From: Verrucomicrobiia bacterium
GTDB taxonomy: Bacteria > Omnitrophota > Omnitrophia > Omnitrophales > Aquincolibacteriaceae
DNA: 43,269 nucleotides
Assembly (NCBI GenBank): GCA_035495615.1
Contig: DATJFP010000029.1
Coordinates: 1-43,269, forward strand
Direction: 5' to 3'
The notes below the pieces were generated by a model. That model worked only from the letters and a program-made list of their open reading frames with translations. It made no database searches and had not been told where the DNA came from. Positions within the stretch are counted from its first letter, which is position 1. Every line of letters begins with the position of its first letter. A program made the translations under genes and the position numbers. Below are positions 1 through 43,269 of this stretch, piece by piece.

Positions 1-250
1 TCGCGGCGAGACTTGCGATGAGCAAAAGTCTCCGCCGCGTTTTGCCCTCGGTCTTTTCCAGGAGAAGGCCGGCCAGGTAATCGACCGTGATCGTCAGCGC
101 GAGAATCAAGATATACCACGGCACGAACGCCATGTAGAAAACGCAGCTGGCGGCGAGCAGGAGCGCCCAGCGGAGACGATGAGGAAACAAAAAATAAAGC
201 AGCGTCACGACGGGGAAAAAGACTAAAAACGCCGGGGAATTGAAGGACAT
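1..250 (-). CDS. MBOAT family O-acyltransferase, N-terminal fragment (AlgI-like)
   Basis: This is the first 83 codons of a minus-strand gene that runs off the left edge. The ATG is the complement of 248-250. The translation opens MSFNSPAFLVFFPVV and continues with hydrophobic helices and the motifs LLLAAS, FVPWYILIL and VDYLAG. That order matches the N-terminus of the AlgI/DltB-type membrane-bound O-acyltransferases, which acetylate or acylate exported polysaccharides. The catalytic His lies far downstream of the visible part, so activity cannot be judged. It diverges from the Crp/Fnr gene; the 177-bp gap (251-427) must hold both promoters, although no convincing -35/-10 pair stands out. The family call is strong and the substrate is unknown. 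Confidence 0.83.
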   Translation of the reverse strand, partial: MSFNSPAFLVFFPVVTLLYFLFPHRLRWALLLAASCVFYMAFVPWYILILALTITVDYLAGLLLEKTEGKTRRRLLLIASLAA

Positions 251-427
251 GCCCTGATCTATCGGCTCATCCGCCGAAGATCTTGCGGCCGCTCGACTTG
301 AGACGGGATAGACCGTGTTGTCTTCGGCGCGGTTTGCTGGAAGAATTCTTTGTTAAAGCGATAGTATTTCCCCCCCGTAATTGGTACGATAGAGCTCGCT
401 CGAGCGACCCCGTTTAGGAATAGGCAA

Positions 428-1111
428 ATGGGGGGTCTCGAAGAGAAAAGCATGGTAGACCTTAAAAAGATTGCCCTTTTCAGCGGCTTGTCTCCCACGG
501 ATTTTTCCCTGATCAAAGCCTATCTTCGCGAAAAATCTTTTCCGAAAGGGGCAATTATCCTTTCCGAAAACGCGCCGTGCGAGCGGATTTTTATCGTGCA
601 GTCCGGCCGGATCAAACTCTACAGGATGACCTCTTCCGGGAGAGAGCAGATTCTCGAAATTTTGGGCCCCGGCGACACCTGCGCCTGCAACCCTGGTTCC
701 ATGGAATGGTTTTGCAATGCGACCGCTGAAGCCATGGAAGCGTCGAAGGTGTGGTTTCTTGCCCGTGACCAGTATGTCCGCATGGTCCAGACGAATTCAA
801 AAGTCAGCCTCACCCTGAACAAGCTGTTCGCCGACAAGCTCCGCTGTTTCGGTTCCCTCATCGAAGAAGTTTCCCTCAAAGACACCAAAAAACGTCTTGT
901 GAAGTTCATTCTCGACATGCCTGCGCCGGGATCTTCCGGCGCGGTTCCTTCCATTAGGTTTACGCAGGAAGAGCTTGCCCAGAGAATCGGCGCAGCACGG
1001 GAAACAATAGCCAGGCATCTTCAGCAGCTCAAAAAGGCGAAGTTGATCGACATCAAACCCCGCCAAATCCTGATCCTCGACCGGCCGGGCCTCGAAAAGC
1101 TTCTGGCCTGA
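428..1111 (+). CDS. Crp/Fnr family transcriptional regulator with CRP-type recognition helix
   Basis: This is a 227-residue regulator of normal Crp/Fnr length. A cyclic-nucleotide-binding-like beta roll spans about residues 15-120 (GAIILSE, IFIVQSGRIKLYR, EILGPGD). A long dimer helix follows at about 125-160, then a winged HTH at about 175-225 (FTQEELAQRIGAARETIARH). The recognition helix carries R191, E192 and R196 in the arrangement of E. coli CRP (R180/E181/R185), not the E-S-R set of FNR. This fits the TGTGA-N6-TCACA site lying just downstream. The N-terminal Cys cluster of FNR is absent, although C85, C87 and C96 lie in the beta roll. A cyclic-nucleotide, heme/NO or redox ligand are all possible; the NO-reductase genes nearby favour a nitrosative or respiratory signal. 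ATG 428 has AGGA 9 nt upstream; ATG 452 is an alternative start. Confidence 0.9.
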   Translation: MGGLEEKSMVDLKKIALFSGLSPTDFSLIKAYLREKSFPKGAIILSENAPCERIFIVQSGRIKLYRMTSSGREQILEILGPGDTCACNPGSMEWFCNATAEAMEASKVWFLARDQYVRMVQTNSKVSLTLNKLFADKLRCFGSLIEEVSLKDTKKRLVKFILDMPAPGSSGAVPSIRFTQEELAQRIGAARETIARHLQQLKKAKLIDIKPRQILILDRPGLEKLLA

Positions 1112-1135
1112 AGGGGTTAGAATATTTTTCTCCTC

Positions 1136-1153
1136 ATGTGACGCCCGTCACAT
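1136..1153. promoter_or_regulatory. Perfect CRP-type operator palindrome
   Basis: ATGTGACGCCCGTCACAT has two perfect 8-bp arms around a 2-bp centre and contains the exact CRP consensus TGTGA-N6-TCACA. It lies 25 bp after the stop of the Crp/Fnr gene and 47 bp before the next start codon. Its centre (1144.5) is about 42 bp upstream of the start site predicted from the -10-like TATCCT at 1175-1180, which is the spacing of a class II activator site. The regulator's own recognition helix (R191, E192, R196) is of the type that reads this half-site. Confidence 0.72.
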
Positions 1154-1174
1154 ACCTCTCTGCCTCTCCGGACG

Positions 1175-1180
1175 TATCCT
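1175..1180 (+). promoter_or_regulatory. Putative -10 element of the stress operon
   Basis: TATCCT matches TATAAT at 4 of 6 positions. No -35 consensus is present, because the operator palindrome covers that place, as expected for an activator-dependent promoter. Transcription would start near 1186-1187, leaving a leader of about 14 nt with an AGGAG ribosome-binding site before ATG 1201. Confidence 0.4.
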
Positions 1181-1200
1181 TCCAGTAGAGGAGAGAAACC

Positions 1201-1746
1201 ATGGGAAAACAAACAACATCCCCCCAATCCTTCTATGGTGATTCGCACGGAGAAATTCTCCGCGGTCTGGACCGTTTTGACCGGGCCCTGATCCATTTCC
1301 ATTATGAAGGAAAGCCAAACCTCGGCAGGAACATCAAAGAAATTCAAAAGGCCGAGGCAGAGCTCCAAAATTCCGTTCTTCATTGGTTCCTCCTTGAGCA
1401 TAAGACGATTTATCCTTTCGTCAAAGGACATCTCCCCCGTCTTGAATCCGCGCTTTGCCTTCTCGAATCTGAGCAGCGTGCTTTCCTGAGCCAGTTTAAA
1501 AAAATCAGGGAATGCGTGCGGGCCTTCAAAAGAATATCGGGTCCGGCAAAGGCGGTTCGGGCGGATGAAGTCCGCCAGATGGGGATTCTGCTGATTTTTT
1601 TACTGAAGAGGCATCTCGAATCCGAAAGTCGCGCGCTGTACGCCGTCATCCTGAAAAATCTGAATGCCGGCGAGAGAACCCTACTGCGAAGCCAAATCGA
1701 AAGAGCGAGAAGCCATGGACCCAAAAAAGAGAAACGCCGGCTCTGA
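1201..1746 (+). CDS. Hemerythrin-like (HHE-type) protein
   Basis: This is a 181-residue, mostly helical protein. Three His-centred helices are spaced as in a hemerythrin HHE domain: H16 in DSHGEIL, H61/E66/H67 in a segment ending TIYPFV, and H138/E142 in HLESESRALY. The last resembles the HxxxE..LYP motif of the family. The middle motif departs from the usual HFxxEE, with five residues between H61 and E66 and a second His at 67, so an intact di-iron site is not certain. Family members bind O2 or NO, or sense or repair under nitrosative stress. It is the first gene after the CRP-type operator and has a clear AGGAG ribosome-binding site. The following gene starts inside its 3' end. Confidence 0.6.
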   Translation: MGKQTTSPQSFYGDSHGEILRGLDRFDRALIHFHYEGKPNLGRNIKEIQKAEAELQNSVLHWFLLEHKTIYPFVKGHLPRLESALCLLESEQRAFLSQFKKIRECVRAFKRISGPAKAVRADEVRQMGILLIFLLKRHLESESRALYAVILKNLNAGERTLLRSQIERARSHGPKKEKRRL

Positions 1747-1969
1747 TGCTTTGCTCAAACGTCTGCTTCGGGACATCGAGGAAGAAGACATCGGCATCAG
1801 CCTTTTCAGCACCTTCTATCAGGACCAGGAGGAGCTGAGGTTTTTCAGCTTGGATGACAGGGCGAAAGTGTTGAATATCTTGCAAAGACTGGCGGAAGAC
1901 AGCAAACGGCACAAAACCATTGTGCTGAAAATCATCGGCCGCCTGGAGGCACGCCGTCATGAAAATTGA
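1715..1969 (+). CDS. Small helical protein, ferritin-like helix pair (unrecognised family)
   Basis: This is an 84-residue protein with two predicted amphipathic helices: about 12-40 with the acidic run IEEED, and about 47-78 with EDSKRHKT. The second helix looks like helix B of a rubrerythrin/ferritin-like domain, but the residue three before H66 is Ser63, not the canonical Glu. The metal site may therefore be altered or absent. The ATG at 1715 lies inside the hemerythrin-like gene (32-bp overlap). An in-frame upstream ATG at 1664 would extend it, but the extension sits wholly within that gene and is less likely. The stop overlaps the next start at 1959. I do not recognise a named family. Confidence 0.6.
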   Translation: MDPKKRNAGSDALLKRLLRDIEEEDIGISLFSTFYQDQEELRFFSLDDRAKVLNILQRLAEDSKRHKTIVLKIIGRLEARRHEN

Positions 1970-2207
1970 ATACCTGAAAACTCTGTGGCTTTTGCGTTTC
2001 GAGAAAATCCGGAAGGGCGAAGAGGACGCCGCCTGGAGTTATCAGGAAATTCTCGATGCCTGCCTGGCTGATCTCGGCCAGGCCGACGAAGCCGTGTCGC
2101 TGCTGGGGCAGCTTGTCCGGGAAGAGCGCATGCATATGAAACTCGCGGAGGAACTCGTCCGTATTGCGCAGAGAAACCATCCGGAATGCGGCACGATCGA
2201 TCTCTAA
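1959..2207 (+). CDS. Small helical protein with ExxH motif (half ferritin-like domain)
   Basis: This is an 82-residue, two-helix protein. Helix 1 (about 24-47) carries E30. Helix 2 (about 49-70) reads LVREERMHMKLAEEL, with E56 and H59 forming an ExxH pair like that of rubrerythrin-type ferritin-like proteins. A full ferritin-like bundle needs four helices, so this protein would have to dimerise or pair with the preceding 84-residue product. The start overlaps the previous gene by 11 bp, which implies translational coupling. No family is recognised with certainty; the ferritin-like reading rests on the ExxH motif and helical pattern alone. Confidence 0.62.
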   Translation: MKIEYLKTLWLLRFEKIRKGEEDAAWSYQEILDACLADLGQADEAVSLLGQLVREERMHMKLAEELVRIAQRNHPECGTIDL

Positions 2208-2218
2208 GGAGGTGTGTC

Positions 2219-2929
2219 ATGACAGACATTTCGAAGCTTCACACTTATTTGAAAACCATGGCTTACGAGCAAGACCTCAACAAACCGGTCGACCTTCAAG
2301 GCGGCCATAACCCGTTTATCACCATTTCCCGGGAAACCGGCGCGGGAGGGCACAGCTTGGCGGCCGCTCTCCTTAAGCTCATGGCAAAGCACGGAACGAA
2401 GTCCTTGAGCGGATGGCATGTGCTGGACCAGGAGATCTGCGAAAAGGTGGCTGCCGAACCGGGGCTCAAAGTTTCGCTCCACAGGCTTTTGTCGGAAGAA
2501 TACCACTCGCAGATCGAAGACATGATTGTGGAAATGTTTGCCGGGGACACCCCCCAGGACGCCGTGGCCAGGCGGATGTTTGCCATGATGCGCACGCTCG
2601 CGACCTTCGGGAAAGTCATCCTGATCGGCCGCGCGGGAGCCTTTGTGACCCAGGATCTTCCGCTCGGCATTCACGTCCGTCTGGTGGCGCCCGTGAGCGT
2701 GAGAATCCGCCGCATGGCGGCTGTGATGAAAACGGATGAAAATCAGGCACGCCGTTTTATCGAGGCTCAGGACGAGGCGAGGGCCAAGCTCGTGAAAGTT
2801 TTTTTTAACGGGGACATTGCCGACCCGCTTTATTACCACGCGACGTTCAACACCGGGCGCCTATCTATCGAAAACGCCGCGGAAGCAGTGCTCGGACAGC
2901 TCCACAAAAAGGAGCCCGTCCTCCGTTGA
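2219..2929 (+). CDS. Cytidylate kinase-like family protein (Cytidylate_kin2 type)
   Basis: This is a 236-residue protein of the CMP-kinase-like family. A Gly-rich nucleotide loop, ITISRETGAGGHSLA (residues 34-48), replaces the classical GxxxxGK(S/T) and lacks the P-loop Lys, as usual in this branch. Further motifs are ILIGRAG (134-140), RLVAP (154-158), the Arg-rich lid RIRRM (162-166), and the C-terminal LYYHATFNTGRLSIENAA typical of the family. Members are often called cytidylate kinases, but most are uncharacterised and may phosphorylate another substrate. ATG 2219 follows a TAAGGAGG ribosome-binding site, which decides the start against the in-frame ATG at 2186. It sits between the ferritin-like genes and an anion transporter in one operon, suggesting a stress or signalling role and not housekeeping CMP phosphorylation. 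Confidence 0.8.
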   Translation: MTDISKLHTYLKTMAYEQDLNKPVDLQGGHNPFITISRETGAGGHSLAAALLKLMAKHGTKSLSGWHVLDQEICEKVAAEPGLKVSLHRLLSEEYHSQIEDMIVEMFAGDTPQDAVARRMFAMMRTLATFGKVILIGRAGAFVTQDLPLGIHVRLVAPVSVRIRRMAAVMKTDENQARRFIEAQDEARAKLVKVFFNGDIADPLYYHATFNTGRLSIENAAEAVLGQLHKKEPVLR

Positions 2930-2941
2930 GGGGGAAGAAAA

Positions 2942-4318
2942 ATGAATCATCCGATGCGGCTTGAATTCTGGAAGCAAAAAAAAGTATGGCTCTCCGCCGC
3001 GGCCTTGGCCTTGGCGGCGGCCTCCTATGCCGGCTTGCAGGGGCAATGCTCCGAGTCTGCAAGGCGGATGGCTTTTATCTTTGTCCTCGCCGCGTCTTTC
3101 TGGACTTTCGAAATGATCCCTCTTTATGCGACCGCCCTTTGGGTTGTATTTCTCGAATCTTTTCTTCTGGTGCGGCCGCTCGGCATGGGATCGGGTCTGG
3201 AAACCTATTTCATAGGGCCGCTTGCCGATCCGGTCATTGTCCTGTTTTTAGGCGGTTTTATCCTGGCGCGCGCTTTTGCCAAATATGGCATCGATTCCAG
3301 CATCGCGACGTGTCTTCTTCGCCATGCCGGGAACCGGCCTTATTTCATGCTGCTGAGCTTCATGGCCGCGACGGCATTTCTCGGCATGTGGATTTCGAAC
3401 ACGGCGACTTCGGCGTTGATGCTGGCCGTCCTTCTTCCGATCCTGGGAAGCCTTGACGCGGGAGATCCCTTCAGGAAAGCGCTTGTCCTCGGGATTCCCT
3501 TCGCGGCCCGCATCGGAGGCATCACGACCCCCGTGGGATCGCCGACGAATGCCTTGGCCTTGGGGCTTCTGGCCGAGCGGGGAATTCATGTCAATTTTCT
3601 GACCTGGATGAGCGCAACACTCCCGCTTGCCGTCCTTCTCCTGCTGATGACGAGCGGCATTCTCTACATTCTGTTTCCGCCCCGCCAGGCAGCCGTTCCC
3701 TGCAGCATGGAACCTACGCGGCCTTTCGATCGAGACGCCCGGTTGGTTTTGTTCATCGGAGCCGCGACAGCAGGGCTGTGGCTCACTTCTCCGTGGCATA
3801 GGATGCCGGAATATCTGACGGCGCTCCTTTGTGCCGGCGTCCTGGCCGCCATGCGGCTCATCACGGTGGAAGATCTGAAAAAAATCGACTGGGACATTCT
3901 GATCCTGATGTGGGGCGGCCTGGCGCTGGGTGAAGGCATGATGATTACCGGGCTGGCGGACTGGGCCATGACCCTTCCCGTGTATCCCCATGAAAAATGG
4001 CTGCTTTATCTCGCCGTGTGCCTGGTCACGGTTCTTCTTTCGACCTTCATGAGCAACACGGCAACCGTAAATTTACTCATTCCCGTCGCTCTCAGCATTC
4101 CAGCCGGGGATGCTTCCATGCTCGCCGTCCTGGTGGCGCTCGCGGCGTCATTTGACCTGGGCCTGCCGATTTCCACACCGCCGATGGCCATGGCGTACGG
4201 CACAAAAGAATTGAGTATTTCCGACATGCTGAAGGCCGGAACCGTCTTTGCTCTGGTCGCGAACGTGCTGCTTTTGGCCGGGGTGGAATTTATGATGAAG
4301 GAGGTCTTTGTCCGATGA
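2942..4318 (+). CDS. SLC13/DASS family anion transporter
   Basis: This is a 458-residue polytopic inner-membrane protein with about eleven hydrophobic segments. It has both signature SNT motifs of the divalent anion:sodium symporter family: S152-N153-T154 in MWISNTATSALM and S371-N372-T373 in FMSNTATVNLL. It also has the PVGSPTNALALG hairpin motif after the first. Family substrates are dicarboxylates, citrate, sulfate or phosphate with Na+; the substrate here cannot be told. The repeated architecture is complete and the length is usual. The start is 12 bp after the kinase-like gene and follows GAGGGGGAAG. The stop overlaps the next start (ATGA), so it is translationally coupled to the DUF2490 protein. 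Confidence 0.9.
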   Translation: MNHPMRLEFWKQKKVWLSAAALALAAASYAGLQGQCSESARRMAFIFVLAASFWTFEMIPLYATALWVVFLESFLLVRPLGMGSGLETYFIGPLADPVIVLFLGGFILARAFAKYGIDSSIATCLLRHAGNRPYFMLLSFMAATAFLGMWISNTATSALMLAVLLPILGSLDAGDPFRKALVLGIPFAARIGGITTPVGSPTNALALGLLAERGIHVNFLTWMSATLPLAVLLLLMTSGILYILFPPRQAAVPCSMEPTRPFDRDARLVLFIGAATAGLWLTSPWHRMPEYLTALLCAGVLAAMRLITVEDLKKIDWDILILMWGGLALGEGMMITGLADWAMTLPVYPHEKWLLYLAVCLVTVLLSTFMSNTATVNLLIPVALSIPAGDASMLAVLVALAASFDLGLPISTPPMAMAYGTKELSISDMLKAGTVFALVANVLLLAGVEFMMKEVFVR

Positions 4319-4962
4319 AAGCGCGGATGACTCTGCTGATTTTATTTCTCATGCCGTCTTCGCTCCTCGCGGGGGATGATTTCCAGTATTGGTCGCGCTT
4401 GCAGGTGAAAGCGATCGATACGCGGTACGTCGATTACATCAATTACTGGGACCTTCGCTTTTGCGAGGGCGCCTCCCATCTCGGATTCTGGCAGACGAGC
4501 CAGAAAGTGCAGGTCGACGCCTTCGAGAATCTTGGTTTTGGAGCCGCTTATACCTACCTGGAAGCGGAAGCCGGATCGAGCGAATTGAAATATCAGCACA
4601 GGCTCGAGCTCGAAGCCCTGCCGCGATGGAAATTCGGGCGCATCAATATCAATAACCGCGACCGTTTCGAATTCCGCTGGATCGAAGGCAAAGGCTCGGA
4701 CAACGGGCGATTCCGCCAGCTTTGGGAGTTCGAATTTCCATTCAAAGCGAAATCCAAGCCGCTGGCGTTTTACTGCAGCAATGAGTTTTTCCTGGACTGC
4801 AAGGCGCGGACAATCAACGAAAATCAAGTCGTGCCCGCCGGCATCGTCATTCCGCTTTCCCGGCGAAGCTCTCTGAAGGTTTTTTATATGCTGCAATCGA
4901 GAAAAAAAGACACATGGTCTTCGAGCCATATCTTGGGGACACACTTGTCCTTCGCTTTGTAA
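4315..4962 (+). CDS. DUF2490-type outer-membrane protein
   Basis: This is a 215-residue exported protein. Residues 1-19 form a Sec signal peptide ending SLLAG. The rest is rich in alternating polar/aromatic beta strands, with YQHRLELEALPRW, NRDRFEFRWI and a C-terminal strand ending in LSFAL. The final aromatic-hydrophobic pattern suits an outer-membrane beta barrel. The layout (DFQYWSR near the N-terminus, RHRLELE and NRxRxEFRW in the middle) is that of DUF2490 proteins, whose function is unknown. It overlaps the transporter gene by 4 bp; it may provide an outer-membrane path or sensor for the same anion, which is inference. Confidence 0.7.
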   Translation: MKARMTLLILFLMPSSLLAGDDFQYWSRLQVKAIDTRYVDYINYWDLRFCEGASHLGFWQTSQKVQVDAFENLGFGAAYTYLEAEAGSSELKYQHRLELEALPRWKFGRININNRDRFEFRWIEGKGSDNGRFRQLWEFEFPFKAKSKPLAFYCSNEFFLDCKARTINENQVVPAGIVIPLSRRSSLKVFYMLQSRKKDTWSSSHILGTHLSFAL

Positions 4963-4988
4963 TGAAAAAAGAACCACGGAGGTGCTTT

Positions 4989-5972
4989 ATGAAAACGAAT
5001 AAAAAAGTCCTAATCGGGTACGACGGCTCCGCCGGCGCGGACGCGCTTCTCGTCGATTTGCAACGGGCCGGCCTGCCGCGTAAGACCTCGGTCATGGTGG
5101 TGTGTGTCGCGGATGTCTTTCAACCGCCGTCCACTTGCAACGAGGTGAGCTATGGCGCCGCGGTGATCGAAGCGGTGCGTAAAGGATGGGAACATGCGAA
5201 CGAGGTGGTGGGGCAGTGCAAGAGTACCGCAGCGTCCGCCGCTAAAAAAATCAGAACAAGTTTTCCAGAGTGGGAAGTGCAGAGCGAGGCTTTCGCGGAT
5301 TCGCCGGCATGGGGAATTATCAAAAAAGCCAAGTCCTGGAAGGCCGACCTCATTCTGGTGGGTGCGCACGGCATGACCTCGGCCGGCCGGATGCTTCTGG
5401 GAAGTATTTCCCAAATCGTTGCCACCCAGGCCTCATGCACTGTCCGTGTGGTTCACAACAGGGCCGAAGACCTGCGCTCGCCGCCGCGCATCGTCATCGG
5501 CATCGACGGTTCTCCCTGCGCGAACACGGCGCTCAAAGAGGCCGCTTCAAGAGCCTGGCCCAAAGGGACCGCTTTTCATTTGATTACCGCCATCGATCCC
5601 AGGGTCAAGACTTCCGTCCTGCTTCCGCCGTCACAGAAATGGCTGGAGGGAAACGATTCAGTGGCTCATTACTGGGTGGGAAGGCTGATGGAGGCCGCGG
5701 CAGATAAACTGCGCTCACGCGGTTTTGCGGTCACCTGCCTCAAGAAGGAGGGAGATCCCAAAAAAATTCTGGTGGAAGAAGCCGAACGCTGGGGAGCCGA
5801 CGTCATCTTTATCGGCGCGCGCGGTCTCGGCGGAGTGAAGCACGCGTTGATGGGGAGCGTTTCCTCGGCTGTCGCGGCGAGGGCGCATTGCGTGGTGGAA
5901 ATTGTCCGGGAATCAGTCCCCGGAGCGAACGCAAAAAAGAAAACGACAAAAGGCAAGGTCGCGGCCGTTTGA
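4989..5972 (+). CDS. Tandem universal stress protein (two UspA domains)
   Basis: This is a 327-residue soluble protein with two UspA domains. Domain 1 (about 5-155) starts KVLIGYDGSAGA and has the ATP-binding signature GAHGMTSAGRMLLGSIS. Domain 2 (about 165-305) starts RIVIGIDGSPCA and has GARGLGGVKHALMGSVS. Both signatures match the G-2x-G-9x-G(S) pattern, so both halves may bind nucleotide. The C-terminus is a basic tail. ATG 4989 follows ACGGAGG with good spacing; the in-frame upstream ATG at 4914 lies in the preceding gene and is rejected. Tandem Usps are usually induced by respiratory arrest, NO or starvation, which suits the neighbours. Confidence 0.92.
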   Translation: MKTNKKVLIGYDGSAGADALLVDLQRAGLPRKTSVMVVCVADVFQPPSTCNEVSYGAAVIEAVRKGWEHANEVVGQCKSTAASAAKKIRTSFPEWEVQSEAFADSPAWGIIKKAKSWKADLILVGAHGMTSAGRMLLGSISQIVATQASCTVRVVHNRAEDLRSPPRIVIGIDGSPCANTALKEAASRAWPKGTAFHLITAIDPRVKTSVLLPPSQKWLEGNDSVAHYWVGRLMEAAADKLRSRGFAVTCLKKEGDPKKILVEEAERWGADVIFIGARGLGGVKHALMGSVSSAVAARAHCVVEIVRESVPGANAKKKTTKGKVAAV

Positions 5973-5991
5973 ACGGCACAGGAGGATGATC

Positions 5992-6759
5992 ATGAGTGTC
6001 CCTAAAAAAATTCAAAATTTTTTGAAACATCACAAGGTCGAATACGACGTAATCGTGCACCCTGAATCTTTTTCGGCCAGCCGTACGGCTCAAGCCGAAC
6101 ACGTGCCGGGAAAGGAGTTCGCGAAAGTCGTCATGGTCAAATCCAAAGGAAAGGACTTGATGTTCGTGATTCCGTCGACATGCGTGCTGGATTTTTTTAA
6201 GGTGAGCGCTTCTTTGGGCACGCAGGATGTTCGTATCGAAGAAGAAGCCGAGTTTAAGAGGCTTTTCAAAGACTGCGAAACGGGAGCCATGCCTCCTTTG
6301 GGCAAGCTCTATCATCTGAGCTGTTTCGTGGATGATAGTTTGAAGAAGGTGCCCGAAGTGGTTTTCAACGCAGGCAGCCACAAAGAAAGCATCCGGTTGC
6401 CGGCGATGGATTTCTTCCGGGTGGTGAAGGCACGGTTCGGTGATTATTCCGTACCCGCCGCGGCTTTGCCGGCAAAAAAAGAGGCGAAAAAGGCGCCGGC
6501 GCCGGCTCCGGCTCCGGAGGCGGATGACAGATGCCTTCTGGCTTTCGAATCGTATCAGCATGCGATCGGCGAAACCGCGGGCATTCTCTACCGGACCCTG
6601 GAAAGAAAAGGCGCCCTTAACCCCGCTTCTCTTCAAAATGAATCGGGCATCGCGGATTCAACGCTTTTGAATCGCGCCCTGGGATGGCTTGCGCGAGAGG
6701 ACAAAATCCTCCTGCGGGGAAGCGGGAAGGAATTCAAGATCTCACTCGCAAAAGCATAA
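5992..6759 (+). CDS. YbaK/ProX deacylase-like domain fused to a winged helix
   Basis: This is a 255-residue fusion. Residues 1-150 form a YbaK/EbsC-type domain: AKVVMVKSKGKDLMFVIP with K45, GAMPPLG at 98-104, and FNAGSHKESIRLPAMDFF near 125-142. This family edits mischarged tRNA (for example Cys- or Ala-tRNAPro). A Lys/Ala/Pro linker covers about 160-177. Residues 185-255 form a winged-helix domain (IGETAGILYRTLERKG, NRALGWLAREDKILL) closely resembling DUF2582. The start follows ACAGGAGG at 5979-5986, which rules out the ATG at 5986 and the longer ORF from 5902. Free-standing YbaK proteins lack this extension. The fused form could couple a sensed aminoacyl-tRNA or metabolite to DNA binding, but that is speculation. 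Confidence 0.82.
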   Translation: MSVPKKIQNFLKHHKVEYDVIVHPESFSASRTAQAEHVPGKEFAKVVMVKSKGKDLMFVIPSTCVLDFFKVSASLGTQDVRIEEEAEFKRLFKDCETGAMPPLGKLYHLSCFVDDSLKKVPEVVFNAGSHKESIRLPAMDFFRVVKARFGDYSVPAAALPAKKEAKKAPAPAPAPEADDRCLLAFESYQHAIGETAGILYRTLERKGALNPASLQNESGIADSTLLNRALGWLAREDKILLRGSGKEFKISLAKA

Positions 6760-6768
6760 GGAGGCGTT

Positions 6769-7014
6769 ATGGAAGAAAGCCGGAGGTTTTGTCCAGCCGT
6801 ATGGTTTTCGGGTTTTTTTGCGCTCGGAGCGGCAGTCCATCTGATACGGGGAATTTCAGGGGTGCAGCTTGTCGTTGGAGGATTTGAAGTTCCCATCGGG
6901 ATGAGTTTCGCCATTGCAGGCATCTTCGGGATGCTTTCAGTGGGGCTGGCCGTCCTGGGCGTCAAAAGAAAATGCGTTTCCGGGCGCGGGCCCGAATCAT
7001 GCTGCCAGCATTAG
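6769..7014 (+). CDS. Small two-helix membrane protein
   Basis: This is an 81-residue protein with two hydrophobic segments: about 10-35 (VWFSGFFALGAAVHLI) and about 42-66 (IGMSFAIAGIFGMLSVGLAVLGV). A short basic Cys-containing tail follows, ending ESCCQH. It has an AGGAGG ribosome-binding site and starts 9 bp after the YbaK fusion. It is the last gene before the hairpin at 7021. I do not recognise the family. The C-terminal Cys pair and final His could bind metal, which is only a guess. Confidence 0.6.
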   Translation: MEESRRFCPAVWFSGFFALGAAVHLIRGISGVQLVVGGFEVPIGMSFAIAGIFGMLSVGLAVLGVKRKCVSGRGPESCCQH

Positions 7015-7020
7015 AAACGC

Positions 7021-7051
7021 CCCCGGCGCGCTTGAATCAGGCGCGCCGGGG
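7021..7051. terminator. Strong GC hairpin after the stress operon
   Basis: Two perfect 11-bp arms (CCCCGGCGCGC and GCGCGCCGGGG) enclose a 9-nt loop, 4 bp after the last stop codon of the long operon. The hairpin is followed by TGTAAAAT instead of a run of T, so it may be a transcript-stabilising or Rho-assisted structure and not a classical intrinsic terminator. The position fits an operon end. Confidence 0.5.
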
Positions 7052-7075
7052 TGTAAAATGTGCCGGAGCCTGATA

Positions 7076-7245
7076 ATGAAAGATAATAAAGGCAAAATCG
7101 GACTCATCAAAAAAGGCGCGGTGCTGGTCAATACCTCCCGGGGCGGACTTTTTATTCCTGTGAGGCCGTCCAGCGGATCTTCCAAAACACCGTCGACAAT
7201 ATCCTGGCCTTTTTGAAGGAGCCGCCGATAAATCAGGCGCGTTAA
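7076..7245 (+). pseudogene. Decayed 2-hydroxyacid (D-lactate-type) dehydrogenase remnant
   Basis: Two pieces of a D-2-hydroxyacid dehydrogenase survive in different frames. The first (about 7094-7147) reads LIKKGAVLVNTSRGGLF, the conserved NAD-domain end of the family. The second (about 7148-7245, two bases shifted) reads FYSCEAVQRIFQNTVDN, then ILAFLKEPPINQAR and a stop, which is the family's C-terminus. Intact proteins have roughly 70-90 residues between these blocks, including the catalytic Glu and His region. The whole N-terminal two thirds is also missing. An internal deletion plus frameshift has therefore left a 170-bp relic directly in front of NnrS, and it may now act only as leader sequence. 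Confidence 0.78.
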
Positions 7246-7254
7246 GAAAGGATT

Positions 7255-8520
7255 ATGTCACACGTCGAGAAAACAATTCAGCTTCGGAGTATCGCGGAAC
7301 CCTACCGGATTTTTTTCCCGCTCGGAATTTTGATGGGATTGGGCGGCGTTCTTCATTGGTTTTTTTATGGGACAGGAATGATTCCCGCCTACTCCTCGGC
7401 GCTCCATGCCGCCGTGCAGACCGAGGCCTACCTGGGATGTTTCATCATCGGATTTCTCACGACGGCCTTTCCCAGGTTCACGGCGTCTTCCCCCTGCGCG
7501 CTGTGGGAATTTTTACTTTTATGCGGCCTTGTCTTCGCGGCGGCATTTTTTAATTTCGCGGGCCTGCCGCAGGCAGGGCAGGCCTGTTATGCCGGCTGGG
7601 TTGCCGCGCTCGGCTTTTTTGCCGTGCGCCGCGTGCTCGGCAGAAGAGGCAAAGCTTCCGTCCCTCCGGTCTCTCCTCCGGTGGAAATGATCTGGATTCC
7701 GGTAGGTCTTCTCCATGTGCTGGCCGGCACGGCTCTTTATCAGGCCGCGTTTTTCGGCTATGCGCCTGCCTCCTGGATGGGAACCGGACGGCTTTTGTCG
7801 GATCAAGGCTTCCTGCTTTCGATCGTGATAGGAATCGGGGGCTTTCTGGGGCCGCGTCTCATGGGCACGTTTAAACTGGCGCCGGCGCGCGCGGCGGACG
7901 CGGTCCGGGCCCGGCGCATGAAAATGTTTTTCCATCTCAGCGCGGGGGCCCTCGTCTTTTTGAGCTTTGTCCTCGAAGGGGCCGGAAATGTCCGCGGGGC
8001 ATTTGCGCTTCGGGCGGCTGTCGTGACGGCGGTGATGGCTTCGACCGGAGCTCTTGCCTTGAAACCCGCGAATCGAGACAGCATTGTTCCGGGCGTTTGG
8101 GTTTCTTTCTGGATGATCGCGCTGGGGCATTGGGCCGTCGCCTTGAAGCCGGATTTCCGGACGGCGTGGCTTCATCTGGTTTTTCTGGGCGGTTACAGCC
8201 TCATGACTTTCTCCGTTGCAACGATGGTCATTGTGAGCCATGCGGGAGAGGCTGCGCGCCTGCGCAGGCCGCTCGCAGCTTTGAACGTCGTTTATGCGGC
8301 GCTTGCCGTCGCACTCGGGACAAGGCTCGCCAGCCCGTTTTTTCCGGAACACTACTTTAAACTTTTGGCGTTCGCCTCGGCGGTCTGGTCGGCTGCGGGC
8401 GTCGTGTGGCTGGCCTTTTGTTTTCCCTACCTGCGGCGTTTCGCGGATCCCGCAGAAATGGAAAAAGCCCATGCGGAAGCCCGCAAAAGAATCCTTGAAA
8501 ATAAAAACCATGTTTGCTGA
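7255..8520 (+). CDS. nnrS: NnrS family membrane protein
   Basis: This 421-residue protein has about twelve hydrophobic segments. Near the N-terminus it has PYRIFFPLGILMGLGGVLHWF, the NnrS opening, and then HAAVQTEAYLGCFIIGFLTTAFPRFT, equivalent to the H...F..GFLLTA.P motif. NnrS proteins are heme- and copper-containing membrane proteins of the nitrite/NO regulon and protect against NO stress. It is 21 bp upstream of the qNOR gene and clearly in the same transcript. The leader is occupied by the dehydrogenase relic. The His set is reduced compared with textbook NnrS, so heme binding should not be assumed. Confidence 0.8.
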   Translation: MSHVEKTIQLRSIAEPYRIFFPLGILMGLGGVLHWFFYGTGMIPAYSSALHAAVQTEAYLGCFIIGFLTTAFPRFTASSPCALWEFLLLCGLVFAAAFFNFAGLPQAGQACYAGWVAALGFFAVRRVLGRRGKASVPPVSPPVEMIWIPVGLLHVLAGTALYQAAFFGYAPASWMGTGRLLSDQGFLLSIVIGIGGFLGPRLMGTFKLAPARAADAVRARRMKMFFHLSAGALVFLSFVLEGAGNVRGAFALRAAVVTAVMASTGALALKPANRDSIVPGVWVSFWMIALGHWAVALKPDFRTAWLHLVFLGGYSLMTFSVATMVIVSHAGEAARLRRPLAALNVVYAALAVALGTRLASPFFPEHYFKLLAFASAVWSAAGVVWLAFCFPYLRRFADPAEMEKAHAEARKRILENKNHVC

Positions 8521-8541
8521 TGGAATAGGAATGGAGGCATT

Positions 8542-10788
8542 ATGAAATACGGAAAATTGTGGGCGGGTTTCATTCTCGTGACGGGACTCTCTTTCACGGT
8601 GCTGGGCTATTTCGGACGCGAAATTTACCGGCAGGCGCCCCCCATTCCTCAAAAAGTGGTGACAGCCTCCGGAGAAGTCCTGTTCACGGCAGAGGCCATC
8701 CGGGACGGACAGAATGTCTGGCAGTCGACGGGAGGACAGGAACTGGGCTCCGTTTGGGGGCACGGCGCGTACGTTGCTCCAGACTGGACCGCGGATTGGA
8801 CGCACCGCGAAGCCACGGCGCTTGCCGACCTTTTGAGCCAGCAGGCCTATCAAAAGCCTTTTGATTCCCTGGGTGGCGAACAGAAAAAAATCATCGAGTA
8901 CCGTCTCCAGCAGGAAATCCGCGCCAATACCTTTCATCCGGAAACGGGCGAGGTGACCGTGAGTGATTCCCGCGCGCAGGCCATTAAAAAGACGGCGGCC
9001 CATTACAGCGCGCTATTTCTTGGAGATCCTTCGCTTGCCGATCTGCGGGAGACCTATGCCATGAAAACCCGCACGCTGGAAGATCCCGCGCGCATGGAAA
9101 AGTTGAACGCTTTCTTTTTCTGGGCAGCCTGGGCCTGCGTGACACAGCGCCCCGGCCAAAGCGTCACCTACACGAATAACTGGCCGGCCGATGAACTCGT
9201 GGGAAACCACCCCACGGGAAGCTTGATTCTCTGGACCGGCGTCAGCGTCATTCTTCTCCTGGCCGGTATCGGTGTCCTGGCTTTTTTTTACGCTTCGCAG
9301 CACGACGCGCCCTCAGTCCGGTCGTTTCCCGACAAAGACCCGCTGCTCGGATATCAGCCTACGCCTTCCATGAAAGCCACGCTGAAATTTTTCTGGACCG
9401 GCGCGGCGCTTTTCGTGGTCCAAGTCGTTCTCGGCGTGATCAGCGCCCATTACAGCGTGGAAGGAAGCGGATTTTACGGGATTCCTTTGTCTCAATGGCT
9501 GCCCTATTCGGTGGCCAGGACCTGGCATGTCCAACTCGGGATTTTTTGGATCGCGACCTCCTGGCTGGCCACGGGACTTTATGTGGCGCCCGCGGTGTCC
9601 GGCCATGAACCCGCATTTCAGAGAGCCGGCGTCAATTTTCTGTACGTCTGCCTTCTCATCATCGTCGTCGGCTCGCTCGCGGGCCAGTGGCTGGGCGTCA
9701 TGCAAAAGCTCGGCCTGGCGCAGAATTTCTGGTTCGGCCATCAGGGCTATGAATACGTGGACCTGGGCCGGTTCTGGCAGATCTTTCTCACCGTCGGACT
9801 TTTTCTCTGGCTGTTTCTGATGACGCGCGCGCTGATGCCCGCTTTTCGGAAAGAAGGCGACCATAAGCAGCTGCTCGCCCTTTTCGTCATCGCGTCCGCG
9901 GCCATCGCTCTTTTCTACAGCGCCGGACTGATGTGGGGCCAGCACACGCACCTTTCGATCGCGGAATATTGGCGGTGGTGGGTGGTGCATCTGTGGGTGG
10001 AAGGTTTCTTCGAGGTTTTCGCTACGGTTGTGATCGCGTTTCTTTTCGTCCGCCTGGGGCTTCTCGGCGTGAAGCTCGCGACCGCGGGCGTTCTTTTTTC
10101 CACGAACGTTTTTCTCGCCGGCGGCATTATCGGGACGTTCCATCATCTTTACTTTACCGGAACGCCCACGTCGATTCTCGCGCTGGGCGCGACCTTCAGC
10201 GCTCTGGAAGTCGTGCCCCTTGTCCTGATGGGATTCGAAGCCTGGAATAATTATCGGCTGACCCGTGCAGGCGGATGGCTCGAAGGCTACAAATGGCCGA
10301 TCTATTGCTTCATCGCGGTGTCGTTCTGGAACTTGCTCGGCGCCGGCATTTTTGGATTCCTGATCAACCCTCCCATCGCGCTTTATTATATGCAGGGTTT
10401 GAACACCACGCCCGTTCACGGGCATACCGCGCTTTTCGGCGTTTACGGAATGCTGGCCATCGGGCTCATGCTCTTCGTCATCAAAGGCCTGCACGCGCCC
10501 CGGCCGTGGAAGCAGGGGATCATCCGGTTTTCATTCTGGGCCATTAATATCGGGCTCTTGTTCATGGTCGTGCTCAGCCTGCTGCCCATCGGACTGATTC
10601 AGACTTGGTTCAGTGTCGAAAAGGGATTTTGGTACGCGCGCAGCGGAGATTTTCTTCAGACGGGATGGATGGACAAGCTTCGCTGGATGCGCGTGCTGGG
10701 AGACACTCTTTTTGGATTGGGGGCGCTCGCTCTCGGCCTTTTTGTCGCGGGGCTGAAGACCGGGGCATCTCTTGAACCACATGAATAA
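8542..10788 (+). CDS. norZ: Quinol-dependent nitric oxide reductase (qNOR)
   Basis: This is a 748-residue single-subunit NO reductase that reduces 2 NO to N2O with quinol at the inner membrane. An N-terminal helix and a periplasmic NorC-like region without a heme c CxxCH motif (about residues 35-220) precede the NorB-like core. Ligands can be assigned by comparison with cNOR: low-spin heme b His329 and His628, heme b3 His626 (HGH), and FeB His483, His534 and His535 with Glu487 (HLWVEGFFE, FHH). All are present, so the enzyme should be active. It starts after GGAGG. The next gene begins inside its last codons, which links NO removal to c-di-GMP synthesis. Confidence 0.95.
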   Translation: MKYGKLWAGFILVTGLSFTVLGYFGREIYRQAPPIPQKVVTASGEVLFTAEAIRDGQNVWQSTGGQELGSVWGHGAYVAPDWTADWTHREATALADLLSQQAYQKPFDSLGGEQKKIIEYRLQQEIRANTFHPETGEVTVSDSRAQAIKKTAAHYSALFLGDPSLADLRETYAMKTRTLEDPARMEKLNAFFFWAAWACVTQRPGQSVTYTNNWPADELVGNHPTGSLILWTGVSVILLLAGIGVLAFFYASQHDAPSVRSFPDKDPLLGYQPTPSMKATLKFFWTGAALFVVQVVLGVISAHYSVEGSGFYGIPLSQWLPYSVARTWHVQLGIFWIATSWLATGLYVAPAVSGHEPAFQRAGVNFLYVCLLIIVVGSLAGQWLGVMQKLGLAQNFWFGHQGYEYVDLGRFWQIFLTVGLFLWLFLMTRALMPAFRKEGDHKQLLALFVIASAAIALFYSAGLMWGQHTHLSIAEYWRWWVVHLWVEGFFEVFATVVIAFLFVRLGLLGVKLATAGVLFSTNVFLAGGIIGTFHHLYFTGTPTSILALGATFSALEVVPLVLMGFEAWNNYRLTRAGGWLEGYKWPIYCFIAVSFWNLLGAGIFGFLINPPIALYYMQGLNTTPVHGHTALFGVYGMLAIGLMLFVIKGLHAPRPWKQGIIRFSFWAINIGLLFMVVLSLLPIGLIQTWFSVEKGFWYARSGDFLQTGWMDKLRWMRVLGDTLFGLGALALGLFVAGLKTGASLEPHE

Positions 10789-11758
10789 AGCGCGTAAGAA
10801 ACCTCCGATGCCAAAGAAGAGGCAGGAGATCAAAAAAAAGAAAGAACCCGGCGAAAGATTCCTGGCGGAAGCTCTCCGCCAGGCGCCCGTTCCGGTCCTC
10901 ATTACGGACGTTTCGGGGAAAATCGTGTACGTGAATGCCACGTTCACCCGGCTTACCGGATACCGCTATTCGGATCTCAAAGGAAAAAAACCGAGCCTGC
11001 TGTCTGCGGGCAAGACGCCGGCCGAAGTCTACCAAGACATGTGGGCATCGATCGCATCCGGGGGCGCCTGGCAGGGGGAATTGCTCAACAAACGGAAAAA
11101 CGGTGAAGAATATTGGGAGACGATCTCCATAGGCACGGTCCGCGGCAAGGCAAATCGGGTGACCCATTATGTCGGCGTGTGGCAGGACAGCACGCGGCGC
11201 AAACGCGATCTCGAAAATATCAAAAGGCAGTCGCGGCATTTGGAGAAACAATCGATTACGGATGAGCTCACGGGTGTTCATAACCGGCGGTTCATTCTCT
11301 CGGAGGTCGCCAAAGAAATGGACAGGGCGAGGCGTTACGGACGCGCTCTTTCCGGAATGATGATCGACATCGACGGCTTCAAGAAAGTCAACGATGACTG
11401 TGGGCACGTCTTGGGAGACCGGGTTCTCCGGTCCTTTGCCGCTATTTTGAAAAAGAGCCTGCGCAAAGCCGATATCGTGGGACGCTATGGAGGCGACGAG
11501 TTTCTTGTCATCCTTCCGGAAACGGACCTCGAAGCAGGTTTCAGGACGGCCCGGCGGGTACAAGAAAACTTCGCACTTTATAATCGCAGCGTGATGACGG
11601 AATTGGCGAGCCTGACAGTCAGCATCGGGCTTTTTTCGGCCGGAATCAGCGCGGAGGAAACGCCGGAAGGACTTATCGCGAGGATCGATACCGCGCTGCT
11701 AAAAGCCAAAAAGAATGGAAAGAACCAGATTGTCGTGGCGCCGGCCGAAGCCGGTTGA
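10781..11758 (+). CDS. PAS-GGDEF diguanylate cyclase
   Basis: This is a 325-residue cytoplasmic protein. A basic N-terminal stretch is followed by one PAS domain (about 28-145; PVLITDVSGKIVYVNATFTRLTGY) with a PAC-like end. A short linker helix then leads to a GGDEF domain (about 157-318; DELTGVHNRR, MMIDIDGFKKVND). The active site G237-G-D-E-F241 is intact, and an RxxD inhibitory site (R228-D231) lies five residues upstream, so c-di-GMP synthesis with product feedback is expected. ATG 10781 overlaps the norZ stop; an in-frame TTG at 10772 is an alternative. The PAS ligand is unknown. Coupling to NO reductase suggests a gas, quinone or redox signal, which is inference. Confidence 0.92.
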   Translation: MNKARKKPPMPKKRQEIKKKKEPGERFLAEALRQAPVPVLITDVSGKIVYVNATFTRLTGYRYSDLKGKKPSLLSAGKTPAEVYQDMWASIASGGAWQGELLNKRKNGEEYWETISIGTVRGKANRVTHYVGVWQDSTRRKRDLENIKRQSRHLEKQSITDELTGVHNRRFILSEVAKEMDRARRYGRALSGMMIDIDGFKKVNDDCGHVLGDRVLRSFAAILKKSLRKADIVGRYGGDEFLVILPETDLEAGFRTARRVQENFALYNRSVMTELASLTVSIGLFSAGISAEETPEGLIARIDTALLKAKKNGKNQIVVAPAEAG

Positions 11759-11925
11759 ATCGGACAAAAGCCCGCCTTTTAAACCCTCCTGTAAGGTATC
11801 TCCGGACATTCGCTTTTAAATAGAAGCCGGGCGGCATCAATGCGCTTGATGGAATCCGGCGCATCGGATAGACTCGGCGAACTCTCAATTCTAAGGCTGA
11901 TCTTATAACCCAAAGGATTTCTATC

Positions 11926-12585
11926 ATGATGGAAGCGCTGCATGAATTTTTCTCGAGGCTTTATCACTTCGACGAGCTGATCCGCTGGGGAGGCTACACG
12001 GCGCTTTTCATCATCGTGTTCTCTGAAACCGGGCTGCTGGCGGGATTCTTCCTTCCCGGAGATTCGCTGCTCGTGACGGCCGGGCTGCTCGCCGCGGTGG
12101 ACGGCGTGCTGGACATCCGAATCGTGGCGCTCGGGCTTTGCGCGGCCGCGATCCTCGGCGATACGGTCGGTTACTGGGTCGGGCATTATTTCGGGCCCAA
12201 GCTTTTCAGCCGTGACGATTCGATCTTTTTTCACAAAGATCATCTTGCGCGAACCAAAAAATTTTACGATAAGTACGGCCCTAAGACCATTGTCATCGCG
12301 CGCTTTGTCCCGATCGTGCGGACATTTGCGCCGACGGTGGCCGGAGTGGGAGGCATGGAGTACCGGAAGTTCCTTCTCTACAACGTCGCGGGCGGCATCG
12401 CCTGGGTGCTGAGCATGACGCTCGGCGGCTATTTCCTGGGCAGCGCGATCCCCAACATCGAAAAGCAGATTCACTGGGTGATCCTGGTCGTGATTTTCCT
12501 CTCCTTCCTGCCCATTCTCAAAGAATGGCTGGATCATCGCAAGTCCGCTTCCAAGGCGGACCTCCCCAAAGGAGATCAGTCATGA
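11926..12585 (+). CDS. DedA family membrane protein
   Basis: This 219-residue polytopic protein has the DedA/SNARE-associated hallmarks: FLPGDSLLVTAGLLA (about 43-57), GDTVGYWVGHYFG (about 79-91), and the amphipathic re-entrant motif RFVPIVRTFAPTVAGVGGM (about 126-144) with the conserved Arg and Pro. Family members move or scramble phospholipids or undecaprenyl phosphate and support proton-motive force. Either of two adjacent ATGs (11926, 11929) may start it. The 167 bp upstream separate it from the cyclase and hold TTATAA near 11904, a possible -10. The stop overlaps the next start. Confidence 0.93.
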   Translation: MMEALHEFFSRLYHFDELIRWGGYTALFIIVFSETGLLAGFFLPGDSLLVTAGLLAAVDGVLDIRIVALGLCAAAILGDTVGYWVGHYFGPKLFSRDDSIFFHKDHLARTKKFYDKYGPKTIVIARFVPIVRTFAPTVAGVGGMEYRKFLLYNVAGGIAWVLSMTLGGYFLGSAIPNIEKQIHWVILVVIFLSFLPILKEWLDHRKSASKADLPKGDQS

Positions 12586-12989
12586 ATCCCGTCGTCCATT
12601 TTGAATTTCCCGCGGAGAACCGCAAGCGAATCGCCGCGTTTTATGGAAAGGCGTTCGGCTGGAAGACGGAGCAGTTGGGCGAGGATTTCGGGTATTACAC
12701 GCTTGCCCGGACGACCGAAGGCGATAAGCACGGCAAGCCCAAGAAGCCCGGCCGCATCAACGGCGGATTTTATCTGAAGTCCCACGACAAGCCCGCGCAA
12801 TATCCGTCGGTCGTCATCGCAGTGCCAAACATCCGTGCCCACATGGCCAAGGTCAAGAAGGCCGGGGGAAAAGTGCTGGGCGAGCCTTGGACCATTCCGG
12901 GCGTCGGCAAATATGTTTCCTTCATCGACACCGAAGGGAACCGCGTCAGCATGCTTGAGCCCGCCATGAAAAAAGCAGGGAAAAAGTAA
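12582..12989 (+). CDS. VOC superfamily (glyoxalase-like) protein
   Basis: This 135-residue protein has one vicinal-oxygen-chelate domain made of two beta-alpha-beta-beta-beta repeats. It opens VVHFEFPAENRKRIAAFYGKAFGWKTE and ends with GKYVSFIDTEGNRVSMLEP, the pattern of the CFP-30B/PhnB-like branch. His6 and Glu131 sit near the usual first and last metal-ligand positions. Function across the family is too varied to predict: it includes antibiotic binding, dioxygenases and epimerases. ATG 12582 follows AGGAG and overlaps the DedA stop, so the two are co-translated. The ORF can be read further upstream but only inside dedA. Confidence 0.85.
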   Translation: MNPVVHFEFPAENRKRIAAFYGKAFGWKTEQLGEDFGYYTLARTTEGDKHGKPKKPGRINGGFYLKSHDKPAQYPSVVIAVPNIRAHMAKVKKAGGKVLGEPWTIPGVGKYVSFIDTEGNRVSMLEPAMKKAGKK

Positions 12990-13017
12990 GGCTCGAAATC
13001 TCCTCACCGCAGGAATA

Positions 13018-13047
13018 AAAAAGGCCCTCAGCAATGAGGGCCTTTTT
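13018..13047. terminator. Bidirectional Rho-independent terminator
   Basis: A 13-bp perfect stem (AAAAAGGCCCTCA, mirrored) with a GCAA loop is flanked by A-rich and T-rich tracts. It can therefore stop transcription from the dedA-VOC pair on the plus strand and from the TPR gene on the minus strand. Confidence 0.92.
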
Positions 13048-13070
13048 ATTTTTAGCTCAAACCCAGCTGG

Positions 13071-13802
13071 CTACGCCGTCAAACCCATCCACCACAGCCT
13101 GACGTGATCGACAAACCAATGGAAGTACGCGCCGGTATCGAAGTAAAGGTCCGCGCGATTTCGGAGCGCTTTCTCGAACGCGGGGTCGATCTCCAGGGCT
13201 TGATTGTAATGACTCAGCGCGGCCTGGTTGTCGCCGAGGCTTTCGTAGGTGATCGCGAGGTTGTTGTGCGCGCATTTGTCGGACGGATTGAGGGTGACGG
13301 ATTTTTGATAATCCTGGAGCGCGGCCGGATAATCGCCGGCCTCGAAGTAAGCGACGCCACGGTCATACCAGGCCTCGAAAGAATCGGGATTGAGCTGCAC
13401 GTTTTTGGTGAGGTCCCGCAGCGCGTCCGCGAATTGCCGGGTTTCGATATAGGCATTGCCGCGTCCGCTCAGGGCGTCGGAGTCTTCGGGATCCAGAGAA
13501 AGGACTTTGCTGTAAAGCGGAATGGCTTCTTCGAAGCGTTCCTGGTCAGTCAGCGCGTCGGCCTGGTCCAGGAGCACGCCGGGATCTTCATGCTGCAGTC
13601 GTTCCTGTTCGAGCTCGCCCCATAATTTCTGGAATTCCCCGCCCGTCATGAGCGGCAGGTCGCGGCTGCAGTCCACGATCTCGGGCATCGACAGGGCCGC
13701 GGCCGCCGGAAGGCCGGCGTCCGCGTGAGCGGCCGGGATGGGAAGCAGCGTTTGCGCCAGGAACATAAGAAGTGTTGCGAATAGAAAAGGGCGAGTCTTC
13801 AT
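13071..13802 (-). CDS. Secreted tetratricopeptide repeat protein
   Basis: This is a 243-residue exported protein. Residues 1-27 form a Sec signal peptide ending PAAHA. A linker follows, then about five TPR units between residues 90 and 225. Examples are RFEEAIPLYSKVLSLDPED, QFADALRDLTKNVQLNPDS, DYPAALQDYQKSVTLNPSD and NQAALSHYNQALEIDPAF. The C-terminus is aromatic. It probably scaffolds periplasmic complexes; no enzyme domain is present. ATG 13802 has ACGGAGG with good spacing, so I prefer it to the ATG at 13850. A perfect inverted repeat lies 38 bp upstream. It ends at the shared terminator. Confidence 0.88.
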   Translation of the reverse strand: MKTRPFLFATLLMFLAQTLLPIPAAHADAGLPAAAALSMPEIVDCSRDLPLMTGGEFQKLWGELEQERLQHEDPGVLLDQADALTDQERFEEAIPLYSKVLSLDPEDSDALSGRGNAYIETRQFADALRDLTKNVQLNPDSFEAWYDRGVAYFEAGDYPAALQDYQKSVTLNPSDKCAHNNLAITYESLGDNQAALSHYNQALEIDPAFEKALRNRADLYFDTGAYFHWFVDHVRLWWMGLTA

Positions 13803-13839
13803 AAGTCCTCCGTTGCTAACAAAGATAACATCCTTCGGG

Positions 13840-13857
13840 TTTCGTTTCAAAACGAAA
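13840..13857. promoter_or_regulatory. Inverted repeat upstream of the secreted TPR gene
   Basis: TTTCGTTT-CA-AAACGAAA has two perfect 8-bp arms around a 2-bp centre, the geometry of a dimeric HTH operator. It lies 38 bp before the TPR start codon and about 133 bp from the stop of the next minus-strand gene. No regulator for it is visible nearby. Confidence 0.3.
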
Positions 13858-13989
13858 TCACGAACCGCCCCGCCGCTCCTGTTTTTTCAAGGCCTGCCGC
13901 CCGGCATGATTATTGAGTTACATCCCTCCGTTGTGAGTTTTTCGGCCGGTGTTCCGCTGAAATTCATGACAAGCTTTTCGTTTTTACTT

Positions 13990-16059
13990 TCAATTCCCGC
14001 TGCCGTTTCCATCTTCAACTACATCGGGGTTGTCTTCCGGCGCTTTCGGCAGCACGTGAAGGTTGACCATGCGCTGCGCTTCCTGATCCGCGCCCTGCAC
14101 GGAAAAAGATACGGCATAATCGCCGGCATCGCCGGGGGCGGGAGTCCAGACAAAATTCCCGTCCTCGAACGCGGCCCCGGCCGGCTCGGAGCTGATGCTG
14201 AATTCGGCGCCTTGGGGCAGCGGGCGGTTGGTGGCCAGGGTAAAGTGAATGGATTCTTCTTCATGGACCGTGACGTCCTCAATCGGAAGAATTTCGAGAG
14301 GGCCGGCAGCTTCCGCAACGGACGCGGCCTGCTCGGGAGTCGGCTCCTGGGAAGGGGCGGCTTCCGGAGTGATGAATTCGACCGGAGCATCTTCGACCGG
14401 GCTTGCGGTTTCCACGGGCGTAGTCTCTTCCGAAGGAGCCGCTTCCAGAGCCGGGGATTCACTTGAGACTTCACCCGGCTCCGCGCCGGAGTCGGCGGGC
14501 GTGAGCTGCAGCGAGGACGCGGCTTCGGGCATGTCCGCGGGCGCCGTATCTCCGGATTCACCGGCAGGAGGCTCGGCCACGGAAACGGGAAGCGAAGGCG
14601 TAGGCGTGGGCTCCGGGCTTGGCGGCGGCGGAGGAATAACCTCACTCGGCGCGGGCGTGGGTGTCGGCTCGACACTCGGCGGAGGAGGCGGAATAACTTC
14701 GCTCGGCTCGGGCGTCGGCGTCGGTTCCGGCGCCGCGGCTTCGGTTCCGCAAGGAACTTCGGGAACGGGAATCGGGGCATCGCCGTTCTTGTAGCTTTCG
14801 ACGGAGGCATAAAGCGCGTTGATGGGCGTCACCTGTCCTGAGCCGACGTCGACTTTGAAAGCGAGAAATACGCCGGCATCCGCGCAGTACGACGCGAGGT
14901 CCGGCAGCGCGCTGTTGGCTTCCGTGTCCGTGCGGGCCTTTCCTTCCAGATGGTAATACATCAAGGCCCGGAGCGTGCCGGTGCCGCGATGCGTGACGCG
15001 GACACCCGCGTAATGCGTGTGATCGCCGGCGGCAGTCTCATCATCCCAAATGCGATAAAGAAGAGCTTTACCGAGGTCCGCCGATTCTTCGCCGGGGCGG
15101 GACGGCGAAGAACGGGACTGTCCGTTTTCGTTCTCGACCACGAGCTGCAAGTCCCAATCCGAAGGCCCCCAGCCCAGCCCGATCGTCGATTCCGGCCCGA
15201 GGTGCGAAGGCAATTCCGGAGTCGGAGCAGGAATCGCCGCGGGAGCGGACGCGACCACCGTCAGCGTGATGGTTTGCGAGACTTCGCGGGCATAAACGTC
15301 CTGCGTGGTGAAAGTCAGAGTCCGGGTGCTTCCCGCCGCGCTTTCCGGCGGAGTCCAGGAAAATGTTTTGTCCTGAAACACCGCGCCGTCCGGAAGCGAG
15401 CCCGTCGTGATGGGCGTGGGTTCGCCGCGGGAATCTTTGGCGGCCACAAGCAGGCTGAACGGCTGACCCGGCGTCAAGGTTTGGTCGCTGAGCGGAGGAT
15501 CGAAGGCCGGCGGAGTCGCGGGCATGTCCGGCAGGGGAGCGGCAGCGGCCTCGTTTTGAGCCGCTTCGGGCGCGGCGTCTTGAGCGGCCGGGGCGCGCTG
15601 GCTCGCGGGAGGCGGCGTTTGCCGCGGCCTGGGCTGAGAAATGCCCGGTGCGGGAGAGGCCGGTTTCTTGGGCGCGGCGAGCGCGGCGGTTTTTTTCGAT
15701 TTGACGAAAATAGAAACGGTTTTCGTGGATTTCTGAGAAAGAGAATCGGTCGCGACAAAGGCCACCGTGAACGAGCCGGTTTGCTCTTTGCCGGGCGTCC
15801 ACGAAAAAATCCTGCCGTCGAACCGGGCGCCTTGAGGATGTTTGGCCGACATGCTGACGGAGGCTTGGCGGCCCCGGTAATCCCTGGCGCTCACTTCAAA
15901 AGAAGCGGTCTGGCCCGGCGCGACCGTCGGACCTGTGATTTTCCGGAAGACGGGCGGCGTGGAATCTTGCGCCGCTGCGGCGCGATTCGCCGCCAGGGCC
16001 TGGGACGTCAGAAAGCCCGTGCAAAGCAGGCTTACTATAATAAAGCGCGAGAGTTTCAT
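13990..16059 (-). CDS. Large secreted putative-Ig (He_PIG-like) protein with Pro-rich spacer
   Basis: This is a 689-residue exported protein. A signal peptide (1-23, ending ALA) is followed by three putative-Ig domains ending in the typical SWTP strand: about 35-118 (FSWTPGKEQTG), about 190-270 (FSWTPPESAAG) and about 595-675 (FVWTPAPGDAGDYAV). Between the first two is a Pro/Ala-rich linker. A central domain of about 140 residues (GLGWGPSDWDLQLVVENENG) that I cannot name follows the second. A long Pro/Thr/Glu stretch includes a 57-bp tandem repeat. There is no sortase, autotransporter or TM anchor. It probably forms a surface or periplasmic filament or adhesin. ATG 16059 has GGAGGA upstream; the ATG at 16119 would precede the signal peptide and is rejected. 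Confidence 0.82.
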   Translation of the reverse strand: MKLSRFIIVSLLCTGFLTSQALAANRAAAAQDSTPPVFRKITGPTVAPGQTASFEVSARDYRGRQASVSMSAKHPQGARFDGRIFSWTPGKEQTGSFTVAFVATDSLSQKSTKTVSIFVKSKKTAALAAPKKPASPAPGISQPRPRQTPPPASQRAPAAQDAAPEAAQNEAAAAPLPDMPATPPAFDPPLSDQTLTPGQPFSLLVAAKDSRGEPTPITTGSLPDGAVFQDKTFSWTPPESAAGSTRTLTFTTQDVYAREVSQTITLTVVASAPAAIPAPTPELPSHLGPESTIGLGWGPSDWDLQLVVENENGQSRSSPSRPGEESADLGKALLYRIWDDETAAGDHTHYAGVRVTHRGTGTLRALMYYHLEGKARTDTEANSALPDLASYCADAGVFLAFKVDVGSGQVTPINALYASVESYKNGDAPIPVPEVPCGTEAAAPEPTPTPEPSEVIPPPPPSVEPTPTPAPSEVIPPPPPSPEPTPTPSLPVSVAEPPAGESGDTAPADMPEAASSLQLTPADSGAEPGEVSSESPALEAAPSEETTPVETASPVEDAPVEFITPEAAPSQEPTPEQAASVAEAAGPLEILPIEDVTVHEEESIHFTLATNRPLPQGAEFSISSEPAGAAFEDGNFVWTPAPGDAGDYAVSFSVQGADQEAQRMVNLHVLPKAPEDNPDVVEDGNGSGN
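14597..14730. repeat. 57-bp tandem repeat (2.3 units) coding for Pro-rich spacer
   Basis: Units begin at 14597, 14654 and 14711 (partial) with an exact 57-bp period and moderate sequence divergence. On the minus strand each unit encodes 19 residues of the form PTPTPxPSEVIPPPPPSxE. The unit is a multiple of three, so copy-number change would keep frame and alter the length of the spacer in the putative-Ig protein. Confidence 0.85.
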
Positions 16060-16211
16060 AACCGATTCCTCCGTCAGAATGCGTTTCCCGGATGCCTTTG
16101 ATTGGAAAGATATCGGCACAACGTCCTCCGTTCTTGCATGGGGGATTCCGTCCTGTCAGGCCAAATAAGCCCTTCTTTCAGGCGCCTTTTCAAGGATAGC
16201 ACTTCCGGCCG

Positions 16212-16246
16212 TGGCTTTTGGGGAAGGGGAAGCATATAATCTTCCA
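16212..16246 (+). promoter_or_regulatory. Putative promoter of fpg-recQ
   Basis: TGGCTTTT (16212-16219), 15 bp, then TATAATCTTCCA (16235-16246). The -10 is perfect and the -35 is not canonical. The same two blocks with the same spacing precede mgtE, which makes a chance match less likely. The start codon is 37 bp beyond the -10. Confidence 0.5.
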
Positions 16247-16276
16247 TCACCCGAACTTTTCAATCGTGAGGAATCT

Positions 16277-17050
16277 ATGCCTGAAATGGCGGACGTGGAA
16301 GTCCTGAAGCGGCGCTTCAACGCGGAATTAAAAGGAAAGAAGATCACCGCCGTCAAGATTTTGAACCGGGCGCTCGTCAAAGGCGAGCCCGGCCTCGACA
16401 AAAAATTGACGGGGAAGAAAATCGTCGAAGCCGAGCGCTACGGAAAATACCTTTTCGTCAACGTGGGCGACGGTTTCCTCATCCTGCACTTCGGCCTGAC
16501 CGGGCATCTGCTTTTCGAAACGGGAAAACAAAAGCCGTCGTCCGAAGCCATGCTGATTATTTCCGTGGACGGCGTGGACCTGATCTACGAAGCCGCCCGG
16601 CTTTTTGGCATGGCGGGCTGGTGCGAAGACCCGCAGGCTTTCATCAAGGAGAAGAAACTGGGGCCGGATGCAGCCTCGCTTTCCCAGCCGGATTTTCTTT
16701 CGATCCTGCACGGCGTGAAGGGCGCGATCAAGCCCGCGCTCATGGACCAGCACAAGCTGGCCGGCATCGGAAACGTGTACGCGGACGAAATTCTTTTCCG
16801 CGCCGGAATCCATCCGCAGATGCCGGTCAAAGGCCTGACGCTGGAACGGCTGCGGAAAGTCCACGAACAGGTGCAGCGGGTGCACGAAGACGCCGTCAAA
16901 GTGGGAGCCGTGCGGACGAAGATGCCCGAGGGATCGCTCATGAAGATCCGGAAAACCTCGAAGGTCTGCCCGAAATGCGGCGGGCCCTTAGAACTGATCC
17001 TGGTGGGCGGCCGGGAAACTCTTTTTTGCCCGCATTGCCAGCATCTATGA
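16277..17050 (+). CDS. mutM: Fpg/Nei family DNA glycosylase
   Basis: This is a 257-residue base-excision repair enzyme that removes oxidised purines and nicks the abasic site. Catalytic P2 and E3 follow the initiator Met (MPEMADVEVL; the usual motif is MPELPEVE). K57 is in the expected place (RYGKYLF). The helix-two-turn-helix region is AGIGNVYADEILFRAGIHP (about 174-192). A C-terminal zinc finger has C231, C234, C251 and C254 with R246. Every catalytic feature is present. ATG 16277 follows GTGAGGAA and must be the start, because P2 has to become the N-terminus; the ORF open from 16211 is rejected. It overlaps recQ by 4 bp. Confidence 0.93.
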   Translation: MPEMADVEVLKRRFNAELKGKKITAVKILNRALVKGEPGLDKKLTGKKIVEAERYGKYLFVNVGDGFLILHFGLTGHLLFETGKQKPSSEAMLIISVDGVDLIYEAARLFGMAGWCEDPQAFIKEKKLGPDAASLSQPDFLSILHGVKGAIKPALMDQHKLAGIGNVYADEILFRAGIHPQMPVKGLTLERLRKVHEQVQRVHEDAVKVGAVRTKMPEGSLMKIRKTSKVCPKCGGPLELILVGGRETLFCPHCQHL

Positions 17051-18885
17051 AGAGAGTCCCGCAAAGCCGGATCCTGCAGACTTTGTCGCAGTACTGGGGC
17101 TACGACACCTTCCGCCCGTTCCAGGAAAAAACCATCCAGTCCATTCTCGACGGACGCGATACATTCACGATCCTTCCGACAGGCGGCGGAAAATCCGTCT
17201 GCTTCCAGCTGCCGGCCCTTCTTCTGGACGGCATGGCCGTCGTCATCTCGCCGCTCATCTCGCTCATGAAAGACCAGGTCGACTACCTGAAGGACATGGG
17301 AATCCAGGCGGAATGCCTGAATTCGAGCCTGGACGGGGAAGCGCAGCACGAAGTGGCCCGGAAAATCACAAGCGGCGGCGTGAAGCTGCTGTACCTGTCT
17401 CCCGAACGGCTTGTCCTTGATTCGCTGCAGAAACTCCTGAAGAGCGCGAAGCTTTCCTTTTTCGTAATCGACGAGGCGCATTGCATCAGCCATTGGGGCC
17501 ATAATTTCCGCGAGGAGTACCGCCAGCTCGGAGCCATCAAGCAGAACTTCGGCAACATCCCCGTGCACGCGTTCACCGCGACCGCGACGCACCCGGTGCA
17601 GGAAGACATCGTCGAGCAGCTGCACCTCGAAAAGCCGCTGATCTCCGTGGCCAGTGTGGACAGGCCGAACCTCAGCTACCGGATCCTGCCGCGCTCGGCA
17701 AATGTTGTGCGCCAGATCGCGGACATCATCGGCAAGCGTCCCGGCGATCCCGCCATCATTTACTGCCTGAAGCGCGCGGACGTGGATTCCATCTCGGAAA
17801 AATTAAACGCGCTCGGCCACAAGAATCTGCCCTACCACGCAGGTCTTCCCGATCACGAGCGTAAAAAAAATCAGGACGAGTTCGCGTCGGAAAATATTTC
17901 GCTGATCGTGGCGACGATCGCCTTTGGCATGGGTGTCGACCGCTCGAACATCCGCACCGTGATCCATGCGGCCATGCCCAAATCCATCGAGCATTACCAG
18001 CAGGAAACGGGCCGTGCGGGCCGCGACGGCCTTCCGGCGGACTGCGTGCTTTTTTATTCGGGCGCCGATTACCGCACCTGGGAATTCATGCTGCGCGATT
18101 CCCAGGATAAAGACGTGCTCCTGGAAAAACTCGGCGCCATGTATAACTTCTGCGTGCGGCCGCAGTGCCGGCACGGGTACCTGGTGCGCTACTTTTCGCA
18201 GGAATACGGGCAGAAAGGCTGCGCGGCCTGCGATTTCTGCCTCGGCGAAGTGGACATGGTGGAGGACCCGCTCGTCATGGGGCAGAAAGTCCTCTCCTGC
18301 GTGGCGCGCACGCGCGAGAGTTTCGGCGCGGATTACGTGGCCGACGTGCTCAAAGGCAATCTCACGGAAAACGTCCAGCGCCGCGGCCATGACAAGCTCT
18401 CCACGTTCGGGCTGCTGTCCTCGGAATCAAAAATCTTTATCCGTTTCATGATCGAGCAGCTGATCGGCCAGGGCTTTCTCCGGCGGGAAGGCGAATACAT
18501 GACGCTGGCCATCACGTCTTCCGGACGAAGCCTCCTGAAAGGCGAGGGAGCGCCGCTGCTTGCCAAGCCCATCGTGCCCGAGAAAAAGAAAGACAGCGAA
18601 AGCCGGCGCCGGAAGATCCGCGAGGCGGAATGGGAAGGCGTGGACGAAGAGCTGTTCGATCTCCTCCGCGCCAAGCGCGCGGAGCTCGCGCGCCAGAAAG
18701 GCGTCCCGGCCTACATCGTGTTCGGCGACAAGACGCTCAAAGACCTGGCGCTGCGCAAGCCCGTGACGCTTGACGAATTTGCCGGCATCTTCGGCGTGGG
18801 CGCGTCAAAACAAAAAGAATACGGCGAAACTTTCATCGCCTGCATCAAAGAGTACGTCCAAAAAAACGCGGCCTCTCCAACATAA
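17047..18885 (+). CDS. recQ: ATP-dependent DNA helicase RecQ
   Basis: This is a 612-residue superfamily 2 helicase of usual length, acting 3'-5' in recombination and fork repair. Walker A is TGGGKS (45-50) and Walker B is DEAH (142-145). The aromatic-rich loop reads HWGHNF (149-154), with Asn153 where most RecQs have Asp. The helicase C domain has FGMGVDRSNI and QETGRAGRDG. An RQC zinc site is formed by Cys in PQCRHG and GCAACDFC, and a C-terminal HRDC domain spans about 530-605. The start overlaps the fpg stop (ATGA). The frame is open upstream to 16621, but that extension lies inside fpg and is not used. Confidence 0.95.
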   Translation: MKRVPQSRILQTLSQYWGYDTFRPFQEKTIQSILDGRDTFTILPTGGGKSVCFQLPALLLDGMAVVISPLISLMKDQVDYLKDMGIQAECLNSSLDGEAQHEVARKITSGGVKLLYLSPERLVLDSLQKLLKSAKLSFFVIDEAHCISHWGHNFREEYRQLGAIKQNFGNIPVHAFTATATHPVQEDIVEQLHLEKPLISVASVDRPNLSYRILPRSANVVRQIADIIGKRPGDPAIIYCLKRADVDSISEKLNALGHKNLPYHAGLPDHERKKNQDEFASENISLIVATIAFGMGVDRSNIRTVIHAAMPKSIEHYQQETGRAGRDGLPADCVLFYSGADYRTWEFMLRDSQDKDVLLEKLGAMYNFCVRPQCRHGYLVRYFSQEYGQKGCAACDFCLGEVDMVEDPLVMGQKVLSCVARTRESFGADYVADVLKGNLTENVQRRGHDKLSTFGLLSSESKIFIRFMIEQLIGQGFLRREGEYMTLAITSSGRSLLKGEGAPLLAKPIVPEKKKDSESRRRKIREAEWEGVDEELFDLLRAKRAELARQKGVPAYIVFGDKTLKDLALRKPVTLDEFAGIFGVGASKQKEYGETFIACIKEYVQKNAASPT

Positions 18886-18914
18886 ATTCCGGATCCGGCC
18901 GATATCCCTTAAGG

Positions 18915-20636
18915 ATGAAAGAAAAACCCCGTCTTTACGATTGGCTGCTTTTGGGCGCCCTGCTGTTCGCGGCGGGCAGCACCGCGCTTCATCTGGACCG
19001 CGGCTGGGATTTCACGGACGAAAGTTATTACCTCCTCAACAGCCGGTATCCCCATCTTCTCATGCAGGGCAGCCAGTTCGGCCATTACACGGGGCTTGTC
19101 TTCCGCCTGGCCGGAAGCAGCATCGCTCTTTTCCGGCTGGCCGGGATGGTCCTGCTGCTCGCGTGCGGCCTTTTTTTCGCGCTGCGCTTCGAGATTTTTT
19201 TGCGCGGCCCGGGCGGCCTCGGCCGGGAAATGCCGGGAGCCTTGGGGCGCGTTTCCACGATTGGCCTCGGCGTTCTGTGTTTTTACGGCGCGTGGCTGAC
19301 CACGCCTTCTTATAATTGGGTGAATGGGATGGGCGTGCTGCTTGCCGTTGCGGCCCTTCTCGGCGCCGCCGGGCCCGCGCCTGGAAAAGCCGCGGGGTGG
19401 GGATTCTTATTCGGCGCGGCCTCGGCCTTGTCGTTCATGGGCAGGCCTTTGACGGCGGCGGCGCTCGGCGGACTGGGCCTCGTCTGGGCTGCCGCGGCCA
19501 TGCCCCGGGAGCGGTGCGCGCCTTTTTTTCTCGCAGCCGCAGGCGCCGCGGCCCTCGTCTTCGCGCTGCACCTGGCCTTTTTCGAAAAAAGTCTTTCCGC
19601 CTACCTTCAGGAAATGAAGGCCAGCCTCGTTCTCAACGGCTACTTCGACAAGTATCGCTTGTCGTTCATTTTCTTCGATGCCTGGCGCGATCTCGGCCGT
19701 TTTTTTCTCCGGTTCCTGGCCGCGGCATGGCCTCTTTTCCCGGCGCTTGCCGCGGCCGGACTTTTTTTCCGGCGCCGCGGGGACAAAGCCCGGGGAAGGG
19801 CGCTCGCTTTTTTTTATTTCGCGTTCTGGCTTCTCCTGACCCTGCGGAGCGGTTATCTTTTTGCGCTCAAAGGATTCCTGGGGCTGGGATGCTGTGTCTC
19901 ATTCGCGCTTGTCCAATTTGCTTTCTATCCGGACAAGGCCTTTTTCCGGAACCGGAGATTCCTTTTGCCTCTGCTTTTGACCGCGTCCGCGCTTGCGTTC
20001 GCGCTCAGCTCGGATAACGGCGTGATCCGCACGTCTTCGGCGGCTTTCGGCTTGATGGCGGCCGCGGGCATCGCGCTGGCGGTTTCGTTTGATGCCGAGA
20101 CAGGCCTCGACAAAAGTTCCCTGGTCTGCCTGATGTTCGCGGTCACGGTGCTCGTGACGCTGGATGGGGGCATGCGCCGCCCTTATCGCCAGCTCACGCC
20201 TCTCGCGGCCCAGACCGAACCCGTCCGATTTCCCGGCGTCCGCGGCGTTTTGAAAGTGAGCGCGGACACAAAACGCTACATCGACGGCATGCAGCAGGCC
20301 GCCGAGCGCGCCGGCTGGACCGCGGGCACGCCGCTCCTGGATCTTTCCGAAACGCCGGGCGCCGCGCTGGTCCTGGGCGCGGTGACGCCTGTCACCGCGT
20401 GGATTTATGGCCGGAGATATCCGGGCTATGCCGAAGGGGCGTTCCGCATGGCGGATCCGGCCGAACTCCGCCGCGCCTGGGTGTACGCGCCCGCCGCTGA
20501 AGAAACGCGGCGCCGCGTGCCGGAAGAAGTCTTGCAGTCTTTGGGATTGGATTTTCCCGGGAGCTACGAGCGGGTCGGAGAATTCGAGCATCCGTTTCGA
20601 AAGCAGATGCAGACGCTTTGGAAGCCCAAAGCCTGA
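18915..20636 (+). CDS. Polytopic membrane protein, probable GT-C glycosyltransferase-like
   Basis: This is a 573-residue protein with about twelve hydrophobic segments in residues 10-430 and a soluble C-terminal part of about 140 residues. The first external loop reads LDRGWDFTDESYYLLNSRYP, an acidic loop after helix 1 where GT-C enzymes (PMT/ArnT type) carry catalytic acids. Otherwise no family signature is visible. It stands alone on the plus strand, 29 bp after recQ, with TTAAGG directly before the ATG. It runs convergently into the methyltransferase gene with no gap. I assign it as surface-glycan related by context only. Confidence 0.6.
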   Translation: MKEKPRLYDWLLLGALLFAAGSTALHLDRGWDFTDESYYLLNSRYPHLLMQGSQFGHYTGLVFRLAGSSIALFRLAGMVLLLACGLFFALRFEIFLRGPGGLGREMPGALGRVSTIGLGVLCFYGAWLTTPSYNWVNGMGVLLAVAALLGAAGPAPGKAAGWGFLFGAASALSFMGRPLTAAALGGLGLVWAAAAMPRERCAPFFLAAAGAAALVFALHLAFFEKSLSAYLQEMKASLVLNGYFDKYRLSFIFFDAWRDLGRFFLRFLAAAWPLFPALAAAGLFFRRRGDKARGRALAFFYFAFWLLLTLRSGYLFALKGFLGLGCCVSFALVQFAFYPDKAFFRNRRFLLPLLLTASALAFALSSDNGVIRTSSAAFGLMAAAGIALAVSFDAETGLDKSSLVCLMFAVTVLVTLDGGMRRPYRQLTPLAAQTEPVRFPGVRGVLKVSADTKRYIDGMQQAAERAGWTAGTPLLDLSETPGAALVLGAVTPVTAWIYGRRYPGYAEGAFRMADPAELRRAWVYAPAAEETRRRVPEEVLQSLGLDFPGSYERVGEFEHPFRKQMQTLWKPKA

Positions 20637-21347
20637 TTATTTTTTTCGCGCGGCCGCGAAAAGCGAGCTGCCGAAAGGGATTGTGCCGCCGCGGCAGATC
20701 CAGCGGTTTTCCAGGCGGTGCATGCCGAGCAGCGCCCGGTTCAAGAACGCGGGCGGCATATGCAGGTCGCGGCTTTCTTGTTTCGTGCCGCCGCGGACCA
20801 GCAAGACCGGGAATAGAACGGGAAGGCGGTAGGTGATCCGTTCGATGCCAAAGCCCGCGCCGTCCAGCAAATCCGCCAGCTCTTTTTTCCGGAAACGCCT
20901 TTTCGTTTCCACTTCCGCATCGTGTCCGCGCCGCAGGATTTCGAAAGCGGGAAGATTGATGATCAAGAGGCCTCCGGGCTTCAAGGCCGTGTGGAATTTT
21001 TTCAGGACGTCTTCGATGCTTCCGACCCCGCGGTGACAAAGGACGTCGAGGCTTGTGATCGCGTCAAAGGCCTCCGAAGGAGGCCGCCAGGCGTTGAGGT
21101 CTTCCTGCTCCGTGTTTTGGAGGCCGCGCTCGCGGCAGAGGCGGAGGGCCTCCTCCGAAAAATCGATTCCCACCGCTTCCGCCCGGCCGGAGAGGAGAGA
21201 AAGCAATCCGCCGGTCCCGCATCCCGCGTCCAGGACCCGGAGATTTTTTCCGGAAGGAAGATGCGCCAGCGCCAGCTCATGCAGCCCGACAAACCAGAAA
21301 TGGCGGCTTTCCAAATCGCGATGGCGGACATAGCTTTCTTTTTTCAC
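20637..21347 (-). CDS. Class I SAM-dependent methyltransferase
   Basis: This 236-residue protein has a Rossmann methyltransferase fold. Motif I is VLDAGCGTGG (about 38-47), followed by AVGIDFSEEAL, ITSLDVLCH and LKPGGLLIINLPAF. The N-terminus HRDLESRHFWFVGLHEL is typical of the branch found beside GT2 genes in polysaccharide loci. It is last in the minus-strand sugar operon and overlaps the GT2 stop by 4 bp. The likely target is a sugar or lipid-linked sugar; O- or N-methylation cannot be told apart. Confidence 0.88.
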   Translation of the reverse strand: MKKESYVRHRDLESRHFWFVGLHELALAHLPSGKNLRVLDAGCGTGGLLSLLSGRAEAVGIDFSEEALRLCRERGLQNTEQEDLNAWRPPSEAFDAITSLDVLCHRGVGSIEDVLKKFHTALKPGGLLIINLPAFEILRRGHDAEVETKRRFRKKELADLLDGAGFGIERITYRLPVLFPVLLVRGGTKQESRDLHMPPAFLNRALLGMHRLENRWICRGGTIPFGSSLFAAARKK

Positions 21348-22105
21348 GCGCGGTTTTCTCCGATGCCCCAGGAGCGGCGCACGGTGAAAGATTCCTCGGC
21401 GCGCCCGTGAGGAGGTTCGCGAAGCGAAAGCATCATGGAAATGAAGAGCCGGAGAAGTTTGACCGGGGTATAGCCCGAACGGCCCGCTTTGCGGGGTTCA
21501 TGCCGGACCAGGACCTGTCCGATCCGCTTCGTGCGCCGGAAGATCCGGGCATCGACGTACGGGAAAGCGTAATTTTCCCGCAGCACCGTATCCAGCAGCG
21601 GGCGGTTCATCGCGCGGAAGCTGGAAAGATAAAGCTCGCGGGGTTTTTTCAGCGCGAAACAGGCGGCGGCGTTGTAAGTCTTGCTGACCAGTTTTCGCCA
21701 GAACGCCTGCCGCTTCCGCGGGTAGGCGCCGTAAGTCACGTCGCATTCGCCTTTGAGCAGAGGCTCCACAAGGGGCGGGACCTCGGAAGGCGGGTTCTGC
21801 CCGTCGTCATCCATCGTCACCACAAAATCTCCCTGCGCGTGTTTCAGTCCTGCCATCACGGCCGGGTATTCCCCGGCATTGGGAAAAAGAGACAGGGCCT
21901 TCACGACGTGACGGTGCTTTTCGTAAAGCGCCGCGCAGATTTCTTCGGAGCGGTCCGTGGAGGCATCGTTGACGAGAATGATTTCAATCCGGTATTGGGC
22001 GCCGAGCCCCGCAAGCTCGTCCACCAGGGGCGTCAGCGTCGCCTCGCTGTTGAAAACCGGAATCACGATCGAGACGAACGGTTTTTCAGCGTCCGAGCGA
22101 TTCAT
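21344..22105 (-). CDS. Family 2 glycosyltransferase (polyprenyl-phosphate sugar transferase type)
   Basis: This is a 253-residue GT-A enzyme. It opens PFVSIVIPVFNSEATL, has ILVNDASTDRS for nucleotide binding, and has VVTMDDDGQNPPSEV with the DxD metal motif (about 95-100). The central GYTPVKLLRLFI resembles the membrane-association part of DPM1/ArnC-like enzymes, but the usual C-terminal TM pair is missing. It probably moves a sugar from NDP-sugar to a polyprenyl phosphate or a glycan. It overlaps the aminotransferase gene by 20 bp. Confidence 0.9.
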   Translation of the reverse strand: MNRSDAEKPFVSIVIPVFNSEATLTPLVDELAGLGAQYRIEIILVNDASTDRSEEICAALYEKHRHVVKALSLFPNAGEYPAVMAGLKHAQGDFVVTMDDDGQNPPSEVPPLVEPLLKGECDVTYGAYPRKRQAFWRKLVSKTYNAAACFALKKPRELYLSSFRAMNRPLLDTVLRENYAFPYVDARIFRRTKRIGQVLVRHEPRKAGRSGYTPVKLLRLFISMMLSLREPPHGRAEESFTVRRSWGIGENRA

Positions 22106-23174
22106 TCAGGCACCGTACGGTGTACAGGACTTGGGCTTGGGTCATGCCGGGAAAAAAAGGCAGGCTGAGGACTTCGCGGGCAAGGCGCGACGCGTGAGGA
22201 AAGCGGCCGGCCGCGGGCCAGGCAAAGGCCTTTTCCCGGAAAACCGGCCGGGGAAAATGAACGAGCGCGGCAATGCCGCGGGATTTCAGGGCGCGGATGA
22301 TTTTGGCGCGCCGCGGCACTTTGACGGCGAAGACATAGTAGGCCTGGCGCCGGTCTTCGTGCTCCTCGAAACAAATTTCCGGGGGCAGCCGGTCCCGGTA
22401 CATCTGCGCCAGCCGCCGGCGTTCGCGGACCCAGCCTTTGAGGCGCCGCAATTTCACGCGCAGGATCGCGGCCTGCATTTCGTCCAGGCGGCTGTTGATG
22501 CCCGGCTCCACGAAATTTCCTCCGGCGCGGCCGTAATCGCGCAAACGCAGCAGCCTCCGGTAAATTTCTTCGTGCCGCGTGGTCACCGCTCCCGCGTCGC
22601 CCAGCGCGCCGAGATTTTTGGTCGGATAAAATGAAAACGCGCCGCAGTCGCCGGAAGCCCCGGCGTTCCGTCCCCGGTAAGAGGCCCCGGCCGCGTGGGC
22701 GCAGTCTTCCACAATCTTGAGATTCTTTGCGCGGGCCAGGCGCAGCAGGGGAGCCATGTCGCAGCTTTGCCCGTAGAGATGCACGGGCACGATGGCCTTG
22801 GTGCGCGGCGTCACGGCGCGGGCCGCCGCCGCCGGGTCCATCAAGCCGTCTTCCGGCCGCACGTCGACAAGGACAGGCCTGGCCCCGGACCTTGCAATGC
22901 CGGTAATCGTCGGATAGGCCGTGAGCGCGCTCGTCAGGACTTCGCCGCCTTTTCCGATGCCGAGCGCCATGAGCGCGAGCGTAATCGCATCGGTCCCGGA
23001 AGCGGTGCCGACGCAGTAGGGAGTTCCGGCGGCGCGCGCGAATTCCTTCTCGAAGGCCGCGACCTCGGGTCCCAGGATGAAGCGGCCGTTGGATAAAACG
23101 CGGCGCAGCGCAGCCTCGATGCCGGGCCGCGCCGTGCGCAGGGAAGGTTCCAGATCGTTAAAAGGCACTTTCAT
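22086..23174 (-). CDS. DegT/DnrJ/EryC1 family sugar aminotransferase (FdtB-like)
   Basis: This 362-residue PLP enzyme transfers an amino group to a keto-sugar nucleotide. Visible landmarks are GTASGTDAI (57-65) for PLP phosphate, EDCAHA (156-161) for the pyridine ring, and the Schiff-base K186 in SFYPTKNLGALGDAG. A C-terminal small domain contains GINSRLDEMQAAIL. Partnership with the FdtA-type ketoisomerase directly upstream (4-bp overlap) points to 3-amination of a dTDP-3-keto-6-deoxyhexose, as in the Fuc3N/Qui3N pathways. That substrate is inferred from context. No rmlA/rmlB or acetyltransferase gene is in the window. Confidence 0.9.
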   Translation of the reverse strand: MKVPFNDLEPSLRTARPGIEAALRRVLSNGRFILGPEVAAFEKEFARAAGTPYCVGTASGTDAITLALMALGIGKGGEVLTSALTAYPTITGIARSGARPVLVDVRPEDGLMDPAAAARAVTPRTKAIVPVHLYGQSCDMAPLLRLARAKNLKIVEDCAHAAGASYRGRNAGASGDCGAFSFYPTKNLGALGDAGAVTTRHEEIYRRLLRLRDYGRAGGNFVEPGINSRLDEMQAAILRVKLRRLKGWVRERRRLAQMYRDRLPPEICFEEHEDRRQAYYVFAVKVPRRAKIIRALKSRGIAALVHFPRPVFREKAFAWPAAGRFPHASRLAREVLSLPFFPGMTQAQVLYTVRCLNESLGR

Positions 23175-23587
23175 GAAGGGTTCCGGAACTCCTCGTAATC
23201 CCGGATGTAGTCGGATTCGTCAAAGATTCCGGACGCGAGGACAAGCAGGATCGCGCCGTCTTCGAATTTGCGGACTTCATGCCATATTCCGGGCGGGACA
23301 TAAAGTCCGGTGTCGGGCCCGTCCAGCACGACGGTCTTGGATTTCGTGCCGTCATCCAGGAAAATCTCGGCCTTGCCTTTGAGGCAGAAGAGGACTTGTT
23401 CCAGCTGCCGGTGCGCATGGCGCCCGCGGACGGCGCCGGGATTCAGGCGGGTGATCGTATAAAAGCGTTTGATGTCGAAAGGGATCTGGCGTGAAACTTC
23501 GCCGACGCTGAGATGCCCGCGGGAACCGCCGTCCAGGACTTGAAGCCGGATCGTTTTGCAGTTTTGGATGTCGCCCATCGCGCACAT
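23171..23587 (-). CDS. FdtA/QdtA-type cupin, dTDP-keto-sugar 3,4-ketoisomerase
   Basis: This 138-residue single cupin isomerises dTDP-4-keto-6-deoxyglucose to a 3-keto sugar. It has RGRHAHRQLEQVLFCLKG (54-71) with H57 and H59, VPPGIWHEV (about 97-105), and the family-typical tail LASGIFDESDYIRDYEEF. First gene of a four-gene minus-strand operon. Whether the product is the galacto or gluco epimer cannot be read from sequence. ATG 23587 has GGAA upstream; ATG 23578 is possible. The 116-bp divergent gap to the next plus gene contains GATAAT on this strand as a possible -10. Confidence 0.9.
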   Translation of the reverse strand: MCAMGDIQNCKTIRLQVLDGGSRGHLSVGEVSRQIPFDIKRFYTITRLNPGAVRGRHAHRQLEQVLFCLKGKAEIFLDDGTKSKTVVLDGPDTGLYVPPGIWHEVRKFEDGAILLVLASGIFDESDYIRDYEEFRNPS

Positions 23588-23703
23588 TATGAATTCCGGC
23601 GGGAGGGGAAATCAATATTTATTATCGGGGCGTCCAGGGCGCGGAAATTCGGGGGGCTTTTCAGGCTGTCCCGCGAATTTTATTTGTTCTATAATCCGGG
23701 GAC

Positions 23704-24981
23704 ATGAAAACTTCCGACCGCCGCCCGGTTTTCACGGCGCTTTTCCTTTTTCTTGCGGCCTTTGCCGCGCGCCTTCTTTTTTATCCGGCCTTCCGGCAGA
23801 TGAATCCCGCATGGTCCTTCCAGAATCTCGACGTCAATCACTGGCTCGTCATCGCCCGCAACGTCGCCGCGGGGCGCGGGTTCACCGACAGCGCGCTCAT
23901 GACTTATTTTCAGACGCCCTCCCTTCATGCCACGGCCGCTCGAAGCCCTGTGCCGGTGCTTCTGCTCGCCGGACTGCTGAAAATTTTTCCGGACAGGCTT
24001 CCGACCTTTCTGATTTATTCATGGACGCTGTCGGGCCTGAACGCGGCGGCGCTTTATTATCTGGCCCTGCGCCGTCTGAAATCGCGGCGGCTCGCGCTGG
24101 TGACCGGGCTCATCTATTGTTTTTATTTTCCCGAAATGGACCGCTCGATCGCCTATGCCGCGGCGTCGGAGGGCGTTTTCATCCTGCTGTTCATTGCGTA
24201 CTTCCGTTTCTGCAACAGGTGCTTCGACAGGCCGTCGAAAGCGTATGCCGCCGCCGCGGGGCTGGTGTTTGCGCTGGCTTTTCTTTCGAGGCCGGTCATT
24301 CTTTTCATGCCCGCGCTTTTTGCCGGGGCGATGATCAAGCACCACCGTGCCCGGGCGCTCGCGCCGCTGGCCTGCTTTGCCGCGGCTGCCGCGCTTTGCG
24401 CCGCGCCCTGGACGATGCGCAACCAAAAAGTTTTCGGACGGCCTGTCCTCACCACCACGCTTGGCGGCTACAATCTCCTGCGGCACAACTGGATGATCGA
24501 GACCGGAAAATACAAGCTGTGCACGGATGACGACTTCGAGCCCGTGGCGCACCGCGCCGCGGCGGAAACCGGGCGCCCCTTGGAAAGCATGAACGAAGCG
24601 GAGCTCGACGCGCTGTTCAAAGAAAAGGCAAAGCAGATCATCCGGCGCTACCCGCTGCGCTACCTCGAGGCGAGCATGATCCGGCTGTTCTGGCTTTGGT
24701 ACAAGATCGGCGCGGACAGGCCGCTTTACGTCATCCAGAACGCGGTGATCTACGCGTTCCTCCTTCCAGGACTCGTCATGACGCTCTTGCGCCGCAGCCG
24801 CCTGGGCTTTATTTCCGTCCATTTTCTTTACTTTATCGTGATGCACGCGGCCATCAACGCGCAGTTCCGGTTCATCGAGCCTCTCATGGGCTTCGGCATC
24901 ATGATCGCGGTTTTCGCGGCCGCGGATATTTTCGGGTTTCCGCGAAACAGTTCCCCTCCGCCGGTTCCGGGAGTAAAATAA
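23704..24981 (+). CDS. Polytopic GT-C/ArnT-like glycosyltransferase
   Basis: This 425-residue protein has about ten hydrophobic helices. The first external loop is NPAWSFQNLDVNHWLVIARNVAAGRGF, with Asp at the usual catalytic place of GT-C enzymes. APWTMRNQKVFGRPVL is the family motif at the last cytoplasmic/periplasmic turn, followed by LTTTLGGYNLLRHN. It probably transfers a sugar from polyprenyl phosphate to lipid or protein. TATAAT at 23690-23695 ends only 8 bp before the ATG, so the mRNA may be nearly leaderless. It is 4 bp upstream of the lipase-maturation-factor gene. Confidence 0.8.
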   Translation: MKTSDRRPVFTALFLFLAAFAARLLFYPAFRQMNPAWSFQNLDVNHWLVIARNVAAGRGFTDSALMTYFQTPSLHATAARSPVPVLLLAGLLKIFPDRLPTFLIYSWTLSGLNAAALYYLALRRLKSRRLALVTGLIYCFYFPEMDRSIAYAAASEGVFILLFIAYFRFCNRCFDRPSKAYAAAAGLVFALAFLSRPVILFMPALFAGAMIKHHRARALAPLACFAAAAALCAAPWTMRNQKVFGRPVLTTTLGGYNLLRHNWMIETGKYKLCTDDDFEPVAHRAAAETGRPLESMNEAELDALFKEKAKQIIRRYPLRYLEASMIRLFWLWYKIGADRPLYVIQNAVIYAFLLPGLVMTLLRRSRLGFISVHFLYFIVMHAAINAQFRFIEPLMGFGIMIAVFAAADIFGFPRNSSPPPVPGVK

Positions 24982-24985
24982 TTCC

Positions 24986-26437
24986 ATGGAAACGACCAGC
25001 GATTTCAACCTTGCCCGGTTTCTTTTCCTGCGCTCGCTGGCCGTGCTTTATCTCATCGCGTTTCTCGTCGCGCTCAAGCAATTCCCCGCGCTGCTCGGCG
25101 AAAAAGGCCTGATCCCGGTTCCGGAATTCGTGAAGCAGGTGCCGTTCAGGGCCGCGCCCAGCCTTTTTTACTGGCATTACTCCGACCGCTTTCTGAAAAT
25201 TCTTTGCTGGGCCGGGATGCTGATTTCAGGCGGGCTGATGACCGGGCTTTTTGACCGCGGACCCTGGTGGTCCACGACCGGCCTGTGGCTGGTGCTCTGG
25301 GTTTTTTATCTTTCGATCGTGAACGTGGGCGAGACCTTTTACAGTTTCGGCTGGGAATCCATGCTGCTCGAAGCGGGATTCTTCGCCGCGTTTCTCGGAC
25401 CGCGGCTCGCGCCTTCCATCATTCCCATTTTGATTTTACGCTGGATGCTTTTCCGCGTGGAGCTGGGCGCGGGGCTTATCAAGATCCGCGGGGACCAGTG
25501 CTGGCGCGATCTCACGTGTCTTTATTACCATCACGAAACGCAGCCCATGCCCAACGGCCTCAGCTGGTATTTCCACCACCTGCCCAGGGCCGTGCAGCGG
25601 TCCGGCGTGGCCTTCAGCCATTTCGTGCAGCTTGCGGCGCCGTTCGGCCTTTTCGCGCCGCCCGTCGTCGCGGCGGTATCGGCGAGCCTCATCATCCTTC
25701 ATCAGCTCATGCTCATCGTCAGCGGCAATTATTCCTGGCTCAACTGGCTGACGGTCGCGCTCGCGTTCACGGCGTTCAGCGATTCGCTGCTCGGGTTTCT
25801 GCCGTGGAAGCCGGCGCAGGACCCGCCGAGGCCCGCGGCGTTCAACGCGGTCTTGTATGGTCTTGCCGCGCTCACGATCGTTCTCAGCGTTCCGCCCACA
25901 CTCAATTTTTTCGCCAGGCGCCAGCTCATGAACGCGAATTACAATCCGTTCCATCTCGTCGGCTCCTACGGCGCGTTCGGCTCCGTGACCCAGGAGCGTT
26001 ATGAGATCATCGTGAAGGGGACCGGCAGCCCCTTTCCCGCGCCGGAGGCGGATTGGCGCGAGTACGAATTCAAAGGCAAACCCGGAAACGTCATGCGAAA
26101 TCCGCCGCAGATCGCGCCCTATCACCTGAGGCTGGACTGGCTCATGTGGTTTCTCCCGTTTTCCATGCAGGTGTCCGGCCATCAGGTCATGACACAGGGT
26201 TATCCGGTCTGGTTCCTGAGATTCGCGAGGAAGCTGCTCGAGGCGGACCGGCCCACGCTCGCGCTTTTGGGGTCCGACCCTTTTGCGGGAAAGGCCCCGC
26301 GCTACCTGCGGGCCGAGGTCTATCTCTATCACTTCACCCGCCCCGAGGAGCGCAGGAAAACCGGGGCCGTCTGGACGCGGGAGGAGATCGGCGATTATCT
26401 TCCTCCGGTGGACCTGGAGCGCCTGAAAAATATCTAA
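24986..26437 (+). CDS. Lipase maturation factor family membrane protein
   Basis: This 483-residue polytopic protein carries the LMF1 family blocks: ETFYSFGWESMLLEAGFFAAFLGP, then RWMLFRVELGAGLIKIRGDQCWRDLTCLYYHHETQP with the conserved Trp-Arg-Asp-Leu-Thr and HHETQPMPNG. A soluble C-terminal domain contains YEFKGKPGN, PYHLRLDWLMWF and LRAEVYLYHFT. Eukaryotic LMF1 is an ER chaperone for lipases; bacterial members are uncharacterised, have no known partner, and no lipase is nearby. It starts 4 bp after the ArnT-like gene, so both share a transcript. Confidence 0.92.
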   Translation: METTSDFNLARFLFLRSLAVLYLIAFLVALKQFPALLGEKGLIPVPEFVKQVPFRAAPSLFYWHYSDRFLKILCWAGMLISGGLMTGLFDRGPWWSTTGLWLVLWVFYLSIVNVGETFYSFGWESMLLEAGFFAAFLGPRLAPSIIPILILRWMLFRVELGAGLIKIRGDQCWRDLTCLYYHHETQPMPNGLSWYFHHLPRAVQRSGVAFSHFVQLAAPFGLFAPPVVAAVSASLIILHQLMLIVSGNYSWLNWLTVALAFTAFSDSLLGFLPWKPAQDPPRPAAFNAVLYGLAALTIVLSVPPTLNFFARRQLMNANYNPFHLVGSYGAFGSVTQERYEIIVKGTGSPFPAPEADWREYEFKGKPGNVMRNPPQIAPYHLRLDWLMWFLPFSMQVSGHQVMTQGYPVWFLRFARKLLEADRPTLALLGSDPFAGKAPRYLRAEVYLYHFTRPEERRKTGAVWTREEIGDYLPPVDLERLKNI

Positions 26438-26443
26438 TCGCAA

Positions 26444-26478
26444 TGGCTTTTTCCCCCGGGCCAACCTATAATCTTCCA
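26444..26478 (+). promoter_or_regulatory. Putative promoter of mgtE
   Basis: TGGCTTTT (26444-26451), 15 bp, then TATAATCTTCCA (26467-26478). It is identical in both blocks and in spacing to the element before fpg. The leader to ATG 26499 is about 20 nt, too short for a Mg2+ riboswitch. Confidence 0.5.
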
Positions 26479-26498
26479 AAATTAACCTCCAGGATCCC

Positions 26499-27821
26499 AT
26501 GACGGAAACTTCCGACAATCAGCTGACGCTCATCGAAATCCTCGAGATGTGGCCTGTCCTGTCCGCGGACGAACGCGTCGAAGCGTTCGAGATGCTGGGG
26601 CGTGAGGTGGCGCAGGAATTTTTTCTGGCGCTTTCGGCGAGCGAGCGCAGCGAGATGATCTTCCGCCTTCCGGAAGGGGAGAAAAAACTCTGGATGCGGC
26701 TGCTCCCGCCGGACGACGCCGCCGACATCATCCAGAAGGCGCCGGAAGACATGCGCACCTCGCTGGTGGCCCTTCTCGACGACAACACCCAGCGCGAAGT
26801 CAGCGCGCTCCTGTTGTACCGCCAGGACGTGGCCGGCGGCCTCATGAACCCGCGCTTTGCGCGCATCCAGCCCGACGTCACGGCCGACGAGGCCATCCGC
26901 TACCTCAGGCTCCAGGCCCAGGGCCGTCTGGAAGGCATTTATTACGTGCTGGTCCTCGATGAAGAGCAGCGTCTTATCGGCATCATTTCTTTCCAGGACC
27001 TTTTCCGCGCGGCGCCCGACAAGAAAATCCGGGACATCATGAAGACCGACGTGGTCACGGTCACCGAAGACGAAGACCAGGAAGTGGTGAGCAAGCTTTT
27101 CACGCAGTACAAATTCCTGGCCCTGCCGGTCGTGGATGCGCAGCGCCGGATCAAGGGCGTCATCACCGCCGACGACATCCTGCGCACGGTGCAGGCCGAG
27201 GCCAGCGAAGACATCCAGAAAATGGGCGGCATGGAAGCTCTCGAACGCCCGTACATGCAAATCGGTTTTTTCCAGATGCTGAAAAAGAGGGCGGGCTGGC
27301 TCGTGTTTCTCTTCCTGGGTGAAATGCTGACCGCCTCCGCCATGTCGCATTTCGAGCAGGAGATCGCGCGCGCCGTCGTGCTCGCGCTTTTCGTGCCGCT
27401 CATTATTTCCAGCGGCGGCAATACCGGTTCGCAGGCGACGACCCTGATCATCCGAGCCCTCGCGCTGGGCGAATTCCAATTGAACGACTGGTGGAAAATC
27501 GTGTACCGCGAATTGGGCATCGGCCTTGGGCTCGGCCTGATTCTTTCCGCCATCGGATTCATCCGCATTCTCGTCTGGCAGAGCATCTTCCATCTCTACG
27601 GACCGCATTATCTTCTCGTGGCGGCGTCCGTTTCCCTCAGCCTCATCGGCGTCGTGGTCTGGGGAACGCTTGCCGGTTCCATGCTTCCCTTTGTCCTCAA
27701 GCGCCTGGGTTTTGACCCGGCCAGTGCCTCCGCTCCGTTCGTGGCCACGCTGGTCGACGTTTCCGGCATCGTGATTTATTTCACGGTGTCCGCCCTCATC
27801 CTCCACGGCACGCTTCTCTAA
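26499..27821 (+). CDS. mgtE: Magnesium transporter MgtE
   Basis: This is a 440-residue Mg2+ channel of usual length. The N domain of helical repeats (about 1-125) includes FRLPEGEKKLWMRLLPPDDAA. Two CBS domains (about 130-255; DIMKTDVVTVTEDEDQ, KGVITADDIL) sense cytoplasmic Mg2+. Five membrane helices follow from about 270, with the signature SGGNTGSQATTLIIRALALGE and the pore segment ASAPFVATLVDVSG containing the selectivity Asp. All expected parts are present. It has its own promoter and a weak AGGA ribosome-binding site. The C-terminal helix ends close to the stop. Confidence 0.95.
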   Translation: MTETSDNQLTLIEILEMWPVLSADERVEAFEMLGREVAQEFFLALSASERSEMIFRLPEGEKKLWMRLLPPDDAADIIQKAPEDMRTSLVALLDDNTQREVSALLLYRQDVAGGLMNPRFARIQPDVTADEAIRYLRLQAQGRLEGIYYVLVLDEEQRLIGIISFQDLFRAAPDKKIRDIMKTDVVTVTEDEDQEVVSKLFTQYKFLALPVVDAQRRIKGVITADDILRTVQAEASEDIQKMGGMEALERPYMQIGFFQMLKKRAGWLVFLFLGEMLTASAMSHFEQEIARAVVLALFVPLIISSGGNTGSQATTLIIRALALGEFQLNDWWKIVYRELGIGLGLGLILSAIGFIRILVWQSIFHLYGPHYLLVAASVSLSLIGVVVWGTLAGSMLPFVLKRLGFDPASASAPFVATLVDVSGIVIYFTVSALILHGTLL

Positions 27822-27869
27822 CTTCCCCCGTCGGAGGTTTGCTTACCCGCTTTCGTGCTAAAGCCCGAT

Positions 27870-27939
27870 TCCTGCGGAGGGGCCGCCGGCTTACCATGAA
27901 CCCGCGGAAAACGGAAAGGACTTAACTCCGTCCGCAGGA
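27870..27939 (+). promoter_or_regulatory. Long-range inverted repeat that could mask a ribosome-binding site
   Basis: TCCTGCGGA (27870-27878) is perfectly complementary to TCCGCAGGA (27931-27939), 52 nt downstream. The second arm contains most of the GCAGGAG ribosome-binding site of the gene starting at 27946. In RNA the 9-bp stem would hide that site. No known riboswitch motif is recognised in the loop. Confidence 0.3.
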
Positions 27940-27945
27940 GCAGCC

Positions 27946-29082
27946 ATGAAGCAGCCCCGTGCCAGGCCGGACCCGCGGGCCTCTTCGATTTTTACCGCCG
28001 GGATATTCATCTTTCTGCTTTGGCATCTTTTCCGCGTGTCGCTTCCTTTCATCGAGCCCCTTTTCTGGGCCGCCGTTCTTGCCGTGGCCATGAATCCCAT
28101 TTATAGGAAGCTGGCCCGCAGGCTTCGCGACGGATCCTGGGCCGCGGGATTTCTTACCGTGCTGGTCGTGCTGATCCTCGCGCCTTTTTTGATCTGGGGG
28201 CTTGTCGCCGTTTTCCAGCAGCTCGTCGAATTCGCGGACACGGCGCGCCGATCCATCGAAGACGGCAGCTTCCAGCGATGGACGCAGCAGATTTTTTCCG
28301 TGCCGTGGGTGCAGCAAACGGAGAAGCTTTTTTTCCGCCACCGGGGCGCGCTTCAGGAAAGATTGCCGCATTGGGCGGGCGAGGCGGCCGGCACCATGGG
28401 AAGCTTCGCGGCCCTTCATGCCGCCGCGCTCACCAAGTCCATGCTCGTCATGACCTTCAAAGTCGTCCTCGCGCTTTTCATGCTGTTTTTCTTCCTGCGG
28501 GACGGGCGCCGGTTCAGCCGGTTCGTGATGGACCTGCTTCCGCTGGAGAGCTGGTACAAGGAAAGGATCCTGCGCGAGGTGGGCGGCGTGACGAACGCCG
28601 TGATCCAGGGGATTTTTGCCGTCGCGGTCCTGAAAGGCATCTTTGCCGGGATTCTATTTTTGCTTTGCGGCGTCGCCTACGCGCCGCTTCTCGGCATGGC
28701 CACGGTGTTCGCGTCGTTCATCCCGCTCATCGGCTCCGCCACGGTCTGGCTGCCCGTCGGCGTCATGTTCCTCCTCGACGGGGATTATGCCCGCGCCACG
28801 ATTGTCCTCGCGGTCGGAGGCATCGTGATCAACTCCATCGACAACGTCGTCCAGCCGCTGCTCGTCGGAAAAAAAATCCAAATGCCTTTTTCCGTCCTGA
28901 TGCTGGCCATGCTGGGCGGCATGCTGAGCTACGGCATGGCGGGGGTTTTTATCGGGCCTCTCGTCGTCGCGCTTTTTCTGACGGTCGTTCCGATTTACCG
29001 GAAAAAATTTTTCCGGTCCACGGTCCGGCGGCGCATCCCCGCATCCCGCCCGGAAGAATTTCCCGAACGCCTCGCGGGCTGA
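27946..29082 (+). CDS. AI-2E/PerM (UPF0118) family transporter
   Basis: This 378-residue membrane protein has the family plan: two N-terminal helices, a periplasmic stretch rich in amphipathic helix (about 95-150), then five more helices. The motifs MLFFFLRDGRRFSRF, GGVTNAVIQGIFAVAVLKGIFAG and FIPLIGSATVWLPVGV, and the region DNVVQPLLVGKK, are conserved in the AI-2E transporter family. Members export autoinducer-2, organic anions or Na+; the substrate here is unknown. It lies 124 bp after mgtE. Its ribosome-binding site sits in the inverted repeat noted above. A basic tail ends the protein. Confidence 0.92.
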   Translation: MKQPRARPDPRASSIFTAGIFIFLLWHLFRVSLPFIEPLFWAAVLAVAMNPIYRKLARRLRDGSWAAGFLTVLVVLILAPFLIWGLVAVFQQLVEFADTARRSIEDGSFQRWTQQIFSVPWVQQTEKLFFRHRGALQERLPHWAGEAAGTMGSFAALHAAALTKSMLVMTFKVVLALFMLFFFLRDGRRFSRFVMDLLPLESWYKERILREVGGVTNAVIQGIFAVAVLKGIFAGILFLLCGVAYAPLLGMATVFASFIPLIGSATVWLPVGVMFLLDGDYARATIVLAVGGIVINSIDNVVQPLLVGKKIQMPFSVLMLAMLGGMLSYGMAGVFIGPLVVALFLTVVPIYRKKFFRSTVRRRIPASRPEEFPERLAG

Positions 29083-29212
29083 GCCCCTCCTTTTCTCTAC
29101 AACTTTTCTCCCGCTTTTCCTGATCGCCTTCAGCCGGAACGGGTTTAAGATGGCAGGCGTCTGTCAACGGAACCGACGCAACAGATTCAAACCGTAACAG
29201 GAGACATTATTT

Positions 29213-29593
29213 ATGGCAACGCTTACACAGCTCAAAAAACCGTCCCCGGCAGGCGCGAAAAAGTTTTTCAACGCCAAGAATTCCTTCACCACCGGCCCGG
29301 TGGAGGTGTGGCACACGATCGACGAAGGGCAGGACGTCAATATCATCGACGTGCGCGAGGCGCATGATTTCCGGACCGCGCATGTTCCCAACGCGCTGAA
29401 CCTTCCCCGGGAGCAGTGGCATAATACGGAAGCTCTTTTCAAAGACAAGGCCAACATCGTTTACTGCTATTCCCAGACGTGCCACCTTGCCGCCAAGGCC
29501 TGCGAGGAATTCGCTTCGAGAGGTTTTCCCGTCATGGAAATGGAAGGCGGTTTCGCGGCCTGGCAGAAGTACAACCTGAAAACCGAAACGTGA
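29213..29593 (+). CDS. Single-domain rhodanese-like protein
   Basis: This is a 126-residue cytoplasmic protein. The rhodanese fold is marked by VNIIDVREAHDFRTAHVPNA (42-61), the active-site Cys85 in VYCYSQTCH, and MEGGFAAWQ near the end. A second Cys (C90) lies in the active loop, and C97 follows. The loop lacks the Arg usual in thiosulfate sulfurtransferases, so a different acceptor or a redox role is possible. It has a CAGGAG ribosome-binding site, its own upstream gap of 130 bp, and a convergent neighbour whose stop is immediately adjacent. Confidence 0.9.
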   Translation: MATLTQLKKPSPAGAKKFFNAKNSFTTGPVEVWHTIDEGQDVNIIDVREAHDFRTAHVPNALNLPREQWHNTEALFKDKANIVYCYSQTCHLAAKACEEFASRGFPVMEMEGGFAAWQKYNLKTET

Positions 29594-31498
29594 TCAGGCT
29601 GCAGGCTTGGGCTTGTCGAGGCTGGCCAGGATGGATTCCACCTGAGGCCTCAGCGGCGAGTCCGGATGCAGGGTGAGAAATTTGCGGGCGGCTGCCCGGG
29701 CTTGGTCCGGGCGGCCGGTTACCGCAAGAAAGCCGGCATAGTTCATCAAGGTCTCGGCGGAATCCGGATCCAGTTTCAAAGCGGCCTGGTAAGCCTGCTC
29801 CGCTTCCGGCAATCTTCCGAGAAGGGCAAGGGCGCGGCCGCGGTTGGCCTGAATTTCGGGCCTTTGCGGATCGAGTTGCGCCGCCTTGTCAAAAGCCGCG
29901 AGCGCCTTGTCGTATTGTCCCATGGACGCATACAAAAAGCCCAGGCTGTTATGAATGATGGGCGTGTTCGGCTCGATTTCCAGAGCTTTCTGATAATATC
30001 CCGCCGCTTTTTCGAATTCCCGTTTCTGCGCGTAAATGTTGCCGAGCCCGCGGTAAGCGCCCGCGTGATGAAAGAGCACCGCGGCTTTTTCAAATTCCGG
30101 GATCGCGAGATCCGGTTTTCCCTGCTCGACGTAATGCATTCCCAGATTGAAATAAGGCGAGCTCCATCCCTGCGGCGCGCTTTTCTGCGCCTCGGTCCAA
30201 AGCGCTTCGGGATCGGCCCACACGTCCTGCCGTTTTAAATTCAGCGCCGAAAAAACAACGCCCAGCGCCACGGCAAGCGCCACGCACGCGCGCGTCCCGG
30301 CTTTGGCGCGCAAGGCCAGGAATACGAGCGCATAAATTCCCACGAGCGGCAGGTACAGCCAGCGGTCCTGCATGAAATCCAGCATGGGAATGATGTTCAG
30401 CACCGGCGCGAGCAGGATGAAATACCACGCGCCCCAGAAGAAAAGTTTTTTGTTCCGGCCGTGCAGCATGTACAGGCCGGCAAGCGAAAGCGCGGTCCCG
30501 AGCGCGGAGAAAAAAAGGCGCGGGTCGAGCGGTGCATACGGCCCGAAAGGATAGCGGATGCTTTGGCCCATGGGAATGAAGACCAGCTGGAAATATTTCA
30601 TCATGGCCGCTTGCCCCGTGAGGAGGGTCGTGAGCCTAGACGGCGCCGCGGCGTGCGCGGCCGCGGGAACGTGAGAGAAAGCGACGGACAGCGCGGCCAT
30701 GGCCGCGGCAAAGACGAAAAACGGAACGTAATAAAGAATTTCTTTTTTGAGCGGCCGGCCGAAGGCGTGATCGTAAGCCGCCATCAAAAGCGGAAGCGTG
30801 ACCGCCAGCGGCTTGGCCAGGCAGGCCAGCACGAAAAGCACAAACCCAAGTGCGCCATACAAGGCAGGGCGCCGCGGCCGCGCCAGGTGGCAGCAGAAAG
30901 ACGCGAGATAGAACGCGAACGAAAGCACGTTTTTCCTTTGAGAAATCCAAACGACGGATTCGGTCTGCACCGGATGCACGCCGAAAACAAGGGCCGCGCC
31001 CGCGGCCGCGGTCCAGTCGCCGGTGAGTTTCAGGACGATAATGAAAACAAGGACGAGGTTGAAGAGATGCAGCGCGAGGTTCGTGGCGTGAAAACCCGCG
31101 GCGTTGAAGCGGTAAAGCTGGTAGTCCAGGGCGAGGCTCACCATGCTGAGCGGCGCGTAAAGTCCCGCGTAAGTCCTGGTGAAAAATTTTTTCAAATGGG
31201 GAAGCGAGAGCTCGCGGATGTCGGGATTCTGCACCACGTATTCCGTGTCGTCCCAGTTGATGAAGGGAAACGACAGCGCGCGCGCGTAAACCGCCGCGGT
31301 CACGGCAAGGACGGCGAGAAGCGCGGCAACGTGCTTCGGCGCCCAAAGCCTCACCGCGGGCTCAGGAGAAGCCGTGCGGGAAAGCCGCCCGATTTCTTCT
31401 TCCACCTGGCGGCGGCTCACGTTGAGCGCGCGCGCGATCTCGCGCACGGTCTTGCCGCGGTAATGGCCGCGTATGTAATTCAGTTCATCTTCGTCCAC
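29594..31498 (-). CDS. HTH-TMTC-like membrane glycosyltransferase with C-terminal TPRs
   Basis: This 634-residue protein begins at GTG 31498. Residues 5-40 form a helix-turn-helix of resolvase/sigma-70-region-4 style (YIRGHYRGKTVREIARALNV). About eleven membrane helices follow (56-430). The first loop holds FINWDDTEYVVQNPDI with D83/D84, the acidic motif of TMTC/PMT-type O-mannosyltransferases, and later loops hold NLALHLFN and VFGVHPVQTESVVWISQRKN. The C-terminus (about 455-630) has five TPRs, such as EFEKAAGYYQKALEIEPNT. The frame stays open to 32104, but that part is antisense to htpX. A cytoplasmic HTH on this family is unusual. TATAAT lies 6 nt before the GTG, suggesting a leaderless mRNA. 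Confidence 0.82.
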   Translation of the reverse strand: MDEDELNYIRGHYRGKTVREIARALNVSRRQVEEEIGRLSRTASPEPAVRLWAPKHVAALLAVLAVTAAVYARALSFPFINWDDTEYVVQNPDIRELSLPHLKKFFTRTYAGLYAPLSMVSLALDYQLYRFNAAGFHATNLALHLFNLVLVFIIVLKLTGDWTAAAGAALVFGVHPVQTESVVWISQRKNVLSFAFYLASFCCHLARPRRPALYGALGFVLFVLACLAKPLAVTLPLLMAAYDHAFGRPLKKEILYYVPFFVFAAAMAALSVAFSHVPAAAHAAAPSRLTTLLTGQAAMMKYFQLVFIPMGQSIRYPFGPYAPLDPRLFFSALGTALSLAGLYMLHGRNKKLFFWGAWYFILLAPVLNIIPMLDFMQDRWLYLPLVGIYALVFLALRAKAGTRACVALAVALGVVFSALNLKRQDVWADPEALWTEAQKSAPQGWSSPYFNLGMHYVEQGKPDLAIPEFEKAAVLFHHAGAYRGLGNIYAQKREFEKAAGYYQKALEIEPNTPIIHNSLGFLYASMGQYDKALAAFDKAAQLDPQRPEIQANRGRALALLGRLPEAEQAYQAALKLDPDSAETLMNYAGFLAVTGRPDQARAAARKFLTLHPDSPLRPQVESILASLDKPKPAA

Positions 31499-31504
31499 GC
31501 GCTT

Positions 31505-31510
31505 ATTATA
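31505..31510 (-). promoter_or_regulatory. Perfect -10 element abutting the TMTC-like start
   Basis: TATAAT on the minus strand ends 6 nt before GTG 31498. A start site 6-7 nt downstream would fall on or next to the start codon, and there is no Shine-Dalgarno sequence between. No clear -35 is seen. Confidence 0.4.
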
Positions 31511-31539
31511 TAGAAATCGTCCGGGGGCCTCTGCCTTTT

Positions 31540-31567
31540 TTGAAATTTTCCCGCCGCGTGATACAAT
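31540..31567 (+). promoter_or_regulatory. Sigma-70-like promoter of htpX
   Basis: TTGAAA (31540-31545), 16 bp, TACAAT (31562-31567). This gives a leader of about 54 nt before ATG 31628. It is the best canonical promoter in the window. Confidence 0.6.
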
Positions 31568-31627
31568 GCGCTTCCCCAAAAAGCAGGCCCCCCCTAGTCC
31601 CGGGCGCGGCTCGGAAAGGAAAGCCAA

Positions 31628-32512
31628 ATGAAGAATCAGATGAAAACCATGGTCCTTTTGGTCACGCTGAGCGCGATCTTCCTGAGTTTGGGTTACATGC
31701 TGGGGGGGCGTTCCGGGATGGAATACGCCTTGATCATGTCCTTTGTGATGAATTTCGGGGCGTATTGGTTTTCCGACAAGATGGTGCTCGCCATGCACCA
31801 GGCTCGCCCCATCGGGCCCGGCCACGAATCGGGCGTGTATGAGATCATCCAGGAGCTTTGCCAGAAAAGCGGGCTTCCCATGCCGAAAGTCTACGTGACG
31901 CCGCAGATGGCGCCGAATGCCTTTGCCACGGGCCGCGACCCGAACCACGCCGCGGTTGCCGTGACGCAGGGCATCCTTCAGGTGCTTGACGCCCGCGAGC
32001 TGCGCGGCGTGCTCGCGCACGAGATCTCGCACGTGCGCAACCGCGACATCCTCGTTTCCACGATCGTGGCCTGCATCGCGACCGCCATCATGTACCTTTC
32101 GCACATGATGCGCTGGTTCGGCGGCTACGCCCTGCGTTCAAGCCGCGACGACGATGACCGCGGCGGCGTCAACCCGCTGGCTTTGATTCTCACGATCGTT
32201 CTCGCGCCGCTGGTGGCGACACTCATCCAGGCCGCGGTTTCCCGGACACGCGAATACATGGCGGATGAATCCGGGGCGCACGTCTGCGACGATCCGGAGG
32301 CGCTCGCCTCGGCTCTGGCCAAGATTTCAGACCCGTCCGTCCTCCGTCAGCTGGGGCAGCGTTACGAATTGTCGCCGCAGCTCCTTCCCGCGGTCAGCCA
32401 TCTCTACATCGTCAACCACCTTTCCGGAGATACGCTTTTCAGCCTTTTCTCCACGCATCCTCCGGTGAAGCAGCGCATCGAACGGCTGATGGCGATGGGG
32501 CATTCCCATTAA
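31628..32512 (+). CDS. htpX: Zinc metalloprotease HtpX
   Basis: This is a 294-residue inner-membrane protease that degrades misfolded membrane proteins. Two N-terminal helices (about 5-25 and 32-50) are followed by the catalytic domain. The zinc motif is H131-E132-I-S-H135 in LAHEISHVRNRD, and a third ligand Glu lies in REYMADESGAHVC. Two more hydrophobic stretches follow the active site. The C-terminal STHPPVKQRIERL is typical of the family. It is complete and of normal length. GGAAAGGAA serves as ribosome-binding site. It is divergent from the TMTC-like gene. Confidence 0.96.
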   Translation: MKNQMKTMVLLVTLSAIFLSLGYMLGGRSGMEYALIMSFVMNFGAYWFSDKMVLAMHQARPIGPGHESGVYEIIQELCQKSGLPMPKVYVTPQMAPNAFATGRDPNHAAVAVTQGILQVLDARELRGVLAHEISHVRNRDILVSTIVACIATAIMYLSHMMRWFGGYALRSSRDDDDRGGVNPLALILTIVLAPLVATLIQAAVSRTREYMADESGAHVCDDPEALASALAKISDPSVLRQLGQRYELSPQLLPAVSHLYIVNHLSGDTLFSLFSTHPPVKQRIERLMAMGHSH

Positions 32513-32572
32513 GCGCATCCTCTTCACGCCGGCCCGCCGGCCAGTATCAGTTTTTTCCCGATAGACGCTTCC

Positions 32573-33631
32573 ATGCCCCGGGAGAAAAATAAGGCCATGG
32601 CCCAGACGAACGAGACGGCCGCTCCGGCGCGCCGCATCCTCATCCTCTACAACGCGTGGTCACGCCACAGGCGCGTTAAATTTTCGGATTACCTGAGCGA
32701 GCTTGCCAAGCTCGGCGCGCAGGTGGAAGCCCGCACCATCACCCGCAGCTTCGATTTCAAAGCCCTGCTCGCGGACGCGGCCGATTTCGACTGCCTGGTC
32801 GTGGCGGGCGGGGACGGCACGGTTTCCGGCGCCGCAGGAGCGCTTCAGGGGACGGGAGTTCCCATCCTGGCTTATCCCGGCGGCACCGCCAATCTGCTGG
32901 CGCGCAATCTCGGCATGCCGGCCAATCCCAAGGCGCTCGCGGAGCTCACGCTGAACGGCAAGACCCTCCAAGCGGATCTCGGCGAAATCGAGTACGTGCG
33001 GGCGCCGAGGCGCTGGCGGCGTTTTACAAAGCACGGCCGGGCGGCGGGAACCTTCCGTACTTATTTTTCCATCATGGCCGGCTGCGGTTTCGCGGCGCGC
33101 CTCATGATGCAGGCCCAGCCGCTGAAATCAAAGTGGGGCGAGGCCGCGTACTGGCTCAGCGCGATGTGGAATTTTTTTCCGCGCCGCGCGAAGTTCCGCA
33201 TGACTCTCGACGGCAAGACCCTCGACGTCAAGGGCATCGGCATCCTCATCATCAACTTCGAAAAAATCCAGTTCAACCTCAAGGTTGTACCGCAATCTTT
33301 TGCGGACGACGGCAAATTCGACATCGTCGTCGTTAAATCGCGGAGCCTTTTCGGACTCGCGCCCGTAATTTGGGGCGCGTTGCGCCAGCGCCTGGGACTT
33401 TCCCGCAGGGACGTGCCGGAAGTCATGGAGACTTACCGCGCTACGGACGTGGAAATCCAGAGCCGGCCTCCGCTGCGTCTGCAATGCGACGGCGAAGTCC
33501 TGAAAAAAGCTTCCGGTTTTAAGATTCACATGCATCCGGGCGCCGCGGTCTTCGTCTGCGGAAACAGGGAAGCGTGTCAGGTGACGGAAAGCAAACCGCA
33601 GGCGGCCAGAATCTCAGGGAGGAATCCATGA
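32573..33631 (+). CDS. Diacylglycerol-kinase-family lipid kinase
   Basis: This 352-residue protein carries the DAGK catalytic domain: ILILYNAWSR, VVAGGDGTVSGAAGAL with GGDGT at 79-83, and AYPGGTANLLARNLGMP (100-116). A beta-rich second domain ends LRLQCDGEVLKKASGF, as in YegS/BmrU/DgkB proteins. It should phosphorylate a lipid such as diacylglycerol or a sphingoid or undecaprenol-like substrate. The start could also be ATG 32597; neither has an ideal ribosome-binding site, and residues 1-18 are not conserved-looking. The stop overlaps the next start (ATGA). Confidence 0.88.
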   Translation: MPREKNKAMAQTNETAAPARRILILYNAWSRHRRVKFSDYLSELAKLGAQVEARTITRSFDFKALLADAADFDCLVVAGGDGTVSGAAGALQGTGVPILAYPGGTANLLARNLGMPANPKALAELTLNGKTLQADLGEIEYVRAPRRWRRFTKHGRAAGTFRTYFSIMAGCGFAARLMMQAQPLKSKWGEAAYWLSAMWNFFPRRAKFRMTLDGKTLDVKGIGILIINFEKIQFNLKVVPQSFADDGKFDIVVVKSRSLFGLAPVIWGALRQRLGLSRRDVPEVMETYRATDVEIQSRPPLRLQCDGEVLKKASGFKIHMHPGAAVFVCGNREACQVTESKPQAARISGRNP

Positions 33632-34011
33632 AAAAGATTTTAATTCTATTGTGTCTTGCTTTCCCGGCGGCGGCCTTTGCCGCGGAACAGCCCGCGGCCC
33701 CGCTTTCGATAGACGCCCTTCACGGACGCGTCAATGAAATCGAAACCACGTGGGACAAGGCGAAGAAGGATTACAAGACGGAATATCAGCAGCTGATCGG
33801 ACAGGTCCAGGACACCATCAAGCAGCATGAGGCCACGCTCGACAACGGTGATACCAAACTCAGGGACCGGCTCAACGAAGAGAGAAGAGATCTGGAGCGC
33901 ATGCGTGACCAGATCAAGCGCAAGCTCGCGGAGGTTTCCGGCGCGGATACGATCAGTTTGTCCAAGGTCGGCGAAAACCTGAAAGACAAGATCGAGGACA
34001 TGAAGGACTAA
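33628..34011 (+). CDS. Small exported coiled-coil protein
   Basis: This 127-residue protein has a signal peptide (1-19, ending AFA). The mature part is almost all charged helix (about 30-125), with heptad-like patterns such as LIGQVQDTIKQHEATLD and RLNEERRDLERMRDQIKRKL. No Cys and no lipobox are present. It is periplasmic by prediction and of unknown function. A GGGAGGAA ribosome-binding site precedes ATG 33628, which overlaps the lipid kinase stop. The tight coupling suggests an envelope-lipid role. It ends one base before the stop of the convergent MEDS gene. Confidence 0.82.
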   Translation: MKKILILLCLAFPAAAFAAEQPAAPLSIDALHGRVNEIETTWDKAKKDYKTEYQQLIGQVQDTIKQHEATLDNGDTKLRDRLNEERRDLERMRDQIKRKLAEVSGADTISLSKVGENLKDKIEDMKD

Positions 34012-34012
34012 G

Positions 34013-34816
34013 CTAGTTCTCGCTTCCTTTTCCGGAAAGATACTCGAGGGCGGCCGCTTTGATCTTGGCCGCGGTTTGCGGCATGTTCTCGTCAAGCCAC
34101 AGCAGCATGGAAAGATAGCCGGGGATCAGGGAAGCGGTTTTTTCGCGGCGGGGCATCGTGCCCACGACCGTTTTGAGCATCGGGCTTTTCTCACGGAGAA
34201 CCTGCTGGATGGCAAAGCTCACGGCTTTTTCCATCATCGGGCCCACGATGTAATGAGAATGGACCCGGCAGATTTCCTTCAGGTTTGAACCCTGCATCTG
34301 ATGGGCGTCCGCGAAATGGTACGCGCAAAAAAGAGAGAAGGCATGGCTCTTGGAAAGCGCGTTCCAGCATTCCTCCAGCCAGATGGCGCCTTCGACGTTG
34401 CCCTCCTGCCAGAGCAGGTTGACCATTTCCCCGTAAGCGCTGATTTTTGCTTCCGGATGCGCGGCGCGGGTTTCTTCCAGGAGGCTGCCGATGATTTTGC
34501 TGAAGCGGGAATAATCCGCCTGTCCGTCCGGTTTCATGAACCGGGCAAGCGTTTGCCGGGCGTCGAGGCAGCGAAAAAGCCCCGAGGCTTCCAGCCTCTT
34601 GAGATCCGCGGCCGGTTCGAGCCGCTGCCTGAAAAGCTGCAGGTGCGCGGGGGTGGCGATGAGGATGACGGCCCCGCCGGTGGTCAGCGCCTGGTGCGCA
34701 TAGACGGCCACGGCTTCGACAAGATAGTCTTCGTTTCCATAGATTTGGACGAGATGGCTGCCGGCGTCGGCTTTTTTCAGCGTCTCAAGCGTGAAGTCAT
34801 TGAATCTGTTTTTCAT
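34013..34816 (-). CDS. MEDS (DcmR-like sensory) domain protein
   Basis: This 267-residue protein consists mainly of a MEDS domain (about 15-170): GSHLVQIYGNEDYLVEAVAVYAHQALTTGGAVILIATPAH, then the central AYGEMVNLLWQEGNVEGAIWLEECWNAL and SLFCAYHF. The fold is RecA/KaiC-derived but without Walker motifs. The family is tied to sensing of one-carbon or halogenated compounds in DcmR and to histidine-kinase pathways elsewhere. The last 90 residues are helical and unassigned. I chose ATG 34816 (GGAG just upstream) over ATG 34858, which adds 14 unlike residues. It follows the histidine kinase gene by 78 bp and may be part of its pathway. Confidence 0.83.
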   Translation of the reverse strand: MKNRFNDFTLETLKKADAGSHLVQIYGNEDYLVEAVAVYAHQALTTGGAVILIATPAHLQLFRQRLEPAADLKRLEASGLFRCLDARQTLARFMKPDGQADYSRFSKIIGSLLEETRAAHPEAKISAYGEMVNLLWQEGNVEGAIWLEECWNALSKSHAFSLFCAYHFADAHQMQGSNLKEICRVHSHYIVGPMMEKAVSFAIQQVLREKSPMLKTVVGTMPRREKTASLIPGYLSMLLWLDENMPQTAAKIKAAALEYLSGKGSEN

Positions 34817-34894
34817 GCTCCAAGTGTACCCAACCGTCCCGGCGGCCGGCCACGGCAAATGGCTGTAAACTTTGTAGGGGAAACCCCGGTTTTT

Positions 34895-36442
34895 TTAATT
34901 CCGGGGAAGCGTGAAGAAAAACGCCGCGCCCTGGCCGGGTTGGGAACGCAGCCAGATCTTGCCGCCCATGCTTTCGACCATTTTCTTCGTGATGGAAAGG
35001 CCGAGGCCCGTGCTGTCCGGATGGCTGCTGTACGTGTGGAAAATGTGGAAGGCCCTTTCCTGGACCTCCTGAGGAATGCCGGGGCCGTTGTCGCGGATCT
35101 CGAACTGGTAGTCTCCATTGTGCTCCGACGAGGAAACGCAGATGAGGCCTTCCGCTTTGTCCATGAATTTGACGGCGTTGCCCAAAAGGTTCTGGAAAAT
35201 CTGGCTGACGCGCACTTTTTCGCAGGGAAGGACCGGCAGCTTGTTTTCCACGTTGATCTGGATCGACGCCGGCGGGCACAGGAGGCGGGTGACGTCAACG
35301 ACCAGCTCATTGAGGTCCACGAGCTGCTTCTGTTCTTTGGACCGGCCGGCTTTGGAATAATCCAGGATGCCGTCGATCATGTTTCGCATGTGCTTCGCAT
35401 TCGACAGAATAAGCTGCACCTGCTCCTGGCTTTTCGGATTGAACTGGCGCCCGTAATCCGCGTCAATCCACGACGTGAGCGTCTGGATGGCCGTCACCGG
35501 CGCCTTGAGGTCATGCGCCACGACATACGCAAAATCGTTCAGCTCGCGGTTCATGTCCGCAAGCTCCTTTTCCGCCACCGCCCGCTCGCGGTCGAGCTTG
35601 TCGAGGTAATGCGCGTTCAGGAAAATGATGATGGAAAAGATGACCATGATCGACACGACCAGCAGCATGACACCGAATTCCGCGGTGTAGTACTGGCCTT
35701 TGACGCCGATGAGCGGCAGCCATCCGAGAACGACGGGCATGAGGATGACCGACGGCAGGAGCTTCCTTGCGGTCAAGCCGCCGACCGTGGAGGCCGTGAG
35801 CACGGCGGCGACGCCCTCCTTGGGCCTCACGAAAAGAAAGCCCAGGCAGAGAAGGATCATGTTGATCGCGGACTCCGCCGCCATGCCCGACAAGACGCCG
35901 ATGCGGTAAATGGCTTCGATTTTGTAAAAATAGCGCATGAACCCCACGACTGCGATCCAGAGGACGGCGATGTTCAGGCATTGCGCCGGCCAGTAGCCCG
36001 CCGGCAGGTCCACGACAATCAGAGCCAGGCCGAAGATGAAAAAATTGAAAGCCGTGAACGGCATCATGCGCGCGGGAAACAGCCCGCCGGGCGCGGGGTA
36101 AGGATCGAAGATGAGGGCCTGGTCGACCTTGAAATCCACGCCTAAGATATATTCCGCGAGCGTGAGCATGCCGACGATGCAGCAGATCGCGGCTGAGATT
36201 TTCGCAATCCAGAACAGCCTGCGGTTTTTCTGAGCGCTTAAAGCCAGCGAAAGGCCGCCGAACATCATCGCGAGCGCGGTGTTGGCTTTCATCGGACTGA
36301 AGCCGGGAAGCCCGATGTCCTCGTCGGGCCAGTGGCGGAAACGTCCGAACAGCACGTACCACGCGAACAGGATCGCCGCGCATCCGCAGATATAGGGCAG
36401 ATATTCCAGGGGCCGGAAAAAAGAGGGACTCTTTTCCTTCAT
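34895..36442 (-). CDS. Membrane-bound sensor histidine kinase
   Basis: This is a 515-residue kinase. An N-terminal membrane domain of about eight helices (15-275) has no recognised sensor family and no PAS or HAMP. A short coiled coil (280-300) leads to the HisKA domain with phospho-acceptor H310 in AYVVAHDLKAPVTAIQ. A HATPase domain has NLLGNAVKF, DNGPGIP and STGLGLSI. The catalytic layout resembles phytochrome-class kinases that pair with Rcp1-type regulators, which fits the stand-alone receiver gene 4 bp upstream. A CCCCGG/CCGGGG hairpin (34884-34906) spans the stop and could end some transcripts. The signal is unknown. Confidence 0.9.
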   Translation of the reverse strand: MKEKSPSFFRPLEYLPYICGCAAILFAWYVLFGRFRHWPDEDIGLPGFSPMKANTALAMMFGGLSLALSAQKNRRLFWIAKISAAICCIVGMLTLAEYILGVDFKVDQALIFDPYPAPGGLFPARMMPFTAFNFFIFGLALIVVDLPAGYWPAQCLNIAVLWIAVVGFMRYFYKIEAIYRIGVLSGMAAESAINMILLCLGFLFVRPKEGVAAVLTASTVGGLTARKLLPSVILMPVVLGWLPLIGVKGQYYTAEFGVMLLVVSIMVIFSIIIFLNAHYLDKLDRERAVAEKELADMNRELNDFAYVVAHDLKAPVTAIQTLTSWIDADYGRQFNPKSQEQVQLILSNAKHMRNMIDGILDYSKAGRSKEQKQLVDLNELVVDVTRLLCPPASIQINVENKLPVLPCEKVRVSQIFQNLLGNAVKFMDKAEGLICVSSSEHNGDYQFEIRDNGPGIPQEVQERAFHIFHTYSSHPDSTGLGLSITKKMVESMGGKIWLRSQPGQGAAFFFTLPRN

Positions 36443-36446
36443 GCCG

Positions 36447-36869
36447 CTACTTAAGCCTTCCCCACATTTTCAGGGTCTCGATGGCTTCGGCCAGCGCTTT
36501 CGTGTCGTAATTTTTGGGAATGAAGAACGTGCTTTCTTCTTCGTACGCCGCGCGCACGTCTTCGGCGTCCGCGTAAGAAGAATTCAGGATGATCGGAATG
36601 TCTTTCAGGCACGCGTTGGCCCGGATTTTTTTCAGGACATGAAGCCCGTTTTCGCCGTCGGCAAGCCTGAGGTCCACGATAATCAGGTTGGGGAGGGGAT
36701 TCCCGACCGCGAGGGACTCTTCGAGGTAAGCGAGGGCTTTTGTCCCGGTATCGAAATTGACCAGGTTGTTTTCGTAGCCTAAACGTTCCATCATGTGCTG
36801 GATCATCTGGACATGCGAGGGGCTGTCCTCGATCATCAGAACCCGGAGTTTGAAAAGTGTTTCCATCAT
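36447..36869 (-). CDS. Single-domain response regulator (Rcp1-like)
   Basis: This is a 140-residue receiver domain with no output domain. The acidic pocket is E14/D15, the phospho-acceptor is D66 (IIVDLRLADGENG), with S97 and K119 (FFIPKN) in the switch positions. The inserted DGENG loop and the TGTKALAYLE region are typical of Rcp1-type regulators of phytochrome-like kinases. It is first gene of the minus-strand signalling set, followed 4 bp later by the kinase. The output probably runs through protein contact; the MEDS protein is a candidate partner by location only. Confidence 0.92.
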   Translation of the reverse strand: MMETLFKLRVLMIEDSPSHVQMIQHMMERLGYENNLVNFDTGTKALAYLEESLAVGNPLPNLIIVDLRLADGENGLHVLKKIRANACLKDIPIILNSSYADAEDVRAAYEEESTFFIPKNYDTKALAEAIETLKMWGRLK

Positions 36870-36917
36870 AGAGAGACCGCCTTCCTGAGGATTTGTTTCC
36901 AGAATGCTATTTTACGG

Positions 36918-36956
36918 AAAAAATCGGGGCGGCCTTTCGGTGAAACCCTGATTTTT
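36918..36956 (-). terminator. Rho-independent terminator after the TauE-DUF1634 pair
   Basis: Read on the minus strand, AAAAATCAGGG pairs with CCCCGATTTTTT (one mismatch) around a loop of about 16 nt and ends in a T run. It lies 32 bp after the DUF1634 stop and separates it from the response-regulator gene. Confidence 0.62.
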
Positions 36957-36987
36957 ACGGGCTCTTGTCGGTAAATGCCTGACAAAA

Positions 36988-37377
36988 TCAGAAGGGAAAA
37001 AGGCTGCAGGCGAGCAGGATAAGCACCGCGAGGGTAATGCAGGTGTAGAGGGTATCGCGCTGTTTCCAGAACGCAAAGACGGAAAAGGCCACGCGGCAGA
37101 CGGGCGTCGCCATGAGGACGATGAGGCCCAGCTGGATGAGGCCCCGCCGCCTCCCGGAAAAGGCGTCTTTCATGATGCCTGAAAGCGTGCGAAGGTCTTC
37201 GGGCTCGCCGCGGAAATTCGCGTAATCGGAACGCATGCCGCCGTAATGCAGGAGGTAAAGAATCCCTCCGGCCAGCACAAGCGCGGCAGCGGCAGCGACG
37301 CCGGTCCTTAAAAGCAGGCCCAGCCGCTCTTCCGTGCGCCGTTCCGCAAGTTCAAAATCTTCCCGTGAATCCGCCAT
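36988..37377 (-). CDS. DUF1634 membrane protein
   Basis: This 129-residue protein has three hydrophobic segments: about 22-45, 82-102 and 110-128. The N-terminus RRTEERLGLLLRTGVAAAAALVLAGGILYLL and the later RRRGLIQLGLIVLMATPVCRVAFSVFAF are the DUF1634 pattern. The family is almost always encoded next to TauE/SafE permeases, as here (26-bp overlap), and is thought to be an accessory subunit. No enzymatic motif is present. Confidence 0.9.
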   Translation of the reverse strand: MADSREDFELAERRTEERLGLLLRTGVAAAAALVLAGGILYLLHYGGMRSDYANFRGEPEDLRTLSGIMKDAFSGRRRGLIQLGLIVLMATPVCRVAFSVFAFWKQRDTLYTCITLAVLILLACSLFPF

Positions 37378-38188
37378 AGATCATCTCGATGGAAAGAAAA
37401 AAAATAACGGCCCCGAAAAGAAGCCGCAGGTTGCGCGCCTTGGCTTTGATTAAAATCCGGCTGCCCCAAAAAGCGCCCGTCAACACGCCCAGCATCACCG
37501 GCATGCAAAGGCCGGGATCGATGTAGCCCCGGTTGAGATAAATCCCGGCGCTGGCCGCGGCCGTCACGCCGATCATGAAATTGCTTGTGGTCGTGGAGAC
37601 TTTGAAAGGCAGCCGCATCATCCTGTCCATGGCCAGGACCTTGACGGCTCCGGACCCGATGCCCAGCAGCCCGGAAAGGATGCCCGCGACCCAGGTCAGA
37701 AAAAAACCGGCGCGGACGCGGTAAACTTCGTATTTTTTTATTCCTTCCTGCGACGGATAGGAGCCGTTCAATTTTAATTTTGCGGCCAGCGGGTCGGGCG
37801 CGGGCGGCGTTTTGGGAACGTGCCGCCCGGCTGCCGTCTGCAGCGCGGAATACAGCAGGACAAAACCGAAGATGATGCCGATGACCGACGTCGACACCTG
37901 CGCGGCAAGCCAGGCGCCGCAAAGCGCGCCGGTCGTGGTGGCCAGTTCCAGGAACATGCCGATGCGCATGTTCGTGAATCCTTCTTTGACGTAGGACGCC
38001 GCGGCTCCCGAAGACGTGGCGATGACCGACACCAGAGAAGCGCCGATGGCGTACCGGATGTCCACGTGGAAAAGCAGCGTGAGCATGGGAACGATGACAA
38101 CACCCCCGCCGAGCCCCGTCAGCGCGCCAAGCAGGCCCGCGCTGAGAGAACCCGTGAAAACAAGCGCCGAGAACTGAAGAAGAGTCAT
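37352..38188 (-). CDS. TauE/SafE family sulfite/organosulfonate exporter
   Basis: This 278-residue permease has about eight helices and two related halves. The half-repeat motifs are LLGALTGLGGGVVIVPMLTLLFHVDIRYAIGASL (N-half) and GILSGLLGIGSGAVKVLAMDRMMRLPFKVSTTTS (C-half), both typical. A cytoplasmic loop lies around 118-150. Family substrates include sulfite, sulfoacetate and thiosulfate. ATG 38188 is preferred; a GTG at 38227 would add 13 residues and neither has a strong ribosome-binding site. It is co-transcribed with DUF1634. Its start is only 92 bp from the divergent helicase gene. Confidence 0.9.
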   Translation of the reverse strand: MTLLQFSALVFTGSLSAGLLGALTGLGGGVVIVPMLTLLFHVDIRYAIGASLVSVIATSSGAAASYVKEGFTNMRIGMFLELATTTGALCGAWLAAQVSTSVIGIIFGFVLLYSALQTAAGRHVPKTPPAPDPLAAKLKLNGSYPSQEGIKKYEVYRVRAGFFLTWVAGILSGLLGIGSGAVKVLAMDRMMRLPFKVSTTTSNFMIGVTAAASAGIYLNRGYIDPGLCMPVMLGVLTGAFWGSRILIKAKARNLRLLFGAVIFFLSIEMIYGGFTGRF

Positions 38189-38280
38189 GGCCGCAGGGTA
38201 ACGCGTCAAGGGAGCGCTGTCAATCACAGGAAAAGCCCCGCCTTTATGTTATGATAGAGCCATTTCGCGAAAGGTGATTC

Positions 38281-42696
<4,416 letters not shown>

Positions 42697-42697
42697 A

Positions 42698-42715
42698 ATC
42701 GGCCGGAAGGCCGAT
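42698..42715. terminator. Short hairpin after lhr
   Basis: ATCGGCC-GGAA-GGCCGAT is a perfect 7-bp stem with a GNRA-like loop, 2 bp after the lhr stop. There is no T run, so intrinsic termination is doubtful. Confidence 0.35.
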
Positions 42716-42827
42716 CCTGTAGGGATTGTAAATAGTTCAAAATGTCTAACATTGTCCTATTGTAGCCCACCAGGGGCTTCCCTTATACTTCGGCGTTTTT
42801 AATCCCACTCGGCCCGGAGAAAAGTCA

Positions 42828-43269
42828 TGAAAAAAATTGCCCTTACCGTCCTCGTTCTTTCGTTCGCATTTCTTTCGTCTTCCAAAGCTTTCGCGGGAGG
42901 CGCTTACGGCATCGATTCCATCATCGACAACAACACGGGCGATAACTGGCTCGACTCCACGCCGACGCTGCAGCGCGGTTCCACGTACAACGTGACCGTC
43001 CACGGCGGCTTTGCAGGACTTTTAACTTACCCGGAAGATCCCGCGGAGCTCGGCCTCTATGCCGATTTCGACGGGACACGCTCTCCTTCCCAGTGGTCGA
43101 CGTTCCTGGGCGCTCCCGTTATTCAGGGAACGGATTCGCCGGACGTCCTGGCTTTTGGCCCGCTCGTTTTCGCGGAATACGGCCTGACGGGAAATTTTCT
43201 CGTGCCCAATGACGCGGCCGCGGTCGGATCTTTCTTTGCTTACATCAGGCCCGGAAGTGCCGGCGCGAC
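42828..43269 (+). CDS. Secreted protein of unknown function, N-terminal part
   Basis: Only the first 147 codons are in the window. Residues 1-24 form a Sec signal peptide (MKKIALTVLVLSFAFLSSSK, then AFAG). The mature part is rich in Gly, Asp and Thr (DSIIDNNTGDNWLDSTPTLQ, YADFDGTRSPSQW) and looks like beta-sandwich sequence. I recognise no family. ATG 42828 follows CCGGAGAAAAG. Upstream, TTGTAG (42760-42765) and TATACT (42785-42790), 19 bp apart, may be its promoter. It may be a C-terminally anchored surface protein, but its end is not visible. Confidence 0.75.

Follow-up and report, generated by a model that had tools for sequence, protein, structure and literature searches.

The region from 428 to 7014 of the window, the whole stretch of 43,269 nucleotides analysed in this study, probably comprises the gene of a Crp/Fnr-type regulator and a single operon that the regulator activates in response to NO or a linked N-oxide/redox signal. 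As judged from sequence comparison, this operon is one copy of a modular regulon through which Omnitrophota, a group of uncultured bacteria, would control nitrate, nitric oxide and nitrous oxide metabolism; its first genes are conserved and the cargo varies by species. The sequences show the module, the operator, the promoter geometry, the cargo themes and the conservation of cysteines. In the mechanism that we propose, a dimer of the four-cysteine regulator would bind TGTGAC-N4-GTCACA at about -41.5/-42.5 and, when NO or an N-oxide/redox signal closely linked to it is sensed, would act as a class II activator that recruits RNA polymerase. This would switch on HEM, a hemerythrin-like protein, together with the half-ferritin-like pair FER1/FER2, which may assemble as one split ferritin-like diiron four-helix bundle for O2/NO scavenging or iron handling. 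The species-specific cargo would here provide C4-dicarboxylate-type import by a DASS transporter and its outer-membrane DUF2490 partner, a kinase-like protein with links to energy metabolism, and Usp and YbaK as stress proteins, while NO would be removed by the neighbouring qNOR and NnrS.

The regulator is encoded on the plus strand at 428-1111 (start possibly at 452), directly upstream of the operon. A sequence-only reading had placed nine genes on the same strand at 1201-7014, and their coordinates and strand proved correct throughout; they are separated by overlaps or by gaps of at most 26 bp. HEM (1201-1746, plus strand like all that follow), the core of the module, overlaps the two-helix half-ferritin-like FER1 (1715-1969) by 32 bp, and FER1 overlaps FER2 (1959-2207), which is of the same type, by 11 bp. 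After gaps of 11 and 12 bp follow CMK2 (2219-2929), a Cytidylate_kin2 protein (PF13189), and a DASS-family anion transporter (2942-4318), whose partner, a DUF2490 protein of the predicted outer membrane (4315-4962), begins in an ATGA overlap. A tandem universal stress protein (Usp; 4989-5972, gap of 26 bp), a YbaK-type editing domain fused to a DUF2582 winged helix (5992-6759, gap of 19 bp) and the small membrane protein SMP (6769-7014, gap of 9 bp) complete the series. A strong hairpin without T-run directly 3' of SMP (7017-7054, plus strand; -39.8 kcal/mol, z -5.6) is likely the 3' end of the operon. Between this hairpin and the only operator, TGTGACGCCCGTCACA at 1137-1152 between the regulator gene and HEM, the nine genes are, on this predicted layout, one operon read from a single promoter, in agreement with the earlier proposal of one co-regulated unit.

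The family names assigned earlier also hold for Cytidylate_kin2 (2e-28), DASS (7e-76), DUF2490 (4e-21), both Usp domains and tRNA_edit with DUF2582. HEM matches PF01814 weakly (E 5e-4, below the Pfam cut-off), and FER1 and FER2 exceed no Pfam threshold. FER1, FER2 and SMP showed no family above threshold in Pfam or NCBIfam. Downstream of the operon, before nnrS, a reading frame at 7075-7216 with GLIKKGAVLVNTSRGG, a D-2-hydroxyacid dehydrogenase signature, looks like a decayed fragment.

The operator recurs with the regulator. Searching with the pattern [AT]GTGA[CT]N4[AG]TCAC[AT], we found that about 32 of 38 loci carry the consensus TGTGAY-N4-RTCACA immediately behind the regulator gene; the set is made up of 37 loci from a regulator profile scan and the window. 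The window genome contains only two exact TGTGACN4GTCACA sites (reversed control, 0); a two-mismatch site at 20381 in the window is at chance level. Across 384 Omnitrophota genomes, the exact operator was present in 26/39 genomes with the regulator and in 9/345 without it. The Fisher p of 2.6e-23 overstates the case because related genomes are not independent, but the effect is still large (67% vs 3%). Moreover, 32 aligned promoters carry a -10 hexamer at a single fixed offset from the operator (column mean 2.86 vs shuffled maxima of at most 1.78), and this hexamer played no role in choosing them. The fixed offset therefore places the operator centre at -41.5, which is the textbook operator position for class II activation by Crp/Fnr proteins, and the regulator is predicted to act as such activators do. 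In the window, the predicted -10 element TATCCT (1175-1180, plus strand) lies one base further than the family spacing, with the operator centre at about -42.5 instead of -41.5. The second exact site of the genome (G000, contig C42, 16398-16413; L047 12398-12413) stands before an O2-dependent fatty-acid desaturase gene and has TATAGT at the family -10 spacing. In another genome, G035, four exact operators occur on contigs C4, C6, C65 and C103, though no close regulator was found there; downstream of the one at L162 lie a CBM48-like gene and a gene whose product resembles SMP.

The profile scan covered 84,980 genomes, and all 37 loci belong to Omnitrophota, the phylum of the window genome as well; the scan depends on conserved peptides and could miss distant relatives outside this phylum. 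The recognition helix of the regulator is of the CRP type (R-E-x-x-x-R). Such a helix fits the TGTGA site: HcpR1, a Crp/Fnr protein that responds to NO, likewise combines an R-E-R helix with binding to TGTGA-N6-TCACA (PMC5701242). The regulator as modelled by AlphaFold (pLDDT 75) resembles structures of the Crp family. Among solved structures, DNR is one of the closest to the regulator. Cysteines 51, 85, 87 and 96 (window numbering) are invariant in eleven aligned regulators. The window regulator has no cysteine before residue 51, and the FNR-type N-terminal 4Fe-4S cysteine cluster is not present. In the alignment with a cAMP-binding mycobacterial CRP, GELS is unmatched and CACNPG...C takes its place; three of the four cysteines thus sit at the position of the phosphate-binding cassette of cAMP-binding members, the GEL motif is missing, and the cAMP-type G-E-L...R-(S/T) cassette was not found in the regulator. 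From this arrangement, the sensor can reasonably be guessed to be a metal or Fe-S cluster bound by thiolates.

The gene of HEM lies on the downstream side of the regulator in 31/38 loci, several of the exceptions being contig ends. All 17 HEM orthologues (17/17) match PF01814, and the nearest solved relative is YtfE, a diiron NO-response protein. In the window copy, the histidine of helix B is replaced by tryptophan and that of helix C by glutamine. Two of the five ligand histidines are thereby lost, which for HEM weakens the earlier suggestion that the iron proteins of the operon handle O2 or NO. The full His/Glu ligand set is kept in 8/17 HEM sequences and at least one ligand is absent in 9/17.

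FER1 and FER2 follow HEM in 12/38 regulator loci, and in all 20 loci of the FER2 search in which FER1 was found the two genes lie side by side. Conserved residues of FER2 are E21, Y28 and E56-x-x-H59, with the ExxH kept in 19/20 sequences. FER2 is linked to rubrerythrin/ferritin profiles weakly and only as an aligned set, with weak matches to EncC, symerythrin, bacterioferritin and designed diiron bundles. In FER1, E22/E23 and H65 are invariant (aligned 83-residue form), with the acid at -4, not -3, in most sequences. Its predicted structure is a helical hairpin (pLDDT 88), for which the fold search returned generic helical hairpins only, none at E <0.001; FER1 is tied to ferritins only through FER2, which its profile matches weakly (P 3e-4 over 32 columns). 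It is plausible that the two chains form a split diiron four-helix bundle. FER1-FER2 were also seen in L088, where the contig stretch holds no regulator, and in L093 and L095 the genes behind regulator-HEM-FER1-FER2 encode a porin and, as a complete operon, Pst phosphate transport. Beyond this, we put forward tentatively, and with less than even confidence, that the system represents an undescribed sensor class. In it, the Crp pocket would contain, in place of the cyclic nucleotide, a metal or Fe-S cluster bound by four cysteines that would read NO; the partner of this sensor would be the hemerythrin-like protein, in several lineages an iron-free pure partner or adaptor, often joined by the two-chain split ferritin.

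The suggested tie of the operon to NO or N-oxide metabolism is borne out by its surroundings and by its relatives. NnrS (7255-8520, plus strand) lies directly downstream, followed by a quinol-dependent NO reductase of the qNOR/NorZ type (8542-10788, plus strand). In the window nnrS-qNOR have no operator of their own; in the relative G001 an operator stands in front of nnrS, with TAGATT at the family -10 spacing. Profile searches of the window genome found neither nirS (PF02239) nor nirK (TIGR02376), and local denitrification was discarded as the NO source. The cargo of other loci includes a narG/NXR-like molybdoenzyme with cytochrome c (L098, L100, L114, L117), Sec-type nosZ (L101 above cut-off, L104 by N-terminal similarity), the haem-synthesis radical SAM proteins NirJ/AhbC and AhbD (L099, L107, L110), an nrfA-like cytochrome c nitrite reductase (L088), multihaem cytochromes (L038, L084), nnrS (L038, L088) and hemA (L123, L128, L147, L148). 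Parts of the window operon recur as well, namely YbaK or its winged helix, each singly (L102, L108, L118, L120, L130), Cytidylate_kin2 (L102, L111, L113, L115, L122, L129) and an SMP homologue (L036/L129). Genes in relatives were called by a self-training gene caller; some cargo loci were named by eye from the first residues of the proteins and others were tested. Given the N-oxide cargo and the adjoining qNOR and NnrS, the signal is most likely NO, another N-oxide or a linked redox shift.

Sensing of O2 or of the general redox state instead of NO, with the operon supplying diiron and stress proteins for microoxic shifts, would explain part of these data. The desaturase operator on C42, with its -10 box at the family spacing, points in this direction, as do the cytochrome oxidase and Rieske/cytochrome b genes in L038 and L084 and the anaerobic NrdD in L121; the Pst genes (L093/L095) and the desaturase fit a wider O2/redox signal as well. 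However, N-oxide metabolism is the commonest cargo of the regulator loci (narG-like, nosZ, nirJ/ahb, nrfA, nnrS, qNOR), and we consider a pure O2 or redox sensor unlikely.

The kinase-like, DASS and DUF2490 genes (2219-4962) are adjacent in the window, and it had been suggested that their products import one compound and phosphorylate or sense it. All three also occur in L024, where the kinase-like gene is separated from DASS by other genes. CMK2 and DASS exceed their family cut-offs (99.9 bits vs PF13189, cut-off 28; 255.7 bits vs TIGR00785, cut-off 198.6); the P-loop-like GAGGHS of CMK2 is without the Walker lysine. DASS and DUF2490 go together in L103, L024 and the window, in L103 without the kinase, and most loci have the kinase without DASS. 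The recurrent neighbour of DASS is not the kinase but an ATP-type PEP carboxykinase, which adjoins DASS and DUF2490 in L103 and L024 and therefore suggests that the pair serves C4-dicarboxylate uptake feeding PEP. The kinase-like gene in turn keeps company with ADP-forming acetyl-CoA synthetase: eight relatives (L025-L032), without the core alongside, carry a cluster of PFOR, this synthetase, Cytidylate_kin2 and NrdD/NrdG, and anaerobic energy metabolism is a possible target of the kinase-like protein. As a weak, independent hint at a respiratory link, a gene for a cytidylate kinase-like protein appears close to one for cytochrome cd1 in an Anaerolinea listing (PMC8756737). These gene neighbourhoods led us to reject the functional trio, and a dedicated nine-gene pathway is very improbable. 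Two tandem Cytidylate_kin2 genes stand directly after the regulator in L034 (9210-10717; contig shared with L113).

Nor is the operon a free-standing system of nine genes, and the undescribed nine-gene system that had been considered as a candidate is not supported. The neighbourhood is conserved in relatives rather than absent from all of them, and what is conserved is regulator-operator-HEM, often with FER1-FER2, to which exchangeable cargo is added. At most five of the nine parts occur in any other locus, which could speak for stress genes assembled by chance under one promoter, with no common logic. However, HEM, FER1-FER2, CMK2, YbaK/winged helix, SMP and DASS-DUF2490 are found again in other genera and families, likewise behind this regulator and operator, which makes chance scarcely credible.

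To our knowledge, there are no isolates of Omnitrophota. A published account calls their scattered respiration genes a patchwork in which no denitrification pathway is complete (PMC10066038). The common regulator, operator and promoter geometry give a rule that links part of this patchwork and predicts targets for each genome. In the literature searched we found no description of an Omnitrophota N-oxide/redox regulon; likewise, the assumption that the gene combination was undescribed stood up against the literature on Omnitrophota NO regulation and on cytidylate kinase-like or DUF2490 systems. The four-cysteine regulator subfamily, the FER1/FER2 pair without Pfam family and the repeated loss of hemerythrin iron ligands, the window copy included, appear to be new. 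Both the four-cysteine sensor and the FER1/FER2 pair can be tested as purified proteins, for which culture is not needed.

Among known systems, YtfE/RIC/NorA is an NO-linked diiron hemerythrin-like family (PMC9045102, PMC9052748), from which HEM differs in that it consists of one hemerythrin-like domain and lacks the N-terminal domain of YtfE. With the two-helix encapsulated ferritins or half-ferritins and with rubrerythrin, FER2 shares E...ExxH. However, FER1 and FER2 are distinct half-size chains from adjacent genes, and no encapsulin was found among the genes read in their loci. For DNR/NnrR, we know of no description of four invariant cysteines. These regulators have nir, nor, nos and nnrS as targets (PMC1274295), and genes of this kind are targets across the phylum here too, but the DNA site and recognition helix differ: DNR/NnrR operators are FNR-like or of the TTGCG type (NnrR consensus, PMC1274295), and the operator described here, TGTGAC-N4-GTCACA, is neither. 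The HcpR/HcpR1 regulons of Desulfovibrio and others share the R-E-R CRP-type helix, the TGTGA-N6-TCACA site and nitrate/NO genes (PMC5701242, PMC1274295). Compared by description only, they differ in the four-cysteine pocket, in other target genes and in hcp, as no Prismane family match was found in the window genome while controls were detected; HcpR was therefore dropped as a name for the regulator. The regulon works like the HcpR and DNR systems, yet it lacks a defining feature of each.
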